DNA of 48,996 bases, from positions 1-48,996 of IMG/VR virus record IMGVR_UViG_3300021957_000063. One strand, given 5' to 3'. This DNA comes from a virus. Within the stretch, counting starts at the first letter, position 1. Each line of letters begins with the position of its first letter. The translations under genes and the position numbers were made by a program. The notes beneath the pieces are model-generated. The model made no database searches. It saw only the letters and a program-made list of their open reading frames with translations, and had not been told where the DNA came from. Below are positions 1 to 48,996 of this stretch, piece after piece.

Positions 1-18
1 GAAATCTTTCTGTTCCAT
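1..18 (-). CDS. Start of a gene leaving the window on the left
   Basis: Reading leftward, an ATG at 18-16 is preceded by AAAGGA, 7 nt upstream, which is a good ribosome binding site. It opens a frame beginning MEQKDF that runs off the window edge. A late-promoter-like box (CATAAATA) lies 47 nt upstream. Only six codons are visible, so no function can be given. Confidence 0.5.
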
Positions 19-64
19 TGTTTTTTCCTTTAATTAGTTTAGAATAAATTTATATAACTGTTAT

Positions 65-72
65 TATTTATG
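65..72 (-). promoter_or_regulatory. Possible T4-type late promoter box CATAAATA
   Basis: The minus strand reads CATAAATA, one base from the T4 late consensus TATAAATA. Its distance to the start codon at 18 (47 nt) matches the 43-46 nt seen at the perfect boxes elsewhere in this window. A second candidate, TATAAATT at 54-47, is closer to the gene. Either could be chance in AT-rich DNA. Confidence 0.35.
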
Positions 73-83
73 TAAAAAAAACC

Positions 84-111
84 TTGACTTTTTTAAAATA
101 GCTGATATGAT
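84..111 (+). promoter_or_regulatory. Early sigma70-like promoter
   Basis: TTGACT, a 16-bp spacer, then TATGAT (106-111), preceded by CTGA as in the other family members. It lacks the second GATC of the canonical family. It stands 33 bp upstream of the small gene at 144. Confidence 0.75.
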
Positions 112-143
112 CTAATAATCAACTAATTCAAAAGGAGCTTGTC

Positions 144-293
144 ATGCAAAAGACAAAACAACGCATTGGTGCAGAAGCAGCACTTCTTCTTCGTTCTCGT
201 TACTCTGAGAAATTTGAGAAGACCTCAAGGTATTCAAAGAAAGACCGGCAAGCACACAAGCGAATTTTGATGAATTCGTTATATTCAAAGTGA
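144..293 (+). CDS. Small basic protein, 49 aa, unknown
   Basis: ATG at 144 is preceded by AAAGGAG, one of the best Shine-Dalgarno sequences in the window, and by an early promoter, so this short frame is very likely real. The 49-residue product is rich in Lys and Arg (many RY, SK and KK pairs), has no membrane segment, and resembles no family I recognise. Small basic proteins made from strong early phage promoters often bind host nucleic acid or RNA polymerase, but that is only a general expectation. It converges on the response regulator gene, with about 30 bp between stop codons. Confidence 0.75.
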   Translation: MQKTKQRIGAEAALLLRSRYSEKFEKTSRYSKKDRQAHKRILMNSLYSK

Positions 294-325
294 ATGAAGT
301 TTCATGCAATGAAGGATCTTCTTGA

Positions 326-844
326 TTAATGCACATCCTTGAATTGGTCTTTCTTGTGACACTTGTATCCATGCTCACCAAGAAATTCAATGGTCGTTAC
401 CAACTCTTGGTGATTCACTGGTTTACGAAGCAATAGGAATCTACCGTTGCCAAGTTTCTCGGCTATTTCTTCAAATGGTGTATCGGAGTAGGCAGTGATA
501 AAACATATCTCAATGTTGGGATCCAATTCAATAAGTTTTTGTGCTGTTTCAAATCCGTTGATGCCAGGTGGCATTCGCATGTCTAGAACAGCAACCAAAT
601 ATGGATCATCAATCTTGAGTGCTTTCTCTGCAAACTCAATTGCTTCTTCACCTTGATGAGCAGTATCAATTGTTAATTTTAAACTCGGTTTTTTTACTGC
701 TTGCTTTTCTACATTTTCAAATAGAACAGAAGCAAGACCACGAAGTTCTTTGATGCCAACATCTTCAACTCGAGCGAGAACATCAAGATATGCTTCAATC
801 ACGGTTGGCTCATCATCAACCATCAGAATCTTGTAATTTCTCAT
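326..844 (-). CDS. Stand-alone receiver-domain response regulator
   Basis: The 172-aa product is a single REC domain. It has the acidic pair D10/D11 after the first strand (ILMVDDEP), phospho-acceptor D88 in VLDMRMPPG, T117 in FITAYSD and K141 in LLRKPV. The PPG-x-NG-x-E and AYSD signatures are typical of receivers paired with sensor kinases. About 30 extra residues (31-60) lie between helix 1 and strand 2. No output domain is present, so it probably works by protein contact, by competing for host kinase phosphate or by binding another regulator. ATG at 844 is chosen because AAGG precedes it; the longer frame to 916 would run through the neighbouring promoter. It is the only minus-strand gene of the left region. 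An AATAAATA box at 878-871 may be its promoter. Confidence 0.85.
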   Translation of the reverse strand: MRNYKILMVDDEPTVIEAYLDVLARVEDVGIKELRGLASVLFENVEKQAVKKPSLKLTIDTAHQGEEAIEFAEKALKIDDPYLVAVLDMRMPPGINGFETAQKLIELDPNIEICFITAYSDTPFEEIAEKLGNGRFLLLRKPVNHQELVTTIEFLGEHGYKCHKKDQFKDVH

Positions 845-880
845 GTTTACCTTTTTTTTTAATTTATTTGTATTTATTTC

Positions 881-908
881 TTGACATTCCTGATCCATCT
901 GATATGAT
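881..908 (+). promoter_or_regulatory. Early promoter of the TTGACA-16-TATGAT family
   Basis: TTGACA at 881-886, 16-bp spacer, TATGAT at 903-908, then CTGATCATG. Two GATC sites lie 1 bp apart over the -10 box and the start site. It drives the gene at 955. Confidence 0.9.
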
Positions 909-954
909 CTGATCATGGTGAGTGATTGATGACTAACTCGAAACGAGAAACACT

Positions 955-1317
955 ATGCAAGCTCAATTAACATCATCGTCAGGAATGCTGACCGCAGAAG
1001 AGTTTAAAGACTATGTTGCCTTGAAACTTGTCAACAAACTCTCAAATGCAAGAGGCTCATATAACGGTCAGACTTCAATCAAGATTGATGAAAGACAATC
1101 ATGGGATGAGCTTGACGATGTTCGTGAAATTGTCACCAGAATGAACAAGCTGAATCCGAAAGCTAACTATTCAATTTGCCGAAGAGGACGAGGACCACGT
1201 TCCTACTGGGAAACATATCGTGGTGAGTATCAGTGCTATCTTCCTCTTGACAAAGCAGCCTATGTTGCTGTTTACATTGTCGAAAAAAATTCGAAAAAAA
1301 TCGAATTTTTTTCTTGA
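955..1317 (+). CDS. Unknown protein, 120 aa
   Basis: A 120-residue soluble protein with no recognised family, signal peptide or membrane segment. Its centre is basic (CRRGRGPRSYW, about residues 83-93) and its C-terminus is low-complexity (KNSKKIEFFS). The ATG is preceded by a weak GAG-containing site and by an early promoter 47 bp away. The last codons also encode a perfect 12-bp terminator hairpin, and the TGA stop lies inside the TTGACA of the next promoter, so gene end, terminator and promoter share bases. The C-terminus may therefore be shaped by the inserted regulatory cassette and not by protein function. Confidence 0.8.
   Translation: MQAQLTSSSGMLTAEEFKDYVALKLVNKLSNARGSYNGQTSIKIDERQSWDELDDVREIVTRMNKLNPKANYSICRRGRGPRSYWETYRGEYQCYLPLDKAAYVAVYIVEKNSKKIEFFS
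1283..1312 (+). terminator. Terminator hairpin inside the end of a gene
   Basis: Perfect 12-bp inverted repeat: AAAAAAATTCGA (1283-1294), six-A loop, TCGAATTTTTTT (1301-1312). The right arm supplies the T-run. It overlaps the final codons of the gene at 955 and directly abuts the next -35 box. Confidence 0.7.
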
Positions 1318-1341
1318 CATTCCTGATCCATCTGATATGAT
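1314..1341 (+). promoter_or_regulatory. Early promoter of the TTGACA-16-TATGAT family
   Basis: TTGACA 1314-1319, 16-bp spacer, TATGAT 1336-1341, followed by CTGATCATG. The spacer is identical to that of the promoter at 881. The upstream gene's TGA stop is within the -35 box. Confidence 0.9.
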
Positions 1342-1406
1342 CTGATCATGATGTTGATGAGCAGTTCATCAGCAAAAAAGAGAATCAACTCAAACGAGAG
1401 TTTCAA

Positions 1407-2045
1407 ATGAAAAAGTCAATCATCAAAAAGTCAATCTTCACAGTTGCTGCAATCTCAGTTCTGACAGCAGCCTGTTCCGGTGCCCGTGTTGCTCTTCCAA
1501 AAGATCCAAGCAACCCTGCTGACCAGATTGCTTATCTTCATGACCTGAAAGATGCTCGTCCTGACTGGACAAATCAGGGTCTCTGGGAAGAAGATGATTA
1601 CCTCTTCCAAGTCGGCCAGAGCCGTTTCTTCAAAACTGAGCGTGAAGCAAAGAAGCACGCCATCCGTGATGCTGCATTCCGCTTGAGTGAGCATGTTGTG
1701 CAGAAAGTCAACGTACAGTACTCAGAGCAAATTCAGTCTGAAGGCTCTGAAGAAGACCTCGTTGTTGCACAATCCCGTGCAGAAGAAGTTGCTAAGACTT
1801 TGAGCAAGTCCGTCATGACAACGATCTCTCCAGTAGAAACCTTCACCGAGATCAAAATTGACGAAGATGAGAACCTCGGCTTCGTTGCCTTTGCAACTGT
1901 TCGCATGTCTCAGAAAGCCATGAAGCAATCTCTCAAGATGGTCAAAGACATGTACAAGCCAGAAGATGGTAAGAAGCTGAAAGAGAAAGACGTTACCGTC
2001 TCCAACATTGACAAAGTTGGTGGGTTCTTCAAGAACTTGTTCTGA
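1407..2045 (+). CDS. LPP20-like outer-membrane lipoprotein
   Basis: The 212-aa product starts with a lysine-rich signal sequence ending LTAAC, which makes C23 the probable lipidated residue (Thr at -3 is slightly unusual). The body (about residues 52-180) has the layout of LPP20/FlgP-type lipoproteins: a PDWTNQG segment, a strand (YLFQVGQS), then a helix of the type AxxxAxxDAAFRLSEHV followed by a long charged region. Such proteins sit on the periplasmic face of the outer membrane. The next gene, at 2100, has the same core (PAWTNK, YLVGES, AYADALSKLN) and is probably a diverged paralogue. It has its own promoter and ends at a strong terminator. Codon use is more GC-rich than the late genes. 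Its role in infection, perhaps envelope change or blocking superinfection, is inference. Confidence 0.75.
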   Translation: MKKSIIKKSIFTVAAISVLTAACSGARVALPKDPSNPADQIAYLHDLKDARPDWTNQGLWEEDDYLFQVGQSRFFKTEREAKKHAIRDAAFRLSEHVVQKVNVQYSEQIQSEGSEEDLVVAQSRAEEVAKTLSKSVMTTISPVETFTEIKIDEDENLGFVAFATVRMSQKAMKQSLKMVKDMYKPEDGKKLKEKDVTVSNIDKVGGFFKNLF

Positions 2046-2053
2046 GAAAAACA

Positions 2054-2075
2054 GCCACGCCTAGCGTGGCTTTTT
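2054..2075 (+). terminator. Intrinsic terminator with CTA loop
   Basis: GCCACGC (2054-2060), loop CTA, GCGTGGC (2064-2070), then TTTTT. The identical hairpin occurs again at 10101-10117. Confidence 0.92.
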
Positions 2076-2099
2076 CAACCTTTGTCTTTGAGATGAATC

Positions 2100-2639
2100 A
2101 TGTTCAATCTTACATTGTTAGCTACATTCGTTGCAAGTCTAATTACATTCAACGTTGTTGCCTTTACAAGTTACGCTACACCAGCATGGACAAACAAGCA
2201 TGTGTACACTATTGACAATTACACTTACCTTGTAGGTGAATCAGAGTGGCACGAAACATCTGAGTTGGCATTCAAATCTGCATATGCAGATGCACTTAGT
2301 AAGTTGAATATGATTCGTAATATTGAAGTTGAAACATCATTTGCAGAAAACACCAAAGATGGTGAAGAGTTTAGTTCGAACGAATTCAATCTCATTACCT
2401 CGTCGAATGATTATGGCAATGTTGTGATTAAAGATTCTGTAAATGAACGTGAGCCTGTTTCTACCTTGAACCGTGCCTTTGTATTGCTTCGAGTTGAAAC
2501 AAATCCTGGCTTTGATTTTGCTGCGCCATTTCGTGCTGTGAGTAGATTTGTATCCGAGCAGTACGTCAATTTTAAACACTATATACTGGAGACCTACGAC
2601 TCGATTGTTATGAACTTTGTTGAAACCCCTGGTCCCTAA
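2100..2639 (+). CDS. Exported LPP20-like protein, paralogue of its neighbour
   Basis: A 179-aa protein with a hydrophobic N-terminal signal (residues 3-24) and probable cleavage after SYA, giving a mature start at TPAWTNK. Residues 28-75 align by eye with the lipoprotein encoded just upstream: P-x-WTN, a Y-LVGES strand, then a helix AFKSAYADALSKL. There is no lipobox cysteine, so it is probably soluble in the periplasm or held by an uncleaved anchor. It follows a strong terminator without a clear promoter, so expression may depend on read-through. A GAG-containing binding site lies about 8 nt before the ATG. The family assignment is moderate. Confidence 0.65.
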   Translation: MFNLTLLATFVASLITFNVVAFTSYATPAWTNKHVYTIDNYTYLVGESEWHETSELAFKSAYADALSKLNMIRNIEVETSFAENTKDGEEFSSNEFNLITSSNDYGNVVIKDSVNEREPVSTLNRAFVLLRVETNPGFDFAAPFRAVSRFVSEQYVNFKHYILETYDSIVMNFVETPGP

Positions 2640-2666
2640 TCTCTACTTCAACACAAGGAGACATCT

Positions 2667-2936
2667 ATGTCACTAAGTACAGTAATTAACGAAATGAACA
2701 CAATGCGACAGGATACTGGTATACCAACCATGCAAGCTGGTGCGTTGACCACTGATGATGCCGCAGACTTGTTCACACATATTGACGATGCCTTGACCAC
2801 TGATGGTTATGTAAGAGATATGTCTTATTCATTGCTCGACACTGAAGACCAGACCGAGCATGTTCGCCTTCTCTCTGCAGTTGTCGACTTGATGCAAGAA
2901 GGCTTTAATCCGCCGATGACTACACGGCACTTCTGA
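2667..2936 (+). CDS. Unknown acidic protein, 89 aa
   Basis: The start at 2667 has a strong AAGGAGA binding site. The 89-residue product is Asp- and Thr-rich and predicted soluble and helical, with a repeated phrase (ALTTDDA near residue 26, ALTTDGY near residue 42) that hints at a short internal duplication. No family is recognised. It lies 27 bp after the LPP20-like gene and is likely co-transcribed with it. Confidence 0.75.
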   Translation: MSLSTVINEMNTMRQDTGIPTMQAGALTTDDAADLFTHIDDALTTDGYVRDMSYSLLDTEDQTEHVRLLSAVVDLMQEGFNPPMTTRHF

Positions 2937-2944
2937 AAATGTAG

Positions 2945-3009
2945 TCAACCTCTTTTGTTTTTGTGTTATAATATTATTTTTCAGAGAACAGAGGGAGCCT
3001 AGCTCCCTC
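2945..3009 (+). promoter_or_regulatory. Weak promoter followed by a 5'-leader hairpin
   Basis: A TATAAT (2967-2972) with upstream TGTG stands 16 bp from a poor -35 (TCAACC). Its transcript would begin just before a perfect 8-bp hairpin, GAGGGAGC-CTA-GCTCCCTC (2991-3009). The hairpin has no T-run, so it is more likely an mRNA-protecting leader structure than a terminator. Its GC-CTA-GC core equals that of the terminators at 2054 and 10101. Confidence 0.4.
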
Positions 3010-3029
3010 AACCTTCAATGAGATATATC

Positions 3030-3320
3030 ATGCAACAGAAAACTACTGTACGAATTGTTCCTCGCAACTTCTGGATAAATGCTTTAACGAATAAATCAAT
3101 TCCGCATGTTTCAAGAGATGACCTTCCTCCATATGATTTGAACGATACTAGTGAACGTAACCAATGGGAAATCGTTCAACGTGGCTATACCGTTCGAATT
3201 CACTTCAACAATGGCAGAGTACAATTTGGCTCTGGCACCGCACCATTCAAATGTATGACAGAAGCCACAAACTGGTGTGATACATTCTGTTCCGCAAATA
3301 ATGCAATCATGGTAAATTAA
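3030..3320 (+). CDS. Unknown protein, 96 aa
   Basis: ATG at 3030 is preferred over the one at 3018 because GAG stands 9 nt upstream of it, while 3018 has no binding site. The product is small, soluble and basic at its N-terminus (TTVRIVPRNFW), with a likely beta-rich centre and a Cys-containing C-terminal third (CMTEATNWCDTFC). The three cysteines in 12 residues could bind metal or form a disulphide, but no known motif fits. Transcription probably comes from the weak promoter at 2945. Function unknown. Confidence 0.7.
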   Translation: MQQKTTVRIVPRNFWINALTNKSIPHVSRDDLPPYDLNDTSERNQWEIVQRGYTVRIHFNNGRVQFGSGTAPFKCMTEATNWCDTFCSANNAIMVN

Positions 3321-3333
3321 TCGAATTTTTTTC

Positions 3334-3361
3334 TTGACATTCCTGTTCAGTCTGATATGAT
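3334..3361 (+). promoter_or_regulatory. Early promoter with spacer complementary to its leader
   Basis: TTGACA 3334-3339, 16 bp, TATGAT 3356-3361, then CTGATCATT. The spacer bases TGTTCAGTC (3344-3352) recur as the inverted copy GACTGAACA (3375-3383) in the transcribed leader. Bases 3321-3345 are identical to 1301-1325, so this flank carries half of the terminator seen there, a likely recombination scar. Confidence 0.9.
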
Positions 3362-3406
3362 CTGATCATTGAGTGACTGAACAACCTTCCTAAATACAGA
3401 GGAATC

Positions 3407-3787
3407 ATGGGAACAAGAAGCTATATCTTTACCGAAACTCAAAATGATAATTTCCTTGGTTCATATTGTCACTGGGACGGATATCCAGAAGGCGTTGGTG
3501 TAAGACTTCTGAATAACTATACCGAACAAGATAAGATTAATGAAGTATGTAATCTTGGTGGATTCAGCACACTTCAAGATACAGTTGTTGAGACTGCAGA
3601 GAAGCAGTACAATGACGAACCTGTAGCAGAAGTCAACACCGGTAAAGATGCTCTTGAGTACGGTGATATGGTTGATTACATCTATGTCTATGAAGATCGC
3701 AACTGGTGGTTCTATGAAACAAACTATGGTGAAGAATCACCTACTCGCAGACATCTCGAAACCTATCTCTCAATGAAGCATGGCTGA
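3407..3787 (+). CDS. Conserved phage protein with YCHWDGYPEGVG motif
   Basis: A 126-aa acidic protein opening with MGTRSYI and carrying YCHWDGYPEGVG at residues 23-34. That combination recurs in many phage and some bacterial small proteins of unknown function. The C-terminal half is rich in aromatic and acidic residues (YIYVYEDRNWWFY). No catalytic motif is visible. The ATG follows an AGAGGAATC binding site and an early promoter 45 bp upstream. It is probably an early host-takeover or housekeeping protein; nothing more specific can be supported. Confidence 0.75.
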   Translation: MGTRSYIFTETQNDNFLGSYCHWDGYPEGVGVRLLNNYTEQDKINEVCNLGGFSTLQDTVVETAEKQYNDEPVAEVNTGKDALEYGDMVDYIYVYEDRNWWFYETNYGEESPTRRHLETYLSMKHG

Positions 3788-3812
3788 TCCGTTAGGTGCC
3801 GAGATGGTTTTT
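3752..3812 (+). terminator. Possible terminator with long apical loop
   Basis: CATCTCG (3752-3758) inside the end of the gene can pair with CGAGATG (3800-3806), which is followed by GTTTTTT. The 41-nt loop makes this a weak candidate. Confidence 0.3.
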
Positions 3813-3839
3813 TATGAATAATTCCTTATAAGGACTCAA

Positions 3840-4277
3840 ATGACAATTGATAGTTTTCGTGGTGAACATGATTATCTTTCGAATTTTTATTCCTGTCCTG
3901 TTGAATATGATGGTTTGACTTATCAGAATACCGAAGCAGCCTTTCAAGCTGCAAAATGTGTAGATCGAAACGAGAGAGAAAAATTTGTTAGCCTATCTCC
4001 TGGTCAAGCAAAGAAATTGGGAAGAAAGGTGGACTTGAGAGAAGATTGGGAAACTGTGAAGATTGATGTAATGAGAGATGTTCTCAAGAGTAAATTTTCA
4101 CTGAATTCTGAATTGAGAGAAAAGTTGATTGCCACTGGTGATGTTGAATTGATTGAAGGCAATCATTGGAATGACCGATTCTGGGGAGTTTGCCGAGGTA
4201 AAGGACAAAATCATCTTGGAAAATTATTGATGGAATTGAGAGAAATTCTGAAGGATAAAATTGAAAAAAGTTCTTGA
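3840..4277 (+). CDS. NADAR-family N-glycosidase (YbiA-like)
   Basis: The 145-aa protein matches the NADAR/YbiA fold along its length: FRGEHDYLSNFY at 6-17, a YQNTEAAFQAAK helix at 29-40, and the C-terminal W-ND-x-FWGVCRGKGQNHLGKLLM block at about 110-132. Family members cleave N-glycosidic bonds; some break down riboflavin precursors, and others remove ADP-ribose from guanine and so reverse DarT-like toxins. In a phage the second role would be anti-defence, which is inference. Length is normal for the family. The start has an AAGGACT binding site. The TGA stop lies inside the -35 box of the next promoter. Confidence 0.88.
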   Translation: MTIDSFRGEHDYLSNFYSCPVEYDGLTYQNTEAAFQAAKCVDRNEREKFVSLSPGQAKKLGRKVDLREDWETVKIDVMRDVLKSKFSLNSELREKLIATGDVELIEGNHWNDRFWGVCRGKGQNHLGKLLMELREILKDKIEKSS

Positions 4278-4301
4278 CATTCTCCGCAAACGTGATATGA
4301 T
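4274..4301 (+). promoter_or_regulatory. Early promoter with 12-bp inverted repeat into leader
   Basis: TTGACA 4274-4279, 16 bp, TATGAT 4296-4301, CTGATCATA. CAAACGTGATAT (4287-4298, spacer and start of the -10 box) is exactly inverted as ATATCACGTTTG (4322-4333) in the leader. The NADAR gene's stop codon is in the -35 box. Confidence 0.9.
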
Positions 4302-4350
4302 CTGATCATAGTGATTGAGACATATCACGTTTGTCAACAGCAGGAGATAT

Positions 4351-4491
4351 ATGAAAACTATCCTCGCCTCAATAATCATCGCACTATCAATTTCTGCTTG
4401 CCAAATCGGCAATGTCAACCAGTGCAAGATCCACAAGTATGTTCAACAATTGTCAGATGGACATTTCTCAGGTTGTTTCCGTTATAATTGA
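4351..4491 (+). CDS. Small lipoprotein, 46 aa
   Basis: ATG at 4351 has a strong AGGAGAT site. The product has a short signal peptide ending ISAC, a canonical lipobox with C17 as the lipid-bearing residue. The mature part is only 30 residues, with two further cysteines (C25, C42) that could form a disulphide. Its size and lipoprotein nature recall outer-membrane spanin subunits (Rz1) or superinfection-exclusion lipoproteins, but it lacks the proline richness of Rz1 and no inner-membrane spanin is adjacent. It is expressed from the early promoter just upstream, which fits exclusion or envelope modification better than lysis. Function uncertain. Confidence 0.75.
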   Translation: MKTILASIIIALSISACQIGNVNQCKIHKYVQQLSDGHFSGCFRYN

Positions 4492-4512
4492 TAACTCTAT
4501 TTGAGAATCATC

Positions 4513-4710
4513 ATGCGACCAATAGCACTTGTCAATGAAATCCTGCCTTTCGTAATTCGTGCAATTGAGACCGGTGACAGCAGTTTGATTGCTGAAGCCC
4601 AAGAACTTCTTCGCCCGAATCTGACAGAATGGCTTGATGCCGAGACAAATGAACTTGTTGAAAATCTTGATGCACTTCTGATAGCAGCCGATGCTGATTG
4701 TCATCGCTAA
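4513..4710 (+). CDS. Unknown acidic helical protein, 65 aa
   Basis: ATG at 4513 is chosen over TTG at 4501 because TTGAGAAT lies in binding-site position before it. The 65-residue product is acidic, Leu- and Glu-rich and predicted wholly helical, with no membrane segment. It lies 21 bp after the small lipoprotein gene and is probably in the same transcript. No family recognised. Confidence 0.65.
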   Translation: MRPIALVNEILPFVIRAIETGDSSLIAEAQELLRPNLTEWLDAETNELVENLDALLIAADADCHR

Positions 4711-4725
4711 TCTTATAAATATAAT
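4698..4725 (+). promoter_or_regulatory. Overlapping early-type and late-type promoter
   Basis: TTGTCA (4698-4703), 16 bp, TATAAT (4720-4725) makes a sigma70-like promoter. Overlapping it is a perfect T4 late box TATAAATA (4714-4721), 43 nt before the ATG at 4764, the same distance as at the late structural genes. The next gene could therefore be expressed both early and late. Confidence 0.6.
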
Positions 4726-4763
4726 ATAAACAGTTAATTTAACAATCTAATCTAGGAACAGAA

Positions 4764-4997
4764 ATGGAACATGATAAGCAGGTATTGATGGATATTCATA
4801 AGGTGGTTAATAACCATTTGATAAAAGAAGATTCAGCAGACATGGAAAAAAAGATTAAAGAACGTGCCTTTGAATTGGCTGATAAACTGACAAACGTAGA
4901 TCAAGATAAAGTTGAAAAGATTCTTCGTAGAATGGCAAAAGAAGGTGATGACCTAGATGACCTTGAGGCTCTTGAGAGTGAACTTCGAGCTGGATGA
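4764..4997 (+). CDS. Unknown charged helical protein, 77 aa
   Basis: The start has an AGGAACAG site. The 77-aa product is very rich in Lys, Asp and Glu and predicted all-helical or coiled-coil (for example KKIKERAFELADKL and LDDLEALESEL). No family recognised. It is the only small gene of the left region with a perfect late promoter box in front, so a role late in infection, such as assembly or a minor virion component, is possible. Confidence 0.7.
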   Translation: MEHDKQVLMDIHKVVNNHLIKEDSADMEKKIKERAFELADKLTNVDQDKVEKILRRMAKEGDDLDDLEALESELRAG

Positions 4998-5005
4998 AAT
5001 AAACA

Positions 5006-5033
5006 TTAACATTTATATCAGGTCTGATATAAT
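5006..5033 (+). promoter_or_regulatory. Sigma70-like promoter
   Basis: TTAACA (5006-5011), 16-bp spacer, TATAAT (5028-5033) preceded by CTGA. It has the same geometry as the early family but diverged boxes and no GATC. It stands 28 bp upstream of the zinc-ribbon gene. Confidence 0.6.
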
Positions 5034-5060
5034 ATTAATTATTTTCAAGTGAGGTACATT

Positions 5061-5261
5061 ATGGAAGTTGCGAAGCCAGTTCAAATGATTTTGGTTGAAT
5101 ATATTTGTGATGAGTGTGAAAAAGGAAAGATGGTACAGAAAGGACATCCCAAACGAAGTGAGGTCCCCTGGCAATATCCACATCAATGCGACAATTGTGG
5201 ATATGTACAATGGCTTGAAGAACCAGCTTATCCTCGCACCACCTGGAAAGATTTAAAATAA
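5061..5261 (+). CDS. Small zinc-ribbon protein, 66 aa
   Basis: ATG at 5061 follows GTGAGGT; the frame could be opened at 5049 but that start lacks a binding site. Two cysteine knuckles, CDEC (about residues 15-18) and CDNC (about 41-44), separated by 22 residues, form a probable zinc ribbon. The linker is basic (KKGKMVQKGHPKR-like). Such one-domain ribbons in phages often touch RNA polymerase or nucleic acid, but no specific family can be named. Confidence 0.75.
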   Translation: MEVAKPVQMILVEYICDECEKGKMVQKGHPKRSEVPWQYPHQCDNCGYVQWLEEPAYPRTTWKDLK

Positions 5262-5275
5262 ATTAAAAAAAGTTC

Positions 5276-5303
5276 TTGACATTCCCGCCAGTTCTGATAT
5301 GAT
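5276..5303 (+). promoter_or_regulatory. Early promoter of the TTGACA-16-TATGAT family
   Basis: TTGACA 5276-5281, 16 bp, TATGAT 5298-5303, then CTGATCATTGAGTGAGTGAT. The leader start is shared with the promoter at 13301. Confidence 0.9.
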
Positions 5304-5351
5304 CTGATCATTGAGTGAGTGATTTGATTTTCAACCCAAGCGAGATTGAAC

Positions 5352-5762
5352 ATGTCAAACGTAAACATCAACAAGCGTGAAGACCTTCTTTCTACTATCA
5401 GCGATATGTACAAAGATGCTTTCGGTGTTCGTCCACATGGTATGTTCAACGAGTATTCTGAGCAAGAATTACTTGAAGAGATTGATCGCCTTCAGGTTGA
5501 AGTTGAAGATGCCATTGAGCATGAGCAGAAAACTGATGCTCTGCTTATCACCCGCTTCAACGAAGAAGTTGAAACCTTCATTCATCAAGGTGCTACCGAC
5601 CGCTTCACCGCCATCCGCTGGATGTTGCAAGCACAAGGTTACGATGAAAACCTTGACGATGCTGGTTGGATCTGCTACAACAACGGCATCAATCCCTACA
5701 TCCCTGCCGGCAAGGCAATCTTTGCAGAAGTCGAGGCCGCAATTATCTCACCGAGCCATTAA
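5352..5762 (+). CDS. Unknown acidic protein, 136 aa
   Basis: ATG at 5352 with GCGAGAT upstream. The 136-aa product has an acidic helical N-terminal half (about residues 15-75, Glu-rich, LLEEIDRLQVEVEDAIEHEQ) that could form a coiled coil. A more compact C-terminal half has Trp and Cys (RWMLQAQGYDENLDDAGWICYNNG). Codon use is GC-richer than the late genes, suggesting good expression in the host. The next gene starts 1 bp after the stop, so the two are co-translated. No family recognised. Confidence 0.75.
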   Translation: MSNVNINKREDLLSTISDMYKDAFGVRPHGMFNEYSEQELLEEIDRLQVEVEDAIEHEQKTDALLITRFNEEVETFIHQGATDRFTAIRWMLQAQGYDENLDDAGWICYNNGINPYIPAGKAIFAEVEAAIISPSH

Positions 5763-5763
5763 T

Positions 5764-6135
5764 ATGACACTTGCTTCAACTCTCAAACAACGCCAAAAAG
5801 AGATTCATCAACAACTTCTTGAAGGGCAACTTCGTAAATTACCCATTATACAAGAGGCAATCGAGCAAACAGAAGGTGAGGGCTATTCACCAGACCTTCC
5901 AATTGAGGTGGTTGTTGAAAGCTTGAAAGACACTACATTGATTCCCCCTTCAAAGTATGAATGCCTTGGCTACGAATTCATTGAAAAAGATGGTGAATAT
6001 CATATTTACCGAAGAGTAATCAAAGGTATCAATATGATTGCTAATGAAGATACTGAATGGACAATCAAAGATATTTTCGATACTTATAATATTGGCGCTT
6101 ATCTATGTAACGCCGAAATGATTTTTTACGATTAA
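5764..6135 (+). CDS. Unknown protein, 123 aa
   Basis: ATG at 5764 lies immediately after the stop of the previous gene; the apparent longer frame upstream is an out-of-frame shadow of that gene. The 123-residue product has a Gln-rich helical start (LKQRQKEIHQQLLEGQLRKL) and a C-terminal mixed region. It has no membrane segment and no known motif. Expression relies on translational coupling with the gene at 5352. Confidence 0.7.
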   Translation: MTLASTLKQRQKEIHQQLLEGQLRKLPIIQEAIEQTEGEGYSPDLPIEVVVESLKDTTLIPPSKYECLGYEFIEKDGEYHIYRRVIKGINMIANEDTEWTIKDIFDTYNIGAYLCNAEMIFYD

Positions 6136-6177
6136 ACCTCTCGACTATTTCTTCAGACCTTACTGCACTATAAGACA

Positions 6178-6450
6178 ATGGACTCTTTCACCGAAGAATA
6201 CTTTGTTGGCACCTGCATTTGCAAAAAAGATTTGATTGTCCTCAAACGTTTGAGTAAATTCGAATCGTGGTGGAAAAAAGTGTGGGTGCTTGTTCTGGTT
6301 TTTATCTATTTACCTTTATTCATAATTATACCATTCTTAGGTATAATCATTTTAGGTATTGCGATCTTATCAACAGAACAAATCATTCAATGCCAATCCT
6401 GCAAGAACACCGACTTAACTATTCAAAATATTGTTGAGAGATACATATGA
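6178..6450 (+). CDS. Membrane protein with Cys knuckles around a hydrophobic hairpin
   Basis: A 90-aa protein with CIC at 13-15, then a basic-aromatic stretch, a continuous hydrophobic run of about 30 residues (36-66) broken by PLF and PFLG, then CQSC at about 72-75. Cysteine knuckles flanking a membrane-dipping segment recall the LITAF domain, although the first knuckle is CxC and not CxxC. It could equally be a two-pass membrane protein with a small zinc site. The binding site is poor. It overlaps the next gene by ATGA, so the two products are likely made together and may interact in the membrane. Confidence 0.65.
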   Translation: MDSFTEEYFVGTCICKKDLIVLKRLSKFESWWKKVWVLVLVFIYLPLFIIIPFLGIIILGIAILSTEQIIQCQSCKNTDLTIQNIVERYI

Positions 6451-9400
6451 AATTTTTATTATTGATTTTAATTTCAGCTATCATAGCAGCAAGTTCTTTT
6501 GCACAAAGTTCAGCCAAAATTCTTCCGATTGACTTGAAGAATTTTAAGTCAGACGGTAATTTAAGTTGTGCGCCTTCAAGAAAAGTTAACGAAAAATATG
6601 AGAGTTACACTTGTTTTAACAGAGGACGTGTTGTATACATTGGAGGATTAAACATTGAACAGAAATATTTTTCACCTGCATCTCACATTAGAAAATTAGG
6701 AGACAAAATTGATGCAGGTGAAATAGAAACATATAAAGATTTTTTTGAAAAACAACCACTATTTCAAATTCAAAATATAAATTGGGTAAAAATTCCTTTT
6801 AAAAGAATTGACGAAAAAGGAGGTATTAGTTTTAGTGTTAGTGATCGAGAAGTTTTCGGTTGTATATATTCACCGAAATTTGAAGGTTATGGAAAAATTT
6901 ATTGTGTAAATTACAAAAACAAAAATGTTTACACTGCTCATCGTCATAATGGATTACCAGGATTTTCAAATCGCTGGGGATATGAAATTGAAGAAGCATA
7001 TGTAAACTTAAAACAAAAGTCAACACATAATAGACTTGATTTAGGAATGTTTTCGAATACAGATGGTGGAGCCCTTGTATTATCAGAAACTCCAAAGTCT
7101 TACATTATAAGATATGTTAACGTTCCAAATAGTCAAACCAAGTTCAAAAGCGGTGATCTCAAAATATATGAATTTGATAGAAATGATAAAAATTATCATC
7201 TTGTTAGTAATCTTGCCTTAGGTCGTATAGTTACTACTCATGCTAGTCTTGTAAGATATTATAATATTTTTCATAAAAACATTGACAGTGAACTAGCATA
7301 TGCAAGAAGTGTATCGGTTCGAAAATATGAACGTCCTCAGTTTGAACATGAATTTGCAGAATTAAAAAAAGAAGTTGAACAAAAAGAAGAAAGAATAACC
7401 AAACAAAACGAAAGAAAAAACTTGATAGCCAAACAAAAGGCAAAAGAAGTAGAAAGAATTGCAAAGGCAAAACGTGAAAAGATTGCCAAACAAAAGGCGG
7501 AACGTGAACGAATAGCCAGACAAAAGGCGGAACGTGAACGAAAAGTAGCAGAAGAAAAGGCAGAACGTGAAAGAATTGCAAAAGCAAAAGAAAAACAACA
7601 AGAACTGTATGTTCTTTATACTAAATTAGTTAACCTAAAGATTGAAAATATACTTAAAGGAAAAGATATAATGTATATCTTTCCTCCTGTAAAAAGAATT
7701 GTAGATGAAATATATCAAGAATCCAACATTCAGAACACAAATCATCGAAATGAAATCTTCAACATTGCAACTCTAAGACTTGCTGAAGTTAGAATCGAAA
7801 GATCCGAATTGCGAAAAGCCGAATTAGACAGAGCATATCAAGAAACTCTCCGTACCGTAGAAGAAAACAAGGCCCGAAAGGAAGCCGAGAGAATTGCAAA
7901 GACTGAGAGAAAAATTGATGAGCCTGTCTCTGAAATTGTACAAGTAGAAAAACCTGCTGAAGAAGAGAAAAAACCGCTTGACACTTCTCAGCCGACTGCT
8001 ATGATCAAAGAAGTTGAAAAATTAAATGGCGATTTCTATCTTGAACCAAAATCATCAGAGAAGAAAATGAATGCCTTCAAGAAAACTCTGTTAGTTCTCG
8101 GAACTGTAGCAGGTCTATCAGGAAATGCAGAAGCACACCATTACCGCTGTGAGAAGTCAACTTTTCCAGGTGCCGTAAACGCCGAGAGTTATACTTGCCG
8201 AAACGATGTAGGCGACCTTGTCTATACTGGACAGCTTGATTCGAAGAACCTAAAGTTTGACGGATTTGGTGTCTCAATGACAGAGAATTTTGCCTACATG
8301 GGAATGTGGAAAGATGGCAAGATGAATGGTCATTTCATTCGTTTTGATATTAAATCTTTCGAAAATGACACTAGATGTTGTTCTAATACTTATTATTACA
8401 ATTATGCCTTTGTAGCAAAAAATGATGCTTTAGAAACCGGATTACGAGTTCCTACACTTGAGTCCAAAGGTCTTAGAGATTATGCATACGGTATGATTGA
8501 TACAGTATTGAATCAACAAGGTACCGCAGATGTTTATAAACATAATACAATCTATAACAACACAATCAAGCCAGATGTTGTAATTTCAAAACAGGCACTA
8601 GATGAAAAATCAAAGCCAATACCAGTTGCTAAAGTTTCGAAATCAACATCAAAAGAACTAGCACCTAAAATTGGAAATTTCGTTCTTTCTGGTTATGCTT
8701 TTATTATATTCTTTTTTATACCGATTGCATTCATTCTGCATTTCCTAATTGCACTTCGAACTCGCAAAGAAAAAGAAGCAGCATGGCAAACCGCCTTCAA
8801 TCTATATCATAAGAATGCTGCTCGGCGTGCCGAAGAAGCTAGACGTCGACAAGAAGAGGAAGAGGCTCGCAGACAAGCTGAAGAGGCTCGCCGACAAGAA
8901 GAGGAAGAGGCTCGCCGAGAAGGAGAAGAAACCAGACGAATTCTTGAAGAGGAATTTCGTAAAGCAGAAGAAGCCAGGCGTCGAGCAGAGGAAGCCAAGC
9001 GTCGAGCATATGAAGCTAGACGCCGACAAGAAGAAGCCAGACGCCGTGCTGAAGAAGAAGAAACCAAACGCCGTGGTGCTGAAGAAGAAACCAGACGCCG
9101 ACAAGACGAAGCCAGACGCCGTGCTGAAGAAGCCCGACAAGAAACTCGACGTCGAGCAGAAGAAGCCAGACGCCGTGCTGAAGACAACCAGAGCGGTGCC
9201 AGCGGTAGTTCTTCATCAAGTGGTACCTTTTCTACTGGCAAAGTAACATTGACAAAAAAGCAGAAAATGAAACTTATACAAGTTTTGCATCCTGATAAGT
9301 TTCAACACAACAAATTATACTCAGAAGATGTATACGAGAAAGTTGTGAATCCTATTCTCCTTAGTGTTCAAAAAAGTGAATTATCTGTTACTCAATTGAC

Positions 9401-9497
9401 AGCAATCAAAGTTTATCTTGCTGCTGCTGGGTGGACAAAACAAACAGCAAGTGACATTTTCACTGATGACGCCGCCCCTCTTGCGGCCGCTTTTTAA
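6447..9497 (+). CDS. Fused secreted/membrane protein: duplicated Cys domain, MORN, coiled coils, HPDK domain
   Basis: The product is 1016 aa. Residues 1-20 are a signal peptide ending FAQ. Residues 25-290 are a secreted region including a Cys-containing ESYTC-x6-VYIG segment. Residues 303-385 are a KQKAERER coiled coil. At M541 (position 8067) a second signal-peptide-like stretch follows (KKTLLVLGTVAGLSGNAEA), preceded by AGAGAAG, so an internal start could make a separate 476-aa protein. Then comes a second copy of the Cys segment (ESYTC-x6-LVYTG) with a MORN-like YMGMWKDGKMNGHF. Residues about 747-770 are membrane-spanning, 789-915 an extreme Glu/Arg/Ala coiled coil, and 930-1011 a C-terminal domain with HPDK at 948-951, the J-domain hallmark. 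The duplicated domain suggests fusion of two paralogues. Its end codes a terminator. Function unknown. Confidence 0.8.
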   Translation: MKFLLLILISAIIAASSFAQSSAKILPIDLKNFKSDGNLSCAPSRKVNEKYESYTCFNRGRVVYIGGLNIEQKYFSPASHIRKLGDKIDAGEIETYKDFFEKQPLFQIQNINWVKIPFKRIDEKGGISFSVSDREVFGCIYSPKFEGYGKIYCVNYKNKNVYTAHRHNGLPGFSNRWGYEIEEAYVNLKQKSTHNRLDLGMFSNTDGGALVLSETPKSYIIRYVNVPNSQTKFKSGDLKIYEFDRNDKNYHLVSNLALGRIVTTHASLVRYYNIFHKNIDSELAYARSVSVRKYERPQFEHEFAELKKEVEQKEERITKQNERKNLIAKQKAKEVERIAKAKREKIAKQKAERERIARQKAERERKVAEEKAERERIAKAKEKQQELYVLYTKLVNLKIENILKGKDIMYIFPPVKRIVDEIYQESNIQNTNHRNEIFNIATLRLAEVRIERSELRKAELDRAYQETLRTVEENKARKEAERIAKTERKIDEPVSEIVQVEKPAEEEKKPLDTSQPTAMIKEVEKLNGDFYLEPKSSEKKMNAFKKTLLVLGTVAGLSGNAEAHHYRCEKSTFPGAVNAESYTCRNDVGDLVYTGQLDSKNLKFDGFGVSMTENFAYMGMWKDGKMNGHFIRFDIKSFENDTRCCSNTYYYNYAFVAKNDALETGLRVPTLESKGLRDYAYGMIDTVLNQQGTADVYKHNTIYNNTIKPDVVISKQALDEKSKPIPVAKVSKSTSKELAPKIGNFVLSGYAFIIFFFIPIAFILHFLIALRTRKEKEAAWQTAFNLYHKNAARRAEEARRRQEEEEARRQAEEARRQEEEEARREGEETRRILEEEFRKAEEARRRAEEAKRRAYEARRRQEEARRRAEEEETKRRGAEEETRRRQDEARRRAEEARQETRRRAEEARRRAEDNQSGASGSSSSSGTFSTGKVTLTKKQKMKLIQVLHPDKFQHNKLYSEDVYEKVVNPILLSVQKSELSVTQLTAIKVYLAAAGWTKQTASDIFTDDAAPLAAAF
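9471..9495 (+). terminator. Terminator encoded in the last codons of the gene
   Basis: GCCGC (9471-9475), 7-nt loop, GCGGC (9483-9487), then CGCTTTTT. The hairpin is part of the final codons (Ala-Ala-Pro-Leu-Ala-Ala-Ala-Phe) of the 1016-aa protein. Confidence 0.65.
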
Positions 9498-9516
9498 AAA
9501 AAGTCGAAAAAATCAC

Positions 9517-9544
9517 TTGACATATTAGATTCATCTGATATGAT
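9517..9544 (+). promoter_or_regulatory. Early promoter of the TTGACA-16-TATGAT family
   Basis: TTGACA 9517-9522, 16 bp, TATGAT 9539-9544, CTGATCATG with paired GATC sites. It drives the coiled-coil gene at 9608. Confidence 0.9.
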
Positions 9545-9607
9545 CTGATCATGTTGATTGAGATGTTTCAGTCAACATTACTTTTCCTCTAACAAAAAAG
9601 GATCATT

Positions 9608-10093
9608 ATGTTTCCTGTTGCAAACTCCTTCAAAAGACTTGTAACTGAAGGTTCTTCATTCAATCCAGTTTCTGAAATTGTTCATGCTCGAGTCAGAAGC
9701 AATCTTGAAGATTGGCATAATAGTTGGAAAAAATTGCCTGGTATCACACCAGATCCTTTGGAAGTGGCAAAGGCAAAAACCAACGATATGGAAACAAAAG
9801 CACTTCGAGCCATGAAAGCTTATCGTGCTGAAAAGAAGAATGTGAAAAAGGCGGAAGCTACAGCAACAAAAATGGTACAACGCCTTGCTGCAGATCATCA
9901 ACGTGAAATCGAAAAATTGCAAAAGCAAATTGAAGAAAAGGATGCGGCAGTCAAAGAAGCAGAAGCAAAAGTTGTTGCTGCAAACAAAGAGACTGACGAC
10001 CTTCAAATTGCTTTCACCGAAGCAATGAATCTTTCAAAAATGATGGCTCGTTTGACAAAGACCTCAACATATCAATCAGCCTCAGCAGAATAA
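9608..10093 (+). CDS. Coiled-coil protein, 161 aa
   Basis: The start is preceded by AAAGGATC. The product has a globular-looking first 45 residues, then a long Lys/Glu/Ala coiled coil from about residue 55 to 140 (MKAYRAEKKNVKKAEATATK, then EIEKLQKQIEEKD). There is no signal peptide or membrane segment, so it is cytoplasmic. A strong terminator follows. No family recognised. It sits between two MORN-containing membrane or surface proteins, which may mean a shared structure, but nothing in the sequence proves it. Confidence 0.75.
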   Translation: MFPVANSFKRLVTEGSSFNPVSEIVHARVRSNLEDWHNSWKKLPGITPDPLEVAKAKTNDMETKALRAMKAYRAEKKNVKKAEATATKMVQRLAADHQREIEKLQKQIEEKDAAVKEAEAKVVAANKETDDLQIAFTEAMNLSKMMARLTKTSTYQSASAE

Positions 10094-10100
10094 TCAATTC

Positions 10101-10122
10101 GCCACGCCTAGCGTGGCTTTTT
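10101..10122 (+). terminator. Intrinsic terminator, copy of the one at 2054
   Basis: GCCACGC, loop CTA, GCGTGGC (10101-10117), then TTTTT. It is identical in stem and loop to 2054-2070, 8 kb away. Confidence 0.92.
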
Positions 10123-10147
10123 ATAATGCACTCAGTGAGAATGTAAA

Positions 10148-10924
10148 ATGTCACATTTAGCATCATACACAGGAAACGGAGCAACCGCAGTCTCTTATGG
10201 TAATGTAAGTGCTGTTGGTTTTTTGCGATGGACTGGTGATGAAGATTATGACGGAAAGCAAGGATATGGTAAAGCCTACTGGGGTTATCCTGATGAAGAC
10301 CGTTTAGAGTTTGACGGTGAATACAGAGATGATGAAAAGTACTATGGAAAATTTACCCAGTTATCTGATAAAACTTCTTGGGAAGGTTACTATGCAGACG
10401 GTGAACCTGATGGGGAAGGAACTTTAACAACATACCGCAACGGGAAAAAAGTTGTAATTACTGGTGTTGCGAGTGACATGGATGGCCGCAACTGGTGGGA
10501 ATTTACCGGAACGGGAATTGAAACATACGAAGATGGTACAATGTTTGAAGGTGAATTTGTTGATGGTGAATGGACTGAAGGGACATTGACTTGTACAAAC
10601 GGTGAAGTCTACACTGGTACATGGGAAGAAAAACAGCTCGAAGGTGAGGGACTTTGGCTGAGTGAATCAGGAATTTCATATTCTGGTAATTTTCGACAAA
10701 GCATTCCTGATGGAAAAGGTGTTCTCAATTTCCCAAGCGGCTCAACATTTGTTGGTGAATACAGAAAAGGTGTTGTTCACGGTCAGGGAGTTTGGGAAGG
10801 TTCTGATGGAACTTCTTATCAGGGTGAATATGCAAATGGCAAAGCCCACGGTCATGGTATTCGAATAAACGAAAGCGGTGACAAGCAAGTTGGTCAGTTT
10901 AAAGAAGGTCATTTTATTGCTTGA
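10148..10924 (+). CDS. MORN-repeat protein, 258 aa
   Basis: The protein is almost entirely MORN repeats, about nine units of the form YxGxWxxGxxxGxG. Clear ones include EFDGEYRDD, SWEGYYADGEPDGEG, FEGEFVDGEWTEG, YTGTWEEKQLEGEG, YSGNFRQSIPDGKG, FVGEYRKGVVHGQG and YQGEYANGKAHGHG. MORN arrays form extended beta-hairpin rods that bind membranes or other proteins. There is no signal peptide, so it is probably cytoplasmic or membrane-peripheral. The TGA stop lies within the TTGACA of the next promoter. It probably partners with the MORN-containing 1016-aa protein of the same region, an inference from shared repeats and proximity. Confidence 0.88.
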   Translation: MSHLASYTGNGATAVSYGNVSAVGFLRWTGDEDYDGKQGYGKAYWGYPDEDRLEFDGEYRDDEKYYGKFTQLSDKTSWEGYYADGEPDGEGTLTTYRNGKKVVITGVASDMDGRNWWEFTGTGIETYEDGTMFEGEFVDGEWTEGTLTCTNGEVYTGTWEEKQLEGEGLWLSESGISYSGNFRQSIPDGKGVLNFPSGSTFVGEYRKGVVHGQGVWEGSDGTSYQGEYANGKAHGHGIRINESGDKQVGQFKEGHFIA

Positions 10925-10948
10925 CACTTGTGTTGAGTATGCTACGAT
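10921..10948 (+). promoter_or_regulatory. Diverged early promoter overlapping a stop codon
   Basis: TTGACA (10921-10926), 16 bp, TACGAT (10943-10948), then CTAATTTTG. It keeps the spacing but has only one GATC. The MORN gene's TGA lies in the -35 box. Confidence 0.75.
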
Positions 10949-10989
10949 CTAATTTTGTTTGATTATCTAATCCACATTATGAGGTTATT

Positions 10990-11742
10990 ATGAGTAATTC
11001 AGCAACACTAAAATCAGTTGATAAACTTTTGTTTGTAACCGCACGAAAACTTGAAGGAGATGGTATGGGAAATCAAGTTACTGATTTTGTCAACTCACAA
11101 GACCTTTCTACTGATCCAAAGGTTCTTCTCGAAACTTTAAAGCAAAAGGCTCGACACGAACTTGAACAAACAAAAAAAGCAATTCCCGGATACTTGATGT
11201 TTGATGAAGAGATCAATACACCTCGCCAAGAAGTTCGCAATAGCGATACTCTACCACCAACTACCAACACTCCTGCAGAGGAACCAATGTCAAGAGACAC
11301 CTGCGGTTTCGAAACCTTAACAGAAACTCCTCAAATCGAAACTTCTTCACAAGAAGAAACTCTTCAGATTGAAGATTCAAGTACACCAACATCACAGGGT
11401 CCTTCCCGTGCAATCAGTCAGGGAACCGAATTCCGTGAATATCTTTCCTCTTTACTTGCAAAGCATGACACCGCAGACATCGCACCATTCAAGTGTGGTG
11501 AGCGTGACAACCTTGCATGGCAGCCCAAGAAGCCACACTATTTTAGTGATGGTACTCACATTCGTGGAACACGTGTCGAAGCTACTCAGATGACGCCTGA
11601 GCAAATTGAAGCCTACAATGATGGCTATGCCTACTCCGAATTAGTTCAGCAACTGGTAGTACCTTTGGTGGACGCCAGTGCTTCGACAGAAGCCGTTGAC
11701 ATCCTTGGTGAAGGCGCACAAAATGTGATGGCCGCAGCTTAA
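10990..11742 (+). CDS. Unknown protein with disordered middle, 250 aa
   Basis: The start has GAGGT 6 nt upstream. Residues 1-75 look globular and helical. Residues about 76-148 are rich in Thr, Pro, Ser and Glu (DTLPPTTNTPAEEP, EETLQIEDSSTPTSQG) and probably disordered. Residues 150-250 form a second domain with a conserved-looking SDGTHIRGTRVEATQMTPEQ stretch and an Ala-rich end. No family recognised. The two-domain-plus-linker layout suggests an adaptor or a virion-associated protein. Confidence 0.8.
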   Translation: MSNSATLKSVDKLLFVTARKLEGDGMGNQVTDFVNSQDLSTDPKVLLETLKQKARHELEQTKKAIPGYLMFDEEINTPRQEVRNSDTLPPTTNTPAEEPMSRDTCGFETLTETPQIETSSQEETLQIEDSSTPTSQGPSRAISQGTEFREYLSSLLAKHDTADIAPFKCGERDNLAWQPKKPHYFSDGTHIRGTRVEATQMTPEQIEAYNDGYAYSELVQQLVVPLVDASASTEAVDILGEGAQNVMAAA

Positions 11743-11751
11743 AAAAAACTC

Positions 11752-11779
11752 TTGACACTTTCGTTCAATCTGATATGAT
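11752..11779 (+). promoter_or_regulatory. Early promoter of the TTGACA-16-TATGAT family
   Basis: TTGACA 11752-11757, 16 bp, TATGAT 11774-11779, CTGATCATG. It follows an A-run after the stop of the previous gene. Confidence 0.9.
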
Positions 11780-11831
11780 CTGATCATGTTGAGCGAGACC
11801 GCTCTTTTTTTCACTCTAACAGAGAAACACT

Positions 11832-12185
11832 ATGCTTCGCTTCATCGCCGGTATCATTGTTTGGTTGCTTTTCAAAGATACACAAATGGGTCAAAACATT
11901 TCAGGTTCATTGACAAGCGGTTTTGCCGGTGGAGGTGTACCAGAAAGACGACCAGAGCGAAAAGATTCAAGAATGGATATGAATAATCCAAACAATTATG
12001 CTATTCAATACAAAACTGGTCATGAAAATCATCCTCATTGGATCTCTGCAGGTGGTGGTTACACGCCAGGACATGATGTGCAAAATCAAAGATTCTTGCA
12101 TGATGCTGCAAAGAGAAGTAAGTATGGACAGTCTCGAGCAATTCATCTACATACAAAACAAGTTGTAGAATACGGATTTGCTTGA
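11832..12185 (+). CDS. Membrane-anchored small protein, 117 aa
   Basis: A short N-terminal hydrophobic segment (LRFIAGIIVWLLF, residues 2-14) would anchor the protein or act as a signal. The rest is hydrophilic, glycine-rich then basic (GFAGGGVPERRPERKDSR), with a His-rich C-terminal part (HENHPHW, GHD, HLHTKQ) that could bind metal. The ATG follows AGAGAAAC and an early promoter. No family recognised. A terminator follows the stop. Confidence 0.7.
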   Translation: MLRFIAGIIVWLLFKDTQMGQNISGSLTSGFAGGGVPERRPERKDSRMDMNNPNNYAIQYKTGHENHPHWISAGGGYTPGHDVQNQRFLHDAAKRSKYGQSRAIHLHTKQVVEYGFA

Positions 12186-12195
12186 GATACACATC

Positions 12196-12228
12196 GTGTG
12201 CTTGAATCCTCAAGCACACAACTTTTTT
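12196..12228 (+). terminator. Intrinsic terminator
   Basis: Perfect 10-bp stem GTGTGCTTGA (12196-12205), loop ATCC, TCAAGCACAC (12210-12219), then AAC and six T. Confidence 0.9.
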
Positions 12229-12243
12229 CAAATGAGAAGACAC

Positions 12244-12729
12244 ATGACATTTGAATCTATCAAAAAACATTACGCAATCGAATCTTTTGTTCTTATCCCT
12301 TCTCTTACGATTGCAATTCTTGCTCTCTTCACAAACTTCTTTGAGACCGCTTTTCAGCAATTAGTTAATTTCAAAGATTTTGTTATTCGAACATCTCTTA
12401 CAGGCTGGACATCAACAACAAATCATTTCAGTAAGACATATGATCCTGAATGGAATTATGCTTACTGGGAACTTGGTGTTTGTGTTTTCATTTTTCTAGT
12501 CAGTGTTTATTTGTTTGTCGATGAATATGTAAAAGAAAAAAATGAAAGTATATTTGATGTAGATGTTTTTTTTATTTTATTCATGCTCATCTCAACATCT
12601 CTTCTTGTAGTAACAATTGTTGTTCCTGGTTTTTGGACTTGGCTGATTGTGGTGCTTGTAAAGATTGTTTTGTTTATCGTTACAATTATCGTTGTGTTGA
12701 CTCTTGGTGCATTTCTATCAGATAATTAA
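12244..12729 (+). CDS. Multi-pass membrane protein, 161 aa
   Basis: ATG at 12244 is chosen over 12232 because GAGAAG precedes only the former, and earlier starts would overlap the terminator. Four hydrophobic segments are visible at about residues 14-33, 76-94, 106-127 and 130-156, so it is an inner-membrane protein. No conserved motif is recognised. It follows a strong terminator without a clear promoter and is followed 11 bp later by another membrane-protein gene, so the pair may act together. Confidence 0.75.
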   Translation: MTFESIKKHYAIESFVLIPSLTIAILALFTNFFETAFQQLVNFKDFVIRTSLTGWTSTTNHFSKTYDPEWNYAYWELGVCVFIFLVSVYLFVDEYVKEKNESIFDVDVFFILFMLISTSLLVVTIVVPGFWTWLIVVLVKIVLFIVTIIVVLTLGAFLSDN

Positions 12730-12740
12730 GGAGAACTAAC

Positions 12741-13121
12741 ATGCCACTTTCTACTATGATATTTCTTTCTTGTGCAGGTGTTTCAATTTATGTCTATGGT
12801 TGTTATGCAATGGCACACAAGCCTGGTGTTTTCTTTCAACCAGATCCACGAATTGATTATACAAGTATTGTTGCAATAGAAATGAAACCAACGTTTGGTT
12901 TAGGTCATTATTTTATTTCAAGTGTAATCACAACTTTGTATGCAATGCCAATGTATTTAATTTTATTGTTTAGTATACCATTATTCTTTATTTCTGATAA
13001 TCATATAACTTTGCCCAATTTGATTATCATTTTGTTATCAATTGCCACCACCGCATTTTTTCTTTGTATGATGCATAATAGAATGCAAGAAGTTGCGGAA
13101 ATTAAAAATAATACTCTATAA
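12741..13121 (+). CDS. Membrane protein, 126 aa
   Basis: A strong AAGGAGAA site lies before the ATG. About three membrane segments (residues 5-24, 60-83, 90-111) enclose a polar loop of about 35 residues (28-58), and a short charged tail follows. No family recognised. It is co-transcribed with the preceding four-pass membrane protein gene. Such small membrane pairs in phage early regions are often exclusion or host-envelope modifiers, but nothing here proves that. Confidence 0.75.
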   Translation: MPLSTMIFLSCAGVSIYVYGCYAMAHKPGVFFQPDPRIDYTSIVAIEMKPTFGLGHYFISSVITTLYAMPMYLILLFSIPLFFISDNHITLPNLIIILLSIATTAFFLCMMHNRMQEVAEIKNNTL

Positions 13122-13133
13122 CCGAGGTTAATT

Positions 13134-13304
13134 ATGGCAAAGCAAAAGTTTGACTACAACAAGATTTACACCGCAGGGTGGAAGGATGCGATGGAGGAGA
13201 TGGCGGAGAAGCTGAAGAAGGAGCAAGAAATCTCCGAGCAATTGCAAACAATGGTCTTGCTCCTTCTCGAGAAAAATAAGGAATTAAGCAAAAAAATCCC
13301 TTGA
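13134..13304 (+). CDS. Small coiled-coil protein, 56 aa
   Basis: ATG at 13134 has GAGG upstream. The 56-residue product is highly charged and predicted to be one helix with heptad leucines and methionines (MEEMAEKLKKEQEISEQLQ, then LLLLEKNKEL). The TGA stop is inside the TTGACA box of the next promoter, the fourth such overlap in the window. Codon use is GC-rich at its centre. No family recognised. Confidence 0.72.
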   Translation: MAKQKFDYNKIYTAGWKDAMEEMAEKLKKEQEISEQLQTMVLLLLEKNKELSKKIP

Positions 13305-13328
13305 CATTTCCTGCCAGTCTGATATGAT
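13301..13328 (+). promoter_or_regulatory. Early promoter of the TTGACA-16-TATGAT family
   Basis: TTGACA 13301-13306, 16 bp, TATGAT 13323-13328, CTGATCATTGAGTGAGTGATT. The spacer is nearly identical to that of the promoter at 13542, 241 bp downstream. Confidence 0.9.
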
Positions 13329-13371
13329 CTGATCATTGAGTGAGTGATTCCCAACCCCAGCGAGACTGACC

Positions 13372-13533
13372 ATGACCGCACGAAACAAGAAGTTCACAAT
13401 CTACGGCTACGCAAACGGACAACTGCTTGATGTGACAGAAGTCAAAGGAATCGTTGCCGCAAGAAACATCTCAGCATTCTGGGAAAGCACAGGGCAGTTT
13501 TCAAAAGTAACCTTTCAACCAAAAAATAAATAA
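13372..13533 (+). CDS. Small basic protein, 53 aa
   Basis: ATG at 13372 lies 44 bp after an early promoter, with GCGAGACTG in binding-site position. The product is a compact 53-aa basic protein (RNKKFTIYGYANGQLLDVTEVKG, with a basic tail FQPKNK), predicted as strands plus one helix. It is short, single-gene and sandwiched between two near-duplicate promoters, so it is a self-contained cassette of the kind that moves between phages. Function unknown. Confidence 0.72.
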   Translation: MTARNKKFTIYGYANGQLLDVTEVKGIVAARNISAFWESTGQFSKVTFQPKNK

Positions 13534-13541
13534 AAAATCCC

Positions 13542-13569
13542 TTGACATTTCCTGCCAGTCTGATAAGAT
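13542..13569 (+). promoter_or_regulatory. Early promoter, -10 variant TAAGAT
   Basis: TTGACA 13542-13547, 16 bp, TAAGAT 13564-13569, CTGATCATAGTGATTGAGACA. The leader is shared with the promoter at 4274. It heads a five-gene run to 15754. Confidence 0.88.
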
Positions 13570-13623
13570 CTGATCATAGTGATTGAGACACATCACGATT
13601 ATCAACTCCTTCGAGAGATTCAC

Positions 13624-13998
13624 ATGGCATTTGCTCCTACCTCAACTTACTTCAACACCGGTGATTCCTCAGTGATTGGTCGCTTCGATGAGAAAGACAA
13701 CGGTCATCTCTTTGAGTACTCCGAGAATCGTGAGACAGAAGGTTGGGGTGCCGAGCATAAAGCCGACCTCCCTCACAAAATCTGGGTTTCAACCCCGCAC
13801 TTCGCAGACAACGGTCACTGCCTTGACAGTGGCTTCCGCTACGGCAAAGTCCTGAAGACCGTAGCCTACGTTGCCGTAGACGAAGACGAATTTGGCAAGC
13901 CCGTTTTCGAAAAGTGGCAACTCAAGCAGAGAACCCACTTTGAATACAACCGCAGCCGTGTTGCTGAGTTCGAAGTTTCACCCTTCTCCCTTAACTAA
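13624..13998 (+). CDS. Unknown soluble protein, 124 aa
   Basis: ATG at 13624 is preceded by GAGAGATT; the upstream in-frame ATG lies in the leader hairpin and lacks a site. The product is acidic and aromatic-rich, probably mostly beta (for example FDEKDNGHLFEYSENRETEGW). Codon use is markedly GC-richer than the late genes, as expected of a highly expressed early protein or recent acquisition. No family recognised. It is the first gene of the run leading to the BMP protein. Confidence 0.75.
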   Translation: MAFAPTSTYFNTGDSSVIGRFDEKDNGHLFEYSENRETEGWGAEHKADLPHKIWVSTPHFADNGHCLDSGFRYGKVLKTVAYVAVDEDEFGKPVFEKWQLKQRTHFEYNRSRVAEFEVSPFSLN

Positions 13999-14009
13999 AA
14001 AGAGGTCTC

Positions 14010-14153
14010 ATGGTAGACGTTTCACAAGACATCTTAAACGCCTGGGTTGATTCAGCATACCCCGAACTCACTGAAGAAGATGAGGCGTTGATTGCTGAGT
14101 TTGAAGAACTTGAGGCTGACCGATTTGCATCACAACCAGAACTTGAGGTATAA
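14010..14153 (+). CDS. Small acidic protein, 47 aa
   Basis: ATG at 14010 with AGAGGTC just upstream. A very acidic 47-residue helix-rich peptide (ELTEEDEALIAEFEELEAD). The next gene's ATG follows its TAA without a gap, and its last codons (GAG GTA) provide that gene's binding site. The acidity could mimic DNA, a common trick of phage inhibitors, but this is only a possibility. Confidence 0.7.
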   Translation: MVDVSQDILNAWVDSAYPELTEEDEALIAEFEELEADRFASQPELEV

Positions 14154-14384
14154 ATGAGATTACTTACTTGGCAAGAGATGCAGGAATATCCTGTTCTTCA
14201 GAGAACTGAATTATCTTCAGGCAAAATTCTGTATCGCCCAAGAAGTGAAAAAGGCAAGAATATGATCTACAAAATTGATTCAATTCTTGCCGGTCTTTCT
14301 GAGCAACAAGCTACACGGAGAAAGTGTATCATTGTTGATATGGATGACATGATTATTTCGAACTCGTTCGAAACTACACACTAA
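14154..14384 (+). CDS. Unknown protein, 76 aa
   Basis: It starts directly after the previous stop and uses GAGG inside that gene as binding site. The 76-residue product is basic in the middle (YRPRSEKGKNMIYK, ATRRKC) and ends with an acidic-hydrophobic segment (IIVDMDDMIISN). There is no membrane segment and no family is recognised. Confidence 0.68.
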   Translation: MRLLTWQEMQEYPVLQRTELSSGKILYRPRSEKGKNMIYKIDSILAGLSEQQATRRKCIIVDMDDMIISNSFETTH

Positions 14385-14398
14385 ATAAGAGGTGAACT

Positions 14399-14689
14399 AT
14401 GGAAGCTTTCAATAATGCTCCACATGACGTTGTAAAACTAAGCAATGGTGAACTATACCTTGCTGTTCTTGATGAAGAATTTACAAACGTAAAAGCAGCA
14501 AAACGATGGTTTCTTTCCCACTTTGCAAAGGATGAATTAAACTCCTTTTCAAAGTTTCGTTCAGCACATGTAGGTGACCGTCTTGAAGAAAGCCACTACA
14601 TGAGCAAACATAACCATTCGGCGAATGGTTCTCTTGATGTAATGATTAAGGTGTCTGGTACGCCTTTTCTACTTGGATGTAATTATTAA
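14399..14689 (+). CDS. Unknown protein, 96 aa
   Basis: A strong AGAGGTG site precedes the ATG. The 96-residue product looks globular (VVKLSNGELYLAVLDEEFTNVKAAKRWF) with a His-containing loop (SHYMSKHNHSANG) and a hydrophobic end. No family recognised. It lies 12 bp before the BMP gene in the same run. Confidence 0.7.
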   Translation: MEAFNNAPHDVVKLSNGELYLAVLDEEFTNVKAAKRWFLSHFAKDELNSFSKFRSAHVGDRLEESHYMSKHNHSANGSLDVMIKVSGTPFLLGCNY

Positions 14690-14701
14690 TATGGAGCTAA
14701 A

Positions 14702-15754
14702 ATGAAAAAACTTTTGTTGACCTTCTCACTGATTCTTTCCCTTTTCGCCTTTTCAAACACCACATATGCTAAAGAAGTTAAAGCAGCCTTTGTTTATGTA
14801 GGTCCGGTTGGTGATGGTGGATGGACTTATGCTCATGACCTTGGAAGGCGTGAACTCGAAAAACTTGGCATTGAAACTACTTATGTTGAAAGTGTGCCTG
14901 AAACTGATTCTCAAAGAGTGCTAAGAAATCTTGCACGAAGAGGATACAATGTGATCTTCACAACAAGCTTTGGTTTCATGGATCCAACTCTTGAAGTTGC
15001 AAAGCAATTTCCTGATGTAATTTTCATGCATTGTAGCGGTTTCAAAACAGCAGACAATATGGGCAATTACTTTGCAAGAATGTATCAAGCAAAATATCTT
15101 GCTGGAATGGTTGCCGGTATGCAAACAAAGACCGATGAAATTGGAGTTATCGGTTCTCATCCAATTCCTGAGATTGTACGACACATCAATGCCTTCACTC
15201 TTGGCGCTCGTTCAGTAAATCCTGATGCAACAGTAAATGTTATCTGGGTAAACTCTTGGTTTGATCCTGCGAAAGAAGGTGCTGCAGCAAATACTTTGAT
15301 GGACAATGGTGCAGATGTTGTTCATATTACAACCGATTCTGCCGCAGCAACACAAGCAGCTAATAAAAGAGGCTTGTACGCCATTGGTAATGATTCAGAC
15401 ATGACACTCTATGGACCAAAAGCACATCTAACCGCACCAATCTTCAACTGGGGACGCTACTATGTTGAATTGGTAAGGCGAGTACAAGATGATAAGTGGA
15501 CTTCTGACAGTGAGTGGTGGGGAATGAATACAGGAATTGTTGACTTGTCAAAATTTGGCAAGATGGTAGATCCAAAAGTTCAAGAAATTGTAAATAAAAA
15601 GAAGCAAGAAATTGTGACTGGACGATATCAAGTATTTACCGGACCGATTTATGACAGAGATGGTAAACTTGTTGTTGAGAAAGGTGCTGTTCCTTCTGAT
15701 ACAGAACTTCTTACCATGAACTATTTCATTGATGGCGTTAAAGGAAATTTATAA
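14702..15754 (+). CDS. BMP/PnrA-family periplasmic substrate-binding protein
   Basis: The 350-aa product has a clean Sec signal peptide (about residues 1-23, cleavage after TYA) and no lipobox, so it is a soluble periplasmic protein. It then follows the basic-membrane-protein (PnrA/Med, type I ABC binding) pattern: VYVGPVGDGGWTYAHDLGRR near the start, VIFTTSFGF, FPDVIFMHCSGFKT, the hinge YLAGMVAGMQTKT, IGVIGSHPIPEIVRHINAFTLGA, and DVVHITTDSAAATQAA. Family members bind nucleosides or related small molecules and deliver them to an ABC permease. No permease or ATPase is encoded here, so it would serve a host transporter, like phage PstS. The length is normal for the family. It is the last gene of the run from the promoter at 13542. 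Confidence 0.9.
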   Translation: MKKLLLTFSLILSLFAFSNTTYAKEVKAAFVYVGPVGDGGWTYAHDLGRRELEKLGIETTYVESVPETDSQRVLRNLARRGYNVIFTTSFGFMDPTLEVAKQFPDVIFMHCSGFKTADNMGNYFARMYQAKYLAGMVAGMQTKTDEIGVIGSHPIPEIVRHINAFTLGARSVNPDATVNVIWVNSWFDPAKEGAAANTLMDNGADVVHITTDSAAATQAANKRGLYAIGNDSDMTLYGPKAHLTAPIFNWGRYYVELVRRVQDDKWTSDSEWWGMNTGIVDLSKFGKMVDPKVQEIVNKKKQEIVTGRYQVFTGPIYDRDGKLVVEKGAVPSDTELLTMNYFIDGVKGNL

Positions 15755-15763
15755 AAAAAGTAC

Positions 15764-15791
15764 TTGACTTTTTTGACCAGTGTGATATGAT
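15764..15791 (+). promoter_or_regulatory. Early promoter in front of a structured RNA
   Basis: TTGACT 15764-15769, 16 bp, TATGAT 15786-15791, CTGATCATG. Unlike the other family members it is followed by about 130 nt of base-paired, non-coding sequence. Confidence 0.88.
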
Positions 15792-15797
15792 CTGATC

Positions 15798-15925
15798 ATG
15801 CTGGTATCCGATAGAAAAGAGCCGTAAGTTCGTTGATACCAAACATCCTCGCACGACCAATTGCTGGTCGTTAGAAAATGCGGGACCAGCATGTGAGGTG
15901 ATGATGAGAACTTGCGGCTTTTTTC
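15798..15925 (+). ncRNA. Structured non-coding RNA or attenuator leader
   Basis: Starting about 7 nt after the -10 box, the 128-nt segment has no frame with a binding site but dense self-complementarity. AGCCGTAAGTTC (15820-15831) pairs with GAACTTGCGGCT (15908-15919, one G-U) and is followed by six T, forming a terminator. CATGCTGGT (15797-15805) pairs with ACCAGCATG (15885-15893). ACGACCA (15853-15859) pairs with TGGTCGT (15865-15871). TGGTATC (15802-15808) pairs with GATACCA (15835-15841). CATCCTC (15844-15850) pairs with GAGG-TG-ATG (15895-15903). The first two stems are interleaved, so they form a pseudoknot or exclude each other. With its own promoter and terminator it is either a stand-alone sRNA or a switch controlling the SGNH gene at 15967. 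It matches no RNA family I recognise. Confidence 0.7.
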
Positions 15926-15966
15926 ATTTTTATTCACCGTTCCTTTAAACCTCTTGTGAGAATATA

Positions 15967-16608
15967 ATGACAATCGAAACTATTTATTTGCTTGGAGATT
16001 CAATTTTCGATAACAGCAAGTATGTTGAAACTAAGTATGATGCCGTTTCTTCTTTACTTGCCAGTATAGTTGCTGACAAAGGAGTCAATGTTGCTCTTGA
16101 TGCTGTTGATGGATATGTCACGCATGATGTTGTTCGTCAATTGACAGAAGAACGATCACAACCTTATTCAAACAATGCTGCCGCTGTTCTGAGTGTTGGT
16201 GGTAATGATGCTCTGGGAGTTGCTGGAATCTTGATGGCGCCCGTTTCTAATGTTCACGAAGCATTGACATTGCTTCGATCAATAACTGAAGAATTTCGTG
16301 GTTTTTACACGAATGTTCTTGATACGGTGACCGCTTATTATAATGAATATAACATTCGTGTCTGTACGATTTATAATAAGATTCCAACTCACAAATCAGG
16401 ATATCTTCCGATTGAGGCGATGACCGCTTTAGCACTCTTTAATGATGTGATTACTGAAGAGGCTGCTAAAAGAGATTTGCCTGTGATTGACTTGAGGACG
16501 ATTTGTGATCAAGAATCTGATTACAGTGAAGTATCACCTATTGAACCATCACGGTCTGGTGGTAAGAAAATTGCCTATGCAATTGCGAAAAGTTTTGACT
16601 TGAACTAA
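15967..16608 (+). CDS. SGNH/GDSL hydrolase-like protein
   Basis: The 213-aa product has block I GDSIFDN with nucleophile S12, a block II glycine at G49 (DGYVT), and block III VGGND with N80. Block V, normally D-x-x-H, reads SPIEPSRSGGKKIA: S190 and E193 stand where Asp and His are expected. The IEPS-x-x-GG-x-x-IA frame is otherwise intact, so this is either a subfamily with altered catalysis or an inactive version. Family members are esterases or acetyl-hydrolases acting on sugars or lipids. There is no signal peptide. It follows the structured RNA and may be controlled by it. Its TAA overlaps by two bases the TAG of the convergent tape-measure gene, leaving no room for a terminator. Confidence 0.82.
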   Translation: MTIETIYLLGDSIFDNSKYVETKYDAVSSLLASIVADKGVNVALDAVDGYVTHDVVRQLTEERSQPYSNNAAAVLSVGGNDALGVAGILMAPVSNVHEALTLLRSITEEFRGFYTNVLDTVTAYYNEYNIRVCTIYNKIPTHKSGYLPIEAMTALALFNDVITEEAAKRDLPVIDLRTICDQESDYSEVSPIEPSRSGGKKIAYAIAKSFDLN

Positions 16609-19600
16609 GATAGCCGAAAGACATTCCGGGGGTTTGATGCAGTTTGATCCATCAGCACAGATTGATTGTGATGTGTTGTTTGACGATTATCAACTACATT
16701 ATTAATCACCGGAATGTTTAACTGAGCCTGCCCTTTATTATTATCTGCTAAAGTTTTCAATCTTCCTTCACTCTCTGCCGACCTTTGAATCATTGAAGCA
16801 ATTCGATTTTCAACTGTTAAAGCAACAAGAGCATTATTTCTTTCATAGGAATTTGATACTCTTGAAACAATTTTTTCAGTTGCATCCATCATTTGATCTT
16901 TAAGTGCATTCATTGGCACAATGATTTCGGGATTGCTCTTTGCGTCTGGATAATCACCAGCAAATACCATTGTTGGTGCGGTAGCTAAAAATCCAGCCTT
17001 TGCACTGATTGCACCATAATAACTAGGAAACTCACCAGTCGAAAGCATTTCTGCATTACGTCCAAATCGATTTGCTGTTTGTCTTGCTGCTAATGAATCA
17101 AGTGCATGTGCAGCAACTGTTTCCCAATTTTCAGTGTTATTATCTCGTACAGCATTTTCAATTGCACCCCATGTATTATTCCAGTTAAGAAATCCTCCAG
17201 TACCTACTTGATATGCCATTGAAAGTAAAGTTGCCTTTCGTGCAGGACTTTTAATATTGTCATATGCATCACCACGATTTGATGCACGAATTTTATCTTC
17301 TGCATCTACAATGAATTTATCAAGAATTCCATTGGCTTTAGCTTTTGTAATTGTATCACCTTTTTCAACTGGCACTCCATTAATTGTGTTGAATCCATAA
17401 CCAACAAAATATCTTGGTTTACCTTTGTTTGGACCATGGTCCCAGTAAATAGGTGCACCTTTTTTTCCTGTTGCTGGATCAACTTTACTATAATCTTTTT
17501 CTGGTCTCGCATCAGGGACAAAAGATTCTTCCTTAATAATAACTTCTCTTGCCTGTGATTTCGCATCTACCGGCGTAAAGAATGGCGCATCAAGATTAGG
17601 ATATGTTGGTTCTGCTGGTGTTAGATTAGTTAGAGGCTCAACATTTTGTTTACGTTTTGGTCCTGCAGGTCCTTGATGATATGAAGTTTGAGGTGGTGAA
17701 ACTTCTCCTGCTTCCGATGGCATACCGCTCGGTCTTGTTGTTTCAACTCCTGTTTTAGTTGTTGTTGGTAATAATGCTGTTTTAGCCATATCAACGGCTG
17801 ATGTTCCCAATCCTTTGATTGCACCCCAAAGACCACCACCTTCGTCTGTTTCTTTGACTTCTTTTGATGGAGGTGGTACTGCTGGTGTAGAAATTTTTTG
17901 TGTTCCTCCAGATGCTGCAGCAACAATCGGTGCAGCGGCAGCGGCTGCAGATATTCTTGCATCATTTGATTGGTCACCAGTGAACATATTGCCAAGATAA
18001 TTTTTACCCTGCTCTGCAACATCAACGATTGCATTGACACCAGCCACTGTTGCATCTTTATAGCCGTCTTTCATTGCACGGGCTGCATTCTCTGCATTTT
18101 TAATAAATCCAGCATCTGAATCAATATCAAGTGCTTCAGATACATTGTCCACAGTTTCTTTACCAAAATCCCAAATATCATCAAATGATGGTATTTTGTC
18201 AATCATATCCATCACCCAATCACGAAGAGCATAAAACTTTTCTTTGATCGTGTCTAGAATACCAAAGTCGGGAAGGTCAGGGAAATTTTTGAATGTTTCT
18301 TTTACTGATTCAATTGCATCTCCAAGTGGTTCTGAAATATGATTAGTCCAAACATCTTCAAATAGTTTTGAAACTGAAGCCCATGATTCAAGAAACCAAT
18401 CACCAATTGCACTCACTGCCTTTGCAATATCTTCACCACCAATGAAGCCCATCAATGCGCCGATTGCACCACCAATAATACCACCAGCGAGTGTACCTAC
18501 AACAGGAACAACAGAACCGATAGCAGCACCCATCATTGCAAATTCACCACCTTTCATGAATGAATTGACAAGCCGATCTGAAAACGTTTCAAGCATATCA
18601 GTACCACCAAGAAAACCTCCAATACCCGCCGACATTTCACCAACATTCCATTCAACTGCTTTTTCAACACCATCCATTGCATCGACTCCTGCAGAAACTG
18701 CAGCAAAGATACCACCTGCACGGGCTGCAAACTTGCCGATGCTATCAAACATACCACCAAATTTGCCCATCTTTTTTGTTTGTACATCTGCCTTTTTTGA
18801 TTGTTTGTTGGCTTCAATATCCATGTCATCTGTAGACCTGAATAGATTTTTCAAACCGTCAAACCAACCCTTCTTTTTTGGTGCTTCTGGTGCTTTTCTA
18901 CCAAAGCCACCAGAACGTTTTGATTTTTTGCGGTCATCATCATAGTCAATGTCAATATCAGGCGTGTTTCTTAGCACTTGACCAAACCCACCTTTACCAC
19001 GACCTTTTGTACCAAGTTTTCTACCATCAAGTCCTTTTCGTTTTCTTTTACCATCTGCATCAACATCTGGCATATCAAGGTCACCTTTGTTCTTTCCCCG
19101 AAGCTTTCTTAGAAGACCCATCAGGCCTCCTGCGCCTAGAAGTGAGGCGAGACCTGCAGCAATCTCTTTTAGATATGGTATTTTGCTGAAGAAGTCTTTG
19201 ACGCCATCAACAATCTTTTGCATAAATGATTTGCCTTTTTCAGCTTGTGATTCTGGTGCAAAAGATCTACCTCCGAGTGCTTCAAGAATTTCCTCAAGCA
19301 GTGTAATAACTCGTTCTTCTCTTTGGATCTTTTCTCGATTTTCTTCAAGTTGTGATTGTGATTGTTCGGGATTGATCATTCCAGGAAGTTTTGGCATTGC
19401 TGCTTGCACACCAGCGGCACCAGCAGGGTTTCCTTTGAGTGCAGCCCAAGCATTCTTCATGTTGGAAAAACCTCGTGTCATAGCATTATCACTTATCATT
19501 GACTTAGCCTTATCGCCCATTTGGCCGAAGGTATCCTTCATCATTTGCTTTGCACTAAGATTAAAGATTGATTGTGTGCGGGCGGGTGCAGAAGATTCTT

Positions 19601-19907
19601 GATTTTTATTGAAGTTCTCAAACCCTAAATTTAATTGACTGAGATTCTGCAATGTTTGCTCAGACATTTTTTCGGTTTGAGTTTTTTCAGGAAGGACTTT
19701 TTTTAATGCGTTTTCAAAATTTTTACTTTGTATTTTTGGATTATCAACTAATACTTGATTTGTCCTTTCAATATTTTTTGATAGTCCAATAAAGCCCGTT
19801 TGTATTTGTTGAGTAAACGAAGACATAGTACTGGTGAGTTTTTCAACAGTCGGTGTAAATGCCTGACCAATACTATCACTTAATTTTTTTACTTCTTGTT
19901 CTGCCAT
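16605..19907 (-). CDS. Tape-measure protein with C-terminal lysozyme domain
   Basis: The product is 1100 aa. The first ~150 residues are amphipathic and helical (TSTMSSFTQQIQTGFIGLSKN). Basic low-complexity linkers occupy about 270-350. A Gly/Ala-rich hydrophobic stretch (about 450-490, MMGAAIGSVVPVVGTLAGG) is typical of tape-measure proteins. Residues about 785-975 resemble GH24/T4-lysozyme-like muramidase: catalytic-type Glu at E793/E794 (IIKEESF), then RYFVGYGFNTING and LLSMAYQVGTGGF. The usual Thr in the YxT-x-GxG block appears to be Phe. The gene lies just after the gp26-like and 59-aa chaperone genes, as expected of a tape measure. In T4 the tail lysozyme is in gp5, so this is a different arrangement. 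Its start follows the previous stop by 3 nt without a good binding site, implying coupling. Confidence 0.75.
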   Translation of the reverse strand: MAEQEVKKLSDSIGQAFTPTVEKLTSTMSSFTQQIQTGFIGLSKNIERTNQVLVDNPKIQSKNFENALKKVLPEKTQTEKMSEQTLQNLSQLNLGFENFNKNQESSAPARTQSIFNLSAKQMMKDTFGQMGDKAKSMISDNAMTRGFSNMKNAWAALKGNPAGAAGVQAAMPKLPGMINPEQSQSQLEENREKIQREERVITLLEEILEALGGRSFAPESQAEKGKSFMQKIVDGVKDFFSKIPYLKEIAAGLASLLGAGGLMGLLRKLRGKNKGDLDMPDVDADGKRKRKGLDGRKLGTKGRGKGGFGQVLRNTPDIDIDYDDDRKKSKRSGGFGRKAPEAPKKKGWFDGLKNLFRSTDDMDIEANKQSKKADVQTKKMGKFGGMFDSIGKFAARAGGIFAAVSAGVDAMDGVEKAVEWNVGEMSAGIGGFLGGTDMLETFSDRLVNSFMKGGEFAMMGAAIGSVVPVVGTLAGGIIGGAIGALMGFIGGEDIAKAVSAIGDWFLESWASVSKLFEDVWTNHISEPLGDAIESVKETFKNFPDLPDFGILDTIKEKFYALRDWVMDMIDKIPSFDDIWDFGKETVDNVSEALDIDSDAGFIKNAENAARAMKDGYKDATVAGVNAIVDVAEQGKNYLGNMFTGDQSNDARISAAAAAAPIVAAASGGTQKISTPAVPPPSKEVKETDEGGGLWGAIKGLGTSAVDMAKTALLPTTTKTGVETTRPSGMPSEAGEVSPPQTSYHQGPAGPKRKQNVEPLTNLTPAEPTYPNLDAPFFTPVDAKSQAREVIIKEESFVPDARPEKDYSKVDPATGKKGAPIYWDHGPNKGKPRYFVGYGFNTINGVPVEKGDTITKAKANGILDKFIVDAEDKIRASNRGDAYDNIKSPARKATLLSMAYQVGTGGFLNWNNTWGAIENAVRDNNTENWETVAAHALDSLAARQTANRFGRNAEMLSTGEFPSYYGAISAKAGFLATAPTMVFAGDYPDAKSNPEIIVPMNALKDQMMDATEKIVSRVSNSYERNNALVALTVENRIASMIQRSAESEGRLKTLADNNKGQAQLNIPVINNVVDNRQTTHHNQSVLMDQTASNPRNVFRLS

Positions 19908-19910
19908 AAC

Positions 19911-20090
19911 TTATCGATTCTGAGCTTGTTTAATTTCCATGTTTCGTTTTTCCAAATACCCATTAAGTAATTGGACATAAATGCTTCTTTCATATGGTAA
20001 CATGCTATTCAATTCAGTCAAAGACATATTATGGTGATACATTAATTCAAAGTTTGTATTATAATGATTTGCCAATGTATCGTTACTCAT
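19911..20090 (-). CDS. Small tail-assembly chaperone partner, 59 aa
   Basis: ATG at 20090 opens a 59-codon frame ending 3 nt before the tape-measure ATG. The product has the look of T4-type baseplate-hub assembly proteins (gp51-like): LTELNSMLPYERSIYVQLL, then a charged helix LNGYLEKRNMEIKQ. No Shine-Dalgarno sequence is present. It lies in the -1 frame of gp26, joined without a stop upstream through a run of nine T, so it is probably also made as a gp26 fusion by frameshifting, as for tail chaperones G and GT of lambda. Confidence 0.7.
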   Translation of the reverse strand: MSNDTLANHYNTNFELMYHHNMSLTELNSMLPYERSIYVQLLNGYLEKRNMEIKQAQNR

Positions 20091-20092
20091 TG

Positions 20093-20815
20093 CTATAAAA
20101 AAAAATTCTGAAACCCCTGAATGTCAATAGTTTCTTTTGCTTTACATTTTGCACATGTATAACTTACAGTATGTTTTAAAACAGGCATTGTTTCAAAAAA
20201 CTGTTGTACTTCACTAATTTGTTTTTGATTCATGCTATAAACAAATTCAAGTAATTCTTTTTCTGTATGATCAGATGAATCATAAGTTTCTTCTTTATCA
20301 TAAATTTTATCAATTGAAGCGGCAATTAAATTTACAAATGATTCAAAGTTCGAAACATTTGCCTGAGAGATTGCTTCAATATTCGGATACTTCATTGACA
20401 CGGAAATATTATCATCTAACGTATAATCTTTTCGATGATTTGGATCTTTATGAACTTTAATTTGTTCGATATCAATTCCTATTTTTTGACGATGATCACA
20501 GTGTTCACCTTTTATGTTTGTTTCATTATCATGTTTCAACATCAATTCAATTTGTTCTCCTGTAGATTTACCACGAATATTTAAAAAGAAATATTCAATA
20601 TCAAAGGTAGGCAATTCCATTACATCAATTTCTGTCTGAACACAATTGTTAATGATTTGCCGCATAGCACGAAGAATATCTTTTGAATCATCTGATTCTT
20701 GTGCAGTTAATAAAATACGCTCTTCTTCAACTGTAAAGGGTCTATATACAATCTCTTTATCGTTGGAAGGTAAAGTCAATGTGTATGTAATCACATTCAA
20801 TTTCGGTAGTGGCAT
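20093..20815 (-). CDS. 26: Baseplate hub assembly chaperone, gp26-like
   Basis: The 240-aa protein fits T4-type gp26: LPSNDKEIVYRPFTVEEERILLTA at about 16-39, a long helix DILRAMRQIINNCV, and DVMELPTFDIEYFFLNIRGKS at 64-84, the best conserved block of the family. A C-terminal CAKC knuckle, with HCDH further upstream, could bind zinc. Gp26 takes part in assembling the baseplate hub and tape measure. The start has GGAGC upstream. The last codons (AAT TTT TTT TTA TAG) form a slippery run directly before the 59-aa frame. Confidence 0.78.
   Translation of the reverse strand: MPLPKLNVITYTLTLPSNDKEIVYRPFTVEEERILLTAQESDDSKDILRAMRQIINNCVQTEIDVMELPTFDIEYFFLNIRGKSTGEQIELMLKHDNETNIKGEHCDHRQKIGIDIEQIKVHKDPNHRKDYTLDDNISVSMKYPNIEAISQANVSNFESFVNLIAASIDKIYDKEETYDSSDHTEKELLEFVYSMNQKQISEVQQFFETMPVLKHTVSYTCAKCKAKETIDIQGFQNFFL
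20097..20105 (-). other. Probable -1 ribosomal frameshift site (nine T)
   Basis: The minus strand reads AAT TTT TTT TTA TAG at the end of gp26. Slipping back one base on the U-run avoids the stop and continues TTT ATA GCA ATG AGT into the 59-aa frame. No stop intervenes and the downstream frame lacks a binding site. Confidence 0.55.
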
Positions 20816-20841
20816 TTATATGCTCCATGAAATAGTTAATG

Positions 20842-21570
20842 TTATGATGGTCTTATATAATCGATACCTTCGTATGCAAAGTTAACTTCGAATGATACCT
20901 GTTCTTTTGCATCATGTGCAAAAGTTACGGCACTTATTGCTTTTGGAAATGCGTTTTTTAAAATAACACCATATACCCAGTTTCCAGCACCTGCTGACAT
21001 CTCTTCATGAAAAGCGTTGAGACCATCAGTAACATCATCATCTCTTGATCGACGGTCTTCTGTTGTTGAGCGAAGCTGACGAATTGCTATGTCTGCTATA
21101 TAATCATCATAAAATCCAAAAAAGCCTGTTTCTTTTGAATGTATCTTGTTCATCCAAAATGTAAAGAAATCATAAAAGGCATAACGGTCATCAGCAATCA
21201 TTGGAATTGCAACGTTTCCATCACCATAATTTGTACCAGTTGGTGTTTCAATTCGAAAGCCGTTTGGAAACAAATATTGATCTGTATTCAATCCTCTTGA
21301 TGGTAATGTTATACCTTTTGAATAAAAGAAAGCATCTCTTAATTTTAATTTTTCAACTTCAGTATAACCTTTTTGTGTTGGTGATTTTGATAAAAATTCT
21401 TCTTCAAGATTATTTGTTTCTAAAATTTCATAATAAAATTTACAAAGATATAAATTCGGAGTAACTTTGCGAATAAAATCTGAAACACTAAACCTCTTTT
21501 TGCCATGTTTATTTTCCCAACTATCTTTACTTGCATGTCCCCAAGAAGTTGATATCATGCTATCAGCCAT
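20842..21570 (-). CDS. Tail-tube-family protein (gp19/gp48/gp54-like)
   Basis: ATG at 21570 has AAGGAGA upstream and overlaps the previous stop as TAATG. The 242-aa product ends with the tube-fold signature NWVYGVILKNAFPKAISAVTF followed by VSFEVNFAYEGIDYI. In T4 this fold is used by tube gp19 and the tube-initiating proteins gp48 and gp54. Length and position next to gp26 favour the gp54 or gp48 role (baseplate-tube junction), but the major tube protein is not excluded. The centre holds aromatic stretches (YAFYDFFTFWMNKI). Confidence 0.62.
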   Translation of the reverse strand: MADSMISTSWGHASKDSWENKHGKKRFSVSDFIRKVTPNLYLCKFYYEILETNNLEEEFLSKSPTQKGYTEVEKLKLRDAFFYSKGITLPSRGLNTDQYLFPNGFRIETPTGTNYGDGNVAIPMIADDRYAFYDFFTFWMNKIHSKETGFFGFYDDYIADIAIRQLRSTTEDRRSRDDDVTDGLNAFHEEMSAGAGNWVYGVILKNAFPKAISAVTFAHDAKEQVSFEVNFAYEGIDYIRPS

Positions 21571-22265
21571 TAGATTCTCCTTGATGCCCGAATTGATTCT
21601 TTCCAAACATGAGAAGCATTCTTTTTCTGGAAACTTTCAAGTGGTAAAAAGACTGCTCGTATCCATTCATCTGGCGGAATTGCAATCATCTGTCCACGAA
21701 TTTGTTTGAGTAAGTATCGATGAATACATGGCTTAACTTCACGATATTGTGCCGCTCCTGCAAGAGTACTATATTGAAGATCAAGATAAGTTGAGCGTGA
21801 TGATTTTTTCAGCATATTATCAAGAAGCCTTGTAAGTAAAACAGACCTTGCTCGAAGAGGCAAGTAATGTAAATTCATACCAAGAAATCCATCATTATAC
21901 ATATTCAATATGAATGCTACAGGAAAGGCATCGTAATATGGCAAAGTTCTTCGATACTTTGGATCATAAAACCAACAGTACAAAGAACCTGGTACTATTT
22001 GCGAACCTTTCGAAATTCGATTGTCGGTATGTGAATCATAATAACTTTTAGGTCTTTCAGTTCGATTCATTACACGAACTGACGGATACAAAACTTGATT
22101 AATCTTTTCACGAAACCAAGTTCTCGTATCACTTAAATTTTTATTTACTTGCGAATCACTTTTTAGCGTATCATCAACTTTACGATCTAATGGAGTGATT
22201 TTTTGCCGTTCTTCTCGATCTTTTCTTTGAACATCACGAACTTTTTTAAAAATTGGATATGGCAT
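21570..22265 (-). CDS. T4-type structural or assembly protein, unknown role, 231 aa
   Basis: A basic N-terminus (KKVRDVQRKDREERQK, residues 7-22) precedes a compact domain with phrases I associate with T4-type marine phages: GSLYCWFYDPKYRRTLPYYD, MYNDGFLGMNLHYLPLRAR and KPCIHRYLLKQIRGQMIAI. I cannot attach a gene number with confidence. It is joined by TAATG overlaps to the GNAT gene before it and the tube-like gene after it, so it is produced with the tail proteins. It could be a baseplate, head-completion or DNA-end-protection component. Confidence 0.6.
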   Translation of the reverse strand: MPYPIFKKVRDVQRKDREERQKITPLDRKVDDTLKSDSQVNKNLSDTRTWFREKINQVLYPSVRVMNRTERPKSYYDSHTDNRISKGSQIVPGSLYCWFYDPKYRRTLPYYDAFPVAFILNMYNDGFLGMNLHYLPLRARSVLLTRLLDNMLKKSSRSTYLDLQYSTLAGAAQYREVKPCIHRYLLKQIRGQMIAIPPDEWIRAVFLPLESFQKKNASHVWKESIRASRRI

Positions 22266-22780
22266 TACATTAAACCAAGTAACGCAACTTCCGATTTCTC
22301 TGATTGATATTTTTCAATAACTTCAAAACCAAAATAGTTTAATAACATATTAATTACATAATCTTGACTAGCGGTTGCAAAAACTGTTTGTCCTCGGCTA
22401 TTACGGTTACCAAGTAAACGATACACAAGATATTTTAATATTCCTTGTTTTCGATAATTCTCATGTGTGTACATATGGCCAAGTTCAAACACAAATTCGT
22501 CCATCAATTCTAAAGAATTTGCTGCAGTAAAAATTTCTTTCTTTCTCGTTTCTCTTGGCTTTCTCATTGTAGCACAAGAAATTACATTTTTGTTTTGACG
22601 GTCTGCAGCAACTGCAATCGAATGACTTGCTAAAATTTCTTTTCTTTTATCATCATCTTCAAAACGATTTAATAATTTAATCGCCTGATAGACAAGTTCC
22701 TGCGGCATATCAGTTTTAGGATTACCAACCGATACCGCATAATCTCTTAATACATCAATACCTTCTTGAAGCATATACAT
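22265..22780 (-). CDS. GNAT-family acetyltransferase
   Basis: ATG at 22780 is chosen because it overlaps the giant gene's stop (TAATG), matching the next two junctions. The 171-aa product shows the GNAT core: a strand and loop FVFELGHMYTHENYRKQGILKYLVYRLL, where RKQGIL is the acetyl-CoA-binding loop, then TVFATASQDYVINMLLNYFGFEVIEKY as the C-terminal half. GNAT enzymes acetylate amines on proteins or small molecules. Being translationally coupled to the giant fibre gene, it might modify a virion or host protein, which is inference. A perfect late box TATAAATA 44 nt upstream gives it its own late promoter. Confidence 0.75.
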   Translation of the reverse strand: MYMLQEGIDVLRDYAVSVGNPKTDMPQELVYQAIKLLNRFEDDDKRKEILASHSIAVAADRQNKNVISCATMRKPRETRKKEIFTAANSLELMDEFVFELGHMYTHENYRKQGILKYLVYRLLGNRNSRGQTVFATASQDYVINMLLNYFGFEVIEKYQSEKSEVALLGLM

Positions 22781-25700
22781 TAGAATGTTCCACAATCAAT
22801 TACTGAATCGTTAAGTATACAATTATTTATAGCCGAATTATTTATTGTAGCGTTATTTAGCGTACCGTTATTTATTGTTGCAGTATTTAATGTTGAATTA
22901 TTTGAAGTTAAATCAGTAATCTTGACTACATTCATTTCAACAGTATTTGCCAGCAATCCTTCAATTGTTCCATTGTGAATGGTTGCTGTATTCAATGTTG
23001 AATTGTTCAATGTAGTATTGTCAAGCGTACCAATATCAAAGTCTACATTATCAAATACTACATCACCAGTAATTGTACCACTTGAGAAGGTAACATTTGT
23101 AAGTGTTGTATTTGCAACAGTTGAATTCTGTACAGTTGAATCATCAATAATTGACTGAACAACATTACCACTATATTCAGATTCGGTAATTGTTAGATTA
23201 TTTGCTGTTGTATTCCAAATTTCAAATTCAGAAATTACTGAATTACCATCGCCAGTTAATACAACACCATTAATAATTGCACCATTCAAATATGCACTGT
23301 TCAAAATTGCATTATCCATTACAACACTATTTGCATAGACACCTTCCATCTCAACATGATTTAATGTTGAATGGTCAAATGTTGAATTTGCAAGATAGAT
23401 ATTGTTTGCTTCAATCTCATTCAGTTTGAAGTTGTTTAATGTACCGCCAGTGAGTTCAACGTTGGTAGCGACAACATTATTTGCAATTACATTGTTTGCT
23501 GTAACAGTATCAATTGTGCCGTTTGTGAGAGCAAAATTGTTTGCTGTAAATCCATCAGCATCTACATTGAATAGTTCACTATCGAAGATTGAAGTGTTTG
23601 AAATCTCACCTTCAAATGTACCATTTGTAATATCAAATCTTTGAGCGGAACTTGTGATAATCGAAACATTTGCAATATTACCACTGAGCAATTCGGCAAC
23701 AGATACATTCGCACGATCAATGTTTACATTTTTAACAGTGGCACTATTGATTGTTGCGTTGTTTAAAGTTGCAGCATTGATTGTTGAACCAAGAATTGTA
23801 CCAGCATTGAATGTACTTGTGAACAATGTTGTATTACTTGTGACAACTCGGTCAGCAGTAATATCTTGCATTGTTGTATTGCTAATATTAGCATCATCAA
23901 TTGCAACATCATTCATCACTACATTGTTTGCAGTAATTATCCGTAGTGTGGCATTTGACAATTGAACTTGATCAAGTTCTGCATTATCAAGGTCAACACT
24001 ATTTGCGGTCAATCTTTCAACTGTTAAGTCTTCAGCATATCCACTATTGATTGCCGCATTGGTGATTGTGGCATAGTTCGATTGTAGATTTGTTGCTGTT
24101 GCATAATTTAGAATTGCATTGTTTGATACAAGATTTTCTGCTTGTGAATCATTGACAATTTGTGTTTCATGAATGCGTGAATTATAAATGTCAAAGTTAT
24201 GTAATGCACCATCATGCAAGGTCATGCTGTTAGCAACACTATTGAACAATGTACCATTGATGAACGATGACGCATTGATTGTCAAACTATTTGCATTACC
24301 ATCTTGAATATCACTATTCAGGAATGAACCATCAATGTATGTTGCACGATTTGTTAGTGTACCATAAATTGTTAGATTCTCAACTGATACATCTTTCATT
24401 GTTGAATTAGCAACATGGCTATTTGCAACAGTGATATTGTTTGCTGATGAATCAACAATTGTGCATGTATTAACTTCTGTACCAACAAGGCGATCAATAT
24501 CTACACTTGTGTTTGTCAATGTTACGTTATCAAGTGTACCACCAGTGAGTGTTACATTGATGAGGTTTGAATTCCAAATATCAAATTCACTGATTGATGC
24601 TTCTGAGTGTCCGTTTCCAGAAAGAACAACACCATTGATGAACACACCATTTAGAATTGCGCCATTCAGAATTGAATTATCAAGAACAAAGTTATTTGCA
24701 TAAGTATCATAGATTTCAGAATTGCGAATTGTAGTTAATTTAAATTCTGAATTTGCAGCAACAACTTGCTCAAGAGATGTATTTGCAATTGTTGAATTGG
24801 CAATAGCACTTGTTTCAATTGAAGATAAAGTGACTGACAAATCATTGGCAGTTGAACCTTCAAGTGATAGTGTACCAAGATTACTATCTGTAATCGTGAT
24901 GTTTGTGAATGTTGAATTCGCAACGGTTGCATTTTCAACTGTGGCTGAATCAACAAATGGACGATTGAATGTACCATCATTTGATGTCAGATTATTTGCA
25001 GTTGAATTTCGAATCTGTGAATTCGTAAGAATTGATTGTGCTGCACTTAGATTCGTAGCAGTTGATCCAGAAATTGCAACACCTTGTGCCGAACCACCAA
25101 TGATTGTAGTGCCATTGATTTGTGATCCAGTCAGAATGTTTCCAGTAAAGTCTGAATTCGTGATTGCTACTTGTTCAAGTGATGAATTCGTAATTGTCGA
25201 ATTAGCAACTACACTATTGTTGCTATTCAATCTTTCAGCAGTACTATCAACAATTGAAGTGTTTGTAATGAATGAATTGTTGACAGTTAAATTGTTTGCA
25301 CTTGAACCATTAATTTGAACAGTATCAAGTGTTGACAACATGATTGTTGAATTTTCAACAAATAAATTGTTTGCTGCAGAATCTACAATATCGGCATCTG
25401 TCAATGTTGCGTTTGCAGATGACAGATTGTTTGCAGTTGAATTCAGAATGGTTGCTGAACTGATTGTTGCATTCGTTGATTGTAGATTGGTCGCAATTGC
25501 ATTTGTGATCGTTGCAGTGGTGATGGTTGCATTTGCACTGGTCAAACTTTCGGCAGTTGCATTCTTCAAGATTGCATTGTTTGAAATCAAGTTTTCAGCA
25601 GTTGAATCTTGAACAATTTGTGTCTCATGAATTCTGGAATTGTAGATGTCAAAATCATACAATGTACCAGAGTTGAAGGTCATATTGTTTGCAACAGAAT

Positions 25701-28700
25701 CACGAATGGTTGAATTCTGCATCAACACATCATGCATCGTACCGGTGTTGACTATTAGGTCATTTGCGGTCGCATCATGCAAGCGAATTCCAAGCAGAAG
25801 TCCACCCTCACCAAAGTATTCACCATCTAAGAATCCTGCGTTGCCAGAGTTGGCAGAACCGTCACCACTAGACAATTCACCGCCACTCGATGTCACAGCA
25901 TCATTAATTAAAAAACCGGTAATTCTTACATTATTCAGAACAATATCTTCAAACGTTGAATCAGAAATTGTAGCATTAGAAAGCTGAACATCATTTGCGG
26001 TAGCTTTCTCAATTAACACATCGTTCAGTGATGCACCATTGATCGTTGAAGTCGATGTGATTGTACTGTTTGCAATTGTCAAATTCTCTGCGGTTGAATC
26101 TTCAATCAATGATGTATTGACTGTTGAATCACGCAGGAATAGATTGTTTGCTTTTGATTCCCAGAATTCGAAATCAACAAATCTACCGAAGGCACCTTGA
26201 AGTTGCGCACCATTGATGACAGGAGCATTCAGAATTGGTCGGTTGAGAATTGAATCATCCATGACAAATGAATTCGCATATGAATCATAGATCTCATAGT
26301 TGCGAATTTGTCCCATACCTCCATCAAATACTGCTTCCTTAATGATTGCACCATCAATGACAACATTGAAAATATTACCAGAAAGAACAGTGATATCATC
26401 CAGAACAGATGTGGTAAGATTGAGTCCGTTTGCTGTGCCACCTGTGATATTTGAATCAACAATTTCACCATACTTGAAATCAGAGAAACGAATTTCGGTG
26501 TTCTGAATCAAGCCATCACTAAATCCTGAGTTGGTGATTGTAGCAGTTGATAGAACTGCATTTGCACTTGCCAGATCTTTTACATGAATTGTATTTGCTG
26601 TAAGGACATCTGGACTTGCGGATGTAAAATGTAAATCATCAACATAACCAGTTGTAATATGTGCCGTTGTAATCCAGGATTCGGTAACAGTTTCTTTTTC
26701 AATCTCTGCTTCAAATAGATCGGCAAGTAAAGTTGCTTTAATTGTAGGTGCCAAAACTTTATTTGAAGCAGACATTGTTGTTGAGGTCAATGTATTAATT
26801 TCTGCTTGCTTCAAATAAGATGAAACATTAATGTCAAGACGATTTGCGGTAAGTGTTTCAGCAACAACATCTTGCATTTCTGTTTGAGCAACAACTAATT
26901 TACCAACATTTGCATAACCAATTTCAGTATTGGCAATTTCTGCATCACCAATATCCGCAGTTGTCAATGTGGCATTAACAATTTTACCAGTATTGATATC
27001 TGATTCGGTAACAATTTCTTTTGTAATTGTCGCCGTTTGATTGACTGTTAAATCTCTTATTGTTCCATTGAGTGCATCTAAGTTCACAATATCATGCCAG
27101 GTTGAGCTACCTGTTGTAATGAATGCATTATTTACAGTAAGTAGTTCAACTTCAGCTTCTGTAATATCTGTATCAATAATGTTTGCATAATCAACAGTTG
27201 CAAAATCAATATTTGCAGTATTAACATTTGCTCCAGTAATATCTGCACTCGTAATTAATGCATCAGTTGTTGAAACAAAATTCGATGTTAGATTCAGAAT
27301 TGTTCCAACTTGACCAAATGTTGTATCAACATAAAGTGTATCAACATCCGCAGTAGCAATATTAGCATCAGTGATTGTTGCATCTTTAATTGTTGTTACA
27401 TCAACGATTAAATTATTTGCATGTGTATCATAGATTCTTGAATTGATGATATTATAATCATCAATTGTACCAGTTGTTAAATCAACATTGGTTGTTGTGA
27501 AACGATCTAAAGTACCGTTTGTCAATGTCACATCATTTGCAGTTAAATCTTCTGTATTGACAATTGTAAATGTACCATTTGTCACACGAATATCAAATAG
27601 GTCACTGTCATAAACTTTCAAGCGATGTGCATCCGAATCATTGACTACTGAATCATTGATTGTTGAAAGTTTGATTGTTGAATTGGCTGTTCTTGAATCT
27701 TCAAAATCATTGTTCTCAAAGAAACTCTCACGGATCTCCATTGTGTTTGCCCATGAATCATCAATTGATGCATGTCCAATGGTTACCCAATCAACAGACA
27801 TTCCTTGCATTGATGAATTCTTGAGAATTACACCATCTAAGGTTGAAGTTGTGATGAATGAGTTGGCGAGTGAAGCATCTTCTAATGTTGCATGATCAGA
27901 AGTCAAGTTGTTTGCATGTGCATCATGAATTGTAGCACGATGAGTTGTACTATCATAGATTGTGGCAACATGCAATGTGGCATTATTTGATGTTAATTCA
28001 TCAGCATGTGATTCACTAACAATTTGAGATTCATGAATTGTTGAATTATAAATCTGTGCATTTCGAATTGTTGAATCAAGAATTGTTGCTTGATTCAATG
28101 TGGCATTGTTTGATGTTAAATTATATGCCTCGGCATTGTGTATGACAGCATTGTATGTTGTGCTATCATGAATTGTGGCAACATGCAATGTGGCATTGTT
28201 TGATACCAAATAGTTTGCACTTGTTTCTTCAACAATTTGTGTATCGTAAACTCTTGAGTTTCGAATATCAAAGTTGTCAAGAGAACCATTTGTTAGATTG
28301 AAATCTGTACCAGTGATTCTTTGTGCAGTTGTATCAGTGATATTAAAACGATGAATTGAACCAGTAACTAATGTTGAATTCTCTGCGGTTAGATTGTTTG
28401 AATAACCATCGTAGATTTCAACATTTGTAAATTCACTGCCAGAAATATCAAGATTAGTTGCAGTTGTATCCTGTATCTGAGAATTCTTGATTGTATAATC
28501 ATCAATCGTACCTCTTGTCAAGTCAACATCTGTACCTGTGATGAACTTGACAGTTGTATTACCGATGGTCATATCTTCAATAGTACCTCTTTCAAGTGTA
28601 CTATTTTCTGCCAGCAAGTTGTCAGAATAAGAATCATATATTTCAATGCTTCGAATTGTACCGTCAAGTAAGTCAACAGTGTTTGCGTTCAGAGCATTAA

Positions 28701-31700
28701 CTTGTGCTGTACCAATGTTTGCATCAATCAATCGTGCAGTGTTTGCATCAAGCTCATTGACTTGTACTTCAGTCAAATCAACAGATGTACTTTGCAGCTT
28801 GTTGATTTGTGCAATGTTCAATGTTGTTGAATCATTGGTGACGAAGTTGTTGACAGTTAATTGATTGATTGTTGCCTGATAACTGTCAAGGTAATTTAAT
28901 GTTGAACTGTTTGCAACTTGATCTTCAACACGGAACTTGTCTGTTTCAAGTGTACCCTCTTCTTCATTCATTGAGATTGCAGCACTACCAATGTTGATTG
29001 TTGATCCACTGAGATATAAATCTCTAAATCTCAAATCTGGTGTACCTAAATCATAAGTGACATTTGCAGTTGGAATTAAATGTCCTGTGATTCTTACATT
29101 TTCAAGCAGTGATTCTTTGAGTTCACTATGAGTAATTGTCAGATTGTTCGCAGAAGAATCATTCATTGTTGAATCAAGAATCAATGAATTCGTCATTTCG
29201 AAATCATCGATGGTACCTTCTGTCATATGAGTATTCGATGCGACAGTGTTTGCCATCACAGAATTGAAATACTCAAAGCCATCAATCATACCAGCACCAC
29301 CAGCAAGTGTTACACCATTCAGGACTGATCCTGTGATGACGCCACCGTTGATAGTTGCAAAGTTCAGCGTTGTGTTGTTTGTTGTTAGATTCTCAATTTC
29401 TGCATCAACAATTGTTGCAGTGTTTGCACGGAAGACATCACCTTCCAAATCTCCAGCATGGAATCCTTCACCATGTTCTTTTGCATAATCTGCAAGAGGA
29501 ACATTAAACTTGATTTCACCATTTGCATCAACTGACATGATTGCAGAGTTCAATGAAATTGCTTGTCCAAACCGGACAGTATTCATTGCAGTCAGTGTAT
29601 CCGTAACAGTTGCGTTCTCAAGCAATGCTGAAGTCGTAACATCAATCGTATTTGCAGTGAATGTTCCATTGATTGCAACATCATTCATTGTTGTTTGACC
29701 TACAAACTCTGCGATGTCTGAAGCAACAAGAGTGCTATGAACTGTTAGCTCATCAGTTGTTGTTAAATTGGTAACATTCAGATGGTCAACATTTGCGCTG
29801 AAGACAATATGATTATCATTGTTCAATGAAATGTCGACAGTTTCAAGACTAATCTTTCTTGCAAATTGAACGTTTGTTGCTGTTAGATTATCAATTTGTC
29901 CATTTTGAACACCAAGAGTTTTAATTGCTCCGCTTGGCGCTTCGATATTATTTTCAACAAATAGATCCGTAACATTTGCTGTGGCAGTAAATGAACGATT
30001 TGCAGTTAAGGTGTTGGTAACTGTTGCATCGGTGATTGTTGATGTTGTGACAGTTTCTTCAGTGATTGTTGCATCTGCAATTGTTGTGTCACCAAGAAGT
30101 GTTGTATTCAATGATGATGTGAAACTATCGGTGACTGTTGCAGTTGTTGCCGTCAATACACCAGCAGTGAAAGTATCATAGCGACCAGTTGTACCTTCAA
30201 GGTCAATCAGAACGGCAGTGTTTGCATCAAGTTGATCAACTTGTGCGGTTGTGATGTTTGATGTACCAACTGTTTCAGTTGTGATGGTAACATTCGTTGC
30301 CGTCAGTGTTGTGATGTCTGCAGTACCTACAGTAGAAGTGGTAACAACTTCATCATTGATTGTTGCTGTACCAGTGACTGTTGCATTAACTAATTGATTC
30401 TCTGGCGAGGTGAATTGTGTCGTAATCGTGAGTTCATCAATGGTAGCATCTTCTGCTTCAAGCACTACAACATCAGCAATGTTTGCGGTTAGTTCATTGT
30501 TAACAATCAAGTTCAAGTTTGCTTCGTTACTGGTGATGGTTGCACCAGTTTCAGATGCCATGTTATAGTCTGCAAGTTTTACATTATTGCCATCAGTATC
30601 AACAAAGTCAATTTCGCCACTGACAATTCGCATTCGCACGCCATCAATGTTCAACTCATTTGATAGATAAGCATCATGATATCTTTCTGTAGTTGAACCA
30701 ATATCTTGTGTATCATCAACAGATGGAACAAACGTACCTTCTGTTGTTAGATTGATTGTTTTGACATCAGTCAGAGTTTCATTTGTGCTTTGTAATCCGT
30801 CAGTTGTACCACCTTTAATTGTAACAACATTGAGTGTGGCATTGTTTGAAGTAATTCGATTAGCAGTTGTATCATTGATTGTTGCACGTTCAATTGTCGC
30901 ATCATTAATGGTTGCATAATTTGATGTTAATTGATCAGCAGTTGATTCTTGTACAATCTCTGATTCAATAATCTTTGATACACGAATTTCTGAATTTTCA
31001 ATCACCGACTTCTTAATGGTTGCATTCTCAAGAGTTGCATTATTTGAAGTCAGGTTGTTTGTTACAGCATTATTAATGGTTGCATTTTCACTTGTTAAGT
31101 TGTATGCAGTGGCATCATGTAGTGTAGCAGTATTTGAAACTAAATTCTCAGCAGTTGAGTTTGTTGTAATTTGAGTTTCATAGATTCGTGAATTATAAAT
31201 GTCTGCATTGTCAATTCGAACATTTGAAATACCACCAGCAAGAATGGTTGCGTTTGCTGCAAACAATTCTTCAGTAGCATTTACATTCAGATAGTTTGCT
31301 GTTGTACCATTGACAGTTGTGATTGTTCCATCAGTTGCCTGAATAGTATTGATGTCTGCGATACCAGTAACATCAAGTGAACCAAACTTACCTTGAGTAT
31401 AGTCAGCAGTAGTACCATCAATATTAGTAATTGTACCAGTAGTTGAATGTAAAGTGGTAATCGTTGATCTTGTGACGTTTGCAGTATCAATAACTGCATT
31501 ATCATAATCAAGGTCTGTACCTTCCAATTGATCAATTGTACCAGTGTTTGCATCAATGACATCAGTGAATGTATTACCAGCATACAGATTTGAAGTAGTG
31601 ACCTTTTCACCACTCGTATCATCTGTCTTGAGATAATAATCTGCCAATCGAACATTGAACTTAATATGTCCATTCTCATCAACTGTAATTAGTGCGGAGT

Positions 31701-34700
31701 CGGCTTTTGTTTCACCACCAACAAAGACACCATTAGTAACAAGAATATCATTTGTTTTGATATCTGTTGAAGTAATATCAGTTGTACCAAGTGTTGTAAT
31801 TGTTCCACTTGTGATAATTGCATTTGTTGCAGCAAGAATATTGACATCTGCTTCATCAGCAAATAGGTCATCAACATTGACTGTGGTTGCATTAACTGTA
31901 TCTGCATTTGCAGTTTCAAAGATACCTAGTGTACTCTCAACTTTCTCTGAACTGGTATCATCTGTTTTGAGATAATAATCTGCCAGTCTTACATTGAACT
32001 TGATATGACCATTTGCATCAAGACTGATATACGCACCATGTGTTGCGTTTTGTACAGAGATTGCATTTGCAAGATATAGGTCACGGAATCGCTGAGTATT
32101 TGTACCTAAGTCAATATCTGTACCAGCAAGTAATGGAGCATTAAATACAATCTGTCCGTCAAGTGTTGTATTCGTTGTTGTTGCATCAGTCCAAGTACCA
32201 CCAGTAATTACAGGATCAGCAATGTCTGGTTCATTTAGATTACCTTCAACATCAACTAAAGTTGAATTCTTCAGGTTTATAAATTCAACTGTACCACCAT
32301 TAACATTGACATTGTTAAAGGTCACATCATCAATTGTACCATCTTTGACTGTGATGTTTTCAACTGTTAATACATCAATTGTACCACTGTTTGCATCAAT
32401 GACATCAATAAAGGCATTGTTAGCAATAAGTCGATTTGTCCGTACAAGTTCACCGGTTGTATCATCAGTTTTCAAATAGTAGTCTGCTAAACGATCACTT
32501 AACTTCAAATAACCATCACCATCTCTCCACATTGTGAATCCGTTAACTGAAACGGAATTGGCAGCAGATACATCATTTGTTGCATGAATATTAACTACTT
32601 CAAGCTCATCAATCTCAGCAGTATTGGCATCAATAAAGTTAACGAATGTGTTCTGTGCAAACAGATTATTTGTAGTAACTTTCTCACCACTAGTATCATC
32701 AGTCTTGAGATAATAATCTGCTAGACGATGTGTAAACTTCAGATGGCCATTTTCATCGATTGCCATTCCAAAGTTATTCAATGTGATTGAATTAGCTACC
32801 TTTAAATCAACTGAATCAAGTTCATCAACTGAACCAGTATTTGCATCAAGAACATCAATAAAGGCATTGTTAGCAATAAGTCGATTTGTCCGTACAAGTT
32901 CACCGGTTGTATCATCTGTCTTGAGGTAGTAATCAGCAAGACGGTTACTTAACTTCAAATGACCTTCACCATCTTTCCACATGGTGAAGCCGTCAATTGT
33001 GACGGAATTGGCAACTGTTGCATCTTCAGTAACAGTTAGTTTTCTTGCAGTCAGTGTATCAACATCACCAATTTGAATATCAGCATTACCAATTGTTGTA
33101 GTACCATCTAAAGTTGTATCTGTAGTAACAACTAAGGTATCAACATTGGCATAATTGCCTTCAAGTTGTCCAACTGTTAAGTCGGTGATTTCTGCAGTGT
33201 CTGAATCAATTTCAGTGAGTGTGCTAAGTCCTGTATAGGTTAAAGTTTCACCACTGAGAATTGTGACCGTACCTGTATTTGCAGTTAAGGTATTAATCTG
33301 TGCGGTTTCAGTTTGAATATGTGCTGCTTGTTCGCTTGACTTTGAATAATCAGCAAGGTCAGCACCAAACTTAAAGCCGTCACCACCCATTGTAATTGGT
33401 ACACCGCCAACATAGAGTGTGCTGCCAGACAAGAACATATGTCTGAATGGATTCTCAATAGAACCTAAATCATACACACCATTTGCAGTTGGTAATAAAT
33501 GACCACTAATTGTTGTGGGACCAGTGAGGACTAGATTATTTGCAGTTGCGTCTTCAAGTGTTGCATTGTTGAGCAACAAATCAGTTGCAGTGCCTTCTTC
33601 AATAGTAACATCATTTAAGGTAGCGTTATTGGAAGTTAATCTTTCTGCTGTGGCATCAGTAATAGTTGCTTTATCAATTGTCGCATCATTAATGGTAGCA
33701 TAATTTGATGTTAATTGATCAGCAGTTGATTCTTGAATGATTTGTGATTCGATAATCTGAGATGTATAAATCTTTGAATCCCAGATTTCAACTTGACCAA
33801 ACGATGAACTATTTGCGGTAAAGCGTAATGCCGTTGCATCTGTAATATCTGCATTTCTGATTGTTGCATTATTCGAAGTTAAGTTATTTGCTGTTGCATT
33901 AAGAATGGTTGCTCGAGTGACTAAAGCATCTTCAATTTCTGCATTATCAGAGAATACATTATTTGCAGTAATCTCATTGATCAATTGTGTTTCATATACT
34001 CTTGAACCATAAATGTCTGCATTTCGAATTTCAACATTCGCAATAGATCCGGCATGAACTGTGATGGTGTTTGCAACAACATTACCCGAGAAAGTGCTAC
34101 CAACAATGGCTGTTTCTGTAACAACTGCTGAAGCAGCATCTTCTTTCATCGCATAGTCAGCAAGTCTTACATTCTCACCAGCTTGATTGACAAAATCAAT
34201 ATGACCATCTTCATTGATTCGCATTACAGCAAGACCAAGATTCAACTCATTTGAAATGTATGCATCTTGGAATCGTGAGGCATTTGCACCAAGGTCTACA
34301 CTATCATCAGCAGGAACAAATGTTCCGTCAACTGTTGTGTCAACAATCTTTGAAGAACTAACAGTGAAATCACCAGCAGTACCAGTTGTTAGATATACAT
34401 TGGTTGCTGTTAGATTATTTGCTGTCGAACCTTCAACATGATATGTTGTAATTGTACCAGTTGTTAAATCAACTCTTACACCATCAATGTCTTCAATATC
34501 TGATTGCTTGATTGTATAATCATCAATAATACCAGTTGTTAAATTAACATTTGTACCAGTGACAAGATTGAGACTTGAATTAGCAATTGCATATTGTTCA
34601 ATCTCACCAGTGGTCAAATCAACTCGTACACCATCAAACGTATCAAGTGTACCAGTTGTTAGATATACATTGGTTGCTGTTAAGTTATTTGCGGTTGATC

Positions 34701-37700
34701 CTTCAATGTGATATGTTTTGATTTCACCAGAAGTTAAATCAACATTTGTACCAGTGACAAGATTCAGGCTTGTATTAGCAATTGCATATTGTTCAATCTT
34801 ACCTGTTGTTAGATCAACTCTTGTACCCTCAACACTATCAAGAGTTGAGTTGGTAATATCAATATCATCTGCTGTACCAGTCTGAAGATATACATTCGTA
34901 GCAGTGAGATTGTTTGCAGTTGATCCTTCAATGTGATATGTCTTAATTTCACCAGAAGTTAAATCAACATTTGTACCGGTAACAAGATTTAAATTTGAAT
35001 TGGCAATTGCATAATGTTCAATCTTACCAGTAGTAAGGTCAACTCTTACACCATTAATAGTATCAAGGTCTGAATTTTGAATAGTATAATCATCAATTGT
35101 ACCAGTTGTTAAATCTACACTTGTACCATTAACATTGTTTAAATCAGAATCTTTAATGGTATACTGATCAATTATACCAGTTGTTAGATTAACTCGTACA
35201 CCGCTAGTATCTTCAATGTTTGATTGCTTAATAGTATAATCATCAATTGTACCAATTGTCAAATCTACATTATTACCTGTGACTTGTCGCAATCTTGAAC
35301 CATCAATATCATAGTCAGCCATGGAACCTTTGTTCAAGGCAACATTGTTTGCCTGCATTCGGTCCATTCGTGAATCAATGATATCATAATCATCAATTGT
35401 ACCTGTTGTTAAATCAACTCTTATACCTTCAGTATCAAAAATATCAGCTCGATGTAAAGTGGCATTATTTGATGTTAGATAATGCGCTTGTGCATAAGTG
35501 ATTGTTGCATTGTTTGATGTTAGATTCTCAGCAGTTGCATTGAGAATAGTGGCATCATTTAATTGTGCATTGTTTGATGTTAGATATTCTGCTTCTGAAT
35601 TCTGAACAATCTGTGAATCATAGATTGTTGAACGATAAATCTTAAAGTTATCAAGAGTACCGCCGGTTAAGTATACATTATTACCAGTGATGTTTTCAAC
35701 ATTTGAGTTTTCAATTAATGTAGTATAAATTTCACTATCATTAATAACTACAGTGTTTGCGGTTGAATTATCAAACTTTGATTCTGTTGCAACCGCTCCA
35801 GCAATTGTTACGCCGGTCAGTGTTGCATGATCAAGAGTTGGTCTATTCAGTTGTGCATCATTTAATGTTGAGAAATTAAGCGTAACATTATTACCAAAGC
35901 TATCATTGATTTCATAGTTCTCAATTAAACCACCATCTAAATCAACATTTGTACCAGTGACAAGATTTAATGTTGAGTTTGCAATTCTTGAATTCTCAAT
36001 ATCAAAGTCATCAATATCACCAGCTTTAAGATCGTAATTGATACCTTCAATGTTTTCAATCTCTGCATTCTTAATTTTTGCATTTGTGATTGTTGCATTG
36101 TTTGATGTGAGATATTCAGATGTTGCATAGTTTAAGGTCGCATTATTTGATACTAAGTTATTTGCGCTGGACTCTTCAACAATTTGCGTATCATAAACTC
36201 TTGAATTATAAATGTCAAAGTTGGTAATTGTACCAGTATCAAGCGTAACATTTGTCGCTTTAAGATCATTTGTGATGTGAAGATGAGTACCTTTGAAATT
36301 GTCAATTGTACCAGTTTCAAGATAGACGTTAGTAGCGGTGAAGTTATTGGCTCTTGATGCTTCAAGGTCAAAGTTATCAATTGTACCAGTTTCAAGATAG
36401 ACGTTAGTAGCGGTTAGATTGTTGGCTCTTGATGCCTCAAGGTCAAAGTTATCAATCGTACCATCAGTTAAGAATACATTTGTTGCGGTTAGATTGTTGG
36501 CTCTTGATGCTTCAATATCAAAGTTGACCATTGAACCAGTGTCCATTGTGACATTGGTTGCCTGCAAATCATCTGTGATATGAAGATGTGTACCTGTGAA
36601 ATTGTCAATCGTACCAGTTTCAAGATATACATTCGTTGCTGTTAAGTTGTTTGCAGTTGATGCTTCAACACGAATATTCGTAACATCAAAATCAGTAATT
36701 GTACCAGTTGTTAGATATACATTGGTTGTTGTTAAGTTATTTGCAGTTGATGCTTCAACACGAATATTCGTAACATCAAAATCTTCAATTGTACCAGTTT
36801 CAAGATAGACGTTAGTAGCGGTGAAGTTATTGGCTCTTGAATCATAAATGTCAAAATTGGTTAAATCACCATCTGTTAAGCTATAATTCTTACCTTCAAT
36901 GTTCTCAATTTCAGCACGTTTGATTATTGCGTTCTCAAGTGTAGCATTATTTGACCACAATCTTTCTGATCTTGTGTCAAAGATTTCTGCATATGTTAAC
37001 GTAGCGTTATTTGATACTAAGTTATTTGCAGAAGATTCTTCAACAATTTGTGTATCATAAACTCGAGAGTTGTAGATATCAAAGTTGGTTAATGTACCAG
37101 TATCTAATACAACGTTTGTTGCTTTGAAATCATCTGTAATATGAAGATGTGTTCCTGTAAACTGGTCAATTGTGCCAGTTGTTAAGAATACATTTGTTGC
37201 AGTAACATTATTTGCTCGTATATTCTCAGCATCAAAATCTTCAATTGTACCGGTCATTAAATATACATTGGTCGCCGTAACATTATTTGCTTCAGCCTTT
37301 TCAACTCTTATATCATCAACATCAAAATCAGTAATTGTGCCAGTTGTTAGATATACATTGGTTGCTGTTAGATTGTTTGCAGTTGATGCTTCAACTCTTA
37401 TATCATCAACATCAAAATCAGTAATTGTGCCAGTTGTTAGATATACATTCGTAGCAGTTAAATTGTTGGCTCTTGATGCTTCAACATGTACATCATCTAA
37501 ATTGAAGTTATCAATTGTGCCAGTTGTTAGATGTACATTGGTTGCTGTTAGATTGTTTGCAGTTGATGCTTCAACATGTACATCATCTAAATTGAAGTTA
37601 TCAATTGTACCAGTTGTTAGATATACATTTGTAGCAGTTAAATTGTTGGCTCTTGATGCTTCAATATCAAAGTTTTCAAGTGTACCATCATACAAGAATA

Positions 37701-40700
37701 CATTCGTTGCTGTTAGATCATATCCTTCAACACGATCAAAGTTAGTATCTTTAATATAACTATTTTGTAATGTACTTTGGTTGATAACTACATTGTTTGC
37801 TGTTGAATCATCAAACTTTGATTGTGTTGTAACCGCACCGGTGATTGTGATACCTGCAAGATTCGCATTCCACAATGTTGCATTGTTGATTGTCGAATCA
37901 TTGATTTCCATATTGTTGGCAACACTGTTGTTCATTCGAGACTTTTCAATCGTAAAGTCTTCCAGTGTACCATGTGTTAAGAAGAAGTATTCACCAGTTG
38001 TATTGTTTGCAGTGATATTATATGTTCTTGAATCAACAATGTCAAAAAGGTCAATTGTTCCTGTGTTCAAGAATACTTTATCTGCAATTACAGTATCAAG
38101 AACATAGTTTGTACCATTTACATTGTTTGCGACAATTGCTTCAAATGTACTATTCTTGACTAAGAAGTTATCAATTGTACCAGTTGTTAGATCAAAGTTG
38201 GTACCAGTTGTTGCATTTGCAGTGATTCTTTCTGTTCTTGAATCACGCATTGTAAAGTCATCAAATGTACCAGTTGTCAAGTATACATTTGTTGCAGTGA
38301 AATTGTTTGCTCTTGAATCATAAATTTCGAAATTTGTGATATCACCAGCAGTTAGGCTATAATTGATACCTTCAATGTTTTCAATTTCTGCTCTTTTAAT
38401 GACTGCATTTTCAAGAGTAGCATTGTTTGACCATAGTCTTTCTGATCTTGTATCGTAGATTTCAGCAAAAGTTAAAGTTGCATTGTTTGATTCTAAATTG
38501 TTTGCTGTTGAACGGTCAACAATTTGTGTTTCATAAACTCTTGAATTATAAATGTCAAAGTTAGTTAAGGTACCAGTATCAAGTGTTACGTTTGTTGCTT
38601 TAAGATCATTTGTTACTCGAATATGAGTAGCATCAAAGTTTGTAATTGTACCAGTGTCGAGTGCTACGTTTGTTGCTCTTAGATCAATTGCATCTGTATC
38701 TTCGAGATAACCATGATATGATTTGTAGTTGGTAGTTGTGATACCATTTGCAGTGAATGTTTCTAAATGCCCAAAGGTTGAATGTGTATTCGTTGATACA
38801 ACATTGTTGGCCCGCATATCTTCAACATCAGTATTTTCAAGATAACCATAATATGATTTGTAGTTGGTAGTTGTGATATTATTGGCAGTGTATGTTTCAA
38901 GATGTCCAAAGGTTGAATGAACATTTGTTGAAATCACAGCATTGGCTCTCATATCCTCAACATCAATATCAGTCAAATCACCATGTGCTGTTACAAAGTT
39001 TGTCGTATTAACATTGTTTGCACGGACATCTTCAATTGAATAATCTTCAATTGTACCATATTGAAGTTTAAAGTTTGTGATTGTGATATTGTTTGCAGTG
39101 AAATCTTCTAAATGACCAAATGTTGAGTGTGTGTTTGTGCTAACAACATTGTTGGCTCTCATATCCTCAACATCAATATCCTGTAGATATCCCTGTCTCG
39201 AATCAAAGTTGGTTGTTGTAATGTTGTTTTGTGTATATGTTTCTAAATGTCCAAAGGTTGAATGTACATTTGTCGAAACTACATTGTTTGCACGAATATC
39301 CTCAACATCAATATCCTGTAGATAGCCATGTCTTGAATCAAAATTGGTTGTTGTTACATCATTGGCTACAACATGGTCTAAATCTAAATTCGTAGCAACA
39401 ACACCATTTGCTCTCATATCTTCAACATCGGTGTCTTCAAGATAACCGTGATATGATTTGTAGTTGGTGGTTGTCACGCCATTTGCAGTGACTTGATCTA
39501 ATTCGACAAACTTTGCCTTGACCTCTTCCGCCCGCATATCAACAACATCAATATCCTGAAGATAGCCATGTCTTGAATCAAAGTTTGTTGTGGTCACATC
39601 GTTTGCTACAACATGATCCAGATTCAAGTTTGTTGCAACAACACCATTTGCTCTCATATCCTCAACATCAATATCCTGTAGATATCCCTGTCTCGAATCA
39701 AAGTTGGTTGTTGTGATATTATTGGCAGTAAATGTTTCAATGTGACCAAATGTTGAATGCGTATTTGTTGATACAACATTATTGGCTCGCATATCTTCAA
39801 CATCAACATCTTGAATATCACCATGCTTTAAATCAAAGTTGGTGACTGTGACATCATTTGCGGATGAAATCTTTTCAATTTCAACATTCCAAATTTTACC
39901 ATTCTTGAGATCGAAATCCTGGACACGAATATCTGTAAGTTCGAAATCTTCAATTGTACCTTTTGTCAAAAATGTATCAGTACCGGTAAAGTTCTTTGAA
40001 ATGGTTTTCTCAATTTCAAAGTTGTACTGAGTACCATCAAACAGATATACGTTTGTTGCGGTGAGATTGTTTGCTCTTACATTATCAATATCAACATTGA
40101 AAATATCACCATGCTTTAAATCAAAATTGGTAACACGAATATCATCAACATCAAAATCATCAATTGTACCAGTTGTTATGTAAACATTGGTGGCAGTGAA
40201 ATTGTTTGCTCTTGAATCATAGATGTCAAAGTTCTTCACCCAGCCATCAGTCAAATAGGTATCTGTACCTGTAAAGTTTACTGATGTGATGGTATCTAAC
40301 TCTGAATGTTTTACATCAGAATATTGAAGAACACTGTTCTTGATGTAAACATCATTAGCGGTTGAATGATCAATTGATGCCGCAGTTGCTGACAAATTAT
40401 GAATGACTGTACCTTCTAACTTGGCATCAATCAATGTTGCCTTGTGGATTTCTGGACGATGCATTGTTACATCACTGATCGTTCCAGATTCAATCAATAC
40501 CTGATTTGCTTCAAAGTCACCAACTAAAGTGGCAAGTTCATAGTTGCCCATTGTGATACCAGGTTCGGTATCATATTTTCGAAAGAGATGGAATTTCTTA
40601 TCAGCAGCATCACGGAAGATACCGGCATATGCATCAACACCTTCATACTTGTACTTTGCAGCAAATCCCAAATCAACAGCATCCGCCTCATTGTTCTTTC

Positions 40701-42900
40701 CAACTACGATGATGTTATCTTCAACAACCATCGTTTGTACGTCAATCTGAACGGTGTTTCCTTGAACGAATAGGTCACGTTCAACAATCAAATCTTTCTC
40801 AATGGTGAGCGATTCACGAATGCTGACATTATCATTTACACGAAGTGGTGCATTGATGGTGGTCGCATCATTGATTGTTGTTATGTCATTGATAACCGTT
40901 GGTGCATTGATTGTGGTTGCATCATTGATTTCAACAATGTTGTTGAAAACTGAAGGCGCTGTGACTGTAAGCTCATCATTGATGGAAACCTTATTGTCAA
41001 AAGTTGTCTCACCACGGAACTGTGAAGTTGCATCACTACTTAGATTTGTATCTGCAGATAGGTATAAATTGCTATTGACATAGATACCTTCATTGAATGT
41101 TGAGTCTGCATTGAAAGTTGTTAGGTTTTGAAATTCAACAGTACCTTTGTAAATTGTTTCTGTGAATGGACTGATTTCAAACAACTCACCATTCAGTTGA
41201 GAAACATTATTAAAGATCGTTATACCATTGAACACTGATCTTGTATTCGATGAGACCTCAAATTCATTTGCATCGATCGATATTAGATCATTGACGATAG
41301 AAATATCATTATTGAAGATTGCTGGACCAACAAATTTTGTGAGTGTACCAAGACTATATTCAACATTATTCGATTCAATAAGAATATCACCAGTAAAATT
41401 CGTTTTACCATTGATTGTACTATCACCTTGAATCGTTGTATGGGTACCGTTTGAGATTTCAAAGTCAATACTATTAAAATCAATTCTTGTACCATCAACT
41501 TCATACTGTAAAGTATTGAATGATATTAATTGATTTTGAATATCAACATCACCATAGACAGTTGTAACTGTTCCACTTGATACAGTGATTGTATCACCAT
41601 TATAATCAACATCATTGTTAAATGTAACTACACCATCAACTACAGTAACTGTTGAAGAGGAGATATTTACATTATCACTGTTAACTTGTACATCACCATT
41701 GATTGTACTATCGCCGTTGATTGTTGATTTACCATTGACAATTGTATCACCATTGACCGTACTCTTACCATTAACAATAACTTCACCGTCAAATGTTGTA
41801 TGTGCTTTACTGACAGTAACAGTATTTGCCGAGATGTAAAGAGAATCACCATAAAGATTTGTTGATTTCGCAAACAAATCAAATGTGTTTGTATGCGCAA
41901 CAATTAAATTACTTGTGAGATCAATATCGGCATCAATAGATAAATTATCAGCATCGATGTTGACAGATTTATCTGTATGATCGACTTTAAAATAATCGTG
42001 AAAACGAATTGAATCTGCAGTAGCAAAGAAACTATCTGCAACTTCAAGAGATTCGCCAATTGAAAGATGTCGAGTAATTTCGGCTCTTTCGTTGATGTAC
42101 AACTTATTTTCAATTGTATCAAATATAAAATTGCTTGATGTTTGTACTGCTTCAAGTTCATTACCTAAAACAACTTGATGTTTCTCGAGGTGTGACCGAC
42201 CAATACCACCACGATGTACACGAAGAATACCAGAGGTATCTTCATTCATGTTGATGATAATTCTACCACCAAGTTTAACTTCTTGAGTACCAACAAGAAT
42301 CGATGCATTCTTGAGCATTTCATTCTTAATGATACCATCACGAATTTTTGTAAAACCATCAGAACTTAGAATAACATCACCAGTAATCGTTCGATTTTCA
42401 AAACGATTGTTCGCATCAGCAATTAGAATTTGTGCTTCTTGTATCGATTCTTCGTCAAAGTTAAGTAAAAATCTTTCTGTTCTTTGATCGACATATTCTT
42501 TTGTTGCTTGTGCTGTTGCCAATTGTGTATGGCTAACATCACTAAATGCATTTGATGTGGTTACTTTATCAATAAATCTTGTGGCGAGTTCTCTACCAGC
42601 AACTTTTAATACACCAATATCCAGAAAATCAAGATCACGATCTTCACCAGCAACAATTACTCTGTTTGATAATACTTGACCAGAGTTGATTGTGCCATCA
42701 TCATCAAGAATAGTTTCAAATAGTTCAAGGAATTTTGTACCACCAATCACCATTGGTGATTGATTGCCATCTGGATGTCCAATGAATAGACGATTTGATG
42801 AGTATGAATAAGCTAGTTCTGCTCGTTCAAGGTCACTTGCGGAGGGAGTATCAGTTACTAAAGAACTTTTAATGAGTATTTTAGAAATGGTGTCGGCCAT
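22780..42900 (-). CDS. Giant pentapeptide-repeat tail fibre, 6706 aa
   Basis: One uninterrupted frame. Residues 1 to ~330 are a phage-fibre-like head (ILIKSSLVTDTPSASDLERAEL). Nearly all the rest is Asn/Thr/Ala-rich with 5-residue periodicity, A/G/V-[TN]-[IL]-x-[ND] (for example ATIND ATITN), the pattern of a square right-handed beta-helix. At 4.8 angstrom per 20 residues, about 6000 residues would form a rod near 140 nm, comparable with a T4 long fibre. A non-repeat insert lies at about 721-786 (VVGKNNEADAVDLGFAAKYK). Between about 2850 and 4650 there are around ten fibre modules (LG-x4-RF-x-DLYL, then LADYYLKTDD). A Gly-rich patch lies near 5670-5700. Only a few Cys are present and there is no C-terminal chaperone domain. 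A perfect late promoter precedes it by 46 nt. Confidence 0.85.
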   Translation of the reverse strand: MADTISKILIKSSLVTDTPSASDLERAELAYSYSSNRLFIGHPDGNQSPMVIGGTKFLELFETILDDDGTINSGQVLSNRVIVAGEDRDLDFLDIGVLKVAGRELATRFIDKVTTSNAFSDVSHTQLATAQATKEYVDQRTERFLLNFDEESIQEAQILIADANNRFENRTITGDVILSSDGFTKIRDGIIKNEMLKNASILVGTQEVKLGGRIIINMNEDTSGILRVHRGGIGRSHLEKHQVVLGNELEAVQTSSNFIFDTIENKLYINERAEITRHLSIGESLEVADSFFATADSIRFHDYFKVDHTDKSVNIDADNLSIDADIDLTSNLIVAHTNTFDLFAKSTNLYGDSLYISANTVTVSKAHTTFDGEVIVNGKSTVNGDTIVNGKSTINGDSTINGDVQVNSDNVNISSSTVTVVDGVVTFNNDVDYNGDTITVSSGTVTTVYGDVDIQNQLISFNTLQYEVDGTRIDFNSIDFEISNGTHTTIQGDSTINGKTNFTGDILIESNNVEYSLGTLTKFVGPAIFNNDISIVNDLISIDANEFEVSSNTRSVFNGITIFNNVSQLNGELFEISPFTETIYKGTVEFQNLTTFNADSTFNEGIYVNSNLYLSADTNLSSDATSQFRGETTFDNKVSINDELTVTAPSVFNNIVEINDATTINAPTVINDITTINDATTINAPLRVNDNVSIRESLTIEKDLIVERDLFVQGNTVQIDVQTMVVEDNIIVVGKNNEADAVDLGFAAKYKYEGVDAYAGIFRDAADKKFHLFRKYDTEPGITMGNYELATLVGDFEANQVLIESGTISDVTMHRPEIHKATLIDAKLEGTVIHNLSATAASIDHSTANDVYIKNSVLQYSDVKHSELDTITSVNFTGTDTYLTDGWVKNFDIYDSRANNFTATNVYITTGTIDDFDVDDIRVTNFDLKHGDIFNVDIDNVRANNLTATNVYLFDGTQYNFEIEKTISKNFTGTDTFLTKGTIEDFELTDIRVQDFDLKNGKIWNVEIEKISSANDVTVTNFDLKHGDIQDVDVEDMRANNVVSTNTHSTFGHIETFTANNITTTNFDSRQGYLQDIDVEDMRANGVVATNLNLDHVVANDVTTTNFDSRHGYLQDIDVVDMRAEEVKAKFVELDQVTANGVTTTNYKSYHGYLEDTDVEDMRANGVVATNLDLDHVVANDVTTTNFDSRHGYLQDIDVEDIRANNVVSTNVHSTFGHLETYTQNNITTTNFDSRQGYLQDIDVEDMRANNVVSTNTHSTFGHLEDFTANNITITNFKLQYGTIEDYSIEDVRANNVNTTNFVTAHGDLTDIDVEDMRANAVISTNVHSTFGHLETYTANNITTTNYKSYYGYLENTDVEDMRANNVVSTNTHSTFGHLETFTANGITTTNYKSYHGYLEDTDAIDLRATNVALDTGTITNFDATHIRVTNDLKATNVTLDTGTLTNFDIYNSRVYETQIVDRSTANNLESNNATLTFAEIYDTRSERLWSNNATLENAVIKRAEIENIEGINYSLTAGDITNFEIYDSRANNFTATNVYLTTGTFDDFTMRDSRTERITANATTGTNFDLTTGTIDNFLVKNSTFEAIVANNVNGTNYVLDTVIADKVFLNTGTIDLFDIVDSRTYNITANNTTGEYFFLTHGTLEDFTIEKSRMNNSVANNMEINDSTINNATLWNANLAGITITGAVTTQSKFDDSTANNVVINQSTLQNSYIKDTNFDRVEGYDLTATNVFLYDGTLENFDIEASRANNLTATNVYLTTGTIDNFNLDDVHVEASTANNLTATNVHLTTGTIDNFNLDDVHVEASRANNLTATNVYLTTGTITDFDVDDIRVEASTANNLTATNVYLTTGTITDFDVDDIRVEKAEANNVTATNVYLMTGTIEDFDAENIRANNVTATNVFLTTGTIDQFTGTHLHITDDFKATNVVLDTGTLTNFDIYNSRVYDTQIVEESSANNLVSNNATLTYAEIFDTRSERLWSNNATLENAIIKRAEIENIEGKNYSLTDGDLTNFDIYDSRANNFTATNVYLETGTIEDFDVTNIRVEASTANNLTTTNVYLTTGTITDFDVTNIRVEASTANNLTATNVYLETGTIDNFTGTHLHITDDLQATNVTMDTGSMVNFDIEASRANNLTATNVFLTDGTIDNFDLEASRANNLTATNVYLETGTIDNFDLEASRANNFTATNVYLETGTIDNFKGTHLHITNDLKATNVTLDTGTITNFDIYNSRVYDTQIVEESSANNLVSNNATLNYATSEYLTSNNATITNAKIKNAEIENIEGINYDLKAGDIDDFDIENSRIANSTLNLVTGTNVDLDGGLIENYEINDSFGNNVTLNFSTLNDAQLNRPTLDHATLTGVTIAGAVATESKFDNSTANTVVINDSEIYTTLIENSNVENITGNNVYLTGGTLDNFKIYRSTIYDSQIVQNSEAEYLTSNNAQLNDATILNATAENLTSNNATITYAQAHYLTSNNATLHRADIFDTEGIRVDLTTGTIDDYDIIDSRMDRMQANNVALNKGSMADYDIDGSRLRQVTGNNVDLTIGTIDDYTIKQSNIEDTSGVRVNLTTGIIDQYTIKDSDLNNVNGTSVDLTTGTIDDYTIQNSDLDTINGVRVDLTTGKIEHYAIANSNLNLVTGTNVDLTSGEIKTYHIEGSTANNLTATNVYLQTGTADDIDITNSTLDSVEGTRVDLTTGKIEQYAIANTSLNLVTGTNVDLTSGEIKTYHIEGSTANNLTATNVYLTTGTLDTFDGVRVDLTTGEIEQYAIANSSLNLVTGTNVNLTTGIIDDYTIKQSDIEDIDGVRVDLTTGTITTYHVEGSTANNLTATNVYLTTGTAGDFTVSSSKIVDTTVDGTFVPADDSVDLGANASRFQDAYISNELNLGLAVMRINEDGHIDFVNQAGENVRLADYAMKEDAASAVVTETAIVGSTFSGNVVANTITVHAGSIANVEIRNADIYGSRVYETQLINEITANNVFSDNAEIEDALVTRATILNATANNLTSNNATIRNADITDATALRFTANSSSFGQVEIWDSKIYTSQIIESQIIQESTADQLTSNYATINDATIDKATITDATAERLTSNNATLNDVTIEEGTATDLLLNNATLEDATANNLVLTGPTTISGHLLPTANGVYDLGSIENPFRHMFLSGSTLYVGGVPITMGGDGFKFGADLADYSKSSEQAAHIQTETAQINTLTANTGTVTILSGETLTYTGLSTLTEIDSDTAEITDLTVGQLEGNYANVDTLVVTTDTTLDGTTTIGNADIQIGDVDTLTARKLTVTEDATVANSVTIDGFTMWKDGEGHLKLSNRLADYYLKTDDTTGELVRTNRLIANNAFIDVLDANTGSVDELDSVDLKVANSITLNNFGMAIDENGHLKFTHRLADYYLKTDDTSGEKVTTNNLFAQNTFVNFIDANTAEIDELEVVNIHATNDVSAANSVSVNGFTMWRDGDGYLKLSDRLADYYLKTDDTTGELVRTNRLIANNAFIDVIDANSGTIDVLTVENITVKDGTIDDVTFNNVNVNGGTVEFINLKNSTLVDVEGNLNEPDIADPVITGGTWTDATTTNTTLDGQIVFNAPLLAGTDIDLGTNTQRFRDLYLANAISVQNATHGAYISLDANGHIKFNVRLADYYLKTDDTSSEKVESTLGIFETANADTVNATTVNVDDLFADEADVNILAATNAIITSGTITTLGTTDITSTDIKTNDILVTNGVFVGGETKADSALITVDENGHIKFNVRLADYYLKTDDTSGEKVTTSNLYAGNTFTDVIDANTGTIDQLEGTDLDYDNAVIDTANVTRSTITTLHSTTGTITNIDGTTADYTQGKFGSLDVTGIADINTIQATDGTITTVNGTTANYLNVNATEELFAANATILAGGISNVRIDNADIYNSRIYETQITTNSTAENLVSNTATLHDATAYNLTSENATINNAVTNNLTSNNATLENATIKKSVIENSEIRVSKIIESEIVQESTADQLTSNYATINDATIERATINDTTANRITSNNATLNVVTIKGGTTDGLQSTNETLTDVKTINLTTEGTFVPSVDDTQDIGSTTERYHDAYLSNELNIDGVRMRIVSGEIDFVDTDGNNVKLADYNMASETGATITSNEANLNLIVNNELTANIADVVVLEAEDATIDELTITTQFTSPENQLVNATVTGTATINDEVVTTSTVGTADITTLTATNVTITTETVGTSNITTAQVDQLDANTAVLIDLEGTTGRYDTFTAGVLTATTATVTDSFTSSLNTTLLGDTTIADATITEETVTTSTITDATVTNTLTANRSFTATANVTDLFVENNIEAPSGAIKTLGVQNGQIDNLTATNVQFARKISLETVDISLNNDNHIVFSANVDHLNVTNLTTTDELTVHSTLVASDIAEFVGQTTMNDVAINGTFTANTIDVTTSALLENATVTDTLTAMNTVRFGQAISLNSAIMSVDANGEIKFNVPLADYAKEHGEGFHAGDLEGDVFRANTATIVDAEIENLTTNNTTLNFATINGGVITGSVLNGVTLAGGAGMIDGFEYFNSVMANTVASNTHMTEGTIDDFEMTNSLILDSTMNDSSANNLTITHSELKESLLENVRITGHLIPTANVTYDLGTPDLRFRDLYLSGSTINIGSAAISMNEEEGTLETDKFRVEDQVANSSTLNYLDSYQATINQLTVNNFVTNDSTTLNIAQINKLQSTSVDLTEVQVNELDANTARLIDANIGTAQVNALNANTVDLLDGTIRSIEIYDSYSDNLLAENSTLERGTIEDMTIGNTTVKFITGTDVDLTRGTIDDYTIKNSQIQDTTATNLDISGSEFTNVEIYDGYSNNLTAENSTLVTGSIHRFNITDTTAQRITGTDFNLTNGSLDNFDIRNSRVYDTQIVEETSANYLVSNNATLHVATIHDSTTYNAVIHNAEAYNLTSNNATLNQATILDSTIRNAQIYNSTIHESQIVSESHADELTSNNATLHVATIYDSTTHRATIHDAHANNLTSDHATLEDASLANSFITTSTLDGVILKNSSMQGMSVDWVTIGHASIDDSWANTMEIRESFFENNDFEDSRTANSTIKLSTINDSVVNDSDAHRLKVYDSDLFDIRVTNGTFTIVNTEDLTANDVTLTNGTLDRFTTTNVDLTTGTIDDYNIINSRIYDTHANNLIVDVTTIKDATITDANIATADVDTLYVDTTFGQVGTILNLTSNFVSTTDALITSADITGANVNTANIDFATVDYANIIDTDITEAEVELLTVNNAFITTGSSTWHDIVNLDALNGTIRDLTVNQTATITKEIVTESDINTGKIVNATLTTADIGDAEIANTEIGYANVGKLVVAQTEMQDVVAETLTANRLDINVSSYLKQAEINTLTSTTMSASNKVLAPTIKATLLADLFEAEIEKETVTESWITTAHITTGYVDDLHFTSASPDVLTANTIHVKDLASANAVLSTATITNSGFSDGLIQNTEIRFSDFKYGEIVDSNITGGTANGLNLTTSVLDDITVLSGNIFNVVIDGAIIKEAVFDGGMGQIRNYEIYDSYANSFVMDDSILNRPILNAPVINGAQLQGAFGRFVDFEFWESKANNLFLRDSTVNTSLIEDSTAENLTIANSTITSTSTINGASLNDVLIEKATANDVQLSNATISDSTFEDIVLNNVRITGFLINDAVTSSGGELSSGDGSANSGNAGFLDGEYFGEGGLLLGIRLHDATANDLIVNTGTMHDVLMQNSTIRDSVANNMTFNSGTLYDFDIYNSRIHETQIVQDSTAENLISNNAILKNATAESLTSANATITTATITNAIATNLQSTNATISSATILNSTANNLSSANATLTDADIVDSAANNLFVENSTIMLSTLDTVQINGSSANNLTVNNSFITNTSIVDSTAERLNSNNSVVANSTITNSSLEQVAITNSDFTGNILTGSQINGTTIIGGSAQGVAISGSTATNLSAAQSILTNSQIRNSTANNLTSNDGTFNRPFVDSATVENATVANSTFTNITITDSNLGTLSLEGSTANDLSVTLSSIETSAIANSTIANTSLEQVVAANSEFKLTTIRNSEIYDTYANNFVLDNSILNGAILNGVFINGVVLSGNGHSEASISEFDIWNSNLINVTLTGGTLDNVTLTNTSVDIDRLVGTEVNTCTIVDSSANNITVANSHVANSTMKDVSVENLTIYGTLTNRATYIDGSFLNSDIQDGNANSLTINASSFINGTLFNSVANSMTLHDGALHNFDIYNSRIHETQIVNDSQAENLVSNNAILNYATATNLQSNYATITNAAINSGYAEDLTVERLTANSVDLDNAELDQVQLSNATLRIITANNVVMNDVAIDDANISNTTMQDITADRVVTSNTTLFTSTFNAGTILGSTINAATLNNATINSATVKNVNIDRANVSVAELLSGNIANVSIITSSAQRFDITNGTFEGEISNTSIFDSELFNVDADGFTANNFALTNGTIDTVTANNVIANNVVATNVELTGGTLNNFKLNEIEANNIYLANSTFDHSTLNHVEMEGVYANSVVMDNAILNSAYLNGAIINGVVLTGDGNSVISEFEIWNTTANNLTITESEYSGNVVQSIIDDSTVQNSTVANTTLTNVTFSSGTITGDVVFDNVDFDIGTLDNTTLNNSTLNTATIHNGTIEGLLANTVEMNVVKITDLTSNNSTLNTATINNGTLNNATINNSAINNCILNDSVIDCGTF
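22824..22831 (-). promoter_or_regulatory. T4-type late promoter TATAAATA
   Basis: A perfect TATAAATA on the minus strand, inside the last codons of the giant gene and 44 nt before the GNAT start. It would express the GNAT-to-tape-measure operon independently of the 20-kb gene upstream. Confidence 0.65.
36296..37680 (-). repeat. 90-bp repeats in the giant gene
   Basis: Several copies of a 90-bp unit coding a 30-residue (six-pentad) block such as ANNLTATNVYLTTGTIDNFD. Neighbouring copies (for example 37515-37604 and the next) are nearly identical at the DNA level, so recent duplication and recombination are likely. Confidence 0.85.
38690..39850 (-). repeat. 135-bp repeats in the giant gene
   Basis: Tandem 135-bp units encode 45-residue (nine-pentad) blocks with VEDMRANNVVSTN, HSTFGHLETFTANN and TTNFDSRQGYLQD. 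The phrase DVEDMRAN recurs at 135-bp steps, for example near 38811 and 38946. The unit length differs from the 90-bp array but the 5-residue register is kept. Confidence 0.85.
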
Positions 42901-42945
42901 AATTCTTTTTGTATTGTATGATGAAAGAAAATGTTGTACTTATTC

Positions 42946-42953
42946 TATTTATA
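42946..42953 (-). promoter_or_regulatory. T4-type late promoter TATAAATA
   Basis: A perfect late box on the minus strand, 46 nt before the giant gene's ATG, in the short gap after gp16. The ATG itself has only a weak AAAGAA binding site. Confidence 0.8.
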
Positions 42954-42987
42954 CTTTGCTAACAAAAACAATACGAAAGGCAGGTCT

Positions 42988-43434
42988 TTAATCTTTTATC
43001 TTGTTTTCAATCATGTCAAGAAGATCTTTTGTTGAACCAACAACTATATTATTTATTTGAGTGTTGGTTTGAGAAGGCTCGAGCTTCTCTTTTATTTCTT
43101 TTACTTTCTTTTGTTTTACATGTAGATCAAGTAGAGCAGATGAACCATCGATGATATTTTTCATCAGTTGAGAATATGATTCATAGAGTTTGCCATTCTC
43201 ATTGAGAATGGCAGCTTGACCTAGTTCCTGTAAAACTTCGTTTGATTTTAAAATTGTCTCTTTGATTGTATCTTGAGCAAATTCAAAATCTTCATCCGAG
43301 GACGTTGCACCCTCGTATGGTGTAATTGCGTTGTACTTTTCAACTTTTTGAAGTTTTCTTTCCGCACCTTCTTCGATGAATTCAACAGGTACTTCGTTTG
43401 AAACTTCAATTGGCTCAATCTTCGTATTCTTCAT
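42988..43434 (-). CDS. 16: Terminase small subunit, gp16-like
   Basis: A 148-aa acidic helical protein. A central pair of helices (DTIKETILKSNEVLQELGQAA, then YSQLMKNIIDGSSALLDLHVKQKKVKEI) is followed by the short signature NNIVVGSTKDLLDMI, which matches the conserved VGST-x-[DE]LL end of T4-type gp16. The small terminase forms rings that regulate gp17 and start packaging. The start overlaps the upstream membrane-protein gene by 20 nt. In T4, gp16 directly precedes gp17; here gp17 is 3.5 kb away on the other strand. Confidence 0.75.
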   Translation of the reverse strand: MKNTKIEPIEVSNEVPVEFIEEGAERKLQKVEKYNAITPYEGATSSDEDFEFAQDTIKETILKSNEVLQELGQAAILNENGKLYESYSQLMKNIIDGSSALLDLHVKQKKVKEIKEKLEPSQTNTQINNIVVGSTKDLLDMIENKIKD

Positions 43435-43948
43435 GGCCTGCTTTTTTCGGAAGTGTGGCTTCTACATCAAGTTCAAGTAGAGCAAAACCACCACCTTTTG
43501 ATTTGATTGTGCCACCTGCATGTTGTTCACTGTTCGTTCCCGGATCACCTTCTTGTCCCTCATTTTCTTCACCCGAAAGTTCAGGATCAAACTCACCAAC
43601 AAATTGGCGACCTTTTTTCATACCTTCAGTAGCGGCAGCAAGAGCCTTATGTTTCTCTTGTGAATATGGTATTTGAATTGCCTTAGGTTTTGCATCACCT
43701 TCAAGCATTACCCACATGAAAATATTATCACCTGTTTCATCTGGTATATAAGAAACAAGCATGAACTTCTTTTCATTTGTTAATGAAGTTGGATACCCAA
43801 ACAATGAATCAATGTAGAAGTAACTTCCACCAGTGAACAAAATTGTTAGAGGAATGATGTACAGCATGTGGGCACTTTTACGCACATCAATCATCAGCCA
43901 CAAAAATAATGAAACTAAAAATATCGCTAAAATAATTAAGTAAGTCAT
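43415..43948 (-). CDS. Two-pass membrane protein of the motor-like cassette, 177 aa
   Basis: Two membrane segments (about residues 3-20 and 29-52) are followed by a 120-residue soluble tail that is acidic and Gly-rich near its end (GEENEGQEGDPG). Its start overlaps the ExbD-like stop by ATGA, and the GGAGGACC binding site is formed by the preceding Gly-Gly-Pro codons. Its end overlaps gp16 by 20 nt. No family recognised. Tight coupling makes it a probable third subunit or regulator of the ExbB/ExbD-like pair. Confidence 0.7.
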   Translation of the reverse strand: MTYLIILAIFLVSLFLWLMIDVRKSAHMLYIIPLTILFTGGSYFYIDSLFGYPTSLTNEKKFMLVSYIPDETGDNIFMWVMLEGDAKPKAIQIPYSQEKHKALAAATEGMKKGRQFVGEFDPELSGEENEGQEGDPGTNSEQHAGGTIKSKGGGFALLELDVEATLPKKAGHEEYED

Positions 43949-44679
43949 GGTCCTCCTATGCCTCCATAAACTGGATCACTATTAATTTGCATTTGTTGCG
44001 TAACGGCACCGGATGGTCCAGAGCCTCTTGTATTACGATTTGAATCATTTGGTAAAGTTACCCAACCTGTGCCAGGTCCAGTACCATCAGGTTTCATTAC
44101 AAGATGCTTTTGCAAATCATGCATGTTTGTATAACGTCCTTCAGGTGTCATGTCAAAGCGAACAAAGGTAAGTTCTTGTCCACGAAATTCAAACTCTTTT
44201 GTTCCTTGCCAAACTTCTTCAAAAGGATTCAACTTAATCACTTTAACTTCGGCAACTGTCCGCCTCTTTTCTTTTGGTTCCTTTGTAAAGAAATAATGTC
44301 CATTGATTACATATTCACCAGCTTGGTAACCACGAATGTTGATAATCTCTTGATTGATATGAACAACTTCCATCTTATCCGTGCCCGCATAAATTGTATC
44401 CGTACGATGTCCTAAATCATCTCGGTCAAGGTTCATGAATCCTTGTGAGGGATCCCGAAAACCTACAAGACCACTTGGGCCTTCAATCCATAGGTCTAAA
44501 TCAATATCTTTTTCTCCTTCCCAACTCATTGTGATCATGTATTCAACGTTTGCTTCAATGTCTGCTGTTTCCGTTGGATCATTAATTAGAAGAAATGCAA
44601 CGATGAAAAGGAATGCAAATCCCAAAATTAAGTTGAAAAGAAGATCAATAAATGCAAGATTACTACTGTACTTTAACAT
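43945..44679 (-). CDS. ExbD/TolR-like protein with YfaP-like periplasmic domain
   Basis: The N-terminus (SNLAFIDLLFNLILGFAFLF) has the ExbD/TolR/MotB pattern: a single membrane helix with an early Asp (D12), the proton-carrying residue of that family. The outside part (about 42-135) reads ITMSWEGEKDIDLDLWIEGPSG and later YQAGEYVINGHYFF, resembling the DUF2135/YfaP beta-sandwich; the usual TolR or OmpA-like peptidoglycan-binding domain is not seen. A C-terminal Gly/Asn-rich tail follows. It overlaps the ExbB-like gene by 17 nt and the third membrane gene by 4 nt. The helix assignment is fairly strong and the outer-domain assignment moderate. Confidence 0.72.
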   Translation of the reverse strand: MLKYSSNLAFIDLLFNLILGFAFLFIVAFLLINDPTETADIEANVEYMITMSWEGEKDIDLDLWIEGPSGLVGFRDPSQGFMNLDRDDLGHRTDTIYAGTDKMEVVHINQEIINIRGYQAGEYVINGHYFFTKEPKEKRRTVAEVKVIKLNPFEEVWQGTKEFEFRGQELTFVRFDMTPEGRYTNMHDLQKHLVMKPDGTGPGTGWVTLPNDSNRNTRGSGPSGAVTQQMQINSDPVYGGIGGP

Positions 44680-45124
44680 ATGATTCCACCATTACCAGTT
44701 GACTTTTAATAAGAACACTACTTACTAACCCAACCAATGTTGTAAGCAATGCTGTACCCATACCGCTTGCCATTTGTGTTAAACTTTCCTGAATGGCATA
44801 AGTATCGTTGATATTTAAATTTGAAAAAACTGAGTACAGCATGTAAATAAATCCGATAACAGTTCCAATCATGCCTAAAGTAATTACCATTTCACTCACA
44901 AACCATTCCCGATCATAAGTATATTTTTCGTCTCCTTTAACTGAACTTTTCCATAATTTATATCCAATCACAACACTGGTGGCGGCGAATATACTTAGAA
45001 TTGCAACAGAGAGTTTTGTAAAGTCATGCACATACATGAAATTCAAAAAGTTAAAATAGGTTGCAACACCTAAACCTGTGAGTGTGAGTGTGATGAGTAG
45101 CCACCATTTCAAAAATAAATTCAT
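44663..45124 (-). CDS. MotA/TolQ/ExbB-like proton-channel protein
   Basis: The 153-aa protein has four hydrophobic segments (about 9-29, 39-57, 77-100, 118-140). The last two carry the family signature: ITLGMIGTVIGFIYML with T88, and SGMGTALLTTLVGLVSS with T128/T129, matching GLLGTV-x-G and AL-x-TT-x-GL of TolQ/ExbB. The cytoplasmic loop between them is shorter than in host ExbB, so it is a minimal stator. In the ExbB/ExbD, TolQ/TolR and MotA/MotB pairs this subunit forms a pentamer around two ExbD helices and turns ion flow into movement. A GGAGAATT site precedes the ATG. It lies 12 nt after gp15 and overlaps the ExbD-like gene. Confidence 0.8.
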   Translation of the reverse strand: MNLFLKWWLLITLTLTGLGVATYFNFLNFMYVHDFTKLSVAILSIFAATSVVIGYKLWKSSVKGDEKYTYDREWFVSEMVITLGMIGTVIGFIYMLYSVFSNLNINDTYAIQESLTQMASGMGTALLTTLVGLVSSVLIKSQLVMVESYVKVQ

Positions 45125-45136
45125 TTTAATTCTCCT

Positions 45137-46084
45137 TTATGGGTTTTCTTTTTTCCAAGCCTCTTCTCTTTCATGCTCTTCGTCATAATTTGAGCCTTCA
45201 TAGACAAAAGTTTTGAAACCAAAATCATCATTTTCATCATAACCATAAATCTTAACTAAGCTATGCTCATTTGCAATAGGATCATTCAAAGCAGAACTTG
45301 CTTCTTCATCCTGTAAACTTCCAGAAGTTTCAGTAGCAATCGGCATTCGTTGTTCAAGATAAAGGGCTTTCTTACGAGATTTTTGTAAATCTTCAGTTCC
45401 AATTTTTCCTAAAGTATGTGTCTCCACAAATACTGTATTTACTCTAGGATAATCTTTAATCGGCGGAAAGATATATGATTTTGCTGTTAAAGCAAGGTCG
45501 GCGGTAAGTAGTCTTCTCTCCTGTAGGCCTTCATATTGATCTGTCCATGTTACACCATTCAACATGATCGGCACATCAATGTCAATACTTAATTCAGGTA
45601 TTGCACGATATGTCACATTCAAATTTGGTGTAAAATACGGTAAGATTTTTTCAACAAGTTGTGTTAAATCTTCTGCATATTTAGCAAGAATTGAAACTGT
45701 AAATTCAAAATTATACGGCACTCCATTGTACATTACAAGCACATCTTTTTTGTTTTTTTGTTCGTTTGTTGGTCGTCCTCTTCCACCTGTTTTAGGTAAT
45801 TGTCTTTGACTATCATAAGACAAACCATCAAACGAAAATCCAATTCTTGGTAGTGTTAAGTTTGTATTCTTATCTTCAACAGCAGGTGCATCACGAATTA
45901 AAGTAAGCATCTTATCACGATTTGCAAAGCTAATTGGTACTACAATCTTTTCTTCAATGTCACCTGACTTATGATTCTTACGGACAAGAACCATTTTTGA
46001 AAACAATGATCCTATAACAACAACCAGATTTCTTATTGTTTGGTGATACTGGTCTTGCTCATCAACATTTTTACTAAAAAACAT
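45137..46084 (-). CDS. 15: Tail completion and sheath stabiliser, gp15-like
   Basis: The 315-aa protein matches T4 gp15: an N-terminal YHQTIRNLVVVIGSLFSKM helix, IVVPISFANRDKM at about 47-59, TLPRIGFSFDGLSYD near 77-91, VPYNFEFTVSILAKYAEDLTQLVEKILPYFTPNLNVT at about 122-158, and LTADLALTAKSYIFPPI. Gp15 caps the tail tube and sheath and joins the tail to the neck. About 70 C-terminal residues are acidic and probably flexible. It lies 7 nt after gp14 in the same operon. Confidence 0.85.
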   Translation of the reverse strand: MFFSKNVDEQDQYHQTIRNLVVVIGSLFSKMVLVRKNHKSGDIEEKIVVPISFANRDKMLTLIRDAPAVEDKNTNLTLPRIGFSFDGLSYDSQRQLPKTGGRGRPTNEQKNKKDVLVMYNGVPYNFEFTVSILAKYAEDLTQLVEKILPYFTPNLNVTYRAIPELSIDIDVPIMLNGVTWTDQYEGLQERRLLTADLALTAKSYIFPPIKDYPRVNTVFVETHTLGKIGTEDLQKSRKKALYLEQRMPIATETSGSLQDEEASSALNDPIANEHSLVKIYGYDENDDFGFKTFVYEGSNYDEEHEREEAWKKENP

Positions 46085-46091
46085 ATCTCTG

Positions 46092-46937
46092 TTATGCTAG
46101 TGGATTATTTGGATCCCATTCAACAAGTGTTGTGCTTTCATCAAGCAATTGATTGTTTGTTTGCAATGCTTGAATTTCTTCATTTTGATGTGACAAATGT
46201 TCAACAATTGTATTAACATTTGCAGTTGCACCACTTGAGTCACCTGTTATAATTTCATTCGGTTCAAACAAACCGTTCAGGTTACGAACTGAAAGAACTT
46301 TCTTTCTTGGCATAAACTTATGCACTTGTCCTTTGTATCCTGACCTCTCACCAACAACAAATTCATTTCTTGCAAACTTACCTGTAACGTTTTCAATTGG
46401 TATGTCAAGACTATAAATTTCTTGGTCTGATTGATCAATTACTTTAACATTCGTTTCAATCTGCTCATGGCTTGGTGTATACAATTCGCATGATAGCCGA
46501 TAGTTAGGAAAGATACCAGCTTGCATAAATCCTGGTTGTTGATAATCAACATATGTAATTGTATACAATCTTGAATCTGTTGGCATATAGATCAAGTCAC
46601 CCTCATGCGGTCGCTTTCGGTCTGGAATACTTGTCTCATCAAATCTTCTTTTTGAAACAATCAAATTCATTGTTTCTTCAATTTGCAAACCAAACTTACC
46701 GAGTAATGATTGACCAACATAGCCATCAGTTTCTTCCATCAACATCTCAATCAGATAGGCGTGATTAAATCTTTGGTCATTATCAGAACCCATGATCAGA
46801 TCGTAATTGAAATGTTCTTTGGGTAGATAAGACATATTGATGCCTACAATTTGTATGATCTCATCATGCAAGTCCTGTACTAAGTCCTGCTCTCCTTGAT
46901 ATTGGTAATGATTAAAATGTATATTTGCTTTTGACAT
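46092..46937 (-). CDS. 14: Neck protein, gp14-like
   Basis: The 281-aa protein follows the T4-type gp14 pattern: GEQDLVQDLHDEIIQIVGINMSYLP at about 15-39, a segment with FNHAYLIEMLMEETDGYVG, then LLGKFGLQIEETMNLIVSKRRF at about 79-100, and PHEGDLIYMPTDSRLYTITYVD. Gp14 with gp13 closes the filled head and provides the tail-docking surface. It is the first gene of the minus-strand late operon. A GATAAATA box lies 40 nt upstream. Confidence 0.85.
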   Translation of the reverse strand: MSKANIHFNHYQYQGEQDLVQDLHDEIIQIVGINMSYLPKEHFNYDLIMGSDNDQRFNHAYLIEMLMEETDGYVGQSLLGKFGLQIEETMNLIVSKRRFDETSIPDRKRPHEGDLIYMPTDSRLYTITYVDYQQPGFMQAGIFPNYRLSCELYTPSHEQIETNVKVIDQSDQEIYSLDIPIENVTGKFARNEFVVGERSGYKGQVHKFMPRKKVLSVRNLNGLFEPNEIITGDSSGATANVNTIVEHLSHQNEEIQALQTNNQLLDESTTLVEWDPNNPLA

Positions 46938-46952
46938 TAAAGCCTTGGTTGA

Positions 46953-46960
46953 AATAAATA
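46953..46960 (+). promoter_or_regulatory. Possible late promoter box AATAAATA for gp17
   Basis: AATAAATA differs by one base from the T4 late consensus and ends 46 nt before the gp17 ATG, matching the spacing at other late genes. Confidence 0.4.
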
Positions 46961-46976
46961 TTAAAATAACTTATAT

Positions 46977-46984
46977 TATTTATC
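46977..46984 (-). promoter_or_regulatory. Late promoter box GATAAATA for the gp14 operon
   Basis: The minus strand reads GATAAATA, 40 nt upstream of the gp14 start. It faces the AATAAATA box of the + strand, and the predicted start sites are only a few bases apart. Confidence 0.5.
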
Positions 46985-47005
46985 CATTTCTAAAAAGGTG
47001 ATTCT

Positions 47006-48655
47006 ATGTCTGCACCAGTACCAGTACTTAATTATAAAAATAATCCTAAATTAAAACGTGTTGGACAAGAGATACCTTTCACACGAAATCATGTGGAAGA
47101 ATATCTAAAGTGTCGAGATGATGTTGTTTACTTTCTTAATAATTATTTTTATATCATTACAATTGACCAAGGTAAACAAATTATTGACTTGTGGGATTAT
47201 CAAAAAGATATTATTAATTTAGTACATGATAATCGAAATACAATTGTATTATCTGCACGCCAGATTTCAAAAACTACAACTGTTTGTGGATATATTTTAC
47301 ATTATATATTATTCAATAGTTCAAAGAATGTAGCAATTCTGGCAAACTATACAAAGACTGCACGAAAGAGTTTACGTTTAATCAAACAAGCATATGAACA
47401 CATTCCTTTATGGATGCAACAAGGAGTGATGTCTTGGAATGTGAATTCAATTGAACTTGAAAATGGTTGTATGGTGATGGTCTCAGCTTCGACTGGTGAC
47501 AGTATTCGTGGTGAAACGATCAATCTATTGTATGTAGATGAGTGCGCATTCGTTGATAACTTTGAAACATTTTGGTCTGCAACCTATCCTACTATCTCTT
47601 CTGGTACTTCTTCGAAGGTTGTGATGACTTCAACACCAAAAGGATTGAATCATTTCTACAAGTTTTGGACGGAAGCAGAAGCTAAAGTTAATGACTTTAT
47701 TCCATATAAAGTCATGTGGTATCAAAGACCAGATCGTAATGAAGAATGGAAGAAAAAAACAATTGCACAGTTTGGAGAAGAAAAGTTTCTTGTTGAACAT
47801 TGTTGTCAGTTTCTTGGTAGTACAGCAACTTTAATTTCATCAACAAAATTGAAAGAGTTGGCAATCATGAAGCCATCACGAATTCTTGATGACATTAAAA
47901 TTTATGAAGAAGTTCAAGAAGAACACAATTATGTAATTGTTGCTGATGTATCAAAGGGTAGAGAACAAGACTATTCTGTTTTCTCTGTGATTGATGTTTC
48001 AACAAAGCCATTTAAAGTTGTTGCTGTTTATCGTGACAATACAATTCAACCAATTATCTATGCAAGAATCATTCACAATGCGGCACTACAATACAACAAA
48101 GCATATGTTCTCGTTGAAGAAAACAATATAGGTTCACAAATTACAGATGTTCTACTTCAAGATTTAGAATATGATCACTTGTTCACCACTGTAAAAAAAG
48201 AATTAAAAACTACCTTGTCGAGTGGATTTCAAAAAAGAGCGAAGTATGGTGTAACAACAACACCAAGAATTAAAAGAATTGGCTGTTCGAATTTAAAAAT
48301 GTTACTTGAGAATGAACAACTTTTAGTGAATGATTCTGATACTATTGGTGAATTTCTAACATTCTCAGTTGATGCAAGGTCTGGTTCATATAAAGCAGAG
48401 AATGGTAAACATGATGATTGTGTAATGACTTTAGTTCTTTTTGCTTGGATGTCTGATGAACAATATTTCAAAGATACTTATGATATGAACATTCGAACAA
48501 ATATTGTAGAAAATGAAAATGAAGAAAATTATTTACCTTTTGGATTTTTGGATGATGGTGTGGAAGAATACGTTCCAGAAGAAGAACGAGATCCGTTTGA
48601 AGAAGAAAGAATTGAAATTCTTAAACAAAATGCCTGGTTATTTGAAGGTCTTTAA
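47006..48655 (+). CDS. 17: Terminase large subunit, gp17
   Basis: The 549-aa packaging motor has an N-terminal ATPase with a Walker A variant SARQISKTT (83-91), Walker B LLYVDE (D178, E179) and coupling motif STP near 209-211. The C-terminal RNase H-fold nuclease has D314 (VADVSKG), E371 (LVEENN) and D470/D471 (KHDDC). The organisation and spacing match T4 gp17, which pumps DNA into the prohead and cuts it. The ATG has AAGGTG upstream. It is divergent from gp14, and gp18 follows about 100 bp downstream. Confidence 0.97.
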   Translation: MSAPVPVLNYKNNPKLKRVGQEIPFTRNHVEEYLKCRDDVVYFLNNYFYIITIDQGKQIIDLWDYQKDIINLVHDNRNTIVLSARQISKTTTVCGYILHYILFNSSKNVAILANYTKTARKSLRLIKQAYEHIPLWMQQGVMSWNVNSIELENGCMVMVSASTGDSIRGETINLLYVDECAFVDNFETFWSATYPTISSGTSSKVVMTSTPKGLNHFYKFWTEAEAKVNDFIPYKVMWYQRPDRNEEWKKKTIAQFGEEKFLVEHCCQFLGSTATLISSTKLKELAIMKPSRILDDIKIYEEVQEEHNYVIVADVSKGREQDYSVFSVIDVSTKPFKVVAVYRDNTIQPIIYARIIHNAALQYNKAYVLVEENNIGSQITDVLLQDLEYDHLFTTVKKELKTTLSSGFQKRAKYGVTTTPRIKRIGCSNLKMLLENEQLLVNDSDTIGEFLTFSVDARSGSYKAENGKHDDCVMTLVLFAWMSDEQYFKDTYDMNIRTNIVENENEENYLPFGFLDDGVEEYVPEEERDPFEEERIEILKQNAWLFEGL

Positions 48656-48667
48656 AACTTCAAAATT

Positions 48668-48675
48668 GATAAATA
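48668..48675 (+). promoter_or_regulatory. Possible late promoter box GATAAATA for gp18
   Basis: GATAAATA in the AT-rich 104-bp gap between gp17 and gp18, 85 nt before the sheath start. No hairpin terminator is visible in this gap. Confidence 0.45.
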
Positions 48676-48759
48676 TTTCTAAATTAATAAAATTAATTAT
48701 TTTTAATTTATTTTTTTCGTGGTTTACCTTTTAAAATAATTCAAGTTAAAGGAACTGAT

Positions 48760-48996
48760 ATGGCAGATTTTACTCTATCTCCAGGAATCGTCACGAATGA
48801 GATTGATAAATCCATTCGTCCTGAAAAGCTTATGCTTAGTAGCATTGCAGGAGTAGTTGGACGATTTAACTGGGGACCATCCATGATTCCTACTCTTATT
48901 ACAAGTGAAAATGAATTTATTAAGCAATTTGGAAAGCCAGTGAATAACAATTATGTTGAATGGTTTAATGTATATAACTTTTTGCAGTACGGTAAA
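48760..48996 (+). CDS. 18: Tail sheath protein gp18 (5' part)
   Basis: ATG at 48760 is preceded by AAAGGAA. The 79 visible residues begin ADFTLSPGIVTNEIDKS and continue AGVVGRFNWGPSM and EFIKQFGKP, the conserved start of contractile-tail sheath proteins. The gene runs off the right edge of the window. Its position after gp17 is as in T4. Confidence 0.93.
   Translation, partial: MADFTLSPGIVTNEIDKSIRPEKLMLSSIAGVVGRFNWGPSMIPTLITSENEFIKQFGKPVNNNYVEWFNVYNFLQYGK

Follow-up and report, generated by a model that had tools for sequence, protein, structure and literature searches.

A long open reading frame of an uncultured T4-like phage that probably joins two genes and carries the expression signals of the second at its middle

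The 48,996-base stretch of DNA analysed here (an IMG/VR record, referred to below as the window) is that of an uncultured, distant T4-like myovirus, with PHROG family matches to a terminase, a sheath stabiliser, a tail tube, a baseplate hub and a DNA end protector; related fragments in IMG/VR share 70-100% identity across the tail genes. On its plus strand lies an ORF with one signal peptide at its start and another in its middle, and the question is whether it represents one gene or two, and one protein or two. Our reading, to which we give a probability of about 0.6, is that two adjacent genes, here called A and B, were joined, that the expression signals of B now lie inside the ORF of A, and that two products are made. 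The parts of the ORF and the gene before it are as follows.

6178-6450, plus strand: 90-aa membrane ORF, with a 4-nt overlap (ATGA) with the start at 6447
6447-9497, plus strand: long ORF of 1016 aa, half A being residues 1-540 and half B residues 541-1016 (translation, coding score)
6447-6509, plus strand: signal peptide 1, residues 1-21 (sequence, rule-based scan)
6567-6641, plus strand: Cys41..ESYTC56-VYxG hairpin of half A (BLASTP, Smith-Waterman)
7344-7631, plus strand: charged helix of half A, residues 300-395, rich in K, E and R
8067-8135, plus strand: second start codon M541 and signal peptide 2, residues 541-563, cleavage AEA/HH (rule-based scan)
8136-8351, plus strand: Cys/ESYTC and MORN-like region of half B, residues 564-635 (Pfam MORN E 0.22, under the cut-off; beta strands in a low-confidence model)
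8679-8759, plus strand: transmembrane helix, residues 745-771, followed by RTRKEKE
8760-9182, plus strand: Arg/Glu helix, residues 772-912 (single-alpha-helix or Ala-core coiled coil)
9219-9494, plus strand: C-terminal helical domain, with HPDK (residues 948-951) at 9288-9299 (AF2 pLDDT 66)

Translation of the 1016 codons met no stop and the frame-0 coding score was positive in every 90-nt window, so that the ORF of the preliminary description is borne out. GC3 was 0.16 in the first 900 nt versus 0.27 in half B, a difference as expected for parts with different origins. Both signal peptides that had been proposed were also recovered, MKFLLLILISAIIAASSFA-QS from M1 and MNAFKKTLLVLGTVAGLSGNAEA-HH from M541; each is of the Sec type, with a charged n-region, a hydrophobic core and an AxA-type end. 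In a simple rule-based scan over ATGs followed by at least 45 open codons, only 9 of the 423 such ATGs in the window passed, several of the nine being real gene starts, and the proposed signal peptide at M541 appears to be a true one.

All eight cysteines (41, 56, 139, 153, 568, 584, 644 and 645) fall within presumed periplasmic parts, and the charged helices and C-terminal domain have none. The membrane helix and the extreme Arg/Glu helix noticed earlier are both present: there is only one strong transmembrane helix (about 745-771), and the 141 residues of 772-912 include 41 R, 41 E and 6 K. Since RTRKEKE comes directly after the transmembrane helix, the Arg/Glu helix and the C-terminal domain are placed in the cytoplasm. 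Signal peptide 2 has a core that appears too short to span the membrane, and the topology predicted for B alone could therefore hold for the fused protein as well. In TolA (TIGR02794), too, a membrane anchor adjoins a long, charged helix rich in Ala, but that helix is periplasmic whereas the one described here is predicted to be cytoplasmic. The match to TolA (34.4 bits, equivalog cut-off 59.45) covered the low-complexity helix only and was rejected, as was a match to ABC2_membrane_3, which was also below its cut-off and was judged to reflect transmembrane or low-complexity sequence.

It had been suggested that the two halves carry the same domain and are paralogues. The ESYTC...VYxG motif does occur in both, but the similarity extends over only about 25 alignable residues rather than a domain length (BLASTP E 0.007 as a single comparison; Smith-Waterman shuffle p 0.038), and neither a shared domain nor paralogy follows from it. 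Half B can be aligned to the MORN protein encoded at 10148 about as well (p 0.015) as to half A, so the motif is more plausibly a MORN-like hairpin than evidence of a duplication. In half B, VYTGQ...YMGMWKDGKMNG resembles a repeat of the MORN proteins (PF02493), of which the protein at 10148 is a true example; PF02493 itself gave 11.9 bits on half B against a cut-off of 22.5. The model of the half B ectodomain was too poor for use (pLDDT 37).

The main new feature is a promoter. Many plus-strand genes of the window are preceded by a repeated, near-identical element, CTTGACA-N16-TATGATCTGATCAT, which is a sigma-70-type promoter with an extended -10. In it TTGACA-N16-TATGAT overlaps a 13-bp palindrome, ATGATCTGATCAT, with two GATC sites, and this promoter-palindrome element, found before most plus-strand genes and, among related IMG/VR contigs, in 33 stretches, resembles a single operator common to the early genes or a methylation-sensitive control over them. 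The copies and the signals at the junction are given below.

84, 881, 1314, 3334, 4274, 5276, 9517, 11752, 13301, 13542 and 15764, plus strand: the 11 copies of the repeated promoter
5276-5303, plus strand: nearest copy upstream of the long ORF, which likely drives its full-length transcription
7978-8005, plus strand: internal predicted promoter, with -35 TTGACA at 7978-7983, TG at 7997-7998, -10 TATGAT at 8000-8005 and an A6 tract before it
8057-8063, plus strand: AGAGAAG ribosome-binding site for M541, 3 nt before the ATG (duplex -2.9 kcal/mol)
9517-9544, plus strand: next promoter downstream, which serves the gene at 9608

The twelfth copy, which the preliminary description did not contain, lies inside the long ORF, 89 bp (from -35 to ATG) before M541, and retains TTGACA, the 16-bp spacer and TGnTATGAT. 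Under a scoring matrix built from the 11 other copies it reached 17.3 bits, a value not attained in 200 random windows (9.8 Mb), and the next best untrained site of the window had 5.4 bits (at 10921, 69 bp before the start at 10990). None of 2000 synonymous shuffles of the gene reached its score (mean maximum -12 bits, highest 17.2). Among the relatives, the -35 sits 55-102 bp upstream of a gene in nearly all cases measured, and 0 of 42 exact and 0 of 60 scored promoter copies were intragenic, that is, inside a long ORF; the CTGCTATGATC variant of the internal promoter was found also in the relative L061. A chance origin of the internal promoter is unlikely. That both the promoter-like site and the signal-like segment are chance features of an ordinary long protein is an explanation we hold to be highly improbable: the case is a single ORFan and the two features were chosen post hoc, but the shuffles speak against it, and so does the fact that promoter, ribosome-binding site, ATG and signal peptide stand in the correct order and at the correct distance. 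The internal promoter, its position and its low likelihood by chance together suggest that residues 541-1016 represent a gene in its own right or derive from one, and they strengthen the earlier proposals that two secreted proteins were fused and that two proteins may come from one gene.

Initiation at M541 would use a same-frame internal start with predicted signals of its own, namely the promoter at 7978-8005, AGAGAAG and the ATG at 8067. The AGAGAAG noted before M541 is indeed there; it is weak and closely spaced, and its duplex energy is matched by 20 of the 48 other ATGs in the ORF, while it equals that of the real starts at 6447 and 11832 and is close to those at 955 and 1407. Nested genes read in one frame occur in other phages, as in lambda C/Nu3, T7 4A/4B and lambda S107/S105, where the shorter product shares the C-terminal part and begins at an internal start, as is proposed here. 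In those pairs, however, the short form arises by internal initiation of translation and carries no additional signal for export, whereas here a promoter and a signal peptide would be added.

The sequence between promoter and M541 bears on whether the junction is real. This linker of 29 codons contains no stop and has a frame-0 score of 0.39 bits per codon, versus a coding mean of 0.46; such a score is reached by 0.5% of stop-free intergenic-like sequences, and the leaders of other genes have a negative coding score in all frames. Being coding-like, unlike those leaders, the linker favours a real and not very recent fusion over an assembly error. It is quite unlikely, in our judgement, that A and B are still separate in the living phage and that the contig has a single-base error or a strain-level mutation removing the stop of A, since the linker does not resemble a true leader. 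Compatible with such an error are the A6 run just upstream of the promoter and the stops of the other two frames within it (TGA 7979 and TGA 8002), so that one indel would separate A and B, as well as the way in which the MORN gene (10148-10924) ends, its TGA lying within the TTGACA of the degenerate promoter that follows. The same A6 run and TGAs would also make the joining of two genes easy. Programmed frameshifting at the A6 run was considered and rejected, as frame 0 is already open and the phase of the heptamer is wrong.

The state of the promoter can also be read in another way. Most other copies carry the right half of the palindrome, and the internal copy is without it, so that this promoter may be decayed. 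Only the 1016-aa protein would then be made, the promoter and signal peptide 2 being decayed relics of an old gene boundary, and the loss of the operator half after the -10, the weak ribosome-binding site and the normal coding bias of the linker all agree with this. We nevertheless regard it as rather unlikely, because the functional parts (TTGACA, TGnTATGAT, ATG, h-region and AxA) are intact and it is the spacer and the downstream half that show drift. The copy at 10921, 69 bp before 10990, illustrates that degenerate yet positioned copies occur.

On the preferred reading, that of two joined genes with two products, two neighbouring early genes of a T4-like phage would have lost the stop codon between them. 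A would be an exported coiled-coil protein, and B a protein with a signal peptide, a Cys/MORN-like ectodomain, a transmembrane helix, the Arg/Glu helix and a small C-terminal domain, whose promoter, ribosome-binding site, start codon and signal peptide would now lie in frame within the long ORF. Transcription from 5276 would give full-length A-B (1016 aa) and that from 7978 would give B alone (476 aa), so that the gene probably yields both proteins, as judged from the signals in the DNA. Fusion by stop loss has a precedent in the literature on T4-like phages: in phage RB16, one stop-codon substitution joins rki to ORF058w, and western blotting revealed the resulting Rki-ORF58 protein (PMC3486835). 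As described there, Rki16 (this fusion) and KP15 gp055 likewise represent adjacent T4-like genes joined in frame by stop loss. They differ from the present case in that Rki is a cytoplasmic protein whose J domain is genuine and N-terminal, whereas the halves of our ORF have signal peptides and its C-terminal HPDK is not recognised as a J domain, and in that the second gene keeps a promoter here, whereas none is described for ORF058w in the portion of that source drawn on.

T4-like phages do encode J-domain proteins (PMC3486835), and the preliminary description had read the HPDK motif as part of a J-like domain and the whole as a possible scaffold recruiting host DnaK. HPDK is present at residues 948-951, after a basic helix, and Smith-Waterman alignment to the auxilin J domain gave p 0.0015. 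These points agree with a reading of B as a J-domain protein at the membrane, bringing in host DnaK in the way that the cytoplasmic Rki does in phage RB43, but this we find very doubtful. The domain is without helix I, and the similarity to auxilin, as to all three J domains compared, was gone once the HPDK letters were masked. A PF00226 search of the window came back empty at E<=10 (control genomes were positive), hmmscan likewise found no J domain, and phmmer against the PDB returned no match for the C-terminal domain. The AF2 model of this domain was of moderate confidence (pLDDT 66, pTM 0.54), and among its fold matches (Foldseek, VIA-align) there was no J-domain chain. Neither the J-like domain nor the DnaK scaffold gains support from these results, although a remote J domain keeps a small probability.

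Split versions in relatives had been named as a check. No split or fused relative of the protein or its parts was found in INPHARED phages (tblastn), plasmids, IMG/VR scans or GTDB genomes, nor in 48 whole IMG/VR records from this group of phages, and searches with the neighbouring island genes at 10148 and 9608 also found no relatives; direct proof of separate ancestors is thus not available from them, and the fusion reading is based on one contig and on prediction. The DNA of 6140-13123 had no match in about 65 loci of the same phage group, in which both of its flanks are conserved, and this puts the long ORF in a 7-kb private island. Phage G002 is 99.8% identical over 13522-16600, and there the two island flanks are about 0.5 kb apart. 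The island is part of a mosaic, promoter-bounded accessory region.

Several other genes of this phage group were recorded. G002 carries a NADAR gene within the ~0.5 kb corresponding to the island, and in the same accessory region it has a different long coiled-coil protein of 350 aa with a C-terminal membrane helix (L028, 133-1185, minus strand). In the window, a NADAR-domain protein is encoded at 3840-4277 (plus strand; PF08719, E 1e-29), which PADLOC candidate PDC-M42C also matches; for the question of the long ORF, PADLOC gave no useful match. A response-regulator receiver-like protein (ILMVDDEPTVIEAYLDV...LDMRMPPGINGFETAQ; 326-916, minus strand) is kept in the relative L023. The signal-peptide protein at 14702-15754 (plus strand) belongs to the BMP (basic membrane protein) substrate-binding family (NF047927, E 3e-21, under the curated cut-off), which is unusual for a phage. 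A single repetitive protein of 6706 aa (22780-42900, minus strand) with short NNLTATNVYLTTGTI-like repeats takes up 41% of the contig and is probably a giant tail fibre. Beside it the phage encodes a proton-channel-like pair (43945-45124): a ZorA/MotA/TolQ-like membrane protein among the tail genes (44663-45124, minus strand; NCBIfam ZorA, E 4e-7) and, adjoining it, a protein that starts with a TolR/ExbD-like helix (FIDLLFNLILGF; 43945-44679, minus strand) and has relatives in Rhizobium phages.

As to function, the Cys-containing parts of both proposed forms would be periplasmic and the Arg/Glu helix and C-terminal domain cytoplasmic, B serving as an early inner-membrane adaptor that extends into the cytoplasm, with A tethered to it one-to-one in the fused state. 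More tentatively, through the internal promoter and signal peptide one gene might supply two forms, a fusion with two ectodomains and a free membrane protein, which have the cytoplasmic helix and C-terminal domain in common; their ratio and timing could be set by the two promoters, of which the upstream one alone has the palindromic operator-like sequence. The likely role would be that of an early envelope protein, for example in excluding other phages or in the takeover of membrane functions. If our reading is true, this is a clear fusion in a phage accessory region in which the whole cassette of the second gene (promoter, ribosome-binding site, start and signal peptide) was kept inside the first, and two membrane or periplasmic proteins would come from one ORF. 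Since gene callers list only the long ORF, nested exported proteins of this kind would be overlooked. The case would show a route by which the promoter-bounded gene cassettes of T4-like phages can merge.
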